Shown: in pieces, positions 1-64,000 of the stretch
Layout: the number at the start of each line of letters is the position of its first letter
Numbering within the stretch: the first letter of the stretch is position 1
Assembly (NCBI RefSeq): GCF_900142395.1
Contig: NZ_FRAS01000005.1
Span: 1 to 64,000 of the forward strand
DNA from: Hymenobacter psychrotolerans DSM 18569
Lineage (GTDB): Bacteria; Bacteroidota; Bacteroidia; Cytophagales; Hymenobacteraceae
Reading direction: 5' to 3'
Length of the DNA: 64,000 nt
Made by a program: the position numbers and the translations under genes
The notes under the pieces: model-generated
The model's database searches: none
What the model was told of the DNA's origin: nothing
What the model saw: the letters and a program-made list of their open reading frames with translations, nothing else

Positions 1-176
1 CCCATTTCCGCCGGCAGCATCTCCCACGGAATACCGCTGCGCAACACGAACAGAATGCCCGTTAACGCGGCCCGGTCCTCCACACGCGACCGCCCTCCCT
101 TGGGACGCGGGGGAACTGGCGGAAGAAGCGGCTCCACCATGTCCCATAGCTCATCCGATACCAGTTGCTTTGCCAT
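1..176 (-). mobile_element. IS5-family transposase, N-terminal part (cut by window edge)
   Basis: The reverse strand from the ATG at 176 reads MAKQLVSDELWDMVEPLLPP and continues through a proline/arginine-rich stretch into a segment ending GIPWEMLPAEMG. This is the N-terminal DUF4096-type DNA-binding domain of IS5 (IS427-like) transposases, which start with a helix-turn-helix around SDELWDxVEPLLP and the motif LRSGIPWxxLP. Only about 58 codons lie in the window; the catalytic DDE part would be beyond base 1, so intactness cannot be judged. A 12-bp palindrome (AAAACCGGTTTT, 191-202) lies between the gene and the neighbouring PepSY gene and may be part of the element's terminal region. Confidence 0.85.
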
Positions 177-190
177 ACCACCAGCATACG

Positions 191-202
191 AAAACCGGTT
201 TT
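191..202. repeat. 12-bp palindrome near the probable IS end
   Basis: AAAACCGGTTTT is a perfect palindrome 14 bases upstream of the transposase start and 11 bases from the PepSY stop codon. It probably lies inside the terminal region of the insertion sequence; the exact IS end and target duplication cannot be fixed because the other end is outside the window. Confidence 0.45.
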
Positions 203-212
203 GTTAGGTGCT

Positions 213-1595
213 CTAAGCTGCCGCCGCCAGTTTGCGCTGCTTCTTTTTAGCCTTTTTCAGCCGGTTCAGCCACATAATAGTACCCGTGATGGGGAACGTG
301 ACGCCCAGCAGGCACACCACCAGGCTCACGATTTTGGACGGCCAGCCGAAGATGGAGCCGGTATGCACCGGCTTGAACAGGCCCCGCACACGCTGGCCTA
401 GGTTGCGCTGCTCGTAGGTCTGCGACTTGAGTACGCTACCCGAATATTGGTCGAGGTATACTTCGTCGGTGGCATTCTCATATACGGCATCGGGGCGCAG
501 CGTGGCTACCCGGATGCTGCTGGTAGCGTCTTTGGGGAGCTGCAGCGTGTAATAGACAGCCTGCGGAGCCAGCGTCCGGGCCTGGGCCAGCACCGCATCC
601 GCCGACAAACCCGCAGCAGGAGCGGCCGTTGCTGAGCCTTCCGCTGCCGGAGCAGCTTCAGGGGCCACAGCTTCGGATGCGGCCACAGTAGCCAAGCTGG
701 CCGGCACCACCGATACGGGAGGCTCGGGGCGCTCCATAGGCGAGTTAGTAACGGCGTAGATGCCTTTGTTGAACCACTCAAACGACCAGGCTAAGCCCGT
801 GAAGCCGAAGACGAACAGCAGCAAAGCCGAGTAGAAGCCCAGCACGATGTGCAGGTCGTGGTTGAGCCGTTTCCAGCCGCCGCTCCACTTCACCTGCAGC
901 CGCTGCTTCACGGCCTTGCGCGACGCCGGCCACCACAGCACAATGCCCGTACCGATAATAAACAGGAACATCACCGTGCTGATGCCCACCACCAGCTTGC
1001 CGATGGGGCCGCCCACCATGCCGCGGTGCAGCGCCATCATCGTGAAGAAAAACGTTTCGCGGTAGTTCAGCTCGCCCGTAACGGCTGCCGTGTAGGGGTT
1101 CACGAACACAACCGGGCCGCGGCCGCCTTCGCCACCACCCTGGCCGCCCTTGCCACCTTTCTCTCCTTTGCCTTCGCCCTTTTCACCCCGGCCATTTTCG
1201 CCGCCTTGCTCACCCTGGCGGCCTTCGGCAGTGCGGCCGGCCCCTTCCGGACGGGCTTCAGCACGACCTTCCCGGGCGCCTTCCCCCTTTCCCTCGCTCT
1301 TCTTTTCGCCGCTGGGCGCACCCGCCAGGCTGATTTCCACGGTGCGGGCCGGGTCGGCATAGACTTTTACGCTGGCAATAGCCGCTTTGGGCTTGTAGGC
1401 GCGCACCGCCTCCGTCAGCTGGGCCAGCGGCAGGCGCGGCGCCGCGGCCGGCGTTACGTAGTAGCGCTCCGGATGCCAGGCCTGCTCCAGCTCCTTCTCG
1501 AAGACCAGAACGCCGCCCGTGAAGCACACCACGGCAATAATGAGCCCTGAAACGAGGCTGAGGTAAAGGTGAATGTTGCGAAAAAAAACTTTCAT
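213..1595 (-). CDS. PepSY-associated transmembrane protein with Gly/Glu/Lys-rich insert
   Basis: 460 residues from the ATG at 1595; the frame is open further upstream, but MKVFFRNIHLYLSLVSGL is the usual family start. Features: TM1 about 14-33, periplasmic domain, TM2 about 199-221, TM3 about 250-270, TM4 near the C-terminus. Family hallmarks are FVNPYTAAVTGEL, ALHRGM, LNHDLHIVLGFYSALLL and KPVHTGSIFGWPSK with conserved histidines. PepSY-TM proteins of this type sit in the inner membrane and are linked to siderophore iron reduction. The gene lies just downstream of a siderophore-type TonB receptor on the same strand, which fits iron uptake, although a hairpin separates the two. Residues about 94-160 are an unusual low-complexity insert made almost only of G, E, K, R, A and Q. 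The stop codon lies close to the end of an IS5-type element, so the C-terminus may have been altered by insertion. Confidence 0.85.
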   Translation of the reverse strand: MKVFFRNIHLYLSLVSGLIIAVVCFTGGVLVFEKELEQAWHPERYYVTPAAAPRLPLAQLTEAVRAYKPKAAIASVKVYADPARTVEISLAGAPSGEKKSEGKGEGAREGRAEARPEGAGRTAEGRQGEQGGENGRGEKGEGKGEKGGKGGQGGGEGGRGPVVFVNPYTAAVTGELNYRETFFFTMMALHRGMVGGPIGKLVVGISTVMFLFIIGTGIVLWWPASRKAVKQRLQVKWSGGWKRLNHDLHIVLGFYSALLLFVFGFTGLAWSFEWFNKGIYAVTNSPMERPEPPVSVVPASLATVAASEAVAPEAAPAAEGSATAAPAAGLSADAVLAQARTLAPQAVYYTLQLPKDATSSIRVATLRPDAVYENATDEVYLDQYSGSVLKSQTYEQRNLGQRVRGLFKPVHTGSIFGWPSKIVSLVVCLLGVTFPITGTIMWLNRLKKAKKKQRKLAAAA

Positions 1596-1675
1596 GAGGG
1601 GTAGTATGACGCAGTCAGGCAGCTGCCAAAGCTCAAAAATAACAGACAAAACCAGGTGAAGCGGCGGCTTAGCCG

Positions 1676-1720
1676 AAAACCCGGACGGACTCCAGTTGCA
1701 GCTGGTTTTCGTCCGGGTTT
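1676..1720 (-). terminator. Terminator behind the TonB receptor gene
   Basis: Ten-base perfect arms AAACCCGGAC (1677-1686) and GTCCGGGTTT (1711-1720) around a 24-base loop, followed on the minus strand by a short T run. It lies 39 bases beyond the stop of the receptor gene and upstream of the PepSY gene, so transcription between the two may be reduced. Confidence 0.65.
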
Positions 1721-1758
1721 CTCTTCACTCAAACACGCTTGCGGGGCAGCGCCGGGCC

Positions 1759-4287
1759 CTATAGTTTGTAGCTCACCGTAGCCGAGAAATTGCGCGGCGC
1801 AATGGGGTTCACACTGTTGTCGTCGTGCAGGTTGTAGCTCAGCTCATCCAGGATGTTGGCCAGCTTCACCCGCACTCCTACGCGGTTGTAGGTGTAGCCC
1901 AGCGAGGCGTCAAACTGCACGTAGTTCGGTACTTCTATGAGGCGGTACGTGTCGTTGGCTACGTTTACGCGGGTGCTGCGGCCCGCCACCCGGTCGCCTA
2001 CGTAGTAGGTGGTCACGCCGGCATTCAGGCCGCGCAGGAACGTGTCGCCGAAGGCGCTGCCGAAGTTGTAGAACAAACTCAGGTTGGCGGTGTGGGCCGG
2101 GTTGTAGCGCAGGCGGCTACCGTTGATGTAGGTGTTGGTTTTGGTGTAGGACGTGTGGTTGTAGCTATAGCCCGTAATGAGGCTCCAGCCCATCATCGGC
2201 TTGCTCTGCACGTCTACTTCCACGCCTTTGCTGGTTACTTCGCCCGCCAGCTCCTGCGCCGAAGGACGGCTCTCGTTGAAGTTGGGAGCACCGGGCTGGA
2301 TGGTCTGCGCCTGGTCGCTGTTCACAATCTGGTAGGCCGTCACGTTAGCCGACAGCGCCCCGTTGAACAGGTCGTTTTTGATGCCTGCTTCGTACTGCTG
2401 AATGATGGAAGGGCGCAGCGTGTTGCCATCGGTGTCGATGCCGCTGTTGGGCGAGAAGGAGTTTGAGTAAGACGCAAACACCGACGACGTTTTAATGGGC
2501 TGATATACGACGCCCAGGCGCGGCGAGAAGGCATTGTCGTAGCGGCGCGTCTCGACGTAGGTGTTGGCAATCTTGTTGTTGATGTTGGCGATGGTGTTGT
2601 AGTTGAACACGTCGCTGGGCGTTTCCTGGTAGCTCCAGCGCACGCCGGCCAGCACCTTCACTTTCTCACTCACGCTCATCAGGTCCTGCACGTAGAAGCC
2701 GGCCCGGCGCGTGTTGCCCTTCGTCAGGGAGTTGCGCACCAGCTGGTCGAAGCTGCTCAGGCGCTCAGCGGGCTGCGCCAGCTCCTTGTTGCGGTCCAGA
2801 ATGTTGATGGCGTCATACACCGTCACAGCCGTGCCGGGCCGCAGCGCCGACTCCGGCGTGGTGAAGGCCACCGAGTTGGTCTGGTACTGGTCGGCATCGG
2901 CTCCCACCAGCAGCGTGTGGCCCAGGAAGCCCGTGTTGAACGTGCCCGTCAGGTCCAGCTGCGCGAGGTAGTAGTTCTCAGAAGTCTGGGAGCGTTGCAG
3001 GCCGCGGTTCCAGTTGCCGTAGGTGGCGCCGGGCGTGCTGACGATGTTGGTAGGCCGTGAGGCGCTGCGCAGTTCGTTGTCGTAGCGCTGGAAGCCCGCC
3101 ACGCCGCGCAGGCTCCAGGTGTTGTTGAGGCGCGTGGTGAGCGTAGCGGTGGCGCTGGTTTGCGTGGTGGCGTTGTTGGCGCCGGCCAGGTTCAAAAAGC
3201 GCGTGCGCGAGGCCGGAATCTCATAGTTGATGGCCCCGATGCCGTAGTCCGGCGTGCGGTTGTCGCGCAGGTAGTCGCCTTCCAGCACCAGCGTGGTTTT
3301 GGGGCTGAGCTCGAAAAGCAGCGACGGATTGACGTACACCCGGTCCGACTTTACTACGTCGCGGAAGCTGTTGCCCTGCTCGTAGGTGCCATTCAGGCGA
3401 AACGCCGCCTTTTTGCTGTCCCCGATGGCACCATACACGTCCACCGTTGGCTTCCAGAAACCGAAGCTGCCCACGCGCAGGCCCACCGAGCCACCGCGCT
3501 CAAACTGCGGCTTCTTGGTCACGAGGTTCAGCACGCCGCCGGCCGCCACGTTGCCGTAGAGGATAGCCGCGCTGCCTTTCAGCACTTCCATGCGCTCCAG
3601 TGAGCTGGCTTCCGGCATGATGCCGTTGTTGAAGCGGACCCCGTTTTTGAAGGTGTTGTTGGAGCCGTACGCAAAGCCGCGGCTGCCCAGCTCTTCCTGC
3701 GTGCCGCCGGTGGTGCTGGTCACGTACAGGCCGCTCACGTTCACTAGCGCATCGGAGAGGCGCAGCACCTGCTGCTGCTCCAGCACTTCGCGCTCCACCG
3801 TCACGGCGCTTTGTGGCAGATCGAGCGTAGGCACGGGCAGCTTGCCCACCGTCATGGCGCGCTGGTTCAGCGACTTCTGGCCCGTTACGGTTACTTCCGT
3901 CAGCGCCTGGCTGCTAACCGCCAGCGCGAAGGCCGGCAGCGTAATGGTTTCGCCACCCGTTACCGTCACGGCTACTTCCTGCGTAGCGTAGCCGATGCTG
4001 CTCACTACCAGTTGGTAGGAGCCTGCCTGGGCTGCCAGCCGGAAATTGCCGTTTTCCTGGGTGCTGGCGCCATACGAAGTGCCTTTCAGCGCTACCGTAA
4101 CGCCTTCCACTGCCTGTCCTTCTGTGTTGGTAACCCGGCCGGCAATCCAGCCGCGGCGGGCTGCATCATCCGCTCCGTGTGCAGGCACTGCCAGTCGTAG
4201 TTCTCCGGCGGTAGCGGCTAAGGAAGCGTGAGAAAAACCAGCGAGGGGCAAGGATAGCAGCAGCAGCAGAGGAAGAGGACGGGACAT
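1759..4287 (-). CDS. TonB-dependent siderophore receptor
   Basis: 842 residues. A signal peptide (MSRPLPLLLLLSLPLAGFSH, cleavage near residue 25) is followed by a carboxypeptidase-regulatory-like domain (about 48-125, with GRVTNTEGQAVEGVTVALKG), a plug domain (about 150-265, with LSDALVNVSGLYV, RGF and MEVLKGSAAILYGNVAAGGVLNLVTKKP) and a 22-strand type barrel ending in the aromatic-terminated strand FSATVSYKL. Length and plug sequence fit the FhuA/FpvA-like siderophore receptor class, which imports ferric siderophores through the outer membrane with TonB energy. The specific ligand cannot be read from sequence. The PepSY membrane protein downstream is the expected inner-membrane partner. A degenerate Bacteroidota promoter lies 40-75 bases upstream; no Fur box was recognised with confidence. 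Confidence 0.9.
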   Translation of the reverse strand: MSRPLPLLLLLSLPLAGFSHASLAATAGELRLAVPAHGADDAARRGWIAGRVTNTEGQAVEGVTVALKGTSYGASTQENGNFRLAAQAGSYQLVVSSIGYATQEVAVTVTGGETITLPAFALAVSSQALTEVTVTGQKSLNQRAMTVGKLPVPTLDLPQSAVTVEREVLEQQQVLRLSDALVNVSGLYVTSTTGGTQEELGSRGFAYGSNNTFKNGVRFNNGIMPEASSLERMEVLKGSAAILYGNVAAGGVLNLVTKKPQFERGGSVGLRVGSFGFWKPTVDVYGAIGDSKKAAFRLNGTYEQGNSFRDVVKSDRVYVNPSLLFELSPKTTLVLEGDYLRDNRTPDYGIGAINYEIPASRTRFLNLAGANNATTQTSATATLTTRLNNTWSLRGVAGFQRYDNELRSASRPTNIVSTPGATYGNWNRGLQRSQTSENYYLAQLDLTGTFNTGFLGHTLLVGADADQYQTNSVAFTTPESALRPGTAVTVYDAINILDRNKELAQPAERLSSFDQLVRNSLTKGNTRRAGFYVQDLMSVSEKVKVLAGVRWSYQETPSDVFNYNTIANINNKIANTYVETRRYDNAFSPRLGVVYQPIKTSSVFASYSNSFSPNSGIDTDGNTLRPSIIQQYEAGIKNDLFNGALSANVTAYQIVNSDQAQTIQPGAPNFNESRPSAQELAGEVTSKGVEVDVQSKPMMGWSLITGYSYNHTSYTKTNTYINGSRLRYNPAHTANLSLFYNFGSAFGDTFLRGLNAGVTTYYVGDRVAGRSTRVNVANDTYRLIEVPNYVQFDASLGYTYNRVGVRVKLANILDELSYNLHDDNSVNPIAPRNFSATVSYKL

Positions 4288-4329
4288 GGACGAAGCGCCA
4301 GAGCTTGTTTAGAATCGTTTAATATAATG

Positions 4330-4361
4330 CAAAGCACGCACCTATTTAGATAGATTCAAAA
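4330..4361 (-). promoter_or_regulatory. Candidate promoter of the TonB receptor
   Basis: On the minus strand a TTTTG (-33 type, plus-strand 4357-4361) is followed after 19 bases by GTGCTTTG, a degenerate match to the Bacteroidota -7 box TAnnTTTG. The region is AT-rich compared with its surroundings. The first two bases of the -7 box do not match, so this is tentative. Confidence 0.35.
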
Positions 4362-4433
4362 CAGTTGGTTAGAAAAATTCTATATAAAGGCGCAGTTGGT
4401 TGGTTTACAGGTACTAGGAACGGGTATGCAAGC

Positions 4434-4460
4434 AGAAAGCCCGGCAGTGCCGGGCTTTCT
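4434..4460 (-). terminator. Terminator of the flavin oxidoreductase gene
   Basis: Arms AGAAAGCCCGGCA (4434-4446) and TGCCGGGCTTTCT (4448-4460) form a near loopless 12-13 bp stem 33 bases beyond the stop of the gene at 4493. Confidence 0.75.
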
Positions 4461-4492
4461 GTAGAGAGCTAGTAAGCGAGAAGGAGGCGCCG

Positions 4493-5542
4493 CTAGAGGC
4501 TTGCTGCCAGCGCCGCCGACATTTTCTGTGGCACCTGGAACGCATCGGCCAGCAACTCATAGGAGCGCAGCCGGTCATCAAAATCATGCGTGATAGTCAC
4601 GGCTACCACTTCGTCGACGTCGTAGCTGGCGGCCAGCTCTGTCAGCTCGGCTTTCACTTTGTCGGGCGTGCCGCTCACGATGCGCTGGTGGTGGTAGGCA
4701 AGGCGGTGCAGCAGGTCGGCCGATAGGGCAGAGGTATTCACTTTCTCCACCGCATCAATCGGCGAGTAGTTGCCGGTTTCCAGCTTCAGCATCTGCAGCG
4801 CCAGGTTATCGGCGAGGGCCTGCGCGTGGCTGGCCGTATCGGCGCACACCACAAACACCGCCACATTGGCCTGGGCGGCGGCCAGCTCCGGCGACGGCTG
4901 GAACCGCTCCTTATATAGCTGCACCATTTTGGGGCCGCTGGTGGGGTTGATGAAGTGCGCAAACGAGAAGGCCGCGCCTACGTGAGCCGCAAACAGGCCG
5001 CTTTGCCCGCTGCTGCTCAGCAGCCACATTTCCGGCGTGGTATCCGTAAACGGGGCCGCCTTCACCTGGGCATGAATGGTATCCGCCACCACTTCGTCGC
5101 GCAGGTACGCGCGCAGATCCATCAGCTGGTCGGCGAAGTCCTGGTCGCTGAAGGTGTTGTGCGGATTCAGCGCGTGCGCCGTGATACGGTCGGTACCGGG
5201 GGCGCGCCCGATGCCTAAGTCGATACGGCCGGGATAGAGCGTTTCGAGCAGGCGGAAGTTCTCGGCCACTTTCAGCGCCGAGTAGTGCGGCAGCATCACG
5301 CCGCCCGAGCCCAGGCGGATACGCGAGGTTTCGGCGCCGAGGCGGGCCAGCAGCACTTCCGGGGCCGAGCCGGCCAGCGTATTGGTGTTGTGGTGCTCCG
5401 AGACCCAGAAGCGGGTGAAGCCGAGCCGGTCGGTGAGGCGGGCCAGCTCAATGGTATGCTGCAGGGCTTCACGCGGCGTGCGCCCCACCGGTACTGGCGA
5501 CTGGTCGAGCACGCTCAGGTGCAGGCTATTTTCTAAGGACAT
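4493..5542 (-). CDS. LLM-class flavin-dependent oxidoreductase
   Basis: 349 residues, ATG at 5542. The N-terminus LSVLDQSPVPVGRTPREAL, the motif FWVSEHHNTNTLAGSAPEVLLARLGAET cut to its key parts (EHHN, APEVLLA), SGGVMLPHYSALKVAENFRLLE and PGRIDLGIGRAPG are typical of the single-domain bacterial luciferase-like monooxygenases (YhbW/MsnO8-type group). These are FMN-dependent cytosolic TIM-barrel enzymes; the substrate is unknown. It is followed by a strong terminator and preceded by 109 bases separating it from the MFS gene on the same strand. Confidence 0.88.
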   Translation of the reverse strand: MSLENSLHLSVLDQSPVPVGRTPREALQHTIELARLTDRLGFTRFWVSEHHNTNTLAGSAPEVLLARLGAETSRIRLGSGGVMLPHYSALKVAENFRLLETLYPGRIDLGIGRAPGTDRITAHALNPHNTFSDQDFADQLMDLRAYLRDEVVADTIHAQVKAAPFTDTTPEMWLLSSSGQSGLFAAHVGAAFSFAHFINPTSGPKMVQLYKERFQPSPELAAAQANVAVFVVCADTASHAQALADNLALQMLKLETGNYSPIDAVEKVNTSALSADLLHRLAYHHQRIVSGTPDKVKAELTELAASYDVDEVVAVTITHDFDDRLRSYELLADAFQVPQKMSAALAASL

Positions 5543-5651
5543 GACAGGAGGTTATAGACGGAAGAAAGGCCACGGCGGCGTTGTGGCGCGTGGCAGCTGC
5601 TATAACAGAGGCATGCGCCAAGTAGTTTGCCGAAGGACCTATATCCGCCGG

Positions 5652-7220
5652 CTAGGCCTCCGCGGGCGGCACCGCGCCCGGGCCGTTGGTTTTGCGCAGC
5701 GGCAGCTCCGGCACAAATAGCGTTATCACCAGCCCGCCCAGCACCAGCACAATATTCACCAGGTATACCCGCGAAATAGCTTTGGAAAAAGCCGCTTTGG
5801 AAGCCGGGGAGGCTGGCGCGGCCGTAGTAGCCGGTAGTGCCGGCCCTTCAGTTACTACCACCGGCGCGGGTGCGGCCGCACTGGCGGGCAGGCTTTGGGC
5901 CAGCGTGAGCGTGAGGATGGCCCCCAGCACCGAGGCCGTAATGGCGCCGCCAATCTGCCGGAAAAACTGGCTGGCCGAGGTGGCCTGGCCCAGCAGGTGC
6001 GGCTCGATGGCGTTCTGAATGGCCAGCGTGTACAGCGGCATGGTAGGGCCCAGCCCGATGCCGCACAGCAGCAGATACGCCAGCACCTGCCCGTAGCTAA
6101 CGGTGGCGGGCATAGTCGCCAGCAACGACAGGCCGCCCAGCAGCACCACGATACCGCCCAGCATCCAGCGCTTATAGTGCCCGAAGCGCGACACCATCTG
6201 CCCGGCCAGCAGTGAACCGGCCACCACGCCCATCGACAGCGGAATCAGGCTCACGCCGGCTTTGGTGGCCGATACGCCCAGCACATTCACCATAAACAGC
6301 GGCTCGAAGATGATGATGCCCAGAAACGCGCCGCCCAGCAAAAATAGCGCCCCGTTGGCCGTGCGGAACACGTGGTTGCGAAACAGCCCGAAGTCCAGAA
6401 TCGGATTCTCATGGCGCAGGCTGCGCACTACAAACAGCACCAGCGCAGCAACTGACACCGCCAGCAACCCCAGCGTGACCGGCGAGGTCCAGCCGTATTC
6501 AGCCTTGTTGAGCTGCAGCCCGATAACCAGCGGCACCAGTCCCACGAGCAGCAGCAGCCCCGACACATAATCGATGGGGCGGGGCTTGCCGGCGGGCCGC
6601 AGGGCCGGCATCTGCGTCACGATAAACCAGAGCGCCAGCAAGCCCAGCGGCAGGTTCACGTAGAACACCAGCCGCCAGCCCGCCACGCCCGGTATCCAGC
6701 CCGAGCCATTATCGGTCAGGAAACCGCCCAGAAACGGCCCCAGCACCGACGACGTGCCGAAAACCGCGCCCGTAAAGCCCTGGTAGCGGCCCCGCTCGGC
6801 GGGCGGAAACAGGTCGGCAATGACGATGAAAGCCATGGCAAACAGCCCCGCGCCGCCCAGCCCCTGAATGGCGCGGAATATCACCAGCTGGTTCATCCCG
6901 TCGCCGAGCAGCGGCAGCGGCCCAAACTCCCCGGCCAGGCCGCATAGCATGGAGCCCACCAGAAAAATACTGACGGCCCCGATTTCAATCTTGCGGCGCG
7001 AGTAGGTGTCGGCCAGCTTCCCATAGATGGGCACCAGCGCCGTGCTGGCCACCAGATAGGCCGTGGCCACCCACGTAAAACGGTCCAGCCCGTTCAAATC
7101 GGCCACGATACGGGGCAGCGCGGTGCTGACAATGGTTTGGTCGAGGGAGCCCAGGAACATGGCCAGCAGCACGCCGGCAAACGTGAGCATTTTCTGCCGC
7201 TGGGTGAGGTTTTCGGTCAT
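5652..7220 (-). CDS. DHA2-type MFS multidrug exporter
   Basis: 522 residues from the ATG at 7220 (MTENLTQRQKMLTFAGVLLA). The frame stays open upstream to 7709, but that part lies opposite the start of the neighbouring plus-strand transporter gene and has no membrane-protein character, so it was cut. About 14 hydrophobic helices are visible, with DQTIVSTALPRI in TM1, motif A GKLADTYSRRK after TM2, and motif C GTSSVLGPFLGGFL in TM5; these mark proton-coupled drug exporters of the DHA2 (EmrB/QacA) group. An Ala/Pro-rich external loop precedes the last helix. Divergent from the TSUP transporter with about 105 bases between the starts. Confidence 0.9.
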   Translation of the reverse strand: MTENLTQRQKMLTFAGVLLAMFLGSLDQTIVSTALPRIVADLNGLDRFTWVATAYLVASTALVPIYGKLADTYSRRKIEIGAVSIFLVGSMLCGLAGEFGPLPLLGDGMNQLVIFRAIQGLGGAGLFAMAFIVIADLFPPAERGRYQGFTGAVFGTSSVLGPFLGGFLTDNGSGWIPGVAGWRLVFYVNLPLGLLALWFIVTQMPALRPAGKPRPIDYVSGLLLLVGLVPLVIGLQLNKAEYGWTSPVTLGLLAVSVAALVLFVVRSLRHENPILDFGLFRNHVFRTANGALFLLGGAFLGIIIFEPLFMVNVLGVSATKAGVSLIPLSMGVVAGSLLAGQMVSRFGHYKRWMLGGIVVLLGGLSLLATMPATVSYGQVLAYLLLCGIGLGPTMPLYTLAIQNAIEPHLLGQATSASQFFRQIGGAITASVLGAILTLTLAQSLPASAAAPAPVVVTEGPALPATTAAPASPASKAAFSKAISRVYLVNIVLVLGGLVITLFVPELPLRKTNGPGAVPPAEA

Positions 7221-7310
7221 AGAACCGGCTTTACGGCCAGCCGGGGCGGCGGTTGCTGCCGCCGGCCGGCTAGAAGGCGGGCCGTGTAGGGTTCCTGGCG
7301 GCGGCTCCTG

Positions 7311-7318
7311 TACCTTCG
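7311..7318 (+). promoter_or_regulatory. -7 promoter box of the TSUP gene
   Basis: TACCTTCG, one mismatch from the Bacteroidota -7 box TAnnTTTG, ends only 7 bases before the ATG at 7326. If used, the message would be leaderless or nearly so. Confidence 0.45.
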
Positions 7319-7325
7319 CGGCCTC

Positions 7326-8111
7326 ATGATTTCTGCTGTTACTCTCGGCCTGCTGTGCCTGTTTGCCTTTCTGGCTGGTTTTATTGATGCCATAGTAGGC
7401 GGTGGCGGCCTGATTCAGCTGCCCGCCATGCTGATTTTGCTGAAAGGCACGCCGGTACCCACCATTTTCGGCACCGGCAAAGTGTCGTCGCTGATGGGCA
7501 CGGCGGCGGCCCTGCGCAGCTACGCAGGCAAGGTGCCCATCCGGTGGCAGGCCGTGGGCGTGGCGGCCGGGGTAGCCGGCGTGTTTTCGTTTCTGGGGGC
7601 GCGCGTAGTGAGCCAGCTGCCGCAGGAGCTGCTGCCGCAACTGGTGCTGGGCCTGCTGGTGGTTATTGCCATCTACACCTTCTGGCGCAAAGATTTTGGC
7701 TCCATCCATGCCCCGCGACTGCCGGCCAGCCGGGAGCCACTGTACGGCGCATTGGTAGGCATGGTCATCGGGTTCTACGACGGGTTTTTCGGCCCCGGTA
7801 CCGGCTCATTCCTGCTGTTCGCCTTCGTGGGCCTGTTCGGCTACGACTTTATAACTTCCTCAGCTTCAGCCAAACTGGTAAACGTGGCCACCAACCTGGC
7901 GGCACTGGCCTACTTCGCCTACACCGGCCAGATTCTGTGGGCCGTGGCCCTGCCGATGGCCGCCTGCAACATCATCGGCTCCGTGCTGGGCGCCAAGCTG
8001 GCCCTGCGCCACGGCACCGGCTTCGTGCGGGTGCTGTTTCTGGTGGTTGTCAGCGGCTTTATCGTGAAGCTAAGTATGCAGGTATTCGACGTGAGCTGGT
8101 GTGAGGTATAA
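7326..8111 (+). CDS. TSUP (TauE/SafE) family anion transporter
   Basis: 261 residues with about eight hydrophobic helices. The N-terminal repeat signature FLAGFIDAIVGGGGLIQLPAML and the second-half equivalent GMVIGFYDGFFGPGTGSFLLFAF are the paired glycine motifs of the TauE/SafE superfamily, which moves sulfite, sulfonates or other small organic anions across the inner membrane. The substrate cannot be told from sequence and no sulfur-metabolism genes are adjacent. It is transcribed alone, away from the divergent MFS exporter. Confidence 0.9.
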   Translation: MISAVTLGLLCLFAFLAGFIDAIVGGGGLIQLPAMLILLKGTPVPTIFGTGKVSSLMGTAAALRSYAGKVPIRWQAVGVAAGVAGVFSFLGARVVSQLPQELLPQLVLGLLVVIAIYTFWRKDFGSIHAPRLPASREPLYGALVGMVIGFYDGFFGPGTGSFLLFAFVGLFGYDFITSSASAKLVNVATNLAALAYFAYTGQILWAVALPMAACNIIGSVLGAKLALRHGTGFVRVLFLVVVSGFIVKLSMQVFDVSWCEV

Positions 8112-8255
8112 AGGAGTGCCTAAGTGCCATCCTGGACCTGCAAAGGCCCTTTTCACGCTTGAGCGGGACATATCGACGGCTCATTCTGCCGTCAGAAGGC
8201 CCGGCACTGGGTTCAGGATAACAGCCGCAAATTCGGCCGCTTATTCACTCACTCA

Positions 8256-8783
8256 CTACTCCTCGTAGCGGCTGCCGAGGCCGGGCGCGGCGTTGCCCTG
8301 GGCGGCCTGGCCGCTGGGCACCCCCATCTTCTCTTCGCGCTTGCGCTGGTACTTGTCGAACTGCGCGGGCGTCAGCACGTCTTTCAGCGCGCCCAGCCGC
8401 GACTGGCCGATGTCGTCCACGACGGAGGCCATCTTGCGCACGTCCTGGCGGTAGGTGAGGCGGGACGTTTCCACGCCCCGCACACTAATCAGATTGATCT
8501 GGCGCACTTTCTCTACCTGCTGCGGATTCAGCGCCAGTGCTTTCTGCATGTTGTCGGTGAGGGCCTTGGCGCGGGTTTCCACCTGAGCCTGCGCCTCCTC
8601 CGACAGCTCAACCGGTGCCGGCCGGGTGGCCGGGCGCGGCGTAGCGGCCGTGGTTTTGGATTTGCTGGCCGGCGCTCCGGTGGCTGGCTTGGTTTTCGTC
8701 TTGACGGTGGTCGTGGTGGTCTGGGCCAGGAGCAGGCTGGGGGCGCTCAGGAGCAGAAGCGTGGCGAAAAAGGTCGTTTTCAT
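8256..8783 (-). CDS. Small secreted protein with Spy/CpxP-like helical region
   Basis: 175 residues from the ATG at 8783; a longer upstream frame overlaps the divergent SDR leader and was rejected. The signal peptide MKTTFFATLLLLSAPSLLLA is followed by a Thr/Lys-rich linker (TTTTTVKTKTK), then about 100 residues of charged amphipathic helix with ALNPQQVEKVRQIN, RQDVRKMASVVDD and LTPAQFDKYQRKR. The LTPAQ motif is that of Spy/CpxP-type periplasmic proteins and their Bacteroidota relatives. A chaperone-like or envelope-stress role is possible but is inference. Confidence 0.7.
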   Translation of the reverse strand: MKTTFFATLLLLSAPSLLLAQTTTTTVKTKTKPATGAPASKSKTTAATPRPATRPAPVELSEEAQAQVETRAKALTDNMQKALALNPQQVEKVRQINLISVRGVETSRLTYRQDVRKMASVVDDIGQSRLGALKDVLTPAQFDKYQRKREEKMGVPSGQAAQGNAAPGLGSRYEE

Positions 8784-8984
8784 GGGCGTAAAAAGAAAAA
8801 CCGGGCAGCGAAGTAGCGCTGGGTGGGCCGCTACGACTCTGTAAATATGATGCCAATTCGGGGATTCCGCCTGCCTAACGCCCGGCGGCGCATTTTGGTG
8901 CAGCGCCGGCCGCCCCAGGCAGAAGTATGGGCTATGCCCGGCAGCGGCTGTAACCTTTCCGCGCCCTTTCCATACAAGCCTGAT

Positions 8985-10010
8985 ATGAAGCAAGCAACCC
9001 GAAACAGCTGGCTGGCCGCGGCCGGGGCCGGCGCATTACTGGCCGCCGCCACGCTCTGGAGCAACCGCCGCGGCACGTATAACCTGCACGGCCGCGTCGT
9101 GCTTATCACGGGCGGCTCGCGCGGGCTGGGCCTGATTCTGGCCCGGCAGGCCGTGGCCGAAGGCGCGAAAGTCGCCATCTGTGCCCGCGACGCCGACGAG
9201 CTGGAGCGCGCCCGCCAGGAGCTCAGCCAGGACGGAGCCGAAGTGCTGACCCTGGTTCGGGACCTCACCAACGCCGACGACGTGCAAACCATGGTGGCCG
9301 AGGTGCAGCAGCAATTGGGTGCCATCGACGTGCTCATCAACAACGCCGGCATCATCACGGCGGGCCCTCTCGACAACATTGAGCTGCGCGACTACCACGA
9401 CTCGATGGACACGCACTTTTGGGCGCCGCTACACGCCATGCAGGCCGTGCTGCCGGCCATGCGCCGCCGCGGCGAAGGGCGCATCGTCAATATTGCTTCG
9501 GTGGGGGGCAAGGTGGCCGTGCCGCACCTGGCGCCTTACTGCGCCAGCAAATTTGCGCTGGTGGGCCTCTCCGAAAGCTTCCGGTCCGAACTGCTGGAGC
9601 ACGGCATTCAGGTCACGACGGTGTGCCCTGGCCTGATGCGCACGGGCAGCGCCCGCCATGCCATCGTGAAAGGCCAGCACAAAAAGGAGTATGCGGCCTT
9701 CATCATTGCCGACTCCTTGCCGATGCTTTCGATGGATGCCGATGCCGCCGGCCGCCAGATCTGGAATGCCTGCCGGCGCGGCGACGCCGAAGTAATTCTG
9801 AGCGTGCCGGCCAAGGCGCTATCGGCTTTTCACGGCTTGTTTCCGGGCACCACGGCCGATATCCTGAGCTGGGTGAACCGCAGCCTGCCCAACCCCGGTG
9901 GCCCGCTCGGCGACGAACGGCGCCGGGGGGCCGAAAGCGAATCGGAGCTCAGCAGGTCCTGGCTGACTACTCTCACGCGCAAAGCCGAAGTCCGGAACAA
10001 CGAGCGGTAG
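8985..10010 (+). CDS. SDR-family NAD(P)-dependent oxidoreductase
   Basis: 341 residues from the ATG at 8985; the frame extends upstream to 8823 but that part reads against the leader of the divergent gene and is not protein-like. A short hydrophobic N-terminal segment (about 8-22, AAAGAGALLAAATLW) may anchor it to the membrane. The Rossmann motif TGGSRGLG lies at about residues 39-46, NNAG follows, and the catalytic pair Tyr185-x3-Lys189 sits in YCASK. This is a classical SDR; the C-terminal extension of about 70 residues is a feature of membrane-associated SDRs such as the YqjQ/DltE-like group. Substrate unknown. A strong terminator follows. Confidence 0.88.
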   Translation: MKQATRNSWLAAAGAGALLAAATLWSNRRGTYNLHGRVVLITGGSRGLGLILARQAVAEGAKVAICARDADELERARQELSQDGAEVLTLVRDLTNADDVQTMVAEVQQQLGAIDVLINNAGIITAGPLDNIELRDYHDSMDTHFWAPLHAMQAVLPAMRRRGEGRIVNIASVGGKVAVPHLAPYCASKFALVGLSESFRSELLEHGIQVTTVCPGLMRTGSARHAIVKGQHKKEYAAFIIADSLPMLSMDADAAGRQIWNACRRGDAEVILSVPAKALSAFHGLFPGTTADILSWVNRSLPNPGGPLGDERRRGAESESELSRSWLTTLTRKAEVRNNER

Positions 10011-10046
10011 CGCCGTGGCAACGCAGTACCGCTACTTACTGAACAC

Positions 10047-10082
10047 AAAAACGCCCGACCTGCAGTGCAGGCCGGGCGTTTT
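10047..10082. terminator. Bidirectional terminator between the SDR and lipoprotein genes
   Basis: AAAACGCCCG and CGGGCGTTTT arms with further pairing inward (CCTGCA/TGCAGG), T-rich on both strands, located between two convergent genes. Confidence 0.8.
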
Positions 10083-10133
10083 GCTGATTGAACGGTGGTA
10101 TAAAGCAAGGAGTACGGGCAGCGGAACAGCTAC

Positions 10134-10634
10134 TTAGTGCGCGTAAACCGACTTGATGATGGTGGTTTTGCCTTCCGCATCGGTGTTGGTGCGGGTGAGC
10201 GTCAGCGACGAGGCGCTTACGTCGGCTATGTCATACTGCGTGGTGGTACCGGCATTGGTAACGCTGAGCTGGCTGCCATCGGTGCTGAAAGCCCAGACTC
10301 CTTCCGATTCCTGCGGCGTTTCCTCGGTGCGCTTGGCAGCGCCTTCATCCTGCACGAATTTACCGGCAGCCTGGAATTTCGACAGATTGTCGCGCTCATC
10401 CGCCTTGAGCATCACCAGCAGATTGGTTTCCGTCTGGCCCGAAGAGGCCGTCATGCTGGTCAGTTTCCAGTCGCCGGAGGTCAGCAGGCTGGTTTTCTCT
10501 TCAACGGTCAGGCGGCTGACAGCGGGGACTGCGGCTGCCTGGTCCGGGGTATTCACATTATCCAACTCTTTCTCACAGGAAGCCAGGCTCAGAACGGTGG
10601 CGGCGAGGCTCAGGAACAGGGTTACTTTCTTCAT
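10134..10634 (-). CDS. Lipoprotein with lipocalin-like C-terminal region
   Basis: 166 residues. Signal peptide MKKVTLFLSLAATVLSLASC with lipobox LASC makes it a predicted lipoprotein. The rest resembles the short lipocalin-like proteins common in Bacteroidota: LTSGDWKLTSMTASSG near the start of the mature domain, then VWAFSTDGSQLSVTN and ASSLTLTRTNTD, the alternating strand pattern of a small beta-barrel. Function is unknown; such proteins are thought to bind ligands or serve in the envelope. An exact -7 promoter box lies about 135 bases upstream, giving a long leader. Confidence 0.72.
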   Translation of the reverse strand: MKKVTLFLSLAATVLSLASCEKELDNVNTPDQAAAVPAVSRLTVEEKTSLLTSGDWKLTSMTASSGQTETNLLVMLKADERDNLSKFQAAGKFVQDEGAAKRTEETPQESEGVWAFSTDGSQLSVTNAGTTTQYDIADVSASSLTLTRTNTDAEGKTTIIKSVYAH

Positions 10635-10768
10635 GAAATGGTTTTTGGGTGATTTTTGAGTTACTTCTTCAATACGCCTTTCTGCGGCTGGCTTTTAAGG
10701 GCCGTTTCTTCTTCACAATGCGTCCAACTTCACTTCTCAACGCCTCACCCAGGTGGGCTGCGTTAGTG

Positions 10769-10776
10769 CAAATCTA
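10769..10776 (-). promoter_or_regulatory. -7 promoter box of the lipoprotein gene
   Basis: On the minus strand TAGATTTG matches TAnnTTTG exactly, in an AT-rich stretch about 135 bases upstream of the lipoprotein start. No well-spaced TTG was found at -33 (the nearest is 13 bases upstream). The rest of 10635-10897 is AT-rich and holds no gene. Confidence 0.5.
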
Positions 10777-10897
10777 ACTAACTGTTTATCAAGTTGGTTG
10801 CGTGTGTATAGGAAAAGGTAAATTTTTAACAATTTATACCGGAGAAATACAGTATCTACATGATTTTCTTTGTGTTGTGACTATTTTTTGCGGTAAA

Positions 10898-10939
10898 ATG
10901 AAAAAAGCCCATTCAGCAAGGCTAAACGGGCTTTTTCAT
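10898..10939 (-). terminator. Terminator of mutM
   Basis: AAAAAGCCC and GGGCTTTTT arms, extended by ATG/CAT, lie 26 bases beyond the mutM stop and are followed by T-rich sequence on the minus strand. Confidence 0.8.
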
Positions 10940-10964
10940 TTATAGAATAGGACTATTGGTGCCG

Positions 10965-11783
10965 CTAAGGCGCCGGCTGGCAGCGCGGACATACATAAGT
11001 AGCTCTGGCACCTACATAGCTTTTTTCTACTTTGGTTTTTGTATGAACCGGGCAGAAAATATGATTATCCGTGCCCGGAGTGGCCGAAGTATCCCATCCG
11101 CGCGCATGAATCAGGAAAGAGGCGGGAAAGCGGCTATAGGTAGCTTCGTGCCGGATGGCGGTATTAAGTACCAGCTGAACAGCCGTGTGCAGCGCCTCAA
11201 ACTCTGAGTCGGTCAGGGTATCGGCGCGCCGCTCCGGATGCACCCTGGCCTGAAACAGCACTTCGTCTACAATCCAATTTCCCAGCCCCGCAGTAATGCT
11301 CTGGTCCAGCAGCAGCGGCTTGATCAGGGACTTGCGGTGGCCGAGGGCTGCCTGCAACTGCTGCGCCGTAATATCCAGCGCATCGGGGCCCAGCTTTTTG
11401 TCTTTCTGATACCGCGCCACACTATCCACAAGCCGGATACGGCCGAACTTGCGCGGATCAATGAAAGCCACGCGCAGGCCATCGGCGAGGTGCAGCGCTA
11501 CGCGGGTGAAGCGGGGCGCGTCGGGCTCGTCGCGGTAGGCCCCTACGTCGCCGGTCATCCCGAAGTGCAGGGCCAGCAGCTGCCCGCTGTCCAGCTTCAG
11601 AAAGCAGTTTTTGCCGAGCCGATGGGTGGCCGTCACAGAGTGCCCATTCAGGGCGTTGCGCAATGTGTCTTCATCGGTAGCCAGCACGTGGGCGTCCTTC
11701 ACTTCCAGAGCCACAATGGTTTGGCCAACTAGCAGGTCGTCCAGAAAACGACGGTAGGTTTCAACTTCGGGTAATTCGGGCAT
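10965..11783 (-). CDS. mutM: Formamidopyrimidine-DNA glycosylase (Fpg)
   Basis: 272 residues. The mature N-terminus PELPEVETYRR provides the catalytic proline and glutamate of Fpg, which excises oxidised purines such as 8-oxoguanine and cleaves the AP site. Also present are the conserved lysine in RLGKNCFLKL, LHFGMTG, the helix-two-turn-helix motif DQSITAGLGNWIVDEVLF and a C-terminal zinc finger of the form C-x2-H with C-x2-C (IFCPVH, YVCPRC). The first zinc pair has His where most Fpg proteins have the second Cys. The length is usual. Monocistronic, with its own terminator. Confidence 0.93.
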   Translation of the reverse strand: MPELPEVETYRRFLDDLLVGQTIVALEVKDAHVLATDEDTLRNALNGHSVTATHRLGKNCFLKLDSGQLLALHFGMTGDVGAYRDEPDAPRFTRVALHLADGLRVAFIDPRKFGRIRLVDSVARYQKDKKLGPDALDITAQQLQAALGHRKSLIKPLLLDQSITAGLGNWIVDEVLFQARVHPERRADTLTDSEFEALHTAVQLVLNTAIRHEATYSRFPASFLIHARGWDTSATPGTDNHIFCPVHTKTKVEKSYVGARATYVCPRCQPAP

Positions 11784-11955
11784 CAGAACAGAAAAGTCAG
11801 GAACAAGGATGAAAGGGGACGTGTACCGGCCAGGGCATTTCGGCAGGCCGCCAGCACCCCAAGCCTACTGCAACAGGAGCCGCACGGATCAGGTTACCTG
11901 GAGCACAAGAATATGTGCTGCCAGAACCTGCCGCTTGCTGTAGCGAGGGCCGCAC

Positions 11956-11990
11956 AGCAAAAAGCCGGCCCCCTGAGGAGCCGGCTTGCT
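11956..11990 (-). terminator. Terminator of the M48 protease gene
   Basis: Minus-strand stem AGCAAGCCGGC paired to GCCGGCTT with a 10-base loop and a run of five T, 24 bases after the stop codon. Confidence 0.8.
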
Positions 11991-12013
11991 TTACATGGGG
12001 CCAGTCAGAAGGT

Positions 12014-12907
12014 CTACGACGGGTCGGAGAGCATAGCTACCTGCTGGCCGTTCTTATCGAAAACCGCACCTGCCGCACTCACGAACAGGCGGCGCTGCTG
12101 GCCATCCACCAGCACGTATGGGAAGGCGGCCGAGTCGGAGCGGGTGAGGCGGCCCACCACCTGCGCCGTGCGCTGCTGCTGGTCGAGGCGCACGATGTTG
12201 AGGTGGCTGGTCAGGTAGTAGAGCTCGTCCGGGTTGCTACGGAACGTGATGCGCCCAATCATGTTGGCGGGCTGGCTCACGCGGTTGGTGGTTGCCACCA
12301 CGGGAGCCGGGGCCGGGCGGTTGTAAATCACGGCCGGAGCAGCCGAGGGCGCCGTGTTGCGGCTGCTGGCCACAATCTGCTGGCTGGCGCGCTGCCAGCC
12401 CTCATTTATGGCCTTGAGGCGCGTGCTGCGGCCGGGGTGCGTGGGCGAGGCCTGCTCATCCGAAACCACCGCCATACCGGCCTGGGCCTGCGAAAGGCTG
12501 GCGCCCATCTTGCGCAGTACAAAGCCCGAGAATTCGTCGGCTTCCAGCTCGTCGGCGGGGTTGGAGCCGCCCTGGCGCAGGGTGTGGCCGTTGAGATGGT
12601 GACCCATTTCGTGCGCCAGGATGCTGATGCCCGCCCAGTCGGTACGGCCAGCCTGATTCACGGCTGACACAAATTTAGGGTTATACAGCAGGTAGCGTTT
12701 GCCGCTGTAGACTACGGCGGCGGCGTTCTGCACCTGCGAAGTAGCCAGCAGCTCGAAGCGGGGCTTGAGGCCGACTACATCGGTGATTTCACGAAGTACG
12801 TCGCGCTGGGCAGTAGCGGACTGAGCGCCGGCCGGGCCGGCAAGCAAGAGCCACCCTGCCAGCAGCGAGCCGGCAAAGCGACGAAGAAGGCGGGGGTAGA
12901 GCGTCAT
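12014..12907 (-). CDS. Secreted M48-family metalloprotease
   Basis: 297 residues from the ATG at 12907; a longer frame begins at 12991 but would bury the signal peptide. A signal peptide (GSLLAGWLLLAGPAGAQS) precedes a protease domain with the zinc motif His99-Glu100-x2-His103 in LAHEMGHHLNGH and the downstream third ligand in ELEADEFSGFVLRKMGAS, the Exxx D pattern of M48 peptidases. The C-terminal 100 residues (after YNRPAPAPVV) look like a beta-rich domain of unknown role. Likely a periplasmic quality-control protease like BepA/LoiP, but lacking TPR repeats. Confidence 0.85.
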   Translation of the reverse strand: MTLYPRLLRRFAGSLLAGWLLLAGPAGAQSATAQRDVLREITDVVGLKPRFELLATSQVQNAAAVVYSGKRYLLYNPKFVSAVNQAGRTDWAGISILAHEMGHHLNGHTLRQGGSNPADELEADEFSGFVLRKMGASLSQAQAGMAVVSDEQASPTHPGRSTRLKAINEGWQRASQQIVASSRNTAPSAAPAVIYNRPAPAPVVATTNRVSQPANMIGRITFRSNPDELYYLTSHLNIVRLDQQQRTAQVVGRLTRSDSAAFPYVLVDGQQRRLFVSAAGAVFDKNGQQVAMLSDPS

Positions 12908-13152
12908 TGAAAAGTCCTTTTGAGGCGAAACTAACAGGAAGGAGAATGTCAGGAATCGTGCCGAACTGGCTACTAACGAAACGATATCCAAACGATTTTC
13001 GTGCGTTTAAGTCCATTTTCCAGAAGGATGATTCCGGGCGCCGTAAAGTTGCAGGCCTCTCCCAACTGTCTTGCGCTCAGGACAGCTACAGCGTCTGGTT
13101 TGCTGTGCTGCAATGCGGTTTCGCTGGGTTGAAAGCCGCTCAGCAGCAGGCG

Positions 13153-14943
13153 CTACGCCGGCAGTGGCTGCGGAGCAATCTGAGCCTGAGGCCGCTCCCC
13201 AATCTGCTGGCGCCACATGGCGTAGTAGAGGCCGCGCTGGGCCAGCAGCTCCTCGTGGCGGCCGGCTTCGGCCACGTGGCCGCGCTCCAGCACGAAGATG
13301 CGGTCGGCGTGAAGGATGGTGCTGAGCCGGTGCGCAATCAGGATGGTGATGTGCTGGCGCGAGCCGGACAGATCCCGCACCGTCTGGCTGATTTCTTCCT
13401 CCGTCAGCGAGTCCAGGGCCGAGGTGGCTTCGTCGAAGACGAGCAGAGTGGGGTGGCGCAGCAGGGCCCGCGCAATGCTGAGGCGCTGCTTTTCGCCCCC
13501 TGATACCTTCACGCCGCCCTCGCCAATCACCGTATCGAGGCCGAGTGGGGCGCGGGCCAGCAGCGTATCGGCGGCGGCTTGGTGCAGGGCGCGCAGGCAC
13601 TGGGCGTCGGTGGCCTGGGGCGCCACGAACAGCAGGTTTTCGCGGATGGTGCCGGCAAAAAGCTGGGTGTCCTGGGTCACGAAGCCGATTTGCTCGCGCA
13701 GCGTGTCGAGGTCCAGGTCGGTGCCGGGAATGCCGTTGTAGAGGATGCGGCCGGCCGCCGGCGGATACAGGCCCACCAGCAGCTTCACGAGCGTGGTTTT
13801 GCCCGAGCCCGAAGGACCGACAAAGGCAATGGTTTCGCCGAGCCTGGTCTGGAACGAAATGCCCGCGAGGGCCGGGGCATTGGCCGTTAGGTGCTGGAAG
13901 TGCACGTCATCGAAGGCCAGCGTTTCAATCTTCTCAATTACCTGCGGATGGGCGGGTTTCACTTCCTTGGGCGTATCAAGAATCTGCTGGAAATTGGCCA
14001 GCGAGGCTTCCGTTTCGCGGTAGATGTTGATGATGGTGCCCATTTCCTGCAGCGGCCCGAAAATGGCAAACGAGTAGATAAAGAACGAGAAGAACTCGCC
14101 CACCGTGATAATCTGCTGCACCACCAGAAACAGCAGCATCAGCAGAATTACGTTGCGCATCAGGTTCACGAAGGTGCCCTGCACGAAGGACAAGGAGCGC
14201 AGGTAGCGTACTTTCTTCAGCTCCAGCTTCAGGATTTTTTCGGTGGTGGCGTTCAGGCGCAGGGTTTCCTGCTGGGCCAGCCCGAGGCTCTTAATCAGTT
14301 CGATATTGCGCAGGCTTTCGGTGGTGGAGCCGGCCAGGGCCGTGGTTTCGGCCACGATGGTCTTCTGAATCACCTTGATGCGGCGGCTCAGAAACAAGCT
14401 CAGGGAGCCCAAAATAGGGATGGTGAGAAAGTACACCGCCGCAATGGGCCAGTACACGCTGATGGCGTACCAGACCACGAAAATGATGCCCACCAGCGAG
14501 ATGAACAGGATGTTGACAAAGCTCTGAATCAGCTTTTCTACGTCGGTGCGCACCTTCTGCAGCTTGCCCAGGGTTTCGCCGGAGCGCTGGTCCTCAAACA
14601 CCTGATAGGGCAGCTCCAGCGAGTGGCGCAGGCCATCGGAATAGAGCTGCGCCCCGAGCCGCTGCGTGATGACGTTGACGTAGTAGTCCTGGAAGTTTTT
14701 GGCGATGCGCGACACCATGGCCACGCCCATGGCCTGCAGAATCAGCAGGCCCGCGCCCCCAGTCAGAAACGTCCAGAATCCGTCATGAAACACCGTTTCG
14801 CCGGCTTTCACCACGTGCCGGTCGATGATCTGGCGGAAGATATACGGGTCGAGTAAGGAAAAGACCTGATTGATGGCGGCCAGCAGCAAGGCCAGTCCCA
14901 GCAGGCCCCAATAGTGGCGCAGGTAGCTGTACAGTAACTTCAT
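13153..14943 (-). CDS. ABC exporter half-transporter (permease fused to ATPase)
   Basis: 596 residues. An N-terminal type-1 exporter membrane domain (six helices, about residues 15-310) is followed by an ATPase domain with Walker A GPSGSGKTT (Lys382), the Q-loop FVTQDTQLFAGTIRENLLF, signature VSGGEKQRLSIARALL, Walker B LLVFDEATSALD and switch LIAHRLSTI. It resembles MsbA/multidrug exporters and should act as a homodimer in the inner membrane. The substrate is unknown. The HxlR regulator gene is 153 bases upstream on the same strand, but the regulator's own operator region faces away, so co-regulation is uncertain. Confidence 0.92.
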   Translation of the reverse strand: MKLLYSYLRHYWGLLGLALLLAAINQVFSLLDPYIFRQIIDRHVVKAGETVFHDGFWTFLTGGAGLLILQAMGVAMVSRIAKNFQDYYVNVITQRLGAQLYSDGLRHSLELPYQVFEDQRSGETLGKLQKVRTDVEKLIQSFVNILFISLVGIIFVVWYAISVYWPIAAVYFLTIPILGSLSLFLSRRIKVIQKTIVAETTALAGSTTESLRNIELIKSLGLAQQETLRLNATTEKILKLELKKVRYLRSLSFVQGTFVNLMRNVILLMLLFLVVQQIITVGEFFSFFIYSFAIFGPLQEMGTIINIYRETEASLANFQQILDTPKEVKPAHPQVIEKIETLAFDDVHFQHLTANAPALAGISFQTRLGETIAFVGPSGSGKTTLVKLLVGLYPPAAGRILYNGIPGTDLDLDTLREQIGFVTQDTQLFAGTIRENLLFVAPQATDAQCLRALHQAAADTLLARAPLGLDTVIGEGGVKVSGGEKQRLSIARALLRHPTLLVFDEATSALDSLTEEEISQTVRDLSGSRQHITILIAHRLSTILHADRIFVLERGHVAEAGRHEELLAQRGLYYAMWRQQIGERPQAQIAPQPLPA

Positions 14944-15096
14944 GATAGAGGAGAGGTTCGTACAGAAAGCGCTGAGCGGGCCGTAAAGTTTTCACCGCTG
15001 AGCCCGCCGAAACGTACCGATGCCGAGCAACACCTGCCGGAAGCGCCCCGCTACGCAGTGCCGCTGTGGTAGTGCGCCGTGTGCGTCGCCCGCCCG

Positions 15097-15507
15097 TCAG
15101 TTGGCCGGCGCCTGGTTCCAATGCTGCACAATCTGCGGCACGCTGCCTTCAATCCAGTCTGCAAGGTCGCGCACTTTGGCGGCGGCTTGCTGGCCCAGGG
15201 GCGTCAGGCTGTACTCTACGTGCGGGGGCACCACCTCATAGGCCACGCGGCGCACGAGGCCGTCGGCTTCCAGCCACTGTAGGGTTTGGGCCAGCATCCG
15301 CTCACTCACGCCCCCAATCAGGCGGCGCAACTCACTGAAGCGGCGGGTTTCGCCGGCCAGCACCAGCAGTACCAGCACGCCCCAGCGGCTCGTAATGTGC
15401 TTCATGACGGTGCGCGATGGGCAGGCTGCCGACAGCAAATCACCGCGCCGCAGCTTTTCTGAGAGAGTTTCTGCGTCCGGTGCAGAAGATACTTTCACTT
15501 TTTTCAT
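15097..15507 (-). CDS. HxlR-family transcriptional regulator
   Basis: 136 residues from the ATG at 15507 (MKKVKVSSAPD); an upstream GTG-type start at 15549 would run through the putative operator. The winged helix of HxlR proteins is clear: ACPSRTVMKHITSRWGVLVLLVLAGETRRFSELRRLIGG, SERMLAQTLQWLEADGLVRR and the wing VPPHVEYSLTPLGQ. The conserved cysteine used by redox-sensing HxlR proteins such as YodB is present (AACPSR). It is divergent from an NAD(P)-binding SDR, a common arrangement in which HxlR proteins repress quinone/electrophile-response reductases; that role here is inference. Confidence 0.9.
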   Translation of the reverse strand: MKKVKVSSAPDAETLSEKLRRGDLLSAACPSRTVMKHITSRWGVLVLLVLAGETRRFSELRRLIGGVSERMLAQTLQWLEADGLVRRVAYEVVPPHVEYSLTPLGQQAAAKVRDLADWIEGSVPQIVQHWNQAPAN

Positions 15508-15524
15508 ACTTACCTTTTTGTACG

Positions 15525-15543
15525 TACTTACTTTATGTAAGTA
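15525..15543. promoter_or_regulatory. Palindromic operator between the hxlR-type gene and the SDR gene
   Basis: TACTTAC-TTTAT-GTAAGTA is a perfect 7-bp inverted repeat with a 5-base spacer, 18 bases upstream of the regulator start and just upstream of the SDR promoter box. A second ACTTAC half-site lies at 15508-15513, 18 bases away from the same word in the palindrome, and GTACGTAC lies at 15520-15527. The position is that expected for autoregulation and control of the divergent gene. Confidence 0.6.
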
Positions 15544-15550
15544 TACCACA

Positions 15551-15558
15551 TACTTTTG
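15551..15558 (+). promoter_or_regulatory. -7 promoter box of the divergent SDR gene
   Basis: TACTTTTG matches TAnnTTTG exactly and lies 28 bases before the ATG at 15587. The palindrome at 15525-15543 occupies the -20 to -30 zone, where a bound regulator would block polymerase. Confidence 0.6.
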
Positions 15559-15586
15559 TGCCGTTCCTCATTTAACACCTGAAATC

Positions 15587-16432
15587 ATGAAAATTGCCAT
15601 TACCGGAGCCACCGGCCAGCTAGGCCGCCTGGTTATCGAAAAACTGAAAGCCCGGACTTCCGCCGACCAACTAGTGGCCCTAGTACGCAACCCTGCCAAA
15701 GCCGCCGACCTGGGCGTGGAAGTTCGGGAAGCTGATTACAACCAACCGGCTACGCTCAGCGCGGCGCTGGCCGGAGTGGAAAAGCTGCTGCTGATTTCTT
15801 CCAGTGAAGTAGGGCAGCGCGCCACGCAGCACCACAATGTATTGGAGGCCGCCAGGCAGGCAGGAGTCCGGCACATCATCTATACCAGCGTGCTGCACGC
15901 CGATACGTCGCCGCTAAGTCTGGCGGAGGAGCACCGCGCCACCGAGGCGGAGTTGAAGGCGTCGGGTGTGGCGTACACGTTGCTGCGCAACGGCTGGTAT
16001 ACTGAGAACTATACAGGCTCGGTGCCCGGCGCCGTAGCAGGCGGCGCCTTCATCGGCAGCGCCCGAAATGGCAGAATATCATCCGCTACCCGGTCCGATT
16101 TTGCCGATGCCGCCGTCACGGTGCTTACTACCCCGGGCCACGAAGGCAAGGCCTACGAGCTGGCGGGCGACGATTCGTACACCTTGTCTGAGCTGGCCGC
16201 TGAAATTTCACGCCAGACCGGCAAAAACATTCCCTACCGCGACTTGCCCGTGGCCGACTACGCCGCTGCGCTGGCTGGTTTCGGGATTCCCGAAGGCTTC
16301 GCGCACAGCCTGGCCAGTTTGGATGCCGATGCCGCCGGGGGGGCACTTTATGACGACAGCCGCCAGCTCTCCCGGCTGATTGGCCGGCCCACTACGCCTC
16401 TGTCCGAGGCGGTGGCGGCGGCGCTCCGCTAA
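15587..16432 (+). CDS. NAD(P)H-binding SDR, QorB/NmrA-like
   Basis: 281 residues from ATG 15587 (MKIAITGATGQLGRLVIEKL). The atypical-SDR dinucleotide motif TGATGQLG, the segment VALVRNPAKAADLGVEVREADYN, and the late motif YTLLRNGWYTENY are typical of QorB-type NADPH:quinone oxidoreductases and NmrA-like proteins of about 285 residues. Control by the divergent HxlR-type regulator, itself with a candidate redox cysteine, fits a role in quinone or electrophile stress; this is inference from context. Confidence 0.88.
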   Translation: MKIAITGATGQLGRLVIEKLKARTSADQLVALVRNPAKAADLGVEVREADYNQPATLSAALAGVEKLLLISSSEVGQRATQHHNVLEAARQAGVRHIIYTSVLHADTSPLSLAEEHRATEAELKASGVAYTLLRNGWYTENYTGSVPGAVAGGAFIGSARNGRISSATRSDFADAAVTVLTTPGHEGKAYELAGDDSYTLSELAAEISRQTGKNIPYRDLPVADYAAALAGFGIPEGFAHSLASLDADAAGGALYDDSRQLSRLIGRPTTPLSEAVAAALR

Positions 16433-16472
16433 CGCAGACACTTCCTGCGCAGCCACGGGAGGCTGCTACGAG

Positions 16473-16505
16473 GCCCGCTGTCAACGTCTGAAGTTGGCAG
16501 CGGGC
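16473..16505 (+). terminator. Terminator behind the QorB-like gene
   Basis: GCCCGCTGTCAAC (16473-16485) pairs with GTTGGCAGCGGGC (16493-16505) with one G-U pair and a 7-base loop, followed by TTTGTGTTT. Confidence 0.7.
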
Positions 16506-16563
16506 TTTGTGTTTACGGGCTGAGTGCGAGGCTAAAGCCTGTGCGCGGGCGTCGGCAATCTGG

Positions 16564-18255
16564 TTAAGCTGTGGCTTCGCCGGCGGTGCTGGCTACCAGG
16601 CGCGTGCTGCCGGGCACCATAACGGGCGGCGCGGCGGTATGGCTGTAGCTCTGGGCCAGCAGATGCGACACTGCCGGCGGCTCCGGGCCCTGGTGCAGCT
16701 GCCGGATCTGTAGTTTCAGCTCTTCTTCCTCGCGGCTCACGCCCCGCTCGTGCTGCTGCGCATGCTCGCCCCACGACTCGGTCATGAAATACTCCAGCAT
16801 TTTGGTGGGGTCAGCCAAGTCGGCGTAGAGGCCCCAGCCAATGGCGCCTTCGCGCCGCCGGATGTGGGCCAGCTTTTCCATGAGATAAGTAAAGGCCGGC
16901 CGGTTTTCGGGGGCAATGCGGTAGGTTGTCGTGATAATGACCGGGCCCTCGTCGGAGGCCGGCTCTTCGGCCAGCACGGGCTCCAGGCGCGGCCGGGCCG
17001 GCGTGAAATCCAGCGCTTCAGGCGACGTATACAGCGAAAACCGCAGCACCAGCAGCGTGCTCAGGCCCAGCCAGCCGGCGGCCCCGGTGAGAGCCAGCGG
17101 CAGGCCCCAGCGGGTAGCCACCGAACCCCATACCACGCTGCCCAGCGCCATGCCGCCCTGTATAGTAAGCAGGTAGAGGCTGATAGTACGGGCCTGCACC
17201 CAACGGGGCACCACCGTCTGCACGCCTACGCTGAACGAGTTGAGCACCAGCATCCAGGCCAGGCCCACCAGTACCAGCAAAGCCATCAGTAGCGGCTTGC
17301 TCCCCGAATAGGCCAGGCCCAGCAGCCCGATGGCAAAGGCGCTGGTGGCCAGTGTTACGCGCCAGTCGATGGAAAGGCGGCGGTTGAGGCGCGGCAGCAC
17401 CACGGCCCCCAGCACCGCCCCGGCCCCCATGCACGAAAGCAGTATAGAGTAGAAGGAGGTCGGCAGCTGCAGATGGCGAACCACCACGGCCGGCATCAGG
17501 GCAAACAAGGCGCTGGCCCCGAACGTGAAGCACACGCCCCGCACCAGAATATGCTGCACCGGCGGCGCAAACCGCGCGTAGCGGATACCGCCCCGGATGG
17601 CCGCCAGTACCCGCTCACCGGCCAGCGTGGCGGTAGCCTGCGGCTCGCGCTTCCAGCTGTATACCATATAGATGGTGGCCAGGAACGATATGCCGTTGAG
17701 CAGAAACGCCGCGCCCGCCGAAAAATACCCGATGACGAGGCCGCCCAGCGCCGGCCCGAAGGCGCGCGCCAGATTGAAGCTGACGCTGTTGAGCGCAATA
17801 GCCTGGGGTAGCTCGGCGCGCGGCACCACTTCCGGCGTCACGGTTTGCCACACGGGGTTGTTGAGGGCGCCGCCCAGGCCCAGCAGAAACGTGAGTGTGA
17901 GCAGCAGCCACGGCGTATTGAACCCCAACAAAGTAACGCTGGCCAGTACCAGCGCCGTCACGGCCATCCAGGTTTGGGTGGCCAGCAGCATGCGGCGGCG
18001 GTCTACCAGGTCGGCGAGGGCGCCGGCGGGCAGGCTCAGCAGAAACACGGGCAGCGCCGAGGCCGTCTGCAGCAGTGCCACCAGGACTGATGAGGTAGTC
18101 AGCTCCGTCATCAGCCCCACCGCGCCCACGTTCTGCATCCAGGTACCAATGTTCGATACGAACGAGGCAATCCAGAGCATCCGGAAAATAGGAATGCGCA
18201 ACGGCGCAAACGCGGAGGTGGGGGCAGCAGGAAGCGGGGTAGTGGGGGTGGGCAT
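16564..18255 (-). CDS. MFS exporter (EntS-like, MFS_3) with extra C-terminal domain
   Basis: 563 residues from the ATG at 18255; the frame upstream runs through a terminator and is not used. Twelve helices cover about residues 20-420, with FRMLWIASFVSNIGTWMQNVGAVGLMT split between the first helices and LADLVDRRRML as motif A, as in the PF05977 (transmembrane secretion effector/EntS) family. After the last helix come about 130 soluble residues (VIITTTYRIAPENRPAFTYL, HIRRREGAIGWGLYAD, EYFMTESWGEHAQQHERG) that resemble the antibiotic-biosynthesis-monooxygenase (dimeric alpha-beta barrel) fold. Such fusions are known for this MFS group. Substrate unknown. Confidence 0.85.
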   Translation of the reverse strand: MPTPTTPLPAAPTSAFAPLRIPIFRMLWIASFVSNIGTWMQNVGAVGLMTELTTSSVLVALLQTASALPVFLLSLPAGALADLVDRRRMLLATQTWMAVTALVLASVTLLGFNTPWLLLTLTFLLGLGGALNNPVWQTVTPEVVPRAELPQAIALNSVSFNLARAFGPALGGLVIGYFSAGAAFLLNGISFLATIYMVYSWKREPQATATLAGERVLAAIRGGIRYARFAPPVQHILVRGVCFTFGASALFALMPAVVVRHLQLPTSFYSILLSCMGAGAVLGAVVLPRLNRRLSIDWRVTLATSAFAIGLLGLAYSGSKPLLMALLVLVGLAWMLVLNSFSVGVQTVVPRWVQARTISLYLLTIQGGMALGSVVWGSVATRWGLPLALTGAAGWLGLSTLLVLRFSLYTSPEALDFTPARPRLEPVLAEEPASDEGPVIITTTYRIAPENRPAFTYLMEKLAHIRRREGAIGWGLYADLADPTKMLEYFMTESWGEHAQQHERGVSREEEELKLQIRQLHQGPEPPAVSHLLAQSYSHTAAPPVMVPGSTRLVASTAGEATA

Positions 18256-18346
18256 AAGCAGACAGCGTGATACCTCTACGTACGCAGCGGCTGCCTGCCA
18301 GGTCGTGAAAACGCATGTAGCGGCCGTGCTGCAGGCCGCAGCAGGC

Positions 18347-18389
18347 GCACAAAAAAGCCCCGAAGAAATTCTCCGGGGCTTTTTTGTGC
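18347..18389 (-). terminator. Strong terminator behind the KGG gene
   Basis: A 16-bp perfect stem (GCACAAAAAAGCCCCG at 18347-18362 with its complement at 18374-18389) with an 11-base loop. T-rich on both strands. Confidence 0.85.
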
Positions 18390-18439
18390 ACAGCAGTGTC
18401 CGAAATGCTGTGCTGGTTTGTAGCTGATTATGGCGCGTA

Positions 18440-18667
18440 CTAAGCCATAGGAGTGGGGCGGCGGCTCTGGCCCCCTTTGCGGCCGGCCTGGCGGGCCTCC
18501 TCCGAGGTCCAGCGGTGGCCGCGGCCACTTTCGTGGGAGGCTTTGCCACCTTCGCTGGCAATGCGGCGCTGGGTTTCGGGGTCCATGGAGGCGAAGCCGC
18601 GGCGGCTGGTCGGACGAGCAGGAGTGTTAGCGGCAGCCGTGCCGCGCGATGATTGAGAAGTAGCCAT
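18440..18667 (-). CDS. KGG-motif stress protein
   Basis: 75 residues from the ATG at 18667 (MATSQSSRG). Contains FASMDPETQRRIASEGGKAS, SHESGRGHRWTSEEARQAGRKGG: the glycine-lysine-rich KGG (stress-induced bacterial acidophilic repeat, YciG/GsiB-like) pattern. These hydrophilic proteins are linked to general stress or desiccation responses. It lies 49 bases downstream of the STAS gene on the same strand, so they may be co-transcribed, with the strong terminator behind them. Confidence 0.85.
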   Translation of the reverse strand: MATSQSSRGTAAANTPARPTSRRGFASMDPETQRRIASEGGKASHESGRGHRWTSEEARQAGRKGGQSRRPTPMA

Positions 18668-18716
18668 CAGAAAAAAGAAAAAGTGGAAAGGAATCAAAGA
18701 ATAGAAGTGGGCCAGG

Positions 18717-19064
18717 TCATGCCGTGCCCACCCGGTTACTTGTGGAGCCCAGCGCCGCCGGCCACAGCTGAAACAGCTGGTCGAGGTGGAGCAGGCGCAG
18801 GGCGCGTTCCAGCACGGGGCCTACATGGTAGAGGAGTACATCGGCGCCGGCGGCACGGGTCAGCAGCAGCTGCGACACCAGAAAGCTGACGCCCCGCGTG
18901 CGCAGGCAGCCCAGCCGCTGGCAGTCGATGAGCAGGCAGGGCCGCCCGTTGTCGTCGGTAGCCGCGCTGCTTAGGCGGCGGGCCAGCTGCACTGGGTCTG
19001 TCAGGTTCACATCTACCGTGTAGATGCGGCCCGCCTGATCAGGAAGAGAATTGGAAGGGTACAT
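18717..19064 (-). CDS. STAS-domain protein (anti-sigma-factor antagonist-like)
   Basis: 115 residues. IYTVDVNLTDPVQLARRLSS, PCLLIDCQRLGCLRTRGVSFLVSQLLL and ADVLLYHVGPVLERALRLLHLDQLFQLW follow the strand-helix pattern of STAS domains (SpoIIAA/RsbV family). The serine/threonine normally phosphorylated after the LDCxxL strand is replaced: the motif is CQRLGCLRTRGVSFL, so regulation by phosphorylation is doubtful. No anti-sigma kinase is encoded nearby. Adjacent to the KGG protein gene, suggesting a stress-response role. Confidence 0.75.
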   Translation of the reverse strand: MYPSNSLPDQAGRIYTVDVNLTDPVQLARRLSSAATDDNGRPCLLIDCQRLGCLRTRGVSFLVSQLLLTRAAGADVLLYHVGPVLERALRLLHLDQLFQLWPAALGSTSNRVGTA

Positions 19065-19213
19065 GGCTAGAGAAACGAGTGTCAGAAGTGGGGTAGTATG
19101 GCCACTGATGTGGTCTTGTCTGGCGTAACTCCTTCAAAGCTAGTGCACAATGTTAAGGTCCAGCTCCGTGTTAGTACCTGTTTTTTGCCTCCGTATAAGT
19201 ACTGAGTGCCGCT

Positions 19214-19638
19214 CTATATTCCGCCTGCCGGAGCACCGTAGCTCACGCGGGCTTGCGGCAGCTGGTCGGGGATGAACTGGATGGGGCCGAACAGCCAGCT
19301 GGCCCCGCCTGGCCGCAGCCGTTGCAGCGAAAAGTGCCCGCACAGATAGGTCCCGCGCAGCGTCAGGCGCAGGCGGTTGAGGCAGGCTGCTACCGGCAGC
19401 GTGGAAGTAGGCAGAGTGCCGGTGCCGGCATCCAGCAGCGTGTCGGGCAACGCTACTGCCGCCGATGCCTCGGTCATGAGCAGGGTAGTGCGCGAGTTGA
19501 TGGTGCGGCGCGACTCATAGGGCAGCACCCAGTGCGCGAGCGGCACACTGCCTGCGGGGGCAGCGACTCAAAGAGGGCCAGGTGCTGGTAGGCCCCGGCT
19601 CCGGCCGATTGGCGAAGCTCGAAACGAATCGTTGGCAT
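19214..19638 (-). pseudogene. Small hypothetical gene interrupted by a frameshift
   Basis: From the ATG at 19638 the reverse strand reads MPTIRFELRQSAGAGAYQHL and ALFES, then reaches a run of five C (plus-strand G run near 19556-19560). Continuing one frame over, translation goes on as GSVPLAHWVLPYESRRTIN and ends at 19214 with VSYGAPAGGI. The downstream part on its own would need a GTG start at 19546. Adding one C to the run would join both halves into about 140 residues without a stop, so this is either a real frameshift mutation in a homopolymer or a sequencing error. The protein family is not recognised. It lies upstream of the STAS and KGG genes on the same strand. Confidence 0.45.
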
Positions 19639-20435
19639 ACGAGAAAGGTGAAAATGGAAAGGGCAGGCTCTGGTGAAGTAGCGGAGCAACAGCCGTATCA
19701 CATGGTGCTTCGCCGCTTTGGCAGCTGCACCCCGCTTGGCGGCAGGGTGCGGCAGAATGCGTGGCCAATGGGGCAGCAGGTGTCCTGACAAGGCAGGCGC
19801 TTGGCTGCAGCTGGCTGCCCGTGTGCTACGGGCGGGTTCCCATCGGCCGGCCCCGTAACCGGGCAGCCAACTCCCTCCTTAAACGTATTGCCCAGCCCCT
19901 ACAGACGAGGTATAACTACTGAAAAGCTCGGCGAGAAGCACTGATTTACTCGTCCGTATATTTCGGCAACCCGACGAAAAAATGCCTCCAAAGCCTGTGA
20001 AAAGCTGGCCCGCATCCATGCCCTCCTGAGTGGATGAACGATGGCGGCCCGCTGCAACAGGCGTGAGTAGCGGCTAGTGGCCCAGCATGCACAGTCATTG
20101 AGGCAGTGAAGGCCAGGATTGCACCTGCGCGCCCCAGCTAGACAACTGTTGCGGCATTTTACTGCTCCGCGTTAGGGCGGATAGCAAAGCGCCACACCAC
20201 AACGGGCAACCGGCCAGCGGGCTGGTTGCCCGTTGTGGCTCGTGCCCGGTACGAGTCTGCTCTTCGGCGGCCTGTGGCACTGGCTCCGCTCACGCCCGCC
20301 AGCACGGCGTGCTGCCGGGGGGCAGGTTGCGGAGGTGGCACGCAGCTGAGCCATAACATCGGCCGGGGGCGCGCGTAAGCCGGAGCTTATGTACTATAGT
20401 TCGGGTTTTCACGAAGCAGTAGCCAGCCAACAGCC
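19639..20435. other. Non-coding stretch with one strong hairpin
   Basis: About 800 bases without a convincing gene: all frames are short, arginine/proline-rich and lack family resemblance. It separates the minus-strand stress genes from the plus-strand histidine kinase and presumably holds both promoters, but no clear TAnnTTTG box was found. The only outstanding structure is the hairpin at 20197-20238. Confidence 0.6.
20197..20238. repeat. 15-bp perfect hairpin
   Basis: CCACAACGGGCAACC (20197-20211) and its exact complement (20224-20238) around a 12-base loop. Within the loop CCAGC/GCTGG could form an alternative stem. There is no T run on either side, so it is not a typical terminator. Confidence 0.75.
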
Positions 20436-22424
20436 ATGAGTACTTTCCCTTCTGCCTCTTCCCGGGATGTAGCGCAGCTGCGGCTGCAGGAATGGCGGGC
20501 CCGGGCCGAGGAGCGCCACCGGCTGGTGGCGCAGACGATCGGGGAGAAAAGCCCGGAGGAAGTGCTGCGCCTGGTGCAGGACCTGCAGGTGCGCCAGATG
20601 GAGCTGGAAATGCAGTATGAGCAGCTGCTGCTGGCCCAGCAGGAAGCCGAAACCCTGCGGACCCAGTACGTAGACCTGTACGAGTTTGCCCCGGTAGGCT
20701 ACTGCACACTCCTGCCCGACGGCACCATCACGCAGCTAAACCTGCACTGCAGCCAGCTGCTGGGCAGCCCGCGCCAGCAGCTGCTGGGGCGGCGGTTCGG
20801 GGTGTTTGTGCCGTTGCAGGAGCGTCACCGCTTCGCCGATTTTCTGGCGCAGGCGTTCCAAACGGGCACGCAGGAAACCTGTGAGCTGACTATGAACCGC
20901 AGTGACGGCAGCTGCTTCTATGCGCAGTTTATTGCGCTGGCCATCGCCGGCTCCACCGGCCAGCCCGCTACCCACTGCCGCCTGGCCCTGCTGGATACCA
21001 CCACGCGCCACCATGCCGTAGCGGGCCTGGCGGCCAGCGAAGCCCGCTTCCGCACCCTGTTTGAGCAAAGCGCTGATGCCGCGCTGCTGGTCCGCAACCA
21101 CCACATTCTGGACTGCAACGAGGCGGCCATGCGGATGATAGGAGCCCGGGAAAAATCTGAGCTGTTAAACAAGCCCCTGAACTTTAAGGTACCCGACAGG
21201 CAGACCAACGGCCGCAGCAGCCTGCTCCTGATTCAGGAGCATGAGGCTGCCGTGCAGGCCAAGGGAGCACACCGGTTCGAGTGGTTTCGCTACAACCTGC
21301 AGGGGGAGCCTATGTGGCTTGAAATCACGCTCACTAACATTGCCGTGGGCGGCGAGCAGCTGATTCATGCCGTGTGGCGCGACATTACCGCGCAACGGGC
21401 CGCCCGCGAGCAGCTGCGGGCCGAAAAGGAATTCTCGGAAAGCCTGCTCGCCAACAGTATCGACTGCATTGTGGCCCTGGACCGGCAGGGCTGCGTGACG
21501 GCCTGGAACCGCCAAGCCGAGCACTACTCCGGCCTGGCCGAAACAGCGGTGCTCGGCAAAAGCATCTACACCGTTTTTCCGCACCTCGACACGGCGCAGG
21601 TGCATGCCGTGTTGCAGCGCGTACTGGCCGGGGAACAAATCCTGAAGAGCAGCCCGAGCTTCGTGGATCTGCCGGGCCAGTTCGATGCGCATCTGGTGCC
21701 CTTGCGCAACACCGACAACCAGCAGGTAACCGGGGTGCTGGCCATTATCCGCGACATGACCGAGCGCACCCGCCTGCTCGAAGAAGCCACCCGCCTCAAA
21801 CTCAGCCAGCAGCAGGAAGTGTTATCGGCCATTCTCAACACCCAGGAAGCGGAGCGCAAGCGTATCGCGGAGGCGCTGCACAACGGGCTGGGGCAGGTGC
21901 TCTATGCCACCAAGCTGCACCTGGAGCGGGCCGCCGCCACGGCCAAGCGTGACAAGGGCCTGTCTCTGCTCGATGAAGCCATCAAGATGACGCGCAGCAT
22001 CTCCTTCGAGCTGACTCCCGGTATTCTGGAAGATTTTGGGCTCGAATATGCCCTGAAAGAGTTGGTGCGCCGCATTCCGCGCTCCAGCATAAAAATGCAC
22101 CTGCACGTGGCTGGCCTGCGGGAGTCGCTGCCAGCGCTGCTGGAGCTGGCCGTGTACCGGATGGTGCAGGAGCTGCTCAACAACATCATCAAGCATTCGG
22201 AGGCGCAGGAAGCCTTTGTGCATGTGGTGCGCGAGGGAGAGGTTCTCGCCATTTCGGCCGAGGACAACGGCCAGGGCTTCGACCTGCTCAGCAAGGAAAA
22301 AGCCGGTATCGGCATCGGGCTGCCCGGCATCCGCAACCGGGTGGGGCTGCTGGGCGGTAAGCTCACCATCGACTCGCGCCCCGGCCAGGGCACCATCGTA
22401 AGCGTAGAGCTGCCGGTGAAGTAG
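20436..22424 (+). CDS. PAS-domain sensor histidine kinase (HisKA_3 / NarL-type), soluble
   Basis: 662 residues without transmembrane helices. An N-terminal coiled-coil-like stretch (about 10-70, rich in E/Q/L) leads into three PAS-like domains: about 75-190 (YEFAPVGYCTLLPDGTITQLN), about 205-325 (FRTLFEQSADAALLVRNHHI, ending in a PAC-like VWRDITAQR) and about 335-450 (SLLANSIDCIVALDRQGCVTAW, ending RDMTERT). The dimerisation domain carries the phospho-acceptor His482 in AERKRIAEALHNGLGQ, the HisKA_3 pattern, followed by the ATPase domain with N-box QELLNNIIKHSEA and G-boxes EDNGQGFD and GIGIGLPGIRNRV. Such kinases normally pair with a NarL/LuxR-type response regulator; none is encoded nearby, so it is an orphan. 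Confidence 0.92.
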   Translation: MSTFPSASSRDVAQLRLQEWRARAEERHRLVAQTIGEKSPEEVLRLVQDLQVRQMELEMQYEQLLLAQQEAETLRTQYVDLYEFAPVGYCTLLPDGTITQLNLHCSQLLGSPRQQLLGRRFGVFVPLQERHRFADFLAQAFQTGTQETCELTMNRSDGSCFYAQFIALAIAGSTGQPATHCRLALLDTTTRHHAVAGLAASEARFRTLFEQSADAALLVRNHHILDCNEAAMRMIGAREKSELLNKPLNFKVPDRQTNGRSSLLLIQEHEAAVQAKGAHRFEWFRYNLQGEPMWLEITLTNIAVGGEQLIHAVWRDITAQRAAREQLRAEKEFSESLLANSIDCIVALDRQGCVTAWNRQAEHYSGLAETAVLGKSIYTVFPHLDTAQVHAVLQRVLAGEQILKSSPSFVDLPGQFDAHLVPLRNTDNQQVTGVLAIIRDMTERTRLLEEATRLKLSQQQEVLSAILNTQEAERKRIAEALHNGLGQVLYATKLHLERAAATAKRDKGLSLLDEAIKMTRSISFELTPGILEDFGLEYALKELVRRIPRSSIKMHLHVAGLRESLPALLELAVYRMVQELLNNIIKHSEAQEAFVHVVREGEVLAISAEDNGQGFDLLSKEKAGIGIGLPGIRNRVGLLGGKLTIDSRPGQGTIVSVELPVK

Positions 22425-22451
22425 GTTATGAGGTGAAAGGTGAAAAGTGAA

Positions 22452-22634
22452 AGGTGATGAGGTGATGAGGTGAAAGGTAAAAAGAACGTCATTCCGAGCG
22501 AAGCCGAAGAATCTCGCGTGCTGAGGTTGTGGTAGTAATCCAACATCAGTACGCGAGATTCCTCGGCAAGCTCGGAATGACGAGCCGGCTTTTACTTGTG
22601 GCGTATCACTTCATCACCCCATCACTTCATCACA
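22452..22634. repeat. Complementary simple-sequence words around a palindromic element
   Basis: A GGTGATGAGGTGATGAGGTG word (from 22452) on the left and a CATCACCCCATCACTTCATC-type word (about 22607-22634) on the right are imperfect complements and bracket the palindromic element at 22487-22582, between two convergent genes. Confidence 0.5.
22487..22582. repeat. Palindromic intergenic element, copy 1 (class B loop)
   Basis: Arms CGTCATTCCGAGCGAAGCCG... (from 22487) and ...CTCGGAATGACG (to 22582), with an inner AATCTCGCGT/ACGCGAGATT pairing and a loop of about 30 bases. Shares its outer arms with the elements at 45273 and 51382. Confidence 0.8.
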
Positions 22635-24780
22635 ACCGAATACCGATGCCGGGGCCGAACAGGAAGAACAAGGACTTTTTGTTCATGAGGTAGCCGCCGC
22701 CGAGGTAGAGCGGGAAGGTGAGCTTGGCGTCGGAGCGGGTGGGATACACCGAGCCCAGCACCACAATGCCCAGGTCGCGCTTGATATCGGGGTTTTCGCT
22801 CAGGTTGAAGGCGTTCAGCGCCACGAAGCCCGCCCCAATCTTGTAGGGCCGCAGCTTGTTGATTTTGGTGGGGTGGTAGAAGCTGAACTGCGCCAGCGTG
22901 GCCAGCGAAATACCCCCAAACGAGGTGAAGCTCGACTCGCCTTTGTATTTGGTGAGCAAACCGCCCGGAAAGCTGATATCGATATCGAACTTCACGCGGC
23001 GCTGCAGCACCAGCTCCAGCTTCTGCGTAAAGCCGGCCTCCTGATACTGCGCCTGGTTGTGCCGCACCGTAATGATAATCGTGCTCCAGTCGTCGAGGGC
23101 GTAGGTTTTGCGGGCGGAGAGCAGGTTGTTGAGGCTGATATTGCCCACCTGGCACTGCTTGTCCTGATAGAAAGCCGCCCGCACCGAGTTTTCGCCGGGG
23201 CACACCACAATATTGTCCACGGTGCGCATCTCAATCAGCTCGCCCTTGGCATTCTGGGTCCGGATATCGAAAATCAGGTACTGCTTGCCGTAGAGCTGCT
23301 TGTCGGAGTCGATGCCGGCGGTATTGAAGCTGAACACCACGTCGCTCACTGTCCGGTCGTAGAGCACCGGGCCGTTCAGGCGCGTCACGGGCCGCGGCGA
23401 CTCCCCGAACGTCACGTTCACGAAGTCGAGCGGGCGCGGCCGCTGAAACTCCCGCACCGCCAGACTCTGGCCCGTGGGCACCCCGGCATTGAAGATGGTG
23501 ATGCGCCGCTTGTCGATGGTGACGGGCACCTGCACGCGGTACACTACGGCCGCATCGGTCCGGATGCTGGAGTCGGAGGGAATCACCTGCACGTCCTCGA
23601 AGTGGAAGCGCGCCCGGGCCAGCGACTCGCCCTCCAGCCGCACATCCAAGGTTTCGCCGGGATTCACGTTGGGGCTGCTGGTCCAGTCGCCGCCGCGGTG
23701 CCGCACGCTCACGGCGTTGACGGTGGTTTTGGGCGAGATGTTGAAGTTGGTGATGTACTTGGCCTGGTCGTTCTCCTTGATGTAGAGGTAGCTGTCGGTC
23801 TGGCGGTGCGTGTTGTAGACGCGCAGCCAGCACAGCACCCGGTCGTTGGTCAGGTACTGGCGCGTAAACACTTCCGCAATCAGGGCGCCGCCGGCTTCTT
23901 CCTGCTCTTCCACCCGGTACGTGCGCTTCAGGTCGAAGGTGCGGCCGTTGTCGAGAATCAGCTCCACACCCCTGCGCCGCGACACCTCATCCAGCGTAAT
24001 TTCCTTCTTATCGACGCTCAGAAAGCGCAGCCGCGAGGCCTTCACCGTGAATTCCTGCCGGATGGGCGGCAGCGCGTAGCTGATGCGGCGGTTGTTGTCG
24101 GTGAGGAACGGCCGCTCGGTCTGGGGCTGCACCGTGAGCAGTCGGTTGCCCAGTGCATTAGGCAGCACATGCAGCCGCAGCCCGCCCTTTTCCTGCGTAA
24201 TGCGGTAGTCGATGTCGCGGCCCTTGGTCCAGTCGGCGCTGGTGCGGATGTTTTTGGGGTTGTTGCTACTCAGCTCAAACACCTTTTCCTCGCCCACAAA
24301 CAGCTCCGTGTCGGCGGGGCGCAGCTCCAGGGTGGTGCGCGTCACGGGCAGCAGGTTCACGGTCTGCGTGAGGGCCGCGCCCCCGGCCGAGTCGTTGGCC
24401 TGCGTGAAGGTGAGGCGCAGAAACCGCGCCGCCGTCAGCTCCTTGAACTTGATTTTGGCGCGGTAGAACTGCCCGCCCGGCGCGGGCGTCAGCGAGTCGA
24501 GCAGCAGGAAGTCGGCGGAGCGTACGAGGCGCAGCGGCCGGCCCGTCCGCCCGTTTCCGGGGTACACTTCCAGCTCGGCGGTTTCGTCTTCCTGGCTGTA
24601 GTAGAAATACAGGTTGGGCTCGTTCTGCACCAGCACCGTGTGGCGGCTCAGCTGGTAGCGCATCGTGTCGGTGCGCAGCACCAGCTCACGCAGCAGCGGC
24701 CCCTGGCTGCTGTACGACTGAGCCGTGGCGGTAAGTGAAGTCAGCAGAAGCAAGCCCAGCACCACGAGCAGGCTGGGCAT
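22630..24780 (-). CDS. Large secreted protein of unknown function with beta-barrel-like C-terminus
   Basis: 716 residues from the ATG at 24780 (MPSLLVVLGLLLLTSLTATA, a signal peptide); the frame is open upstream to 24963 but that part crosses the promoter box. I do not recognise the family. The protein is acidic and beta-rich, with repeated segments such as ARFLRLTFTQAND, TTLELRPADTELFVGEEKVFEL and YRVQVPVTIDKRRITIFNAG that suggest tandem immunoglobulin-like modules. The last 130 residues (from KFDIDISFPGGLL) have alternating strands with glycines (IGAGFVALNAFNL, LYLGGGYLMNKKSLFFLFGP) ending GIGIRL, as in small outer-membrane barrels. It may be an outer-membrane anchored surface protein. Alone on its strand, 190 bases upstream-facing from ackA's end. 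Confidence 0.6.
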   Translation of the reverse strand: MPSLLVVLGLLLLTSLTATAQSYSSQGPLLRELVLRTDTMRYQLSRHTVLVQNEPNLYFYYSQEDETAELEVYPGNGRTGRPLRLVRSADFLLLDSLTPAPGGQFYRAKIKFKELTAARFLRLTFTQANDSAGGAALTQTVNLLPVTRTTLELRPADTELFVGEEKVFELSSNNPKNIRTSADWTKGRDIDYRITQEKGGLRLHVLPNALGNRLLTVQPQTERPFLTDNNRRISYALPPIRQEFTVKASRLRFLSVDKKEITLDEVSRRRGVELILDNGRTFDLKRTYRVEEQEEAGGALIAEVFTRQYLTNDRVLCWLRVYNTHRQTDSYLYIKENDQAKYITNFNISPKTTVNAVSVRHRGGDWTSSPNVNPGETLDVRLEGESLARARFHFEDVQVIPSDSSIRTDAAVVYRVQVPVTIDKRRITIFNAGVPTGQSLAVREFQRPRPLDFVNVTFGESPRPVTRLNGPVLYDRTVSDVVFSFNTAGIDSDKQLYGKQYLIFDIRTQNAKGELIEMRTVDNIVVCPGENSVRAAFYQDKQCQVGNISLNNLLSARKTYALDDWSTIIITVRHNQAQYQEAGFTQKLELVLQRRVKFDIDISFPGGLLTKYKGESSFTSFGGISLATLAQFSFYHPTKINKLRPYKIGAGFVALNAFNLSENPDIKRDLGIVVLGSVYPTRSDAKLTFPLYLGGGYLMNKKSLFFLFGPGIGIRL

Positions 24781-24875
24781 GGGCAGGCGAAATCCCGGGT
24801 GAAGGCGCACGGGGCAGGCAACGTCAGAAGATGAAACGGCAGAAACCGGCCGCAGCCACAGTTTCCCTAAGCACG

Positions 24876-24883
24876 CAAAGGTA
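24876..24883 (-). promoter_or_regulatory. -7 promoter box of the unknown secreted protein gene
   Basis: Minus-strand TACCTTTG is an exact TAnnTTTG match, 95 bases upstream of the ATG at 24780. Confidence 0.5.
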
Positions 24884-24969
24884 GGGCGCGCGGCACGGAA
24901 CCGGGTAAGAAAACTGGTATTTCTGCGGCTGCAAGGCCTGCCGGGCGCGGCAAGCGGCGGCACTCGCTG

Positions 24970-26169
24970 CTACGTGGCCAGCAGCTCGGCGCACTGGCCG
25001 GCAATTTCCAGCTCCTCGTTGGTGGGCACCACCAGCACCTTCACGCGGCTGCCCGCCCGGCTGATTTCGCGGAGGCCGGGCCGACGCTGCTGGTTCTCTG
25101 CCTCATCCAGCTCCAGGCCCAGAAACGCCAGGCCCTGGCAGGCTTTCTGGCGCACCAGCGCGTCGTTTTCGCCCACGCCGGCCGTGAAAACCACCGCATC
25201 GAGTCCCCCCAGCACGGCCGCATAGGCTCCGATGTATTTGCGGATGCGGTAGGCGTAGAGGTCGTAGGCCAGGCGGGCGCGGGCGTCGCCCTGCTCCAGG
25301 GCCTTCGTGATGTCGCGCATATCACTAAGGCCGGTGAGGCCCAGCATGCCGCTTTCCTTGTTGACGAGGTTGCTGATCTGCTCCGTGCTGTAGCCGAGCT
25401 GGCCCATCAGGTGAAGCACAACGGACGGGTCCAGGTCGCCGGTGCGGGTGCCCATCACCAGCCCACTCAGCGGCCCGAAGCCCATGCTGGTATCGAGGCA
25501 GCGGCCCGCGTGCACGGCGGCGGCGCTGCAGCCGTTGCCCAGGTGCAGAGTAATGAGGCGCGCTTCGGGCCGGCCCAGGTAGGCGGCCGCCTGCCGGGCC
25601 ACGTACTGGTGGCTGGTGCCATGGAAGCCGTAGACACGCACCCGGTCTTCGGTATACAGCCGCTCGGGCAGGGCGTAGCGGAAGGCAGGCTCGGGCAGCG
25701 TCTGGTGGAAGGCCGTGTCGAAAACGGCTACCTGCCGGGCCTGCGGGAAGATGCGCTCCGCCACTTCTATGCCCAGCAGGTTGGCCGGATTGTGCAGCGG
25801 CGCCAGGGCAAACAGCCGCCGGATTTCGGCTTTTACTTCGGCGTTTATTTCGGTGGTTGCCGCAAAGGTTTCGCCGCCGTGCACCACGCGGTGCCCCACC
25901 ACCTCCACCTCGCCCGGGTCGCGCAGCACACCTTGTTCGGCATCGGTCAGCAGGGCCACTACTTCGCGCAGGCCGGCTTCGTGGTCGGGGAGGGCGAGGG
26001 TGCGGCGGGTTTCCCGCGGCGCTTCCGCCGCAAACACCTTATGGGTGATGGTGGCGTTGGGGTAGCCGATGCGCTCTACCAGCCCGCTGCACAGCGGCTG
26101 CCGGGCCGGCCACCGAAACAGCTGGTACTTGATGGAAGAACTGCCGGAGTTAACAACGAATATGTTCAT
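24970..26169 (-). CDS. ackA: Acetate kinase
   Basis: 399 residues. MNIFVVNSGSSSIKYQLF is the ATP/phosphate-binding start of the ASKHA kinase family, followed by VVHGGE, VFDTAFHQTLP, YGFHGTSHQYV, LHLGNGCSAAAV, DTSMGFGPLSGLVMGTRTGDLDP and FTAGVGEND. It converts acetyl phosphate and ADP to acetate and ATP, working with Pta. It is the last gene of a likely pta-DUF808-ackA operon; 60 bases separate it from the DUF808 gene. Confidence 0.96.
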   Translation of the reverse strand: MNIFVVNSGSSSIKYQLFRWPARQPLCSGLVERIGYPNATITHKVFAAEAPRETRRTLALPDHEAGLREVVALLTDAEQGVLRDPGEVEVVGHRVVHGGETFAATTEINAEVKAEIRRLFALAPLHNPANLLGIEVAERIFPQARQVAVFDTAFHQTLPEPAFRYALPERLYTEDRVRVYGFHGTSHQYVARQAAAYLGRPEARLITLHLGNGCSAAAVHAGRCLDTSMGFGPLSGLVMGTRTGDLDPSVVLHLMGQLGYSTEQISNLVNKESGMLGLTGLSDMRDITKALEQGDARARLAYDLYAYRIRKYIGAYAAVLGGLDAVVFTAGVGENDALVRQKACQGLAFLGLELDEAENQQRRPGLREISRAGSRVKVLVVPTNEELEIAGQCAELLAT

Positions 26170-26229
26170 ACCTGCGCCTGCTGGCCTGGAAAAGCCGATG
26201 ATGGGGTTTCTCGCTGCGGGGGCTGTGCC

Positions 26230-27153
26230 CTAGGCTTTGCTCGGCAGCATGTTCTTGACCAGGTGCACTACTTTCTCAATCAGGAAGCCCAGAATAAGCC
26301 CAAAAATTCCGCAGGCAACGGCCTTCGCCAGCCAGGCCAGGGCGGGCACACTGGCCAGCGCCAGCTCCAAATCGTGCAGCAGGTGGGCCGTGAACGGAAT
26401 GCCGTGCGCAATAATTTCGGCACCGACCCACAGCATGGCGGCGGTGCCCACGTAGCTCAGAATGTTGAGGAAGTGAGGCATAAACTTCACGATGCCGCGC
26501 CCGAATTTCTGGGTAGCCGGACCGTACTTGTCTTTGGCCAGGTGCATGCCAATGTCATCGGCCTTCACAATCAGGCCCACAAAGCCGTACACGGCCACCG
26601 TAATAAACACGGCTACGGCCAGCATCACCAGAATCTGGTTTACTATCGGCTGGCCGGTCACCTGACTGTAAGCAATGGCCATGATTTCGGCCGACAGGAT
26701 GATGTCGGTTCTGACAGCCCCGGCTACGCGCTGCTGCTCCAGCTCCTCGGGTGTAATGGACTGTATTTCCGCGCTTTCAGCTTGCACCTCGGGGTGCTTG
26801 CTGAACATGGAGTGCACCTTTTCATACCCTTCAAAGCACAGATAGGCGCCGCCCAGCATTAGAATCGGGGTGATGGCCCACGGCGCGAAATACCCCAGAA
26901 TCAGGGCCGCCGGACTCAGGATGAGAATCTTGTTGAACAGGGACTTTTTGGCAATCTGGTAGATGATGGACAACTCGCGGGAGGGGTCCAGGCCCACCAC
27001 GTATTTGGGCGTAACCGCCGTGTCGTCTATCACAATGCCCGACACTTTGCCGGTGGTTTTGGCTACCTGCGCCGGCACGTCGTCCAGGCTGGCCGCGCTG
27101 ACTTTAACCAAAGCCGAAACGTCATCTAATAAAGCAAAAAGTCCTGATGGCAT
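26230..27153 (-). CDS. DUF808 (YedI-type) membrane protein
   Basis: 307 residues. MPSGLFALLDDVSALVKVSAASLDDV, then IVIDDTAVTPKYVVGL and NKILILSPAALILGYFAPWAITPILMLGGAYLCFEGYEKV are conserved in the DUF808 family of inner-membrane proteins of unknown function. Five to six hydrophobic helices are visible (about residues 75-105, 165-200, 220-240, 265-300). It is placed between pta and ackA on the same strand with gaps of 133 and 60 bases, so it is probably co-transcribed with them; a link to acetate or acetyl-phosphate handling is only a positional suggestion. Confidence 0.88.
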   Translation of the reverse strand: MPSGLFALLDDVSALVKVSAASLDDVPAQVAKTTGKVSGIVIDDTAVTPKYVVGLDPSRELSIIYQIAKKSLFNKILILSPAALILGYFAPWAITPILMLGGAYLCFEGYEKVHSMFSKHPEVQAESAEIQSITPEELEQQRVAGAVRTDIILSAEIMAIAYSQVTGQPIVNQILVMLAVAVFITVAVYGFVGLIVKADDIGMHLAKDKYGPATQKFGRGIVKFMPHFLNILSYVGTAAMLWVGAEIIAHGIPFTAHLLHDLELALASVPALAWLAKAVACGIFGLILGFLIEKVVHLVKNMLPSKA

Positions 27154-27286
27154 AGGGTGGGGTGGCTGCTCTGTGTAGTGGTCGGGAAATGGGAAAGGCT
27201 TCTCGCTAAATGAGGCCGCAAGCTACAGGAAAGTGCGCCCGCGAGCAGCATTGGCCGGAAGTGGTCGTTTCGGGTGCGGCCCGGCG

Positions 27287-29380
27287 CTATCCTTGCTGGC
27301 TTTGGATGGCCGTGATAATGACGGTGTTGAACACGTCATCCACGGTGCAGCCGCGGCTCAGGTCGTTGACGGGCTTGTTGAGGCCCTGCAGCACCGGCCC
27401 GATGGCGAGGGCCCCGGTTTCGCGCTGCACGGCTTTGTAGGTGTTGTTGCCGGTATTGAGGTCGGGGAAAATAAAAACGCTGGCCTGGCCCGCTACTTCC
27501 GAGTCAGGCAGCTTCTGGCGGCCCACCAGCGGGTCTACGGCCGCATCATACTGAATCGGGCCTTCCACTTTCAGGTCGGGCCGCAGCTGGCGCACCCGCT
27601 CGGTGGCTTGGCGCACCTTTTCCACGTCGGCGCCCGCCCCGGAGGTGCCCGACGAGTAGGACAGCATAGCCACGCGCGGCTCAATGCCGAACGCCTGGCT
27701 GGTATCTGCCGAGGAAATGGCTATTTCGGCCAGCTGCTCGGCGGTGGGGTTGGGGTTCACGGCGCAGTCGCCGAACACGGCCACCCGGTCGGGCAGGCAC
27801 ATGAAAAACACCGACGACACCACCGACACGCCGGGCTTGGTTTTGATGAACTGCAGGGCCGGCCGGATGGTGTGCTGGGTGGTGTGCACCGCCCCGGACA
27901 CCATGCCGTCGGCGTGGCCCTGGTGCACCATCATCGAGCCGAAGTACGACACGTCGCGTAGCAGGTCGCGGGCCATGTCGTGGTTGACGCCCTTGTCTTT
28001 GCGCAGCTCATAAAAGGCCTCCACGTAGGCGTCGTAGTGTTCCGAGGCTACCGGATCGATGATGCGCAGGTGGGCAGCCGGCAGGTTGATGCCCAGACGC
28101 TTGGCGGCGGCCGCCACGTCGTCGGGGTTGCCCAGGATGGTCAGATCCACAATGTCCTGGTGGAGCAGCAGCGCGGCGGCGCGCAGAATCCGGTCGTCGT
28201 TGCCTTCGGGCAGCACAATGTGCCGGCGGGTCTGCCGGGCCCACTGCAGCAGCCGGTACTGAAACATGTGCGGCGTAAGGCCTTCGGGCTGGAAGCTGAC
28301 CAGCTTTTCCTGCAGCGCCGCCACGTCCACGTAGCGGGTGAAGGTGCTGATAGCCAGCTGGATTTTCTTCGGATTGCCGGGCGTGATGCGCGACCTGATG
28401 GCGCCCACGCGGGTGGTGGTTTCAAATGTGCCCGTAGGTACGGCCAGAATAGGCACCACGCCCGGCAGGCCGGCCAGCAGGCGCAGCACGGGCGCTTCGG
28501 GCTCCGAACCAGCCGTGAGCACAATGCCCGCCACCCGCGGAAACGTCGCCGACTGATTGGCCTGGAGCGCGCATACGATAATGTCGCCCCGGTCGCCGGG
28601 CGTTACAATGAGGACGTTGTCTTTGAGGTAGTTCAGGAAGTTGGGTACCTGCATGGCCCCAATGACGTAGTTATCGACCTGGTTGCTGAGGGCTTCTTCG
28701 CCGAACAGCAGCTTGCCACCCAGCTCATCCTGGATTTCCTGCATGGTGGGGTGCAGCAGGTTGGGGTCTTCGGGCACCACGGCCAGCAGCACCTCGGCGG
28801 GGAGCTGGGCGCGCAGCAATTCCTGCACGTCGTCGGCCTGGGCGGGCGCTACCCGGTTGGCCACTACCAGCAGCACCGGCACCTCGCGGGCCTCGAAGCT
28901 GCGCAGCAGCGTAAGAACCGCGCTGATAAGCTGGGCTGTGCTCTTGCCCTCGCCCGACACGACCAGCAGCACCGGCACGCCCAGGTTCTTGGCCACCGAC
29001 ACATTGGCATCAAACTCCACCGCCGTGCCCGGCCCTACAAAGTCGGTGCCTTCCACCACCGTAAAGTCGTGGGCTTCTTCCAGCGCCTTGAACTTCTGGA
29101 TGATGACGTCAATCATTTCGCCCTGCCTGCCGGCTTCCAGCAGCCGCAGCGCCTCGGGCCGGGTGTAGGCGTAGGTATCGGCCGGGGCCAGCGGCAGCCC
29201 GAAGTGCCGGACCACCGTGTCGAGGTGCGGGTCGGGCTGCTGCTGCGGGTCGGCGGCAATGATGGGCTTGAAGTAGGCGACTTTCCGGGCCTGCCCCAGC
29301 AGCAGGTTCACCAGGCCCAGCGAGACTAACGACTTGCCGCTGTAGGGCTCGGCGGTGGCGATGAATACGGCTTTGGTCAT
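27287..29380 (-). CDS. pta: Phosphate acetyltransferase, long form
   Basis: 697 residues from the ATG at 29380 (MTKAVFIATAEPYSGKSLVSLG). Three parts as in E. coli-type Pta: an N-terminal P-loop domain (AEPYSGKS, about 10-17, like dethiobiotin synthetase), a middle DRTGG domain (about 215-330) and the C-terminal catalytic PTA_PTB domain (about 370-690), with LPEGNDDRILRAA, GSMMVHQGHADGMVSGAVHTT, YSSGTSGAGADVEKV and PDLNTGNNTYKAVQR. It interconverts acetyl-CoA and acetyl phosphate. An in-frame GTG/ATG start 45 bases upstream exists, but sequences of the family begin at the chosen Met. Confidence 0.95.
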   Translation of the reverse strand: MTKAVFIATAEPYSGKSLVSLGLVNLLLGQARKVAYFKPIIAADPQQQPDPHLDTVVRHFGLPLAPADTYAYTRPEALRLLEAGRQGEMIDVIIQKFKALEEAHDFTVVEGTDFVGPGTAVEFDANVSVAKNLGVPVLLVVSGEGKSTAQLISAVLTLLRSFEAREVPVLLVVANRVAPAQADDVQELLRAQLPAEVLLAVVPEDPNLLHPTMQEIQDELGGKLLFGEEALSNQVDNYVIGAMQVPNFLNYLKDNVLIVTPGDRGDIIVCALQANQSATFPRVAGIVLTAGSEPEAPVLRLLAGLPGVVPILAVPTGTFETTTRVGAIRSRITPGNPKKIQLAISTFTRYVDVAALQEKLVSFQPEGLTPHMFQYRLLQWARQTRRHIVLPEGNDDRILRAAALLLHQDIVDLTILGNPDDVAAAAKRLGINLPAAHLRIIDPVASEHYDAYVEAFYELRKDKGVNHDMARDLLRDVSYFGSMMVHQGHADGMVSGAVHTTQHTIRPALQFIKTKPGVSVVSSVFFMCLPDRVAVFGDCAVNPNPTAEQLAEIAISSADTSQAFGIEPRVAMLSYSSGTSGAGADVEKVRQATERVRQLRPDLKVEGPIQYDAAVDPLVGRQKLPDSEVAGQASVFIFPDLNTGNNTYKAVQRETGALAIGPVLQGLNKPVNDLSRGCTVDDVFNTVIITAIQSQQG

Positions 29381-29538
29381 GGCCGAAGGTACGTAGGCCT
29401 CCGTTGCTACGTTGGCCAGCGCCACCCAACCGGGCCGCAGCAGCCGGCCTGCTTCGGCCCGGTTTTCTGGTTTTTAGCAAGGCTGTGTGCTTAAAGTCAG
29501 GGCGTTGTGTGTGTGTGGCAATAGGCCATAAAACGCAA

Positions 29539-29569
29539 AAAAGCCCACCCGGCAACCGGGTGGGCTTTT
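29539..29569 (-). terminator. Terminator of icd
   Basis: AAAAGCCCACCCGG (29539-29552) and CCGGGTGGGCTTTT (29556-29569) form a 14-bp perfect stem with a 3-base loop, 18 bases past the icd stop and followed by six T on the minus strand. Confidence 0.9.
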
Positions 29570-29586
29570 CTGGTAGGAGGCAGCGG

Positions 29587-30819
29587 TTAGTTGCCCAGCT
29601 TGGCCTTCAGGTTGGTGTCCAGCGCTTCCAGGAACTCCTCGGTGTAGAGGTAGTCGCGGCCGTGCTCCACTTTGTTGCCGTGGATGCAAACGGCCAGGTC
29701 CTTGGTCATTTTGCCGCTTTCCACGGTTTCAATGCACACCTGCTCCAGCTTGTGGCAGAAGTCAATCAGCTCCTGGTTGCCGTCGAGCTTGCCACGGAAC
29801 TCCAGCCCGCGCGTCCAGGCGAAGATGCTGGCAATGGGGTTAGTGGAGGTCGGCTTGCCTTTCTGATGGTCGCGGTAGTGGCGCGTTACGGTGCCGTGGG
29901 CCGCTTCGGCTTCCATGGTGCCGCCGTCGGGCGTTACCAGCGTGGAAGTCATCAGACCCAGCGAGCCGAAGCCCTGGGCCACGGTGTCGCTCTGCACGTC
30001 GCCGTCGTAGTTTTTGCAGGCCCACACGAAGTTGCCGTTCCATTTCAGCGCCGAGGCCACCATGTCGTCGATCAGACGGTGCTCGTAGGTGATGCCGGCC
30101 GCCTGGAACTTGGCCAGGTAGTCCTGCTCGTAAATCTCCTGGAAGATGTCCTTGAAGCGGCCATCGTACTTTTTCAGGATGGTGTTTTTGGTGCTCAGGT
30201 ACAGCGGCCAGCCTTTCATCAGGGCCTGGTTGAAACAGGCATGCGCAAACCCGCGAATCGACTCGTCGGTGTTGTACATGGCCAGCGCTACCCCGTCGCT
30301 CTTGAAGTTGTAGACCTCAAACGACTGCTCTTCGCCGCCGTCTTCGGGCGTGAAGGTGATGGTGAGCTTGCCTTTGCCTTTGGTCACGAAGTCGGTGGCG
30401 CGGTACTGGTCGCCGAAGGCGTGGCGGCCGATGCAGATCGGGGCCGTCCAGTTCGGTACGAGACGCGGCACGTTGCTCATCACGATAGGCTCGCGGAATA
30501 CGGTGCCGTCCAGAATGTTGCGGATAGTGCCGTTCGGCGACTTCCACATCTGCTTCAGGTTGAACTCTTTCACGCGCTCCTCGTCGGGCGTGATGGTGGC
30601 GCACTTGATGCCCACGCCGTACTGCTTGATGGCGTTGGCGGCATCAATGGTTACCTGGTCGTTGGTTTCGTCGCGGTACTCGATGCCCAGGTCGTAGTAC
30701 TTGATATCCAGCTCCAGATAGGGCGTAATCAGCTTGTCCTTGATGAATTTCCAGATGATGCGCGTCATTTCGTCGCCATCGAGTTCTACTACCGGGTTTG
30801 CTACTTTAATCTTGGTCAT
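29587..30819 (-). CDS. icd: NADP-dependent isocitrate dehydrogenase, eukaryote-like type
   Basis: 410 residues from the ATG at 30819 ([21 protein letters not shown]). The sequence follows the homodimeric type II IDH family found in mitochondria and many Bacteroidota: [87 protein letters not shown] (cited here in parts) and [11 protein letters not shown]. It oxidises isocitrate to 2-oxoglutarate in the TCA cycle, producing NADPH. The chosen start matches the family; an ATG ten codons earlier is also in frame. Monocistronic with its own terminator. Confidence 0.95.
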
Positions 30820-31139
30820 TGCTTCCGAGACAGGTGGTAAATGGGTCAAGCGCAGTGGCTGCGTGCCCCAATATTACGAGTTCCGGCGCGTCTTGCCTGA
30901 AAGAAGGCGGCAGTTGGCCGCGAAAAGAAGCTACGGCGGAGCTGGAATTCTGCCCGAAACAAAGCAGCTTCCCGCTGAAGCAGAAGCCATTCCGCCCGCA
31001 TGTGCTCGTGCTTTCGATTGCCGGCGGCAGTTTTGCAGCGGTTGCCAGCCTGCCCGGTGCGGGGCAAGGCACCGCGGCTCCCGGCCGGCTCGGGCACTGG
31101 CAGATTCAATGAGTATTTACTGCTGCTTCCTGGGGCAGA
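30820..31139. other. Intergenic stretch without recognised features
   Basis: About 320 bases between the icd start and the downstream terminator of the tRNA-Glu unit. It must hold the icd promoter; a near match TAATATTG lies close to 30870 on the minus strand. Short frames here have no family resemblance. Confidence 0.5.
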
Positions 31140-31153
31140 GCCGGAAAACAAAA

Positions 31154-31183
31154 CACCCGCTCTGAGCTGAATCAGAGCGGGTG
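31154..31183 (-). terminator. Terminator of tRNA-Glu copy 1
   Basis: CACCCGCTCTGA and TCAGAGCGGGTG form a 12-bp stem with a 6-base loop, followed on the minus strand by TTTTGTTTT. Confidence 0.9.
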
Positions 31184-31189
31184 CTGTTG

Positions 31190-31261
31190 TAGTCCGTAGG
31201 GGAATCGAACCCCTGTTGGTAGAATGAAAATCTACTGTCCTAACCCCTAGACGAACGGACC
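31190..31261 (-). tRNA. tRNA-Glu(UUC), copy 1
   Basis: 72 bases on the minus strand: GGTCCGT acceptor arm paired with ACGGACT, a D-arm GTCTAGGGGTTAGGAC, anticodon stem-loop CAGTAGA-TTTTCAT-TCTACC type with anticodon TTC, and T-arm AGGGGTTCGATTCCCCT. The 3' CCA is not encoded. Identical to the second copy at 37544-37615. Confidence 0.97.
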
Positions 31262-31292
31262 ATGATAAACGGCGTTTTCCGTTTTGGTGATG

Positions 31293-31324
31293 CAAAGATA
31301 AGCCGCTAAAAAGTTACCCTGCAA
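31293..31324 (-). promoter_or_regulatory. Promoter of tRNA-Glu copy 1
   Basis: Minus-strand TTG (31322-31324), a 21-base spacer and TATCTTTG (31293-31300), an exact TAnnTTTG box. It lies 31 bases upstream of the tRNA 5' end. Confidence 0.7.
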
Positions 31325-31339
31325 GTCCCAGGCAATGAT

Positions 31340-32047
31340 TTAGTGGTTTTTTTGCCGATGCTGGTCCCACCACACGTAGCCCCCGAACAGCAGCAGGCTG
31401 CCGCCCGTCACCCATAGCAGGCCGGTTTTCAGGCGGTTGCTTTCCTCGCCCAGGTAGGCCAGCAGCGCAATCAGGGGCACGACGCCGGCCACGGTGGCCG
31501 CCATAAATTTCCAGTAGCCCATGCGCGCCACCCCAGCCACAAAGCTGATGGCGTCGTCGGAGAGGGCCGGGGAGAGGCGCGCAATAACCACGGCCCACAC
31601 GCCGTAGCGCTCCACGATGCCGAGCACTTTCTGCTCGGTTTTCTTGCCCAGCAGGCGCTCCACAAACGAATCGTCCAGGAGCCGGCCCAGGCCATAGCCC
31701 ACCGACGACGCCAGCACGATGCCGCCCAGCGCCAGCAATGAGCCCCACCACGGCCCATAGGCCAGAATAGCCACCAGAATCAGGGCCACCACGTTCACCA
31801 CGAACAAGAACATCTGCACCACCATCAGCAGCACCAGCACCACCGGGCCCCAGTTGCCGAACTGCGCCATCCAGGCCGAAATGCGGGCCTGCTCGCCGCT
31901 TTTCAGGGCCGTAAAGGCCTCCTGCACCTGCTGCTGAAACGCGGGCCAGAGGAAATAAGCGGCTACCAGCGCCGCCACAAACGTGAGCGACAGGTACAGC
32001 GGCAGGCGAGAAGAACGGCGGGGCGAAGCGGTGGCAGTAGCGGGCAT
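31340..32047 (-). CDS. TVP38/TMEM64-type VTT membrane protein
   Basis: 235 residues with about six hydrophobic stretches. The VTT/SNARE-associated domain is recognised by VVNVVALILVAILAYGPWWGSLLALGGIVLASSVGYGLGR (quoted in parts: GPWWGSLLA, ASSVGYGLGR) and ARLSPALSDDAISFVAGVARMGYWKF, which matches the family's [F/Y]xxRxxPxxP-N-like segment. Family members in bacteria are DedA-like inner-membrane proteins linked to lipid flipping or proton-motive-force-dependent envelope functions. It is divergent from the GH15 gene. Confidence 0.9.
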   Translation of the reverse strand: MPATATASPRRSSRLPLYLSLTFVAALVAAYFLWPAFQQQVQEAFTALKSGEQARISAWMAQFGNWGPVVLVLLMVVQMFLFVVNVVALILVAILAYGPWWGSLLALGGIVLASSVGYGLGRLLDDSFVERLLGKKTEQKVLGIVERYGVWAVVIARLSPALSDDAISFVAGVARMGYWKFMAATVAGVVPLIALLAYLGEESNRLKTGLLWVTGGSLLLFGGYVWWDQHRQKNH

Positions 32048-32200
32048 AGGGGGTGGTAAAGGAACAGCGAGGCGCCCGGGGCGCCTCCTTCCTACGAAGC
32101 CCGGCCGGTGAAGGCTGCGGCAACCCCGGCCGCGCTGTTGGGGTACTAGGGGAGGGCCGGCGGATTTCTGCCCGCTCCTTCATCATTCTTCCTCCCTCGC

Positions 32201-33985
32201 ATGATCAAGCATACCTACGACATGGGCCTGATTGGCAACTGCGCCTATCTGGCCCTTATTCGCAAGGATACCTCCGTGGCCTGGCTCTGCTGGCCCCGCT
32301 TCGACAGCAGCTTCGTATTCGGCGACCTGCTCGATGAGCAGAAGGGCGGCGAGTTCAGCATCCGGCCCGCCGCGCCCACGCCCTTTCACAGCCACCAGTA
32401 CTACCAGCAGAACACCAACGTGCTCTGCACCGAAATCGAGAACGAGGACGGCCGCTACCGCGTCACGGACTTTGCGCCGCGCTTCCCGCAGTATGAGCGC
32501 TACTACAAGCCCCTGATGCTGATCCGGAAGCTGGAACCGCTGGCCGGCACGCCGCGCGTGCGGGTGGCCTGCAACCCTGTGGGTGACTACGGCCAGACCC
32601 GCCTGAGCCGCCGCCGCAGCTCCAACCACATTGCCTACCTCGGCCTCGATGAGGAAATCCGCCTCACCACCGACATCCCGCTGACCTACGTGCTGGAAGG
32701 CGAAGACTTCGTGCTCAACGAAACCAAATACCTCGTGCTCACCTACGGCGCCCCCCTGGAAGCGGCCCTGGCCAGCACCGCCGAACGGTTTCTGCTCGGT
32801 ACCGTAGACTACTGGCGCCAGTGGGTGAAGAGCACCAGCATCAGCAACTTCCATCAGGAGGCCGTTATCCGGTCGGCGCTGGCCCTAAAGATGCACCAGT
32901 ACGAAGACACCGGGGCCATTATTGCGGCCAGCACCACCAGCCTGCCCGAAGCCCCCGGCAGCACCCGCAACTGGGACTACCGCTACTGCTGGATGCGCGA
33001 CACGTTCTACACGCTCACGGCCTTCAACAACATCGGGCACTTCGAGGAGATGGAGCGGTACTTCCACTACATCGCCAACATCTCCACCAAGGTCAAGGAC
33101 AAGTACCAGCCGCTCTACGGCATCAGCGGGGCCTCGGAGCTGACGGAGCGCGAGCTGCCGCTGGCCGGCTACCTCGGCAACCAGCCCGTGCGCATCGGCA
33201 ACGACGCCTACACCCACATCCAGAACGACGTGTACGGCCAGATTCTGGTAGCCCTGCTGCCGCTCTACGTCGATTGCCGCTTCGTGAACCCCGAGCGCGC
33301 CAGCCCCGAAAAGCTGGTGTACGAAACGCTGCACATGATTGAGAAAACCATGGACCAGCCCGACGCCGGCCTCTGGGAGTTCCGCCACATTGCGCAGTAC
33401 CACTGCTACACCTACCTGTTTCACTGGGCCGGCAGCCACGCCGCCCGCAAGGTGGCGCACTCGCTCGGCGACACCGACATGGAAGCCCTGGCCACCCGCC
33501 TCATGCAGGAAGCCGAGCACCGGATTGAGCAGTGCTTCAGCGAAGAGCACCAGGCCTACGCCAACGCCATCGGCTCGCCCCACCTCGATGCCAGCACCCT
33601 GCAGCTCATCATGATGGGCTACCTCGACCCCAACTCCGCGCGGGCGCACCGCCACCTGGAGGCCCTGGAAAAGGAGCTGATGACGCCCGAAGGCCTGTTT
33701 TACCGCTACCGCCACCCCGACGACTTCGGCACGCCCGAAACCACCTTCCTCATCTGCTCCTTCTGGTACGTCGAGACGCTGGCCTGCGTCGGGCGGCTCG
33801 AAGATGCCGTGCGGGAGTTCGAGAAGCTGCTTTCCTATACCAACCACCTGGGCCTGCTTTCCGAGGACGTGGACGCCCGCACCGGCTCGCAGTGGGGCAA
33901 CTTCCCGCAGGCCTACAGCCACGTGGGCCTCGTCAACGCGGCCTACCGCATCGCCAAGAAGCTCGACCGCCCCACCTTCGTGTAG
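32201..33985 (+). CDS. Glycoside hydrolase family 15 (trehalase/glucoamylase-like)
   Basis: 594 residues, cytosolic (no signal peptide). The N-terminal beta-sandwich starts MIKHTYDMGLIGNCAYLAL with VAWLCWPRFDSSFVFG. The catalytic (alpha/alpha)6 barrel contains NWDYRYCWMRDTFYTL, GNDAYTHIQNDVYGQIL, AGLWEFR (candidate general acid Glu) and FLICSFWYVETLACVGR (candidate general base Glu). In many bacteria and archaea GH15 proteins of this build are trehalases. An OtsA-OtsB fusion lies 1.2 kb downstream on the opposite strand, so trehalose is a likely substrate, but glucoamylase activity cannot be excluded from sequence. Confidence 0.88.
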   Translation: MIKHTYDMGLIGNCAYLALIRKDTSVAWLCWPRFDSSFVFGDLLDEQKGGEFSIRPAAPTPFHSHQYYQQNTNVLCTEIENEDGRYRVTDFAPRFPQYERYYKPLMLIRKLEPLAGTPRVRVACNPVGDYGQTRLSRRRSSNHIAYLGLDEEIRLTTDIPLTYVLEGEDFVLNETKYLVLTYGAPLEAALASTAERFLLGTVDYWRQWVKSTSISNFHQEAVIRSALALKMHQYEDTGAIIAASTTSLPEAPGSTRNWDYRYCWMRDTFYTLTAFNNIGHFEEMERYFHYIANISTKVKDKYQPLYGISGASELTERELPLAGYLGNQPVRIGNDAYTHIQNDVYGQILVALLPLYVDCRFVNPERASPEKLVYETLHMIEKTMDQPDAGLWEFRHIAQYHCYTYLFHWAGSHAARKVAHSLGDTDMEALATRLMQEAEHRIEQCFSEEHQAYANAIGSPHLDASTLQLIMMGYLDPNSARAHRHLEALEKELMTPEGLFYRYRHPDDFGTPETTFLICSFWYVETLACVGRLEDAVREFEKLLSYTNHLGLLSEDVDARTGSQWGNFPQAYSHVGLVNAAYRIAKKLDRPTFV

Positions 33986-34070
33986 CTGCGGGAAAAGCCC
34001 GGGTCTTGTTTTTGTCTTAAAAAATTCTGACTGAACCTGGTAAAGTCCTATCCATGTCCCAAAAATGGAC

Positions 34071-34250
34071 GCGCTGACGTAGCAAAAGCCCGCGCCGACG
34101 TGGCAAACCCTCGCGCCAGGCTGGCAAAAGCAACTGCTGGCCTGGCAAGAGCCCGCGCTGACGTGGCAAGGGCACCTGCCAGGCTGGCAAGAGCCCGCGC
34201 CGTGGTGGCAACTGCTCGCGCCAGGGTTTGGAACGGGCGCGCTGGCCCGG
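34071..34250. repeat. 21-bp degenerate tandem repeat, about nine units
   Basis: Seven clear units start at 34071, 34092, 34113, 34134, 34155, 34176 and 34197, consensus GCGCNNNNNTGGCAANNGCNC, followed by two decayed units to about 34250. Because the unit is seven codons, long open frames arise on both strands: plus-strand heptads such as ARADVAR/APARLAR and minus-strand GLLPAWQ-like heptads. A third plus frame would place TGG-CAA (Trp-Gln) in each unit, but its first unit has TAG. No frame has a convincing start, so I treat it as a non-coding satellite. Confidence 0.8.
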
Positions 34251-34261
34251 AGAAGTGGGGC

Positions 34262-34972
34262 TTAGTCGGCGTCGGCGGCGCGCAGGTGCACGCGGTTCAG
34301 CTCGGCTTTGTGCTGGCGCCAGTCAGGCATAAACTGGTCCATCAGGCCCCAGAACCGTGCGTTGTGGTACCGCTCGTGCAGGTGGGTCAGCTCGTGCACC
34401 ACCACATATTCGAGGCAGGGCAGGGGGCGCTTGATGAGTTCCAGGTTCAGCCAGATGCGGCGCGCCTGAATGTTGCAGGTGCCCCAGCGGGTTTTCATCT
34501 GCCGTATGGCCCAGGTGCGGGCCTGCGCGCCCACCACCGGCTCCCAGCGGGCGGCCAGCCGGGGCAGCTGCTCGCGCAGGCGCTGCCGGTACCAGGCCGC
34601 CAGCGCCTGCTCCCGTTGGGCCGGCGTGCTGTCCTCGCGGATATAGAGGTGGAGGTGCGGCTCCTGCAGCGCCACCCGCGCCGGGCCGGCCGTGGCGTGC
34701 ACCTGCAGCTCGTAGGTCTGGCCCTGATAGGGGTGCAGCTCGCCCGACTCGTACTGCAGCCGGGCCGGCAGCTCGCGGGCCGCAAACGTGGCCTGGTGTT
34801 TCCGGATCCAGGCGCGGCGGGCCGTCACCAGCTCCCGCACCGTTTCATCCGGAGTGCGCAGCGGCACCGACACGCGCACCCGGCCATCGGGCATGTGCAC
34901 GCTCAGGCGCAGCGTGCGGATGTTCTTGCGCACGACTTCCACCAGCAGGTCGTCGATGAGAAGGTGGGGCAT
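34262..34972 (-). CDS. YgjP/WrpA-type M48-like metallopeptidase (DUF45)
   Basis: 236 residues. The zinc motif His193-Glu194-x2-His197 (YVVVHELTHLHERYHNARFW) followed by LMDQFMPDWRQHKAEL is the DUF45/YgjP signature, as is MKTRWGTCNIQARRIWLNLELI shortly before (residues about 160-185). These are cytosolic SprT-like peptidases, often near restriction systems, but none is present here. It is transcribed convergent to GH15 across the 21-bp tandem repeat. Confidence 0.9.
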   Translation of the reverse strand: MPHLLIDDLLVEVVRKNIRTLRLSVHMPDGRVRVSVPLRTPDETVRELVTARRAWIRKHQATFAARELPARLQYESGELHPYQGQTYELQVHATAGPARVALQEPHLHLYIREDSTPAQREQALAAWYRQRLREQLPRLAARWEPVVGAQARTWAIRQMKTRWGTCNIQARRIWLNLELIKRPLPCLEYVVVHELTHLHERYHNARFWGLMDQFMPDWRQHKAELNRVHLRAADAD

Positions 34973-35009
34973 GTGGTGGATGAGTGAATGAGTGGATGAG
35001 TGGGGTGCG

Positions 35010-35017
35010 CAAAGGTA
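35010..35017 (-). promoter_or_regulatory. -7 promoter box of the YgjP-type gene
   Basis: Minus-strand TACCTTTG, exact TAnnTTTG match, 37 bases upstream of the ATG at 34972. The expected -33 position falls inside the palindromic element directly behind it (TTC with a 19-base spacer). Confidence 0.5.
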
Positions 35018-35107
35018 CTGTCATCCTGAACGCAGTGAAGGACCTTATCCCGCATGAACAGAATCGTTCTGGCGTAATAAGGTCCTTCACTGCGTTCAGG
35101 ATGACAG
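35018..35107. repeat. Palindromic intergenic element, copy 2 (class A loop)
   Basis: 31-bp perfect arms (35018-35048 with 35077-35107; outer word CTGTCATCCTGAACGCAGTG) around a 28-base loop containing GAACAGAATCGTTCTGGCGT. The loop is shared with the elements at 49226 and, inverted, at 62976. Confidence 0.9.
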
Positions 35108-35155
35108 ACGAAATTCACTCACCCACTCATCCACTCATTCACTCATCCACTCCGG

Positions 35156-37330
35156 CTACAGCAGCTGCCGCAGCAGGTGGCGCACGTCGGTGGTGGAGGC
35201 CACGTGGAAGCGGGCCAGCGAGCGGGAATCGGTGCCGACTTTGATGGTATAGGCCTCGGGCGGCATGGCCCGGAAGGTATCCTCGTCGGTGCGGTCGTCG
35301 CCGATGGCCAGCGTGAACTGCGGCTGGTAGGTGGCCAGCCAGCGGGCCGCGGCCGTGCCCTTGTTGATGCCCGCCGTCTTGATTTCGATGACCTTGTTGC
35401 CTTCCATCACCTGCAAATCGGAATTGGAGGTCATGAAGGTGAGGTGGTTGAGCAGGTCGCGGGCCCGCACGGCGCCCAGCTCCACGTCGGCGCGGCGGTA
35501 GTGCCACACCAGCGAGTACTCCTTGTCTTCAATGAACGAACCCGCCGTGCGCGCCACGTACAGCTCCAGAATCGGGCGGATTTCGCGTTTCCACTCGTTG
35601 TTGAGGGTCTGGAACATCTGCCATTCCTCACCGGCGGCCCGCAGCCATACGCCGTGCTCGGCAATAAAATCGACGGGCAGATGGCCCAGCCAGGCTTCCA
35701 GCGTCGTCCGGTCGCGGCCACTGATAATGACCACGCGGTTTTTGGGGTTGTCGGTGAGGGCGCGCAGCAGCAGCAGCAGCTCCTGGTCGGGCTGGGCGCG
35801 CTGCGGGTCGGCATGGAACGGCGCCAGCGTACCGTCATAATCGAGCAGCAGCAGGCGCTGGTCGGCCGCGTGATATTCGCCGAGCAGGGCTGCCGTGGTG
35901 CCGGGCGTGAGCTTTTCGGTGGCCATCGTATGCTGCTTCATCTTGCTGTACTCGAGGCGCGCCATAAACAGCTTGGTCCAGGCAAACACGTTGTACTGGC
36001 GCACCAGCGTCTGCATGGAGCCCATGCGCTGCACCTGTTCTTCCTCGGGCATTACCAGGGCGTCGTGCATGGCTTCGGCCAGCTGCCCGGTGTCGGTGGG
36101 GTTGATGATGAGGGCATCGGACAGCTCCCGGGCCGCGCCGGCCCGCTCGCTCAGAATCAGCACGCCCTTTTTGTCGGCCTTGCTGGCAATAAATTCCTTG
36201 GCTACCAGGTTCATGCCGTCGCGCATGGGCGTCACGAGGGCTACTTCGGCCAGGCGGTAGAGCGAGGCCAACTCTTCCAGCGGGAACGAGCGGTAGAAAT
36301 AGTGAATGGGGTTCCAGGTGATGGTGCGGTACTGCGCGTTGATGCGGCCCACCAGCTCGTCAATTTCCTCTTTCAGGGAAGCGTACTGGGCCACCTGGTC
36401 GCGGGAGGGCACCACCACCATAATCAGGCTCACCTGCTCGCGCCACTCGGGGTAGCGCTGCAGCAGCACCTCGAAGGCCCGCAGCCGCTGGGCAATGCCC
36501 TTGGAGTAGTCGAGCCGGTCGATGGACAGAATCACGCGCACGTCGCGCAGGGCCTCGCGGTAGGTGGCCTCGTGCATCTTGGCTTCGTTGGAGGCGGCAG
36601 CCCGCACGTAGTGCTTGTAGTCGATGCCCATCGGGAAGGCATCGACCAGCACCATACGGTCGGGCACTTCAATCTGCCCGTTCTGCGACGACAATCCCAG
36701 CAGCTGCTGCACCGCGCTCAGGAAGTGCCGCATGTAGCCGAAGGTGTGGAAGCCAATCAGGTCGGCGCCGAGCATGCCGCGCAGCAGCTCCGCGCGCCAC
36801 GGCAGCACCCGGATCAGCTCGTAGGAAGGGAAGGGGATATGCAGGAAGAAGCCGATGGTGGCATCGGGCCGCTCACGCCGCAGCATCTCGGGCAGCAGCA
36901 GCAGCTGGTAGTCGTGCACCCAGATGGTGTCTTCGGGGCCGGCCTGGGCCAGCACGGCCCGGCAGAATTTCTCGTTCACGGCCACGTAGGCATCCCAGTG
37001 CTCCTGCTCGTAGGTGGCGTACTGCGTGAAGTAGTGAAAAGTAGGCCACAGCGTGGAGTTGCTGAAGCCCTCATAAAAGTCGCGGATTTCGGCCTCGGTC
37101 AGAAACACGGGCACCATGCTGTCGTGGCGCAGCTGCCCGCGCACGTATTCCTCTTCGGCCGCGTCTTCCACAAACAGTCCCGGCCAGCCCACCCACACGT
37201 TGCCATCCTGCTGATAGATAGAGCCCAGCCCGGTAGCCAGCCCGCCTTCGCTGGGCTGAAACGTGAGGCTTTCTTCTGTGCGCTGGATTTTGGTAGGGAG
37301 GCGGTTCGAGACGATAATGGTTCGGGACAT
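35156..37330 (-). CDS. Bifunctional trehalose-6-phosphate synthase / trehalose-phosphatase
   Basis: 724 residues. The first 460 are a GT20 (OtsA-like) domain: [11 protein letters not shown], then [46 protein letters not shown] and [15 protein letters not shown]. The rest is a HAD-type OtsB domain starting [12 protein letters not shown] with catalytic Asp497 and Asp499, then [12 protein letters not shown] and [12 protein letters not shown]. It makes trehalose from UDP-glucose and glucose-6-phosphate in two steps. Fused OtsAB proteins are known in Bacteroidota. With the GH15 enzyme it would allow synthesis and breakdown of trehalose, an osmo- and desiccation protectant. Confidence 0.96.
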
Positions 37331-37507
37331 GCGTAGGATCGGATGGTGAATCCTATGCTCTTACGGGAGAAAGCAGCCCACAGGCATTATTTTGTTCCGT
37401 CTCTTTTTGCTAACGCGCTGCCGGGGGCGGGCCGGATAGGGCCGCCATCGGGCAGGCACATGCAGGTTTTAAGCCGCCGGCCGGCCTCAGAGGGCCGGAA
37501 AACAAAA

Positions 37508-37537
37508 CACCCGCTCTGAGTTGAATCAGAGCGGGTG
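37508..37537 (-). terminator. Terminator of tRNA-Glu copy 2
   Basis: Same 12-bp stem (CACCCGCTCTGA/TCAGAGCGGGTG) as in copy 1 with one loop change, followed by TTTTGTTTT on the minus strand. Confidence 0.9.
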
Positions 37538-37543
37538 CTGTTG

Positions 37544-37615
37544 TAGTCCGTAGGGGAATCGAACCCCTGTTGGTAGAATGAAAATCTACTGTCCTAACCC
37601 CTAGACGAACGGACC
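37544..37615 (-). tRNA. tRNA-Glu(UUC), copy 2
   Basis: Identical to the tRNA at 31190-31261: 72 bases, anticodon TTC, no encoded CCA. Confidence 0.97.
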
Positions 37616-37646
37616 ATGACAAACGGCGTTTTCCGTTTTGGTGGTG

Positions 37647-37676
37647 CAAAGATAGAAGCCGCTGCGCAACGGGCAA
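37647..37676 (-). promoter_or_regulatory. Promoter of tRNA-Glu copy 2
   Basis: Minus-strand TTG (37674-37676), 19-base spacer, TATCTTTG (37647-37654): the best-spaced Bacteroidota-type promoter in the window. The TTG is outside the duplicated block, so the two copies use different -33 sequences. Confidence 0.75.
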
Positions 37677-37690
37677 GTGCTGTTGTGTAA

Positions 37691-38872
<1,182 letters not shown>

Positions 38873-38874
38873 GC

Positions 38875-38946
38875 CGTTTGGTTTATCCGCAAACAAAAAG
38901 GGCTGCCCGATCGGGCAGCCCTTTTTGTTTGCGGATAAACCAAACG
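38875..38946. terminator. 72-bp perfect palindrome terminator behind gapA
   Basis: 36-base arms (38875-38910 and 38911-38946) are exact reverse complements with no spacer, centred on CCCGATCGGG. The inner part AAAAAGGGCTGCCC with CTTTTT is a standard bidirectional terminator; the outer part (CGTTTGGTTTATCCGCAAAC) extends the pairing well beyond what termination needs. It starts two bases after the gapA stop codon. Confidence 0.9.
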
Positions 38947-38961
38947 AGTAACGGAATAGGT

Positions 38962-39147
38962 GAGTAACTGAGTACAGGAGCGGGAAGGCGGCGCAGCGTC
39001 CGCAGGGGCCGGAAACAGCAAAGCTGCCGGCTCCTTACATTTACTTTTCTTCGCCCCACTCCTTCGTGCCGCCCGGCTACGTATTGCCCTCACGGTAGGC
39101 CAGTCAGGGTCTTGGCTACTCTCTTGTACTCCGCTACTCAGTTACTC
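38962..39147. repeat. Complementary GAGTAACTGAGTA words
   Basis: GAGTAACTGAGTA at 38962-38974 is the reverse complement of TACTCAGTTACTC at 39135-39147; the right word ends six bases before the GTG start of the lipid kinase gene. The same word family recurs in the next intergenic region at 40030 and 40137. Confidence 0.7.
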
Positions 39148-39152
39148 TCCCC

Positions 39153-40022
39153 GTGCGTATCTGCTTTATCCTGAATCCGACTTCCGGCACCAACCGCAGC
39201 CAGGATGTGCCGGCGCTGCTGACGCGCTACGCCACCACAGCCGGCGCCGAATTCGCCATCTGGCCCACTCAATATGCCGGCCACGCCGAAGAACTGGCCC
39301 GGCAGGCCGCCGCCGAAGGCTATCGGGTGGTGGCGGCCGTGGGCGGCGACGGCACCGTGAACGAAGTAGGGCGGGGGCTGCTGGGCACGCAGGCGGCGCT
39401 GGGCATTGTGCCGCGCGGCTCCGGCAACGGCCTGGCGCGCCACCTGCACATTCCGCTGGACTTGCCGGGGGCCGTGCGCCGCGTCTGCCAGCCCACTTTC
39501 CAGCGCATCGATACCGGCGAAATCAACGGGCGGCCTTTCTTCTGCACGGCTGGGCTGGGGTTTGATGCTCACGTAAGCAAGCTATTTGCGCGGGCCGGCA
39601 CGCGCGGGCTCAGCACCTACGTGAAAGTGGCTTTGCGCGAGTACCGCCGCTTCCGGCCCACGCCCGTGCAGGTAACGCTGCAGGGCCAGGAGCTTTTCGA
39701 TACGCATTGCTACGTGCTGGCCTTCGCCAATGCCGCGCAGTACGGCAACAACGCCTACATCGCGCCCCGCGCCGACATTCAGGATGGGCTGCTCGATGTG
39801 TGCCTGATTGATGGGCTGTCGTTGCCGCGGGCAGTGCGTGTGGGGCTGGGGCTGGCGTTGGGCACGCTGGCCGTGTCGGGCGGCGCCGTGTACCATACTT
39901 CGCGGCACGTGCTGGTGCGTGCGGCCACGCCGCTGGGCTTCCACGTCGATGGCGACTACGTGGAAGATGCTACCGATTTCGAAGTGGCGCTGCATCCATT
40001 GGCGCTGGAAGTAGCGGTGTAG
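39153..40022 (+). CDS. Diacylglycerol-kinase-family lipid kinase (YegS/DgkB-like)
   Basis: 289 residues with a GTG start at 39153 (reading RICFILNPTSGTNRSQDVP after the first Met). Key motifs: NPTSG, the catalytic-domain GGDGTVNEV (Gly64-Gly65-Asp66-Gly67-Thr68), VPRGSGNGLARHL and DGLLDVCLIDG. The protein belongs to the DAGK_cat superfamily of soluble lipid kinases, which phosphorylate diacylglycerol, phosphatidylglycerol or sphingoid bases. Bacteroidota include sphingolipid makers, so a sphingoid substrate is possible but unproven. No ATG is available in frame near the start. Confidence 0.9.
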   Translation: MRICFILNPTSGTNRSQDVPALLTRYATTAGAEFAIWPTQYAGHAEELARQAAAEGYRVVAAVGGDGTVNEVGRGLLGTQAALGIVPRGSGNGLARHLHIPLDLPGAVRRVCQPTFQRIDTGEINGRPFFCTAGLGFDAHVSKLFARAGTRGLSTYVKVALREYRRFRPTPVQVTLQGQELFDTHCYVLAFANAAQYGNNAYIAPRADIQDGLLDVCLIDGLSLPRAVRVGLGLALGTLAVSGGAVYHTSRHVLVRAATPLGFHVDGDYVEDATDFEVALHPLALEVAV

Positions 40023-40029
40023 AGTACCG

Positions 40030-40157
40030 GAGTAGCGGAGTAACTGAGTAAATTTGCGGGCGCTGTCTGGTAGAAGCGGCCGGCAAAAGTCTTGCTTTGC
40101 TATCTGGCTGCTTTCGCGGAACAGACACCGGCAGCCTACTCAGTTACTCCGCTACTC
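40030..40157. repeat. 21-bp perfect complementary words flanking the SUI1 leader
   Basis: GAGTAGCGGAGTAACTGAGT(A) at 40030-40050 is the exact reverse complement of 40137-40157. The pair brackets the 5' leader region between the lipid kinase stop and the SUI1 start. Confidence 0.8.
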
Positions 40158-40172
40158 TTCAGATACTCTTTC

Positions 40173-40517
40173 ATGAAAGCTGATAAAAACCGCCGTCAGG
40201 GCGTGGTATATTCCACTAATCCCGATTTTGAGTACCAGGAAACCGGCGACGAAACCGCCGCTACGCTGCCGCCCCAGCAGCAAAACCTGCGCGTGCAGCT
40301 CGACAAAAAGTCGCGTGGCGGCAAGCAGGTCACGCTCATCACCGGCTTCGTGGGCCAGGACGCCGATTTGCAGACGCTGGGCAAGCTGCTGAAAACCAAG
40401 TGCGCCGTGGGAGGCAACGCCAAAGACGGCGAAATCATCATCCAGGGCGACTTCCGCGACAAGGTGATGGCCGTGCTGCTCGAAAAAGGCTACAAAGCCA
40501 AGAAAGCCGGCGGGTAG
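40173..40517 (+). CDS. SUI1-family translation factor (YciH-like)
   Basis: 114 residues from the ATG at 40173 ([21 protein letters not shown]). The C-terminal two thirds form the SUI1/eIF1 fold: [23 protein letters not shown], then [39 protein letters not shown], quoted in parts. The signature [19 protein letters not shown] is close to E. coli YciH. It probably influences start-codon selection on the ribosome. It is on the same strand as the lipid kinase, 150 bases downstream. Confidence 0.93.
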
Positions 40518-40552
40518 AAAAGAGCCGAGTGGTTCCCGCCTGCTTTAACCTG

Positions 40553-40587
40553 GAACGTCATGCTGAGCTTGTCGAAGCATGACGTTC
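40553..40587. repeat. Short palindromic element, copy 3
   Basis: GAACGTCATGCT (40553-40564) and AGCATGACGTTC (40576-40587) around an 11-base loop: the outer arms of the dispersed element family without its inner part. It lies between convergent genes and may also act as a terminator. Confidence 0.75.
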
Positions 40588-40615
40588 TGTTTTATAGGCT
40601 ACTTGACCTCCCGGC

Positions 40616-42052
40616 TTACTTCCAGCCCCCGCCCAATGCCCGGTATACATTTACGGTAGCATTGAACTGCTGCAGCCGGGTTTCAATCAGTTCGAATCTG
40701 GATTCCAGGGCGTCGCGCTGCGTGAACAGGACTTCCGTGTAGTCGGCGCGCGCCGAGCGGAACAGGCTGCTGGAAATGGCACTGGACTGGTTGAGCGCCT
40801 GCACCGCCTGCGCTTTCTCCTCATACACCTGCTGCAGATTGCGGATGCTGGCCAGCTGGTTGGCTACCTCCACGTAGGCGTTCAGGATGGTGCGCTCATA
40901 CTGGTAGGCCGCCTGAATCTGCACGGCATTGGCGCTGCCGTACACCGCTTTGATACCGTTGCGGTTCACCAGCGGCGCTACCAGGTCGCCGGCCAGTGAA
41001 TACAGCATAGACTCGGGCGTCGACAGCAGCAGCCCGGGCTTGAAGGCGCCGAAGCCGGCTCCGCCCGTAATGCGCAGTGCCGGGTAGAAGTTGGCCCGCG
41101 CTACCTGTACGTCCAGCTTCGTGGCCGCTAGGGTCTGCTCGGCCTGCCGGATGTCGGGGCGGTTTTGCAGCAGTTGGGTCGGAATGCCCGCCTGAATGGT
41201 TGTGGCCGGCAAGGCGTTGAAGGCGGCGGCAGTGCGGGTGATGGGCTGCGGATACCGGCCGACCAGAAAGTTGAGGCGGTTCTCTGTTTCGATGATGCGC
41301 TGCTGAATGGTGTACTGCAGGCTGCGCGTGGTATGCACCTGCGCCTCAAACCGCTGTACGGCCAGCTCCGTAGTGCGCGCCGCGTCCTTCTGCAGCTTCA
41401 CCAGCTCCAGCGCATTGGTTTGCAGCTCAATGTTCTGGCGCACAATAGCCAATTGGTTGTCAAGGGCCAGCAGCTCGTAGTAGGAGGTGGCAATTTCGGC
41501 AATCAGGTTCGTGACCGTGAAGTTGCGGCCCTCCACCGTGGCCAGATAGCGCAGCGCCGCCGACTTGCGGGCGTTGCGCAGCTTGTGCCACACGTCTACT
41601 TCCCAGCTGGCAAACGTCCCAATCTGGTAGTTCTGGAGCGGTTCGGGGTTGCGGTGTTCGGGCTGGATGCGGATAGCTTCCTCGGTAGCGCCCGGCAGCG
41701 TGTTGCGGCTGGGGCGTTCGGCTTCGGCCTTGGCGCCCAGGCCCACAAAGGGCAGGTATTCGCCCTTGCGGATCTGCACCTCGTTGCGGGCAATCTGGAT
41801 TTCCTGCAGCGAGATATTCAGCTCCTGGTTGTGCTGCAGGGCCGTATCGATGAGGCCGATGAGGTGAGGGTCAGTGAAGAACTGCCGCCACTGCGTGCGG
41901 GCGGTGTTGGTGCTGTCCGTGGTAGTGGTGGCGTAGCTGGCGGGTACCGGGCGGCCGGCGGCTTTGGTAGCCAGCTCGGGCGTTTTGCACGCGGCCACCG
42001 AAAGGGCCAGCAGAGTGGCGCTCAGGCCTTGGTAGATGCGTTTCTTAAGCAT
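40616..42052 (-). CDS. RND efflux outer-membrane factor (TolC/OprM family lipoprotein)
   Basis: 478 residues from the ATG at 42052 (a start two codons upstream, 42058, is equally possible). Signal peptide with lipobox: MLKKRIYQGLSATLLALSVA then AC at the +1 cysteine. The NodT/OprM-type OEP repeats are seen as NQELNISLQEIQIARNEVQIR with ASWEVDVWHKLRNARKSA in the first half, and LLQNRPDIRQAEQTLAATKLDVQVARANFYPALRI in the second (given in parts). It forms the outer-membrane channel of a tripartite pump. Its start overlaps the stop of the RND permease gene by 8 bases, which shows translational coupling. Confidence 0.93.
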   Translation of the reverse strand: MLKKRIYQGLSATLLALSVAACKTPELATKAAGRPVPASYATTTTDSTNTARTQWRQFFTDPHLIGLIDTALQHNQELNISLQEIQIARNEVQIRKGEYLPFVGLGAKAEAERPSRNTLPGATEEAIRIQPEHRNPEPLQNYQIGTFASWEVDVWHKLRNARKSAALRYLATVEGRNFTVTNLIAEIATSYYELLALDNQLAIVRQNIELQTNALELVKLQKDAARTTELAVQRFEAQVHTTRSLQYTIQQRIIETENRLNFLVGRYPQPITRTAAAFNALPATTIQAGIPTQLLQNRPDIRQAEQTLAATKLDVQVARANFYPALRITGGAGFGAFKPGLLLSTPESMLYSLAGDLVAPLVNRNGIKAVYGSANAVQIQAAYQYERTILNAYVEVANQLASIRNLQQVYEEKAQAVQALNQSSAISSSLFRSARADYTEVLFTQRDALESRFELIETRLQQFNATVNVYRALGGGWK

Positions 42053-45000
42053 GAGCATGGCTCGGAACTTCCTCTTCAACAATAACATGGGGTTCGAATT
42101 CCGACAGCGGATTCTCATTCTCATCCTGAATCAGCTTGCGGCCGGCGGCCAGCGTGCCAAACACGTAGTACAGGCCCGGCACGAGAATTACCCCGAACAC
42201 GGTGCCGAACAGCATGCCGCCCAGCGCCGCCGTGCCAATGGTGCGGTTGCCGATGGCACCTGCGCCGTGGGCTAATACCAGCGGAATCAGGCCGGCAATG
42301 AAGGCGAAGGAGGTCATCAGAATCGGGCGGAAACGCACTTTGGCGCCTTCAATGGCCGCTTCGCGTACCGTCATGCCTTCCTCGTGCTTCTGCACCGCGA
42401 ATTCCACAATCAGCACGGCGTTCTTGCCCAGCAAGCCCACCAGCATCACGAGGCCCACCTGAGCGTAGATATTGTTGGCCAGCCCCATGGTTTTGATGAG
42501 CAGGAAGGAGCCGAAAATGCCGGCCGGCAAGCTCAGAATTACGGACAGCGGCAGCAGAAAACTCTCGTACTGCGCGGCCAGCACCAGGTACACGAACACA
42601 ATCACGACCAGGAAGATGTAGATGGCCTCGTTGCCGCGGCTCACTTCGTCCTTCGATAAGCCGCCCCAGTCGATGTCGTAGCCGCGGGGCAGGGTTTTGG
42701 CCGCCACTTCCTGCACCGCCTTGATGGCCTCGCCGGAGCTGTAGCCCTGGGCGGCGTCGCCACGGATGGAGGCCGTGGGATACATGTTGTAGCGGTTGAT
42801 TTCGTTGGCGCCCTGGCCCTTCACAATCTTCATAAAGGCCGAAAACGGCACCATTTCGCCCTTGTCGTTCTTCACCCACATGTCTAGAATGTCCTTGGGC
42901 AGGCGGCGGTACTCGGGCGAAGCCTGCACGAATACCTTAAAGAAGCGCTGGTACTTGATGAAGCCCAGCTCGTAGGTGGAGCCCACCATGATGCTCAGCG
43001 TGTTCATGGCGTTGCCGATGCTCACGCCCTTCTGCATGGCCAGCTGGTTGTCAATCTGCAGCTCGTATTGGGGGTAGTTGGCCGAGAAGAACGTAAATAA
43101 ACCGGCCAGCTCCTTGCGCTTCTGCAGGGCCGCCATAAACTCCTCGTTCACCTTTTCCAGTGCCTTATAGTCGCCGGTGCTGGTTTTGTCGAGCAGCTGC
43201 AGCTGGAAGCCGCCCGCCGCGCCGTAGCCCGGTACCGCCGGCGGCTCGAAGAACTCAATGGTGGCGCCCGGAATGTCCTTGGCCTTCTCTTCCAGGGCCA
43301 GTATCACGTCGTGCACTGATTCCTTGCGCTCGTTCCAGGGCTTGAGGCTGATGATGCAGGTACCGGCGTTGGAGCCGCGGCCTTCAGTCAGGATTTCGTA
43401 GCCGGCCAGCGTGGAAATGCTTTCGATACCGGGTACTTTCTCAGCCAGCTTTTGGAGGCGCTGCGAGAGGTCGTTGGTGCGCTCCAGGGTGGAGCCGGGC
43501 GGCGTCTGGAGCACGGCGTAAATCATGCCCTGGTCTTCGGCCGGAATGAAGCCCGAGGGCAGGGTAGTGGAGATGCCGAAGATGCCCAGCCCGAAGGCAA
43601 TCAGCACCGCGAAGGTGAGCACGCGGCGGTCTACCAGGCGTTCCAGCAGGTTGGTGTAGCGGCCGGTCAGGCGCTCGAATCCGCGGTTAAACCAGTCGAT
43701 GAACCGGTTGATAGGCGTTTTCGGGCGGGGCTGGCCGTGGTTGTTCTTCAGAATCATGGCGCACAGCACCGGCGTCAGCGTCAGGGCCACAATGCCCGAA
43801 ATGACGATGCTGGCGGCCATCGTAATGGAGAACTGGCGGTAGAAAATGCCCACCGGCCCGCTCATGAAGGCCACCGGCACGAACACGGCCGTCATCAGGA
43901 TGGTAATGGCAATGATGGCCCCGCTGATTTCGCCGATAACCTCGCGCACCGCGCCGTAGGGCGAGAGGTGCTTTTCCTCCATCTTGGCGTGCACGGCTTC
44001 CACCACCACAATGGCGTCATCCACCACAATCCCGATGGCCAGCACCAGCGCAAACAGGGTAATCATGTTGATGGTGAGCCCGAACGCCTGCATGGCCATG
44101 AACGCGCCCACCAACGACACCGGCACGGCAAGTATCGGAATCAGCGTGCTGCGCCAGTCGCCGAGGAACAGGAACACCACCAGGGCCACCAGAATAAAGG
44201 CGTCGCGCAGGGTGTGAATCACGTTTTCGGTGGAGGCGTCGAGGAAGTTCGACACGTCGTAACTGATCTTGTAGTCCATGCCGGGGGGCATGGTTTTCTT
44301 CAGCTCCTCCAGCTTGGCCTTCACGCTCTTGATTACATCGAGGGCGTTGGAGCCGTAGGTTTGCTTGAGTATGATGGCCGCCGAGGGGTAGCCGTCGAGG
44401 TTGGAGTAGATGTCGTAGAATTCCGAGCCCAGCTCCACGTTGGCCACATCCTTGAGGCGCAGCGTTTCGCCGTTGGAATTAGCCTTGATGATGACGTTCT
44501 TGTACTCCTCCACGTCGTTGAAGCGGCCCTTGTAGGTCAGCACGTACTCCAGCGCCGAGGCCTCCTTACCGTCGGAACGACCGATGCGGCCCGGCGAGCC
44601 AATCACGCTCTGGTCGTTGAGGGCTTCCATCACATCATCCACCGACAGGTTGTAGGCCCGCATACGGTCCGGCTTCAGCCACACGCGCATGGCGTACTGG
44701 CGGGAGCCCAGAATACTGGCCCGGCCCACGCCATCAATGCGCTGGATTTCGGGCAGCATGTTCACCCCGGCAAAGTTGAAGAGGTACCGCATGTCGGTAT
44801 TCTTGTCTTTGCTGTAGAGGTTGACGTACATGAGCATGTTGGGCACCACGCGGTTCACCACCACCCCCTCCCGCTGCACCAGCACCGGCAGGCGGTTGAG
44901 CACCTGCGCAATACGCGTATTGACGTTTACTACGGCCTGCTCGGGGTCGGTGCCCAGGTTGAACACAATCTGGATGTTGGCCTCGCCGGCCGATACGGCG

Positions 45001-45242
45001 TCGGAGGTCATGTACTTCATGCCCGGCACGCCATTAATGGCCTGCTCCAGCGGAATCAGCACCGATTCGGTGAGCACCTTGGCGCTGGCGCCCGGGTACG
45101 CCGTGCTCACCATCACCATGGGCGGCGAGATTTCAGGAAACTGGGACGTTGGCAACGTGTTGATTGCCAGAACCCCCAGGAACATGATAACCACCGAAAT
45201 AACGATGGCAAACACGGGGCGGCGAATGAATTTACTGAACAT
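42045..45242 (-). CDS. RND efflux permease (HAE1/AcrB family)
   Basis: 1065 residues. MFSKFIRRPVFAIVISVVIM is the usual N-terminal helix; twelve helices with two large periplasmic loops follow. The proton-relay pair Asp408-Asp409 lies in GIVVDDAIVVVEAV, and the third site lysine region is in the second half (GLLGKNAVLIVEFA). QFPEISPP, GVPGMKYMTSDAVS and LPSGFIPAEDQG are further AcrB-type landmarks. It exports hydrophobic compounds driven by proton influx. It is the middle gene of adaptor-permease-channel; 226 bases with a palindromic element separate it from the adaptor. Confidence 0.95.
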   Translation of the reverse strand: MFSKFIRRPVFAIVISVVIMFLGVLAINTLPTSQFPEISPPMVMVSTAYPGASAKVLTESVLIPLEQAINGVPGMKYMTSDAVSAGEANIQIVFNLGTDPEQAVVNVNTRIAQVLNRLPVLVQREGVVVNRVVPNMLMYVNLYSKDKNTDMRYLFNFAGVNMLPEIQRIDGVGRASILGSRQYAMRVWLKPDRMRAYNLSVDDVMEALNDQSVIGSPGRIGRSDGKEASALEYVLTYKGRFNDVEEYKNVIIKANSNGETLRLKDVANVELGSEFYDIYSNLDGYPSAAIILKQTYGSNALDVIKSVKAKLEELKKTMPPGMDYKISYDVSNFLDASTENVIHTLRDAFILVALVVFLFLGDWRSTLIPILAVPVSLVGAFMAMQAFGLTINMITLFALVLAIGIVVDDAIVVVEAVHAKMEEKHLSPYGAVREVIGEISGAIIAITILMTAVFVPVAFMSGPVGIFYRQFSITMAASIVISGIVALTLTPVLCAMILKNNHGQPRPKTPINRFIDWFNRGFERLTGRYTNLLERLVDRRVLTFAVLIAFGLGIFGISTTLPSGFIPAEDQGMIYAVLQTPPGSTLERTNDLSQRLQKLAEKVPGIESISTLAGYEILTEGRGSNAGTCIISLKPWNERKESVHDVILALEEKAKDIPGATIEFFEPPAVPGYGAAGGFQLQLLDKTSTGDYKALEKVNEEFMAALQKRKELAGLFTFFSANYPQYELQIDNQLAMQKGVSIGNAMNTLSIMVGSTYELGFIKYQRFFKVFVQASPEYRRLPKDILDMWVKNDKGEMVPFSAFMKIVKGQGANEINRYNMYPTASIRGDAAQGYSSGEAIKAVQEVAAKTLPRGYDIDWGGLSKDEVSRGNEAIYIFLVVIVFVYLVLAAQYESFLLPLSVILSLPAGIFGSFLLIKTMGLANNIYAQVGLVMLVGLLGKNAVLIVEFAVQKHEEGMTVREAAIEGAKVRFRPILMTSFAFIAGLIPLVLAHGAGAIGNRTIGTAALGGMLFGTVFGVILVPGLYYVFGTLAAGRKLIQDENENPLSEFEPHVIVEEEVPSHAHA

Positions 45243-45272
45243 GAAATAGGGAGCTATTCGTGACTATTGGGG

Positions 45273-45444
45273 CGTCATGCTTGATCTGGCGTCCGCTTGT
45301 CGAAGCATCTCTACCGCTTCGTGGCACGGTTCACTAGCCCAGGGTTTAAACCCTGGGCTATGGAGCGGAAATCGTGCAATAAAGAGGGGTTAGTTTGGCG
45401 GTAGAGATGCTTCGACTGCGGCTGCGCCTTCGCTCAGCATGACG
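45273..45444. repeat. Palindromic intergenic element, copy 4 (long, composite)
   Basis: Outer arms CGTCATGC...GCATGACG; inner arms CTTGTCGAAGCATCTCTACCGC-type at about 45296-45318 with the complement GCGGTAGAGATGCTTCGAC at about 45398-45416. Between them sits a separate 26-bp perfect palindrome at 45335-45360 (TAGCCCAGGG, TTTAAA, CCCTGGGCTA). It looks like one palindromic element inserted into another, placed within the RND operon. Confidence 0.75.
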
Positions 45445-45468
45445 TTCTTCTTCCGGGAAATGCCCGCC

Positions 45469-46557
45469 TTATTCCGAATACACTTTCAGGTGCGCAATCA
45501 CCGACTTGGGCTCCTGGTAGGTGAAGTGGATTTTGTCGCCGTCCTTCACTTTCCGGATGCCTTCCAGCAGAAGCTTATCACCGGCTTTCAGGCCGCCCGT
45601 CACGATGTAGAGGTCCGGTATTTCGGCCCCTATGGTCACTTCTTTCTGGTGCACCCGGTTTTTGGCGTCCACCACGTACACAAACTTCTTTTCGAGCACC
45701 TCGAACGTGACCTTCTGCGGGATAATGAGGGCGTTTTTCAGGGGCACGGTCATCAGCACAGAACCGGTTTCGCCGTTGCGCAGCAGGCCCTCGGGGTTAG
45801 GAAAAGTAGCCCGGAAGGCAATGTTGCCGGTTTCGTTGTTGAAATCGGCCTCAATGGTCTGCACGACGCCGGGATGGTTGAACACCTCATTATTGGCCAT
45901 TCGCAGCGTTACCCGCGTTTCGTCTTTGGTGCGGGCACGAGTCGTGTAAGCCAGGTACTCGGCCTCGGGCACGTTGAAATAAACCCACATCTTGCTGTTG
46001 TCGGAAAGCGTGGTCAGCAGGTCGCCCTCATCCACCAGGCTGCCCAGCCGGGCCTGGAAATGGTCCATCATGCCGCTGAACGGCGCCCGGATGGTGGTGA
46101 AGTCGAGGTGGGTTTTGGCCAGGCCGACTTCGGCGTTGGCCTTGTCCAGCTTGGCCTGGGCCAGCGCCAGCTCATTTTTCGATACCACGTTCTTGTCGGC
46201 CAGCTGCTTGGTGTTCTGGTACTCCAGGCTCACGTAGTTGGCTTCGGCTTTCGATTTCTGCAGCTCGGCCTTGTACACCATCGGCATAATCTGAAACATC
46301 AGCTGCCCCTGCTGCACGTGCTGGCCCTCGTCCACGTAAATCTTCTGCAGATAGCCTTTTTCCAGGGCGCGCACCTCGATGTGCTGAAAGGCCCGAATCT
46401 GCGACACGTACTCTTTGGTAATCGTGGTGTCTTTCTGCAGGGCACTGGTAACCAGAAACTTGACGTGGCCTTCTTTTTCCTGGTGTTTTTTGGAGCAGCT
46501 AGCCGTGCCGCACAGCACGCCCGCGCCAACCAGCGCGAGCAGGAACCTTCTTTTCAT
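45469..46557 (-). CDS. RND efflux periplasmic adaptor (membrane fusion lipoprotein)
   Basis: 362 residues from the ATG at 46557 (MKRRFLLALVGAGVLCGTASC, lipobox TASC). Membrane fusion protein order: beta-barrel and lipoyl halves (HIEVRALEKGYLQKIYVDEGQHVQQGQLMF), a coiled-coil hairpin (about 105-165, KAELQKSKAEANYVSLEYQ to AKLDKANAEVGLA), the second lipoyl half FTTIRAPFSGMMDHFQARLGSLVDEGDLL, then beta-barrel and membrane-proximal domains (given in parts). It bridges the permease and outer-membrane channel. First gene of the RND operon; no regulator gene is adjacent. Confidence 0.93.
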   Translation of the reverse strand: MKRRFLLALVGAGVLCGTASCSKKHQEKEGHVKFLVTSALQKDTTITKEYVSQIRAFQHIEVRALEKGYLQKIYVDEGQHVQQGQLMFQIMPMVYKAELQKSKAEANYVSLEYQNTKQLADKNVVSKNELALAQAKLDKANAEVGLAKTHLDFTTIRAPFSGMMDHFQARLGSLVDEGDLLTTLSDNSKMWVYFNVPEAEYLAYTTRARTKDETRVTLRMANNEVFNHPGVVQTIEADFNNETGNIAFRATFPNPEGLLRNGETGSVLMTVPLKNALIIPQKVTFEVLEKKFVYVVDAKNRVHQKEVTIGAEIPDLYIVTGGLKAGDKLLLEGIRKVKDGDKIHFTYQEPKSVIAHLKVYSE

Positions 46558-49206
<2,649 letters not shown>

Positions 49207-49225
49207 ATAAGCTAGAAAAATCGTT

Positions 49226-49312
49226 TGTCATCCTGAGCAGAGCGAAGGACCTCCCCACGTTGAACAAAATCGTTCTGGCGTGGGAAGGTCCTTCGCTCTG
49301 CTCAGGATGACA
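49226..49312. repeat. Palindromic intergenic element, copy 5 (class A loop)
   Basis: TGTCATCCTGAGCAGAGCGA... and its complement ending GGATGACA form arms of about 34 bases with one bulge; loop TTGAACAAAATCGTTCTGG. Lies between the convergent GH97 and kdsB genes. Confidence 0.9.
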
Positions 49313-49326
49313 GGTTGTTTGTATAC

Positions 49327-50073
49327 CTACTGCCCGCGCAGATGCTGCAACGCCCGCTCCACGTCCTCGGGCGTGTCGATGCCGATGGTTTCCAGCTCGG
49401 TTTCGGCGGTCTGGATGCGGTAGCCGGCTTCCAGCCAGCGCAGCTGCTCCAGGCTTTCGGCCAGCTCCAGCGGCGAGGGCGGCAGCTGCGTAATGGCCGT
49501 CAGCACGTCGGGGCGGTAGGCGTAGAGGCCGATGTGGCGCAGGTAGCGGTGCTGCTGCAGCCACTCGGTCTCGGGGTGCTGGCGCTGGTAGGGCAGGGGG
49601 TGGCGGCTGAAATACAGTGCGTTGCCCTGCGCATCGAGCACTACTTTGGGCAGGTGCGGGCTAAACAGCTCCTCGCTGCTGACGACCGGCTTCACCAGCG
49701 TGGCCAGCGGCGGCGGCGGCGGCACGGCAAACAGTTGCACCAGCGCATCAATCTGGGCCGGATGAATGAACGGCTCGTCGCCCTGAATATTGATGATGCA
49801 GTCGGCGGCTACGCCCAGCTGCTCATAGGCGTCGCGCACCCGGTCGGTGCCGCTGGGGTGGTCGGGGTTGGTCAGCACGGCCTCGCCGCCGAAGCCCTGC
49901 ACATGCTCCAGAATCCGCGCATCGTCGGTGGCTACTACCACCCGGCTCAGGCTGGACTGGCGGGCCTGCGCCACCACCCGCTGAATCATGGACTGGCCGC
50001 CGAGGTCCACGAGGGGCTTGCCGGGCAGGCGGGTGGAGGCGTAGCGGGCGGGAATGATGCCGATGGCGAGCAT
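49327..50073 (-). CDS. kdsB: 3-deoxy-manno-octulosonate cytidylyltransferase
   Basis: 248 residues from the ATG at 50073 (MLAIGIIPARYASTRLPGKPL); the upstream open frame lacks family similarity. IIPARYASTRLPGKPL is the CTP-binding loop, followed by VVVATDDARI, TNPDHPSGTDRV, NIQGDEPFI (metal-binding Asp) and IGLYAYRPDVL, as in KdsB. It activates Kdo to CMP-Kdo for the inner core of lipopolysaccharide. Length fits the family (about 245-255). Confidence 0.95.
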   Translation of the reverse strand: MLAIGIIPARYASTRLPGKPLVDLGGQSMIQRVVAQARQSSLSRVVVATDDARILEHVQGFGGEAVLTNPDHPSGTDRVRDAYEQLGVAADCIINIQGDEPFIHPAQIDALVQLFAVPPPPPLATLVKPVVSSEELFSPHLPKVVLDAQGNALYFSRHPLPYQRQHPETEWLQQHRYLRHIGLYAYRPDVLTAITQLPPSPLELAESLEQLRWLEAGYRIQTAETELETIGIDTPEDVERALQHLRGQ

Positions 50074-50352
50074 AGAAAGCAGCAGGTGGTGAAAACACAA
50101 ACAACGGGAAAAACTGCCGGGCCGGCTAATGTGGGGCAAGAAGCCGGAGCTAGCCACCCAGACCCGCGCCGGCGGCGCGTTTTCGTAGGCCTGGGTAAAA
50201 CCCTGGATTTTCCCGAAAACGAGCAATAAAAAACCGATGTCGTGCTATCAGGCTGGGCTACTGCGCGCGAATCCCTAACTTTCGGCAGAATTTATGCACG
50301 GCAGCGGTTTTTTGCCGTTTAGTGTCCGTTGCTGCCCTTGCCTGTTGATTGT

Positions 50353-51354
50353 ATGTCCCGATTTTCGTTGCTGTCCGCCGCGTTTGTTCTCTCTGGTTTT
50401 TCGGCGCTGGCCGCTCCCGGCCTGGTCACCCCTCCCGACTCCATCGGGGTGGAGTACCGCAATGGCAAAATGCTGATCAAGCACCGTGTGGCGCCCGGCG
50501 AAACCCTCTACGGCCTCGCACGCCGCTATAAAGTGCCCGTAGATCAGATTGTGGAGGCCAACGCGGGCCAGAACGGTGCCCTGGTGACCGGCCAGATTGT
50601 GCTGGTGCCACGCCAGCGGGCGGTAATGAACGCGCCGGCCGCGCCCAAAGCCACGGCTGCCGCTGCTCCTGCCGGCGGCACTCCGGCTACCTCGGCGGCG
50701 GCCCGTGTCCTGCCCACCGATGCCCGCGGCAACCACGTGTATAAGGTAGAAGCCGGCCAGACGCTCTACGCCATTGCCCGCCGCTTCCAGACCACGCCCG
50801 CTGAGCTGGCCCGTCTCAATGGCTTCACCACTGCCTACAATGTGCGCGTGGGCGAAACGCTGATTGTGGCTGCTGGCAGCCGCACCACCCCGCCCCGCCG
50901 CGAAACTCCGGCGGCTCCGGCCACGCGCGAGCCTGCCGTAGCCGCTACGCCTGCTCCGGCCCGCCCAACTCCCGCGCCCGCCCGCCCTGAGGAAAGCAGC
51001 AAGCAGCCCGACACGGCCGCTGCTACTCCTGCCGCGCCCAAGCAGAAGGAGGAAGACCGCACGCCTACCCGCGCCAGCGAAATCGTGCACCGCGTGACGG
51101 AAAGCGGCTTGGCCACCAGCATCCCCAACAGCACCACCGACAAGTACCTGGCCCTGCACAAAACGGCCGCCGTGGGCACTATCATGCAGGTGCGCAACAT
51201 CATGAACGGGCAGTCGGTGTACGTGCGCGTGATTGGCCCGCTGCCCGAAACCGGCGAAAACAGCAACATCCTGGTGCGCCTCTCGCCCCGCGCCGTGCAG
51301 CGCCTCGCCACCCCCGACGCCCGCTTCCGCGTGGAAACCAGCTACGTGCCGTAA
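50353..51354 (+). CDS. Secreted protein with two LysM domains and a C-terminal double-psi-type domain
   Basis: 333 residues from the ATG at 50353 (MSRFSLLSAAFVLSGFSALA, signal peptide). LysM 1 at about 38-85 (HRVAPGETLYGLARRYKVPVDQIVEANAG in parts) and LysM 2 at about 128-175 (YKVEAGQTLYAIARRFQTTP, LNGF, VRVGETLIV) bind peptidoglycan. A long Ala/Pro/Thr-rich linker (about 178-245) leads to a C-terminal domain (about 250-333: LALHKTAAVGTIMQVRNIMN, VYVRVIGPLPETGENSNILV, LSPRAVQRL) resembling the RlpA-like double-psi barrel. A cell-wall-associated role is likely. Confidence 0.87.
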   Translation: MSRFSLLSAAFVLSGFSALAAPGLVTPPDSIGVEYRNGKMLIKHRVAPGETLYGLARRYKVPVDQIVEANAGQNGALVTGQIVLVPRQRAVMNAPAAPKATAAAAPAGGTPATSAAARVLPTDARGNHVYKVEAGQTLYAIARRFQTTPAELARLNGFTTAYNVRVGETLIVAAGSRTTPPRRETPAAPATREPAVAATPAPARPTPAPARPEESSKQPDTAAATPAAPKQKEEDRTPTRASEIVHRVTESGLATSIPNSTTDKYLALHKTAAVGTIMQVRNIMNGQSVYVRVIGPLPETGENSNILVRLSPRAVQRLATPDARFRVETSYVP

Positions 51355-51381
51355 GTCGAGGAAAGAATCTAAAAATCAGGT

Positions 51382-51471
51382 CGTCATGCGGAGCGGAGCC
51401 GAAGCATCTTGGTAATGTGGTAAATGATTCTACTACACTAGCGAGATGCCTCGGCTCCGCTCCGCATGACG
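51382..51471. repeat. Palindromic intergenic element, copy 6 (class B loop)
   Basis: CGTCATGCGGAGCGGAGCCG and its complement CGGCTCCGCTCCGCATGACG form the outer arms; inner AAGCATCT/AGATGC pairing, loop of about 30 bases. Lies between the co-directional LysM and TIGR02757 genes. Confidence 0.88.
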
Positions 51472-51490
51472 TTCTTTTATTGTCGCAAGT

Positions 51491-52249
51491 ATGAATCACG
51501 CCCAGGTCCGCACTATACTGGAGGAAAACTACGCCCGTTACAACCAGCCGGCGTTTATTCTCAACGACCCTATTCAGATTCCGCACCGCTTCACGCAGCG
51601 GCAGGACGTGGAAATCAGCGGCTTGTTTGCGGCGCTACTGGCCTGGGGGCGGCGGCCTACCATCATCAGCAAGGTAACTGAGCTGCTGCGTCGCATGGAC
51701 AACGCGCCTTACCAGTTCATCACTCAGCACTCCGACGACGACCTGAAGGGTCTGTTGGGCTTCTGCCACCGTACTTTCTGCGACACCGACCTGTTGTATT
51801 TCGTGCACTGGCTGCGCTGGTTTTACGCCGGCCATGACACGCTCGAAGACGGGTTTCTGCACGGCCGCACGCAGAAAGAGCGGATCGAGAACTTCCACAA
51901 CCTGTTCTTTAGCCTCGACGACGCGCCCCAGCGTACCCGCAAGCACGTGGCTACACCGGCCCGCGGCTCGGCCTGCAAGCGCGTGAACATGTATCTGCGC
52001 TGGATGGTCCGCCAGGACGACCAGGGCGTGGACTTCGGCCTATGGACGCGCCTGCCCATGGCTGACCTCGTCTGCCCCTGCGACGTGCACGTGGAGCGGG
52101 TAGCGCGCCGCCTGGGCCTGCTGGACCGCAAGCAGATGGACTGGCTGGCTGCCGAAGACCTTACCGCCCACTTGCGCACCTTCGACCCGAAGGACCCCGT
52201 GAAGTACGATTTTGCCTTATTCGGACTGGGCGTGGAAGGGGAGATGTAG
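51491..52249 (+). CDS. TIGR02757-family protein
   Basis: 252 residues, ATG at 51491. The sequence DPIQIPHRFTQRQDVEISGL, LLAWGRRPTIISKVTELLRRMD, and KHVATPARGSACKRVNMYLRWMVR with DFGLWT and PCDVHVERVARRLGLL is characteristic of the TIGR02757 family of Bacteroidota and Spirochaetes, whose function is unknown. The GSACKRVNMYLRWMVRxD segment and helical build recall HhH-type DNA glycosylases (EndoIII fold) without the iron-sulfur cluster; that comparison is inference. Confidence 0.85.
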   Translation: MNHAQVRTILEENYARYNQPAFILNDPIQIPHRFTQRQDVEISGLFAALLAWGRRPTIISKVTELLRRMDNAPYQFITQHSDDDLKGLLGFCHRTFCDTDLLYFVHWLRWFYAGHDTLEDGFLHGRTQKERIENFHNLFFSLDDAPQRTRKHVATPARGSACKRVNMYLRWMVRQDDQGVDFGLWTRLPMADLVCPCDVHVERVARRLGLLDRKQMDWLAAEDLTAHLRTFDPKDPVKYDFALFGLGVEGEM

Positions 52250-52369
52250 CGCTCCACAGCCGCCCATAGTGCGCCAAAAACGAGTAAGCAGCCATGCTTG
52301 GTTTCGGCGCGCAGCAAAACGCCTAGATTACATTACGGTTAATGAATCTTTCCCCTCGCTGCGGATGTT

Positions 52370-52377
52370 TACCTTCG
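52370..52377 (+). promoter_or_regulatory. -7 promoter box of mutS2
   Basis: TACCTTCG, one mismatch from TAnnTTTG and identical to the box in front of gapA, 43 bases upstream of the mutS2 start. Confidence 0.45.
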
Positions 52378-52420
52378 CATTCTCATTCGATTACCGCCTA
52401 CTTATTACCGACTACCTGAT

Positions 52421-54838
52421 TTGATTCTTCCTCAGAACTTCGAGCAGAAAATAGGATTTGCGCAGCTGCGCGACATGCTGGAAGGCCTGTGCCTGAGCCC
52501 GCTAGGCCGCCAGTTTGTGGCCAAGATGAGCTTCCAGACCAAGCACGACCAGCTCCAGAAGCTCCTGCTCCAGACCGACGAGTTCCGCTTCCTGCTGCAT
52601 AGCGGGGCCGACTTTCCTTCCCAGCACTACCACGACGTAAATCCGCATCTGGTGCGGGCCAGCCTGCCCGGCGCCTACCTCGACGTAGCGGCCTTCTTCG
52701 CCGTGAAAATGAGCTTGCGCACCATCCGGCAGGCCCTCACCTTCTTCACGCAGGCCCCCGAAGACCTGTACCCGACCCTACGCCTGCTCGGCATTGGGGT
52801 GCAGGTGGACCGCAACCTGCTGGCCGCCCTCGACAAAGTGGTGGACGACGAAGGCCTCGTGCGCGACGACGCCTCGCCACTGCTGCGCCAGCTCCGCCAG
52901 GAGCTGATTACACGCCAGGGTCTGCTGCGCAAGCAGATTGCCGGTATTCTGCGCCACGCCAAAAACGAAGGCTGGATTCCGGGCGATGCCGAGCCCACCA
53001 TCCGGGGTGGCCGCCTGGTGCTGCCCGTTATTGCCGAGCACAAGCGCCGCGTGAAAGGCCTGATTCACGACGAGTCGGCCTCGGGGCAGACGGTGTTCAT
53101 TGAGCCGGAAGCCGTGTTCGAACTCAACAACGATATCAAGGACCTCGAAAACGCCTACCAGCGGGAGCTGATCCGGATTCTGACGGCCCTGACGGACCAG
53201 CTGCGCCCCCACATTCCGGACCTGCGCAAAGCCTACCAGTACCTCGGCCTGCTCGATTTCGTGCGCGCCAAGGCCATCCTGGCGCTGCGGCTGGAAGCTA
53301 CGCTGCCCGCGCTGCACCCGCGCCCCCAGATGCTCTGGAAAAAGGTGCGCCACCCGCTGCTCTACCTCACCTTCCAGAACCACGCCAAGGACGACCCGCG
53401 CGAAGTCGTGCCGCTCGATATTGAGCTCACGCCGGAGCAGCGCATCCTGCTGATTTCGGGGCCGAATGCCGGGGGTAAATCCGTGAGCATGAAGACGGTG
53501 GGGCTGGTGCAGTATATGCTGCAGTGCGGCCTGCTGATTCCGGCCGGTGAAGGGTCGGAAGCCGGCATGTTCGATGATATTTTCCTGGACATCGGCGACG
53601 AGCAGAGTCTGGAAAACGATTTGAGCACGTACTCGTCGCACTTGCTGAGCATGAAGCAGTTCGTGACGCTGGCCGGCAAGCGCAGCCTGATTCTGATTGA
53701 CGAATTCGGGACAGGTACCGAGCCGGTGCTGGGCGGCGCCATTGCCGAGTCGGTGCTGGAGCAGCTGAACCGGGCCCGCAGCTTTGGCGTCATCACCACG
53801 CACTACACCAACCTCAAGAACTACGCCGAGCGCACGCCGGGCATCGTGAACGGGGCCATGCGCTACGACCCCGAGCAACTGCAGCCGCTCTACCGCCTCG
53901 AAATCGGGAAGCCGGGCTCGTCGTTTGCCATCGAAATTGCCCGCAAAATCGGGTTGCCGAAGCAGCTTGTGGAGCGCGCCACGCAGCTGGTGGGCAAGGA
54001 TAAAATCCGCTACGACCGGCTGCTGGAAGGCCTCGAAAAGGAAAAGGCCGACCTCGAAGCCCGCACCGCCGAAGCCGCCAAGCAGGAGCGCCGCCTCAAA
54101 AAAGCTGCCCAGGAATACCAGGACCTGAAAAAGTACCTCGACGACACCACGCTCGACGTGCTGCGCAAGGCCAAGCAGGAAGCCAAACTGCTCCTGAAGG
54201 ATACCAACCAGCAGATCGAAGCCACCATCCAGGAAATCCGCCTCGGCCAGGCCGACAAGGAGAAAACCAAGGAGGCCCGTGGCAAGCTCGATACGTTTGT
54301 GCGCGAGAAGCTGCAGATTGAGCCGCCCAAGCCCAAAGCCACCCGCGAGCTGGCCGAAGCCGGTACGCTTAAAGCCGGCGACAAAGTGGCCCTTATCGGG
54401 CAGGAAGGCTACGGCGAGCTGATGAGCGTGAAGGGCAAAACCGCCGAGGTGAGCTTCGGCGGCATGAAAACCATCGTGAAAGTCAGCCAGCTGGAGAAGC
54501 TGACGCGCGCCGAAATCCGGGAGCGGGAGAAGGATGCCGCCCGCCGCGCCCCGGCCCAGTATTCCGGCTTCGACACCACGGGCAAGATGTCCGGTTTCAG
54601 CCCCACGCTGGATCTGCGCGGCGAGCGGGCCGAAGACGCCCTCAACAAAATCATGTCCTACGTGGACGATGCCGTGATGCTGGGCGTGCCGGAAATCAAG
54701 ATTCTGCACGGCCGCGGCAACGGCGTGCTGCGCCAGGTGGTGCGCGACTATCTGCACCGCACCCGCCAGGTGGCCAGCGTCGCCGACGAGCACGCCGACC
54801 GGGGCGGCGACGGTGCCACGGTGGCCGTGCTGAAGTAG
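52421..54838 (+). CDS. mutS2: Endonuclease MutS2
   Basis: 805 residues with a TTG start at 52421; the N-terminal reading ILPQNFEQKIGFAQLRDMLE is the family start, and no ATG is in frame nearby until Met19. Core and lever domains (about 1-325) precede the ATPase domain with Walker A ISGPNAGGKSVSMKTVG (Lys353), FLDIGDEQSLENDLSTYSSHL, LILIDEFGTGTEP and GVITTHYTNLKNYA. A coiled coil (about 525-640, KEKADLEARTAEAAKQERRL) and a C-terminal Smr nuclease domain (about 727-800, LDLRGERAEDALNKI, ILHGRGNGVLRQ) follow. MutS2 lacks the mismatch-recognition domain; it acts against recombination or in ribosome-collision rescue. Confidence 0.95.
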   Translation: MILPQNFEQKIGFAQLRDMLEGLCLSPLGRQFVAKMSFQTKHDQLQKLLLQTDEFRFLLHSGADFPSQHYHDVNPHLVRASLPGAYLDVAAFFAVKMSLRTIRQALTFFTQAPEDLYPTLRLLGIGVQVDRNLLAALDKVVDDEGLVRDDASPLLRQLRQELITRQGLLRKQIAGILRHAKNEGWIPGDAEPTIRGGRLVLPVIAEHKRRVKGLIHDESASGQTVFIEPEAVFELNNDIKDLENAYQRELIRILTALTDQLRPHIPDLRKAYQYLGLLDFVRAKAILALRLEATLPALHPRPQMLWKKVRHPLLYLTFQNHAKDDPREVVPLDIELTPEQRILLISGPNAGGKSVSMKTVGLVQYMLQCGLLIPAGEGSEAGMFDDIFLDIGDEQSLENDLSTYSSHLLSMKQFVTLAGKRSLILIDEFGTGTEPVLGGAIAESVLEQLNRARSFGVITTHYTNLKNYAERTPGIVNGAMRYDPEQLQPLYRLEIGKPGSSFAIEIARKIGLPKQLVERATQLVGKDKIRYDRLLEGLEKEKADLEARTAEAAKQERRLKKAAQEYQDLKKYLDDTTLDVLRKAKQEAKLLLKDTNQQIEATIQEIRLGQADKEKTKEARGKLDTFVREKLQIEPPKPKATRELAEAGTLKAGDKVALIGQEGYGELMSVKGKTAEVSFGGMKTIVKVSQLEKLTRAEIREREKDAARRAPAQYSGFDTTGKMSGFSPTLDLRGERAEDALNKIMSYVDDAVMLGVPEIKILHGRGNGVLRQVVRDYLHRTRQVASVADEHADRGGDGATVAVLK

Positions 54839-54861
54839 CGCCCAGTCACATAATTTCCCTA

Positions 54862-54894
54862 AAGAACCCGCTAGGCAACGCGTAGCGGGTTCTT
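54862..54894 (+). terminator. Terminator of mutS2
   Basis: AAGAACCCGCTA and TAGCGGGTTCTT, 12-bp stem, 9-base loop, followed by GCTTTT; 24 bases after the stop. Confidence 0.85.
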
Positions 54895-54911
54895 GCTTTT
54901 CGAACAAACCC

Positions 54912-55835
54912 ATGCACCCCCGCAACCGCCACTCCGCCCGCTACGATTTTCCGCAGCTTATTGCCGCCAGTCCGGCCCTCGCGCCCTTCGTGGCCCCCAA
55001 CAAATACGGCGACGAAAGCATTGATTTCTCTGATTACGCTGCCGTGAAGGCCCTGAACCAGGCCCTGCTCAAGCAGTTCTACGGCGTGGCCAGCTGGGAC
55101 ATTCCGGCCGGCTACCTGTGCCCGCCCATTCCCGGCCGCGCCGACTACCTGCACCACGCCGCCGACCTGCTGGCCGCCGCCAACGGCGGTACGGTGCCGC
55201 AGGGCAAGGCCGTGCATGTGCTGGACGTGGGCGTGGGCGCCAACTGCGTGTATCCCATCGTCGGGACGCGGGAGTACAACTGGCACTTCGTGGGCTCCGA
55301 TATTGATGGGGTGGCCCTAAAGGCAGCCAAGCACATGGTAGCTGCCAATCCGGTGCTGACCGGCCGCATCGAGCTGCGCCAGCAGTACCATGCTACTGAT
55401 ATTTTCGACGGCATCGTGAAGCCCCGCGAGGAGTTTGACCTGACGGTGTGCAACCCGCCGTTCCATTCGTCGGCTGAGGAAGCGGCGGCCGGTAGCCAGC
55501 GCAAAGGCCGCAACCTGGGCTACGCCAAAACGCCCGAACCCACGCTCAACTTCGGGGGGCGCAACACGGAGTTGTGGTACGAAGGCGGGGAGGAGCAATT
55601 TGTGCGCCGCATGGTGGAGCAGAGCGTGCCGCTGGCCTCGCGGGTGCTGTGGTTCACGTCGCTCATCTCCAAAAAGGAAACCCTGCGCAGCATCCACTAC
55701 TTCCTCTCCAAAACCGCCGCCCTCGACGTGAAAACCATCGAGCTGGTGCACGGCCAGAAAGCCAGCCGCCTCGTGGCCTGGACGTTTCAGGACGCCGAGC
55801 AGCAGCACGCCTGGGCCGCCCGCCGCTGGAAGTAA
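54912..55835 (+). CDS. rlmF: 23S rRNA (adenine-1618-N6)-methyltransferase
   Basis: 307 residues, ATG at 54912. MHPRNRHSARYDFPQLIAAS is the RlmF N-terminal signature. The SAM-binding segment is VLDVGVGANCVYPIVG and GSDIDGVALKAA; the N6-adenine methyltransferase motif NPPF starts at Asn181 (VCNPPFHSSAEEA). RNLGYAKTPEPTLNFGGRNTELWYEGGEE (in parts) and WFTSLISKKETL are further RlmF landmarks. It methylates A1618 of 23S rRNA. Length is usual. Confidence 0.95.
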   Translation: MHPRNRHSARYDFPQLIAASPALAPFVAPNKYGDESIDFSDYAAVKALNQALLKQFYGVASWDIPAGYLCPPIPGRADYLHHAADLLAAANGGTVPQGKAVHVLDVGVGANCVYPIVGTREYNWHFVGSDIDGVALKAAKHMVAANPVLTGRIELRQQYHATDIFDGIVKPREEFDLTVCNPPFHSSAEEAAAGSQRKGRNLGYAKTPEPTLNFGGRNTELWYEGGEEQFVRRMVEQSVPLASRVLWFTSLISKKETLRSIHYFLSKTAALDVKTIELVHGQKASRLVAWTFQDAEQQHAWAARRWK

Positions 55836-55850
55836 GACAGCAACCGGCTA

Positions 55851-55894
55851 ACAACAAAAAGGCCGCTCCCGAACGGGGGCGGCCTTTTTGTTGT
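55851..55894. terminator. Bidirectional terminator between rlmF and the phospholipase-D-like gene
   Basis: Arms of about 21 bases (ACAACAAAAAGGCCGC... with ...GCGGCCTTTTTGTTGT), one G-T wobble and a 2-base loop; T-rich on both strands, between convergent genes. Confidence 0.9.
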
Positions 55895-55909
55895 GCTACT
55901 TCTATCTGA

Positions 55910-58228
55910 CTATTCCACTACCACGCGGCTAACCTGCGTGGACTCGGGCGTCACAATCTGTACCAGGTAGAGGCCGGCTTTCAGCTGCGAGCCGTCGATG
56001 GCGACGTCCTGGCCGTTGAGGGCGCGGGTCTGCTCCAGCACGACGCGGCCCGTTACGTCGCGCAGCGTGATGGTGGCGGTGCGGGCTTTGGTGGCTTCCA
56101 GACGTAGCGAGAACTGGCCGCGCGTGGGGTTGGGGTATACCTGCACGCTGCTTTGCTGCACCGTGGCGGTTTTGTTCGACAGAATCAGGTTGCAGACCTG
56201 CACGCCCCGGTTCTGCTCGGCAATGCGGGCCGCAAACTCCTGGTAGTACTGGTTCGTGATGCGGGCATCGTGCACGATGAGCGTGTTTTCGTCGTTCTCG
56301 GTGTTGGCCGAGAGGCTCCAGTTGTGCGAGCCCACAAACACCTGCGGGTCCGACTGTGAGGCGCCGGCATCAATGATGGCGTATTTGTGGTGCATGATGC
56401 CAGGCGTATTTTTCACCATGGCGCGGGTGCCCATGGCCTGGCGCACGAGGCGAAACACGCTGCCGGCATTGGTAGAGCTGGTGTCGTTATTGAGCATCTC
56501 GGAGCAGGCTGCAAGGTTGCGCAGCAGCACCTGGTCGCGGATGGCACGCCCGATGTCGGTCTGCGTGTTGAGCATTGTGGCAATGTGCAGGTCGTTGTCG
56601 GCGGTGCGGATGGCGTCGATGAGGCGCCCGTTCACGTTGTCGGTCGGCGAGAACCACGACTCTACCAGCTTGCCCCCGATGTTGAGGTAGTGCGGCGTGT
56701 TGTCGGTTTTGCGCGAGCCAAACTTCACGGCGCCGGTGGTGGCGCCGCTGCCGCCCCACATTTCCTCAAACTCCATCTTGTACACGCGGGCCAGGGCCTG
56801 GTCCTGAATCACGATGACGTTGTTGCGGTCCGTGGAAAGCTGCGCCTGCGTCCAGTTGGTGGAGCCGGTCCACACCCACGGCACGTTGGGGTTCGTGTCT
56901 TCGGCATCAATGATGACGAATTTGTTGTGCATGATGCCCTGAATCGTGCCCGAGCCAGTCTGGGTGCGGCCCGTTCTGGCAATAGCCGCGGTCAGGCCCG
57001 GTACGCTCACGTTGTTGTTGTCGTCCTCATAAATCACGCGCACCCGCACGCCGCGGGCGTGAGCGGCATTCACGGCCGCCAGAATCGTGGGGCTGTTCCA
57101 GTTGTAGATGGCAATGTCGAGGGTGGTGGTGGCGCGGCCGATGTAGCGGGCCAGCGTATCGGCTACGGCGCCGCTGGGCAGAAACAGGGCGTTGTTGCCG
57201 GGCAGCGCGTAGGTGTTGTTCACCGGGTTGGTGAAGTAAGTGCGCATCTTGCCCGACGACAGCGAAGCCGTAATCATGGGCACCACCCGCGACTCGGAAA
57301 GGCCGGTGGCGTTGGTGGAGCTGGCTTTCACGTAGTACACCGTGGCCGGCGAGAGTCCCGAAATAGCCAGGCTGTGGTCGGTGGTGTTGGTGGTGCTGCT
57401 CACGGCCGTGAACGGGCCGGCTGCCGTAGTGGCGTACTCCAGTCGGGTGTTGCCGGGGTTCTGCGTGGTGAAGTGCACCGTGAAACCCGACGTGGTGATG
57501 TTCGTCGGGAAAGGCGTGTTCAGCACGTTAGGCGTGTTGCCCTGCAGGAAATCGGCGTAGAGTCGGGGCAGCAGCTGGTAGCCCGGGCCGGTAGGGCCGG
57601 GCGCCGTAGTCGTAAACTGGCTCATGATGCCTACCGCATCGAAAGTGCCGGTAGGCGAGGGTTTGCCAATCAGGCCGTAAGGGCCGGTAGAAGCGGCATT
57701 CACGTAAAGCACCGTGGCCGCGTTGTTGTTGATGCGGAACGTGGTGCTGCTGAACGAGGTGACGGGCGAGCCGGTCGTGGTGGTGATGGACGTAGCGCCG
57801 TTCAGGCGCACCAGCTGGCCCTCATACTGCTCGGCAAAAGCGGCTGTGAAGCCGCCGGCCGGAAACGCCACGGGCGTGGGCAGCGGCCGGTTGCCGGCCA
57901 GCACCGTCAACGACGACACGGGGTCCAGCTCCAGCAGGCCCCGGAAGTCCTTGAGTGTGCCCGTCACGATAATGGAGTCGCCGGGCACGACGCCGTTGGT
58001 CAGGGTAGTGGAGTACACTCCTATGCCGGCCGTGCCATCCTGCATGTAGCGGATGGCGCCCAGCTCGGGCCCGTTCGTGACGATGCCGCGCACCGTGACG
58101 GTGGCGCCGGACGTGTTGAAGGCCGGAGCCTGCGCCCGCGCGGCGGCAATGGTAATAGCCGTTTGGGCCTGGGCCGGCCGGAATGCGGCCATGCTGCAGA
58201 GCAAAGCCAGAAGAGTAAAGTTCTTCAT
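55910..58228 (-). CDS. Secreted phospholipase-D-like protein with type IX secretion sorting domain
   Basis: 772 residues. Signal peptide MKNFTLLALLCSMAAFRPAQAQ; an OB/DUF5689-like domain (about 25-220, VTVRGIVTNGPELGAIRYMQDGTAGIGVYS in parts); a fibronectin-type-III-like domain (about 235-325, TSGFTVHFTTQNPGNTRLEY); two phospholipase D (HKD) half-sites, His434-x-Lys436-x4-Asp441 with GSTNWT and His613-x-Lys615-x4-Asp with GSHNWS; and a C-terminal type IX domain (about 695-772, VQVYPNPTRGQFSL, GLYLVQIVTPE). Both HKD motifs are intact, so it should be an active phosphodiesterase, possibly a nuclease or phospholipase, delivered to the cell surface or medium. Confidence 0.88.
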   Translation of the reverse strand: MKNFTLLALLCSMAAFRPAQAQTAITIAAARAQAPAFNTSGATVTVRGIVTNGPELGAIRYMQDGTAGIGVYSTTLTNGVVPGDSIIVTGTLKDFRGLLELDPVSSLTVLAGNRPLPTPVAFPAGGFTAAFAEQYEGQLVRLNGATSITTTTGSPVTSFSSTTFRINNNAATVLYVNAASTGPYGLIGKPSPTGTFDAVGIMSQFTTTAPGPTGPGYQLLPRLYADFLQGNTPNVLNTPFPTNITTSGFTVHFTTQNPGNTRLEYATTAAGPFTAVSSTTNTTDHSLAISGLSPATVYYVKASSTNATGLSESRVVPMITASLSSGKMRTYFTNPVNNTYALPGNNALFLPSGAVADTLARYIGRATTTLDIAIYNWNSPTILAAVNAAHARGVRVRVIYEDDNNNVSVPGLTAAIARTGRTQTGSGTIQGIMHNKFVIIDAEDTNPNVPWVWTGSTNWTQAQLSTDRNNVIVIQDQALARVYKMEFEEMWGGSGATTGAVKFGSRKTDNTPHYLNIGGKLVESWFSPTDNVNGRLIDAIRTADNDLHIATMLNTQTDIGRAIRDQVLLRNLAACSEMLNNDTSSTNAGSVFRLVRQAMGTRAMVKNTPGIMHHKYAIIDAGASQSDPQVFVGSHNWSLSANTENDENTLIVHDARITNQYYQEFAARIAEQNRGVQVCNLILSNKTATVQQSSVQVYPNPTRGQFSLRLEATKARTATITLRDVTGRVVLEQTRALNGQDVAIDGSQLKAGLYLVQIVTPESTQVSRVVVE

Positions 58229-58363
58229 AGAAGAAGTACGTGTGGGAAATAACTGTTATTCAGAGTGAAGCAGGTTGTAAATATCCTGATTTTCGGGCAG
58301 AATTCAGCCAGCTGCAAGGTGGGCTGTGCAGTATAAAGTCTGGATGAAGAAGCGGCCGGCGGC

Positions 58364-59392
58364 TTACATAATATTCACTTCGGGGTGCAGCTCCACCCCA
58401 AACTTTTCGCGCACCGAAGCAATGATTTCATAGGCCAGGTCGCGGATGTCCTGGCCTTGGGCGCCGCCGTGGTTCACGAGCACCAGCGCCTGCCGGTCGT
58501 GCACGCCGTGGGGGCCGCGGCGCAGGCCTTTCCAGCCGCACTGCTCAATCAGCCAGGCGGCCGGCACCTTCACGCCGCCGGGTACCGGGTAGCCGGGCAG
58601 GGCCGGGTACTGGCTTTTCAGCTCGTCGAAGCGGGCCTGCGAGATTTCCGGGTTCTTGAAGAACGAGCCGGCATTGCCGATCTGGGCGGGGTCGGGCAGC
58701 TTGCTGCGCCGGATGCTGCTCACGGCCTCGCTGATGTTGCGCGGCGTGGGCTCGCCGGCCACGCCCATATCCTGCAGCGTAGTCTGGATGTCGCCGTAGC
58801 GCACGTTGGGGCGGGCCTGGCGGTGCAGGCGCAGCAGCACGCCGGTCACGATGAACTGGTTTTTGAGCGCACCCTTGAACACACTTTCGCGGTAGCCGAA
58901 GCCGCACTCCGCCGCCGAAAACGTGCGCAGCTCGCCGGTAGCGGTTTCCAGCGCCTCCAACTGCTCAAAGGTGTCTTTCAGCTCCGCGCCGTAGGCCCCG
59001 ATGTTCTGCAGCGGCGCCGCGCCCACCGTGCCCGGAATCAACGACAGGTTTTCGATGCCGCTCAGCTCCTGGTCCAGCGCGTACTGCACCAGCCCGTGCC
59101 AGCTCTCGCCGGCCCCGGCCCGCACCAGCGCCGAGGCATCATCCTGACTGATGATTTCCAGGCCCCGGATTTCGTTTTTGAGCACTACGCCCTCGAAATC
59201 CTTGGTGAACAGCAGATTGGAGCCGCCGCCCAGCACCAGCTTCTCGCTTTGCTGCACCTCGGGCAAAGCCAGCAGGGCCCGCAGCTCATCCACGGAAGAG
59301 AAACGGGCAAACAGGCGGGCCTTTACCTCAAGGCCGAAGGTGTTGTAGGGGCGGAGCGAAACGTCGTGTTCGAGAACGGGAGCCGAAGCCAT
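58364..59392 (-). CDS. murB: UDP-N-acetylenolpyruvoylglucosamine reductase, type II-like
   Basis: 342 residues from the ATG at 59392 (MASAPVLEHDVSLRPYNTFG). FAD-binding VLGGGSNLLFTKDFEGVVL, SLIPGTVGAAPLQNIGAYG, FGYRESVFKG (active-site Ser region: conserved RxSxFK replaced as YRESVFK), KLPDPAQIGNAGSFFKNPEI and WLIEQCGWKG are those of E. coli-type MurB. It reduces the enolpyruvyl group to form UDP-MurNAc in peptidoglycan synthesis. Length matches the E. coli type (about 340). Confidence 0.95.
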   Translation of the reverse strand: MASAPVLEHDVSLRPYNTFGLEVKARLFARFSSVDELRALLALPEVQQSEKLVLGGGSNLLFTKDFEGVVLKNEIRGLEIISQDDASALVRAGAGESWHGLVQYALDQELSGIENLSLIPGTVGAAPLQNIGAYGAELKDTFEQLEALETATGELRTFSAAECGFGYRESVFKGALKNQFIVTGVLLRLHRQARPNVRYGDIQTTLQDMGVAGEPTPRNISEAVSSIRRSKLPDPAQIGNAGSFFKNPEISQARFDELKSQYPALPGYPVPGGVKVPAAWLIEQCGWKGLRRGPHGVHDRQALVLVNHGGAQGQDIRDLAYEIIASVREKFGVELHPEVNIM

Positions 59393-59419
59393 AGCAGGAG
59401 CGGTAAGGAGGTTGCCCGG

Positions 59420-59427
59420 CAAAGGTA
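59420..59427 (-). promoter_or_regulatory. -7 promoter box of murB
   Basis: Minus-strand TACCTTTG, exact TAnnTTTG match, 27 bases upstream of the murB ATG. Confidence 0.55.
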
Positions 59428-59518
59428 AGGGGCCCGGCGCTCTATGAAACACGCCACCCCGGCACCGCCAACGTGGGCAGGCCGGGGCGGCGCAGATTAT
59501 TGGAAGGAAGCACGCGAA

Positions 59519-60922
59519 TTACCGCACGCGGTAGCCACTCACGGCGTAGTAGAGCAGGTAGGCATAGCACAGGGCCGGCAGCACAAACGCCACGCGCAGG
59601 CCGCCGCCGTGGGTGGCCACCAGGCCCATCAGCGGCGGAATGACGGCTCCGCCCACAATGGCCATAATCAGGTAGGACGAGCCCTGCTTGGTGAACCTGC
59701 CCAGGCCCGTAATGGCCAGCGGAAACACTACAGGCCAGATAATGGAGTTGCAGAGGCCGCAGAGCACCACCAGCCACAGGGCCGTTTCGCCGTGGCTGAA
59801 GATGGACAGGAGCACGAACAGAGTGCCGGCAGCGCACACGCCCACCAGCAATTTGCGGGCATCGAAGCGGGTAAGCAGCGGAATCCCGATGATGCGGCCT
59901 ACCATCAGCCCAAACCAGTACGACGATACCAGCACGGCCCCTACGGCTTTGGTGAAGCCAGCGCTGGTATCAATCGGGTCGGGGGTGTTGCCGAACAGCG
60001 CGGCGGCCCAGCTGGTAGCCACGCTCAGGCCACGCACCAGCTCCTGCGTGAAGCCGCTGAGCTGGCTGATGTTCTGGCTTTCGCCGTAGCGAATCAGGAA
60101 CGAGCCCAGGCCTACTTCGACGCCCACATACGTGAAAATGGCCACCACGCCCAGCGCCAGGTGGCGGAAGTCGAGGGCGGAGCGGCGGCCGGTTTCGGCG
60201 GCGGCTTGCGCGGCCGCGGCTTCTTCATCGGCCGGAATGCTTTCAATTTCGGGCAGGCGCACCAGGAAAAACAGCACCGCCAGCACCGCCAGAAACACGG
60301 CCAGGCCCAGGTAGAGAGGCTTTACGAGGGCGGCTTCCTGGGTGAGGCGCTCTTCCAGCGGAAGCTGCGCCAGCCGGGCCTTGAGCACCGCCGAGCCACC
60401 GAACAGAATCAGGCCGCCGATAAGGGGCGAGATGGTGCCGCCCAGCCCGTTGGCCACGCCCACGATGCTCACGCGGCTGGCCGCCGTGCGGGCCGGCCCC
60501 AGCACCGATACGTAGGGGTTGGCCGCCACCTGCAGCAGCGTCACGCCCGCGCCCAGCAGGCCCAGCGCCAGCAGAAACAGCCCGAACGTGCGCGAATTGG
60601 CCGCCGGCACAAACAGCAGCGCGCCCAGCGCCATCACCAGCAGCCCTAGCACAATGCCGCGCTTAAAGCCCAGCTTTTCCAGCACCCGCCCCGCCGGCAG
60701 CGACATCAGGAAATACGCCCCGAAAAACGCCGACTGCACCGCCGACGACTGCAAATCGGTGAGCTGGCACACATCCTTGAGGTAGGGCATGAGCACGTCG
60801 TTGAAATTGGTGACGGCCCCGAACAGGAAGAACAGGGTGGTCATCAGCACCATGGGCCCGGCGTAGGAGCGGGTGGCGCTGGCAGCTGTGGTGGGAGCAG
60901 AAGAAGTAAGAGGAGCAGCCAT
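59519..60922 (-). CDS. Sugar MFS transporter (FucP/GluP/NagP family)
   Basis: 467 residues with 12 helices. GPMVLMTTLFFLFGAVTNFNDVLMPYLKDV, AFFGAYFLMSLPAGRVLEKLGFKRGI, LLQVAANPYVSVLGP and GGTISPLIGGLILFG (in parts) are typical of the fucose:H+ symporter-type family, which in Bacteroidota includes glucose, galactose and N-acetylglucosamine permeases. Exact substrate unknown. A near match to the -7 box (TATCTTTA) lies about 31 bases upstream. No sugar-catabolic genes are adjacent. Confidence 0.92.
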   Translation of the reverse strand: MAAPLTSSAPTTAASATRSYAGPMVLMTTLFFLFGAVTNFNDVLMPYLKDVCQLTDLQSSAVQSAFFGAYFLMSLPAGRVLEKLGFKRGIVLGLLVMALGALLFVPAANSRTFGLFLLALGLLGAGVTLLQVAANPYVSVLGPARTAASRVSIVGVANGLGGTISPLIGGLILFGGSAVLKARLAQLPLEERLTQEAALVKPLYLGLAVFLAVLAVLFFLVRLPEIESIPADEEAAAAQAAAETGRRSALDFRHLALGVVAIFTYVGVEVGLGSFLIRYGESQNISQLSGFTQELVRGLSVATSWAAALFGNTPDPIDTSAGFTKAVGAVLVSSYWFGLMVGRIIGIPLLTRFDARKLLVGVCAAGTLFVLLSIFSHGETALWLVVLCGLCNSIIWPVVFPLAITGLGRFTKQGSSYLIMAIVGGAVIPPLMGLVATHGGGLRVAFVLPALCYAYLLYYAVSGYRVR

Positions 60923-61015
60923 GCAGGCAGAATGAGGGGTATAGGAACGCCTTAAAGATAGAGGGTAATGCGCAGTTGAAGCGTGCCGGGTACGGCATGG
61001 GCGCGTGGGGCTCGG

Positions 61016-61651
61016 CTATTGCCACGCTTGCCGGCGGCAGCGGAAATTCTTAGCGAGTCGAATTGGCCAATAGGCCCGCCTGCTGGTAGAAAGCCATTTC
61101 GTTTTGGTTTCGGCTGTCGGTTGCTGTATAAAGTAAAACAGGTTCCGCTCCAGTTCGAATGTTACTTTCTGCATACCTCGGCGCAGCATGATGTACGGCA
61201 GACCAACAAAGAAAAAGCCTGATAACAGAACCGCAGCTAGCAAAACCAGCCCGCCGGCCAGGGTCAAGCCCTGGTCCTAGGTGATGAGCGTTACGAGAAA
61301 AAACAGCATTCCCACCACGTAGAAAAGGGCAAAAAACAGGAATCTACGGGACACGCCGTTTATTTCCCCTTCCAGCCGGGTGCCTGCCGGAGTTGGCAGA
61401 GCCAGGCCTTCGAAAGTAGGCAGATAGAACTGGTGGCCGTCGGGGCGCGGTTTCAACTGGATGAACTCAGGCCGCACAACGCCACAATACGGGGCAACCG
61501 TGGGGGAGAAAATGCGGCCCAGCCGGCCGAACGGATTCAGGTGCGGCGGTGCCACGTGTGGCTGCAGGCGCTGCAAAAATTGCGCTGTATCAACCGGTAA
61601 TTCCAGGGCAAAGGGCGTAATCAGCCGGATTCGGCGTAGTAGCTCTTTCAT
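61016..61651 (-). pseudogene. Two-TM membrane protein gene interrupted by an in-frame amber codon
   Basis: From the ATG at 61651 (MKELLRRIRLITPFALELPV) the frame runs 124 codons to TAG at 61277-61279, inside a hydrophobic region (FLFFALFYVVGMLFFLVTLI). Reading on in the same frame gives Asp-Gln-Gly and then LTLAGGLVLLAAVLLSGFFF, MLRRGMQKVTFELERNLFYF and a stop at 61016, so the whole is a plausible 211-codon protein with two adjacent TM helices. Either a nonsense mutation split the gene, or the stop is a sequencing error, or the second part restarts at TTG 61267. Family not recognised; the PRPDGHQFYLPTFEGLALPTP segment in the soluble part is distinctive. Confidence 0.6.
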
Positions 61652-61770
61652 TGAAATAAAAGTAACAGGTGGCCCCGACGGTAGTCAGCGCCGGGTAAAG
61701 ATAGGTGTGGTATAGCCGAAGCCCGTTACTTTCCCGACCTTTGCCGCTTCACTTCGTTTTCCGACTTCGT

Positions 61771-62964
61771 ATGGCCCAGGCCCGCCGCTCCGCTCCGTTC
61801 TACATGACTGCCACCACCCAGTTCGGGCTCGAAGAAATTCTGGCCGAAGAGCTGTACCAATTGGGGGCCGAAATCGAGAAGATTGGCCAGCGGGCCGTGG
61901 AGTTTGTGGGCGACATGCAGCTCTGCTACGAGGCCAACCTGTGGTGCCGCACCGCCGTGCGCATCCTGCGGCCCTTCGCCGGCTTTTACGCCCCCAACGA
62001 GAAGGCACTGTACCGCGAAGTAGGCCGCATCAACTGGCAGGATTACATCCAGCCCGACCAGACGTTTGCCATTACCTCGGTCGTCAACAACTCCACGTTC
62101 GAGCACTCGCTGTTCGTGGCCCAGCTCACCAAAGACGCCATCGTCGACCAGTTCCGGGACCGGACCGGCCAGCGCCCCAGCGTCGACGTGAAGAACCCTG
62201 ACATCCGGCTGCACCTGCACATGCTCGAAAACGAGGTGGTACTCAGCCTCGATTCCTCCGGCGAGTCGCTGCACAAGCGCGGCTACCGCCAGCAAACCAA
62301 CGTGGCCCCGCTCAACGAGGCCCTGGCCGCCGGCATCCTGCTGCTCGCCGACTGGGACGGCAAAAAAACGGTAGTAGACCCCATGTGCGGCTCCGGCACG
62401 CTGCTCACCGAAGCGGCGCTCATTGCCCAGCGCATTGCGCCGGGCCTGTACCATCAGGGCAAATTCGGCTTCGAGAACTGGCCCGATTTCGACAAGGCCC
62501 TGTGGGAATCGGTGCGCCTAGATGCCGAGCAGGCCCGCCTCGACGAGCCCCAGGCCCTGCTCTATGGCTCCGACCTGTCGCCGGAGTTCATCGAGTTGGC
62601 CCGCGAAAACGTGGAAGCTGCCGGCCTCGAAGACTTCATCCGCTTCGCCGTGCGCGACGTGAAAGAGGCCACCGCCCCCAAAGGCGAGCCGGGCATTGTG
62701 GTGATGAACCCGCCCTATGGCGAGCGAATCGGCGAGGAAGCCGAGATGGATGCCCTCTACAAAACCATCGGCGACACGCTCAAAACCAACTTCCAGGGCT
62801 ACGACGCCTTCATCTTCACCGGCAACCTGGAAGCCGCCAAGCGCGTCGGCCTGAAAGCCTCGCGCCGCATCCCGCTCTTCAACGGCGCCATCGACTGCCG
62901 CCTGCTGAAGTACGAGCTGTACCGCGGCAGCCGCCGCACCCCAGCGCCCGAAACCCAGGAGTAG
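61771..62964 (+). CDS. THUMP-domain class I RNA methyltransferase (RlmL/YpsC-like)
   Basis: 397 residues from the ATG at 61771 (MAQARRSAPFYMTATTQFGLEEILAEEL in parts). An N-terminal ferredoxin-like plus THUMP region (about 10-165, FAITSVVNNSTFEHSLFVAQL, DIRLHLHMLENEVVLSLD) precedes a Rossmann methyltransferase domain with VDPMCGSGTLLTEAALIA and the NPPY motif at Asn313 (VVMNPPYGERIG). It should methylate the exocyclic amine of a guanine in rRNA, like the N-terminal half of RlmL (23S G2445), but a tRNA target as in TrmN is possible. A CGACCTTTG element lies about 35 bases upstream. Confidence 0.92.
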   Translation: MAQARRSAPFYMTATTQFGLEEILAEELYQLGAEIEKIGQRAVEFVGDMQLCYEANLWCRTAVRILRPFAGFYAPNEKALYREVGRINWQDYIQPDQTFAITSVVNNSTFEHSLFVAQLTKDAIVDQFRDRTGQRPSVDVKNPDIRLHLHMLENEVVLSLDSSGESLHKRGYRQQTNVAPLNEALAAGILLLADWDGKKTVVDPMCGSGTLLTEAALIAQRIAPGLYHQGKFGFENWPDFDKALWESVRLDAEQARLDEPQALLYGSDLSPEFIELARENVEAAGLEDFIRFAVRDVKEATAPKGEPGIVVMNPPYGERIGEEAEMDALYKTIGDTLKTNFQGYDAFIFTGNLEAAKRVGLKASRRIPLFNGAIDCRLLKYELYRGSRRTPAPETQE

Positions 62965-62975
62965 GCTCTATACAC

Positions 62976-63068
62976 GCCTGTCATCCTGAGCAGCGCGAAG
63001 GATCTTGCCACGCCAGAACGATTCTGGTCAACGTGATAAGGTCCTTCGCTGCGCTCAGGATGACAGGC
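62976..63068. repeat. Palindromic intergenic element, copy 7 (class A, inverted loop)
   Basis: Outer arms GCCTGTCATCCTGAGCAGCG and CGCTGCGCTCAGGATGACAG(GC), near-perfect; the loop CCAGAACGATTCTGGTCAACG is the reverse complement of the loop type in the copies at 35018 and 49226. Confidence 0.9.
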
Positions 63069-63138
63069 TTTTGCAGGACTTGTTCAGGCGGCCGGCCGCT
63101 CTTTTGGCGTGTTGTCTGAAGGGTGAGGCGGAACCGCG

Positions 63139-63146
63139 TACCTTTG
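63139..63146 (+). promoter_or_regulatory. -7 promoter box of the DEAD-box helicase gene
   Basis: TACCTTTG, exact TAnnTTTG match, 18 bases before the ATG at 63165. Confidence 0.55.
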
Positions 63147-63164
63147 CAGGCTAATTCCAAGTTT

Positions 63165-64000
63165 ATGCCTTCCTTCGCCGACCTCGGCCTCGCGCCTTAT
63201 CTTCTGCAAGCCCTCGAAGAGCTGCAATTCGTTCAGCCCACGCCCGTGCAGGAGCAGGTGCTTCCGCTCACGCTCGATGGGCAGGATGTGGCCGGTCAGG
63301 CGCCCACCGGCTCCGGCAAAACTGCCGCCTACGGCCTCGGGCTGCTGCAGCAGGTTGACGTGAAGAACGACGCCGTGCAGATGCTGGTGCTGGTGCCCGC
63401 CCGCGAGCTGGCCCTGCAGGTGCGCGACGCTCTCAAGAAAATGGGTAAATTTCTGCCCAATCTGCGGGTAGCCGCCTTCTACGGTGGCCACGCTTTCGGC
63501 GAAGAAAAGGCTTCCCTCACGCAGGCACCGCACATTGTGGTAGCCACGCCCGGCCGCTTCCTCGACCACCTGGAGCGCCGCACCATCATCCCGAACCAGC
63601 TCAAAAGCCTGGTACTCGACGAAGCCGACAAGCTGCTGGAGCTAGGCTTCCAGGACGAGCTGGTGGAGATTGTGAAGCGCCTGCCCCGCCGCCGCCAGAC
63701 CCTGCTGTTCTCGGCCACGATGTCGGATAAGGTGCTGGAGCTGATCCGCAAAAACCTGACGCGGCCCCGCGTTATCAACCTCGGGGAGGACGAGGACCGG
63801 CTGCCCGAAAACCTCACGCTGCTCGGCCACGTCGGCCCGATTGAGCTGAAGCCGGCCGCGCTGCTGCACATCCTGCGCCAGCCCGAAACCGGCCGCGCCC
63901 TCATCTTCTGCAACACCCGGGAGCGGTGCATGGAGCTGGCCCGCTTCCTGCAGGGCCGTGAAGTGGCGGCCGAAGTGCTGCACGGCAAAATGCCCCAGCC
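63165..64000 (+). CDS. DEAD-box RNA helicase (3' part beyond window)
   Basis: 278 codons of an open frame from the ATG at 63165 (MPSFADLGLAPYLLQALEEL), running off the window end. Q-motif FADLGLAPYLLQAL to QPTPVQEQVLP, Walker A APTGSGKT (about residues 46-53), PARELALQ, TPGRFLDHL, DEAD at about 152-155, SAT in LLFSATM, and the start of the second RecA domain (ALIFCNTRERCMEL, LHGKMPQP) are all present. It unwinds short RNA duplexes, as in RhlE/DbpA-type cold or ribosome-assembly helicases; the C-terminal extension that would tell these apart is not in the window. Confidence 0.95.
   Translation, partial: MPSFADLGLAPYLLQALEELQFVQPTPVQEQVLPLTLDGQDVAGQAPTGSGKTAAYGLGLLQQVDVKNDAVQMLVLVPARELALQVRDALKKMGKFLPNLRVAAFYGGHAFGEEKASLTQAPHIVVATPGRFLDHLERRTIIPNQLKSLVLDEADKLLELGFQDELVEIVKRLPRRRQTLLFSATMSDKVLELIRKNLTRPRVINLGEDEDRLPENLTLLGHVGPIELKPAALLHILRQPETGRALIFCNTRERCMELARFLQGREVAAEVLHGKMPQ

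What the first reader, a model, noticed from the sequence alone, without database searches (positions are those of the whole stretch)
55910..58228. Type IX-exported protein with two intact phospholipase-D half-sites
An OB-like domain, a fibronectin-type-III-like domain, two complete HKD motifs (His434/Lys436/Asp441 and His613/Lys615) and a type IX sorting domain in one protein. Both motifs keep all catalytic residues, so this should be an active surface or released phosphodiesterase. It could act as a nuclease in DNA scavenging, as a phospholipase, or against neighbouring cells; no immunity gene is adjacent.
Basis: partly seen in the sequence, partly recalled or inferred. Interest (0 to 1): 0.5.

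Follow-up and report, generated by a model that had tools for sequence, protein, structure and literature searches.

The report
Probable secreted two-lobed PLD nuclease
This Hymenobacter-type bacterium most likely exports an enzyme that cuts DNA or RNA, built from a nucleic-acid-grip domain, a linker domain and two fused catalytic halves, probably to feed on or tidy up nucleic acid outside the cell rather than to attack membranes or rival cells.

Summary
In detail: 55910-58228 (-) encodes 772 aa with an OB domain, an Fn3-like domain, two PLD lobes with complete HKD and GSxN motifs, and a type IX sorting domain. The genome has SprA, a PorU-type sortase, GldK and GldM.

Best reading: a secreted nuclease. 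Each catalytic H, K and D is kept in 66 or 67 of 67 aligned rows; dN/dS is about 0.1. Its nearest solved sequences are the Zucchini/Nuc/NucT group. VIA puts PLD3 first by fold, though Foldseek nearly ties PLD3 with a Serratia phospholipase and viral F13. Homologous OB (DUF5689) domains precede three unrelated nuclease folds: 23 of 29 divergent DUF5689 proteins examined, 0 of 21 lipoprotein-type ones, 11 of 11 BLAST relatives.

A toxin role is not supported: the locus is syntenic among housekeeping genes. Relatives often carry an upstream OB-Fn3 gene without catalytic or sorting domain, but it is present or absent independently of the enzyme, so it is no obligate immunity gene. Activity and substrate are untested.

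The parts
55910..58228 (-). whole gene, 772 aa, type IX-exported two-lobed PLD protein
   Evidence: Pfam
58166..58228 (-). signal peptide, residues 1-21 (AQA|Q cleavage, read by eye)
   Evidence: sequence; no signal-peptide program was run
57515..58162 (-). OB-fold (DUF5689-related) domain, residues 23-238; the OB barrel itself is about residues 23-120
   Evidence: models; fold search; homology to DUF5689 proteins
57269..57508 (-). fibronectin-III-like domain, about residues 241-320
   Evidence: sub-threshold Pfam; fibronectin hits with the A1 profile; strands in the model
56756..57151 (-). PLD lobe 1 (PLDc_2), residues 360-491
56906..56929 (-). HKD motif 1, residues 434-441 (H434, K436, D441)
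   Evidence: H 67/67, K 66/67, D 67/67
56855..56866 (-). GSTN of lobe 1, residues 455-458
   Evidence: N458 66/67
56228..56623 (-). PLD lobe 2 (PLDc_2)
56369..56392 (-). HKD motif 2, residues 613-620 (H613, K615, D620)
   Evidence: 66/67 each
56321..56332 (-). GSHN of lobe 2, residues 633-636
   Evidence: N636 66/67
55916..56140 (-). type IX secretion type A sorting domain, residues 697-771
58364..59452 (-). murB, upstream neighbour on the same strand; context only
   Evidence: synteny
54912..55835 (+). rlmF, downstream neighbour; context only
   Evidence: synteny

Best explanation
It is a secreted nuclease. The protein crosses the inner membrane by its signal peptide and the outer membrane by type IX secretion, ending on the surface or in the medium. 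The OB domain grips DNA or RNA, the Fn3-like domain is a spacer, and the two PLD lobes fold together into one active site made from both HKDs. By established PLD chemistry one histidine attacks the phosphodiester to form a phosphohistidine, the other acts as general acid, and no metal is needed. The likely preference is single-stranded or frayed DNA or RNA, and the likely role is nutrient recovery or turnover of matrix DNA. Shown here by computation: domains, motif conservation, secretion genes, predicted fold, purifying selection, an OB module homologous to ones that precede other nucleases. Inferred: activity, substrate, strandedness, endo or exo mode, role.
For: (1) The family profile hits PDB chains of Zucchini/MitoPLD (2.7e-21), Nuc (1.8e-15), NucT (1.7e-10) and PLD3 (1.8e-4); the only PLD-lobe hit named simply a phospholipase up to 0.01 is Serratia 7e0m, 2.5e-8, whose authors note nuclease-like features and ask whether it cuts nucleic acid (PMC8004604). 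(2) Model pLDDT 87.8; VIA ranks PLD3 first (Z 32.9, 3.0 A, 332 aligned), PLD4 at up to 32.2, then 7e0m 30.7, F13 30.1, phosphatidylserine synthase 27.0, human PLD2 26.8, Streptomyces-type PLDs at most 24.1. (3) Both lobes have GS, the pattern PMC8004604 gives for nucleases. (4) The OB model aligns with RPA and LysRS OB domains. (5) Homologous OB domains precede EEP (17), PLD (5) or Endonuclease I (1) domains in 23 of 29 divergent DUF5689 proteins and Endonuclease I in 11 of 11 BLAST relatives L112-L122. (6) In ExeM and Xds, deletion of the OB region abolishes nuclease activity (PMC6085458, PMC6746945). (7) Type IX genes present. (8) dN/dS 0.08 and 0.13.
Against: No activity is shown. Foldseek nearly ties PLD3 (5.0e-15), 7e0m (8.9e-15) and vaccinia F13 (1.6e-14), and F13 is called a viral phospholipase (abstract opening), so fold alone does not settle the substrate; the lowest PLD4 row in VIA (30.9) is tied with 7e0m. 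The Zucchini/MitoPLD chains are named 'cardiolipin hydrolase' in the PDB, although the NucT paper treats Zucchini as an endonuclease. NucT models match far below cut-off (80.9 of 297 bits). PMC10783504 says two HKDs in one chain is typical of lipid enzymes, dimers of single-HKD chains of nucleases. Net charge of each lobe is -2, whereas NucT has a positively charged groove; no electrostatic map was made. Pfam's DUF5689 model does not hit this protein; the link runs through homologues. 0 of 21 lipoprotein-type DUF5689 proteins and 6 of the 29 divergent ones show no nuclease domain. Foldseek's single OB hit under 0.001 is YgiW, not a known nucleic-acid binder to my knowledge.
Confidence: 0.78

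Rival explanations
1. A secreted phospholipase D (or other lipid phosphodiesterase) acting on membrane or detrital lipids.
For: Two HKDs in one chain, typical of lipid PLDs (PMC10783504). Vaccinia F13 and Serratia 7e0m are close in fold. MitoPLD chains carry the name cardiolipin hydrolase.
Against: Streptomyces PLD, PLD1/2 and phosphatidylserine synthase do not appear among profile hits up to 0.01 and lie lower in VIA (27.0 or less). GS/GS motif. OB domain homologous to those before other nuclease folds.
Confidence: 0.1
2. A surface or released antibacterial toxin with a missing or self-tolerated immunity function.
For: Secreted hydrolase with conserved catalysis; an adjacent OB-Fn3 gene in 46 of 120 genomes could be imagined as immunity.
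Against: Syntenic murB-enzyme-mutS2 locus across the genus; purifying selection. The adjacent gene is missing or broken in 24 of 70 enzyme carriers and stays without the enzyme in 11 genomes.
Confidence: 0.04
3. A DNA-capture and processing enzyme for natural transformation, cutting or thinning surface DNA before uptake.
For: A predicted surface protein with DUF5689 is essential for transformation in Riemerella anatipestifer (PMC8459023); NucT, a PLD nuclease, is implicated in H. pylori transformation and purine salvage (PMC5714352).
Against: The Riemerella protein is described with DUF5689 and DUF5017 only, no nuclease domain. nucT mutants have a mild transformation phenotype. The four nearest neighbours scanned are murB, rlmF, mutS2 and a sugar transporter, not competence genes. 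50 of 120 genomes of the genus lack the enzyme at the threshold used.
Confidence: 0.08

Closest known systems
NucT (H. pylori), Nuc (pKM101), Zucchini/MitoPLD
   Same: HxKx4D and GSxN motif, PLD lobe, clear sequence similarity
   Different: those are single-lobe chains that dimerise; here two lobes are fused in one chain with OB, Fn3-like and type IX sorting domains; far below the NucT equivalog cut-offs
PLD3/PLD4 lysosomal 5' exonucleases
   Same: two lobes in one chain; first in the VIA list; degrade nucleic acid outside the cytosol
   Different: 15-20% identity; HKE, not HKD, in lobe 2 of PLD3; animal membrane proteins, no OB or sorting domain noted in the passages seen
ExeM / Xds / NucH extracellular nucleases
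   Same: OB region before the nuclease domain, needed for activity; weak match of the NCBIfam model to residues 65-151
   Different: EEP catalytic domain; lamin-tail domain in front; envelope-associated by other means
DUF5689 - Ig-like - Endonuclease I - sorting domain proteins (L112-L122, mostly Crocinitomicaceae and Flavobacteriales by record title)
   Same: 33-39% identity over the OB region, Endonuclease I in 11 of 11 and sorting domain in 10 of 11, same order of parts in the four tabulated
   Different: the catalytic domain is Endonuclease I, an unrelated fold
Serratia plymuthica PLD (7e0m)
   Same: two-HKD extracellular protein, close fold
   Different: called a phospholipase by its authors; no OB, Fn3 or sorting domain mentioned in the passages seen

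Membership tests
PLD (HKD) superfamily, PLDc_2 | HxKx4D and GSxN motif, PLD fold | tested here: met
PLD (HKD) superfamily, PLDc_2 | both half-sites complete | tested here: met
   H434/K436/D441 and H613/K615/D620, 66 or 67 of 67 rows each
NucT equivalog (NCBIfam) | score over the curated cut-off | tested here: not met
   best 80.9 bits against 297
NucT/Nuc/Zucchini type nuclease | single lobe, active site made by a homodimer | tested here: not met
   two lobes in one chain
NucT/Nuc/Zucchini type nuclease | cleaves nucleic acid without metal | not testable with these tools
   needs an assay
Phospholipase D proper | hydrolysis of phospholipid head groups | not testable with these tools
   needs an assay
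PLD3/PLD4 exonucleases | two-lobed fold of the PLD3 type | tested here: inconclusive
   first in VIA (Z 32.9) but near-tied with 7e0m and F13 in Foldseek
DISARM DrmC | NCBIfam cut-off and DISARM neighbours | tested here: not met
   33.7 bits against 133; PADLOC DrmC hits partial, best 1.7e-7; nearest neighbours murB, rlmF, mutS2, a sugar transporter
Type IX secretion cargo | type A sorting domain at the C-terminus | tested here: met
   TIGR04183 55.6 bits against 23
Type IX secretion cargo | host has the type IX apparatus | tested here: met
   SprA 2303 bits, sortase 1213, GldM 418, GldK 470 with neighbours in the frame; other components not searched
Type IX secretion cargo | actually found outside the cell | not testable with these tools
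   needs a secretome
DUF5689 (PF18942) | match to the Pfam model | tested here: not met
   no hit up to E 1 in this protein, no match in its genome at 0.001; homologues L112-L122, L098 and L100 do match
OB fold | OB barrel | tested here: met
   predicted model only: VIA Z 11.3, 1.9 A, 81 aligned to an archaeal RPA domain, 3e0e
Toxin / immunity pair | obligate adjacent immunity gene | tested here: not met
   none in the window; upstream OB-Fn3 gene intact in 46 of 70 enzyme carriers and alone in 11 genomes

The most novel reading that the evidence does not exclude
The OB (DUF5689-related) domain is a phylum-wide nucleic-acid capture module of Bacteroidota surfaces, combined with at least three unrelated nuclease folds and also used without a nuclease in a transformation-essential surface protein. 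In Hymenobacter the enzyme works with a separate OB-Fn3 protein, probably periplasmic since it has a signal-like N-terminus but no sorting domain and ends in a basic stretch. One would cut nucleic acid outside; the other would bind incoming fragments inside the outer membrane, making a two-part system for foraging on or taking up extracellular nucleic acid.
Probability: 0.15. Interest if true: 0.6.

Novelty: new variant of a known kind. Interest (0 to 1): 0.35.

Why it matters
If right, the little-studied DUF5689 domain gains a concrete function (binding nucleic acid next to a nuclease), one that also bears on how Bacteroidota take up DNA, since a DUF5689 protein is essential for transformation in Riemerella (PMC8459023, passages). 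It would add a probably metal-independent PLD-type enzyme to the secreted nucleases of this phylum, beside the EEP and Endonuclease I types seen here.

Tried and rejected
Antibacterial toxin: set aside on synteny, selection and lack of an obligate partner. DISARM DrmC: weak partial matches, no DISARM neighbours. NucT orthologue: far below cut-off. OB-Fn3 neighbour as immunity gene: not supported by its distribution. No tree of the PLD superfamily was built. VIA lists are a second look at Foldseek's own hits, and the list for the whole model tested mainly the PLD lobes, that for the OB model mainly its residues 1-98; families absent from them are not excluded.

Literature. Searches joining PLD or nuclease with type IX secretion, PLD-like motifs or Hymenobacter: 0 papers; in the papers listed (8; 15 of 265; 12 of 19; 9; 15 of 20) no title or abstract opening describes this architecture; most of those texts were not opened. 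DUF5689 gave one paper. What was seen: PMC8459023, PMC10783504, PMC8004604, PMC6085458, PMC6746945, PMC12568770: passages (the last one not used). PMC5714352: abstract, outline and the first part of Results and discussion. PMC11879855 (F13) and all others: listing with the opening of the abstract.

Limits of counts. DUF5689 sample (148 genomes drawn over the phylum, 75 with a match): examined were the 21 top-scoring proteins (L125-L145; 'lipoprotein-type' is my reading of an invariant cysteine near the N-terminus) and 29 more (L146-L174): 9 whose loci the tool gave, and the next 20 genomes down the E-value list, one match each, passing over six genomes of a genus already taken. Lower matches were not examined, so 23 of 29 is for this pick. 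L148, L152 and L153 are cut by the locus end; L152, counted among the six without a nuclease domain, lacks its C-terminal part. In one search EEP domains were assigned by motif, agreeing in number with Pfam's 17. The 67 rows hold near-duplicates and leave out L098 and L100; exceptions are L111 (three catalytic positions differ, possibly misaligned) and L110 (D620N). For the OB-Fn3 gene 'intact' means an open frame of at least 325 aa; 14 of the 57 have a stop inside the matched span, and the four of these that I hold as loci or can compare (L021, L022, L040, L042) have whole ORFs; G272 matches over 2-237 of 308 only, in a genome 81% complete, so it may be cut. Lists were read off by eye and compared as sets; the 46 adjacent pairs were checked by eye for lying on one contig within about 2.4 kb. 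The dN/dS values are for the 23 pairs over 78% identical among 21 distinct ORFs; the sorting-domain check there is a motif pattern, and Pfam found no sorting domain in the 5 of 5 OB-Fn3 proteins scanned.

Full report
What is there. The ORF at 55910-58228 on the minus strand encodes 772 residues. In order: a signal peptide (read by eye), a domain of about 215 residues that models as an OB barrel with an extension, an Fn3-like domain, two PLDc_2 lobes, and a type A type IX sorting domain.

Which organism. The nearest named relative found is Hymenobacter duratus BT646, 95% identical over residues 1-772; the genome is taken as Hymenobacter from this and from its 'same genus' relatives. It gives 100 sorting-domain matches, 3 of them marked below the cut-off, and matches over the cut-off to SprA, the PorU-type sortase, GldM and GldK.

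Is it intact and used? In an alignment of 67 rows each catalytic H, K and D of both motifs is kept in 66 or 67. Against H. duratus BT646 and Hymenobacter sp. BT190, dN/dS is 0.08 and 0.13. The two-lobed part occurs in 70 of 120 genomes of the genus and in other Bacteroidota.

Nuclease or phospholipase? By sequence the family profile matches Zucchini/MitoPLD, Nuc, NucT and PLD3, and among chains named simply phospholipase only Serratia 7e0m on the PLD lobes. The Zucchini/MitoPLD chains bear the PDB name cardiolipin hydrolase, though the NucT paper treats Zucchini as an endonuclease. The authors of 7e0m note nuclease-like features in it (PMC8004604). By fold VIA puts PLD3 and PLD4 first (Z 32.9 to 30.9), then 7e0m (30.7), vaccinia F13 (30.1), phosphatidylserine synthase (27.0), human PLD2 (26.8) and Streptomyces-type PLDs (24.1 or less). 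In Foldseek, PLD3, 7e0m and F13 nearly tie, so the fold does not decide alone. The GS/GS pair fits the nucleases. On balance the lobes favour a nuclease.

The OB domain is the stronger argument. It models with high confidence and aligns by VIA with ssDNA-binding and anticodon-binding OB domains; Foldseek's one hit under 0.001 is YgiW. Its BLAST relatives L112-L122 carry Endonuclease I in 11 of 11 and a sorting domain in 10 of 11. Among 29 divergent DUF5689 proteins from a phylum-wide draw, 17 carry an EEP domain, 5 a PLD domain and 1 Endonuclease I, without overlap, and 22 a sorting domain. The other 6 show none of these three, one of them being cut short; and none of the 21 top-scoring, lipoprotein-type proteins does. 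So, in this sample, the module goes with nucleases outside the lipoprotein group. Pfam's own model misses the window protein; the link is by homology. In ExeM and Xds the OB region is required for nuclease activity (PMC6085458, PMC6746945). A DUF5689 protein is essential for natural transformation in Riemerella (PMC8459023).

Surroundings. In the window the gene lies between murB (same strand, 135 bases upstream) and rlmF, with mutS2 beyond. Of 40 Hymenobacter-named loci with the enzyme, murB is found upstream in 39 (the locus of the other, L050, is cut short) and mutS2 downstream in 34 within the stretch held. This is a stable chromosomal locus, not an island.

The upstream partner. In 27 of those 40 loci a second ORF sits just upstream on the same strand, homologous to about residues 1-330 only: OB and Fn3-like, no PLD lobe. 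The 21 distinct ORFs checked end in a K/R-containing tail, lack the sorting-domain motif looked for, and in 23 pairs have dN/dS 0.10-0.33; Pfam finds no sorting domain in 5 of 5 scanned. Across 120 genomes: 46 have enzyme and intact partner, 2 enzyme and a broken partner, 22 enzyme alone, 11 partner alone, 39 neither. The window's genome has the enzyme alone: the partner query finds there only the enzyme's own N-terminal part. In 5 of 5 partner-only loci held (L039, L040, L042-L044) the partner is still next to murB, so loss of the enzyme from an older pair is likely. Such a pattern does not fit an obligate immunity gene. Its lack of a sorting domain suggests that it stays in the periplasm (inference).

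Mechanism. The two lobes should form one active site, as in PLD3 (PMC10783504). The histidine chemistry, metal independence and substrate preference are carried over from characterised relatives and untested here. NucT prefers single strands (PMC5714352), and PLD3 cuts single-stranded DNA and RNA, so a single-strand preference is the best guess. The genome also encodes an Endonuclease I protein with a sorting domain, which could supply double-strand cutting (inference).

Verdict. A real, intact, conserved and very probably secreted enzyme, most likely a nuclease (0.78). The single gene is fairly ordinary. The recurrent OB module across three nuclease folds, and the OB-Fn3 partner, which I found described nowhere in the searches listed, are the parts worth following.

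Noticed in passing
L049, L051-L053, L055, L059-L070 and others, upstream of the PLD gene: A conserved OB-Fn3 protein without catalytic or sorting domain, ending in a basic stretch; an open frame of at least 325 aa in 57 of 120 Hymenobacter genomes, one of them perhaps cut.
   Followed up: partly
L176:491-2854 (-), elsewhere in the window's genome: A second probable type IX-exported nuclease: Endonuclease I, Calx-beta, lamin-tail and sorting domains, 787 aa.
   Followed up: partly
L098:4293-8315 and L100:4278-8312: Longer relatives (1340 and 1344 aa) with four DUF5689 stretches besides two PLD stretches and a sorting domain.
   Followed up: no
genome G025, contig C103: The OB-Fn3 partner stands beside a fragment of the PLD gene with a stop inside: the enzyme appears to be decaying while the partner stays.
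   Followed up: no
L111:2692-4383: An Ignavibacteriae relative whose catalytic positions differ in the alignment (K436N, H613S, K615S), perhaps an inactive member or a misalignment.
   Followed up: no
control genomes: The DUF5689 family also rings over its cut-off in Bacillus subtilis; the gene was not looked at (YhcR, an OB-containing nuclease, is my guess from memory).
   Followed up: no
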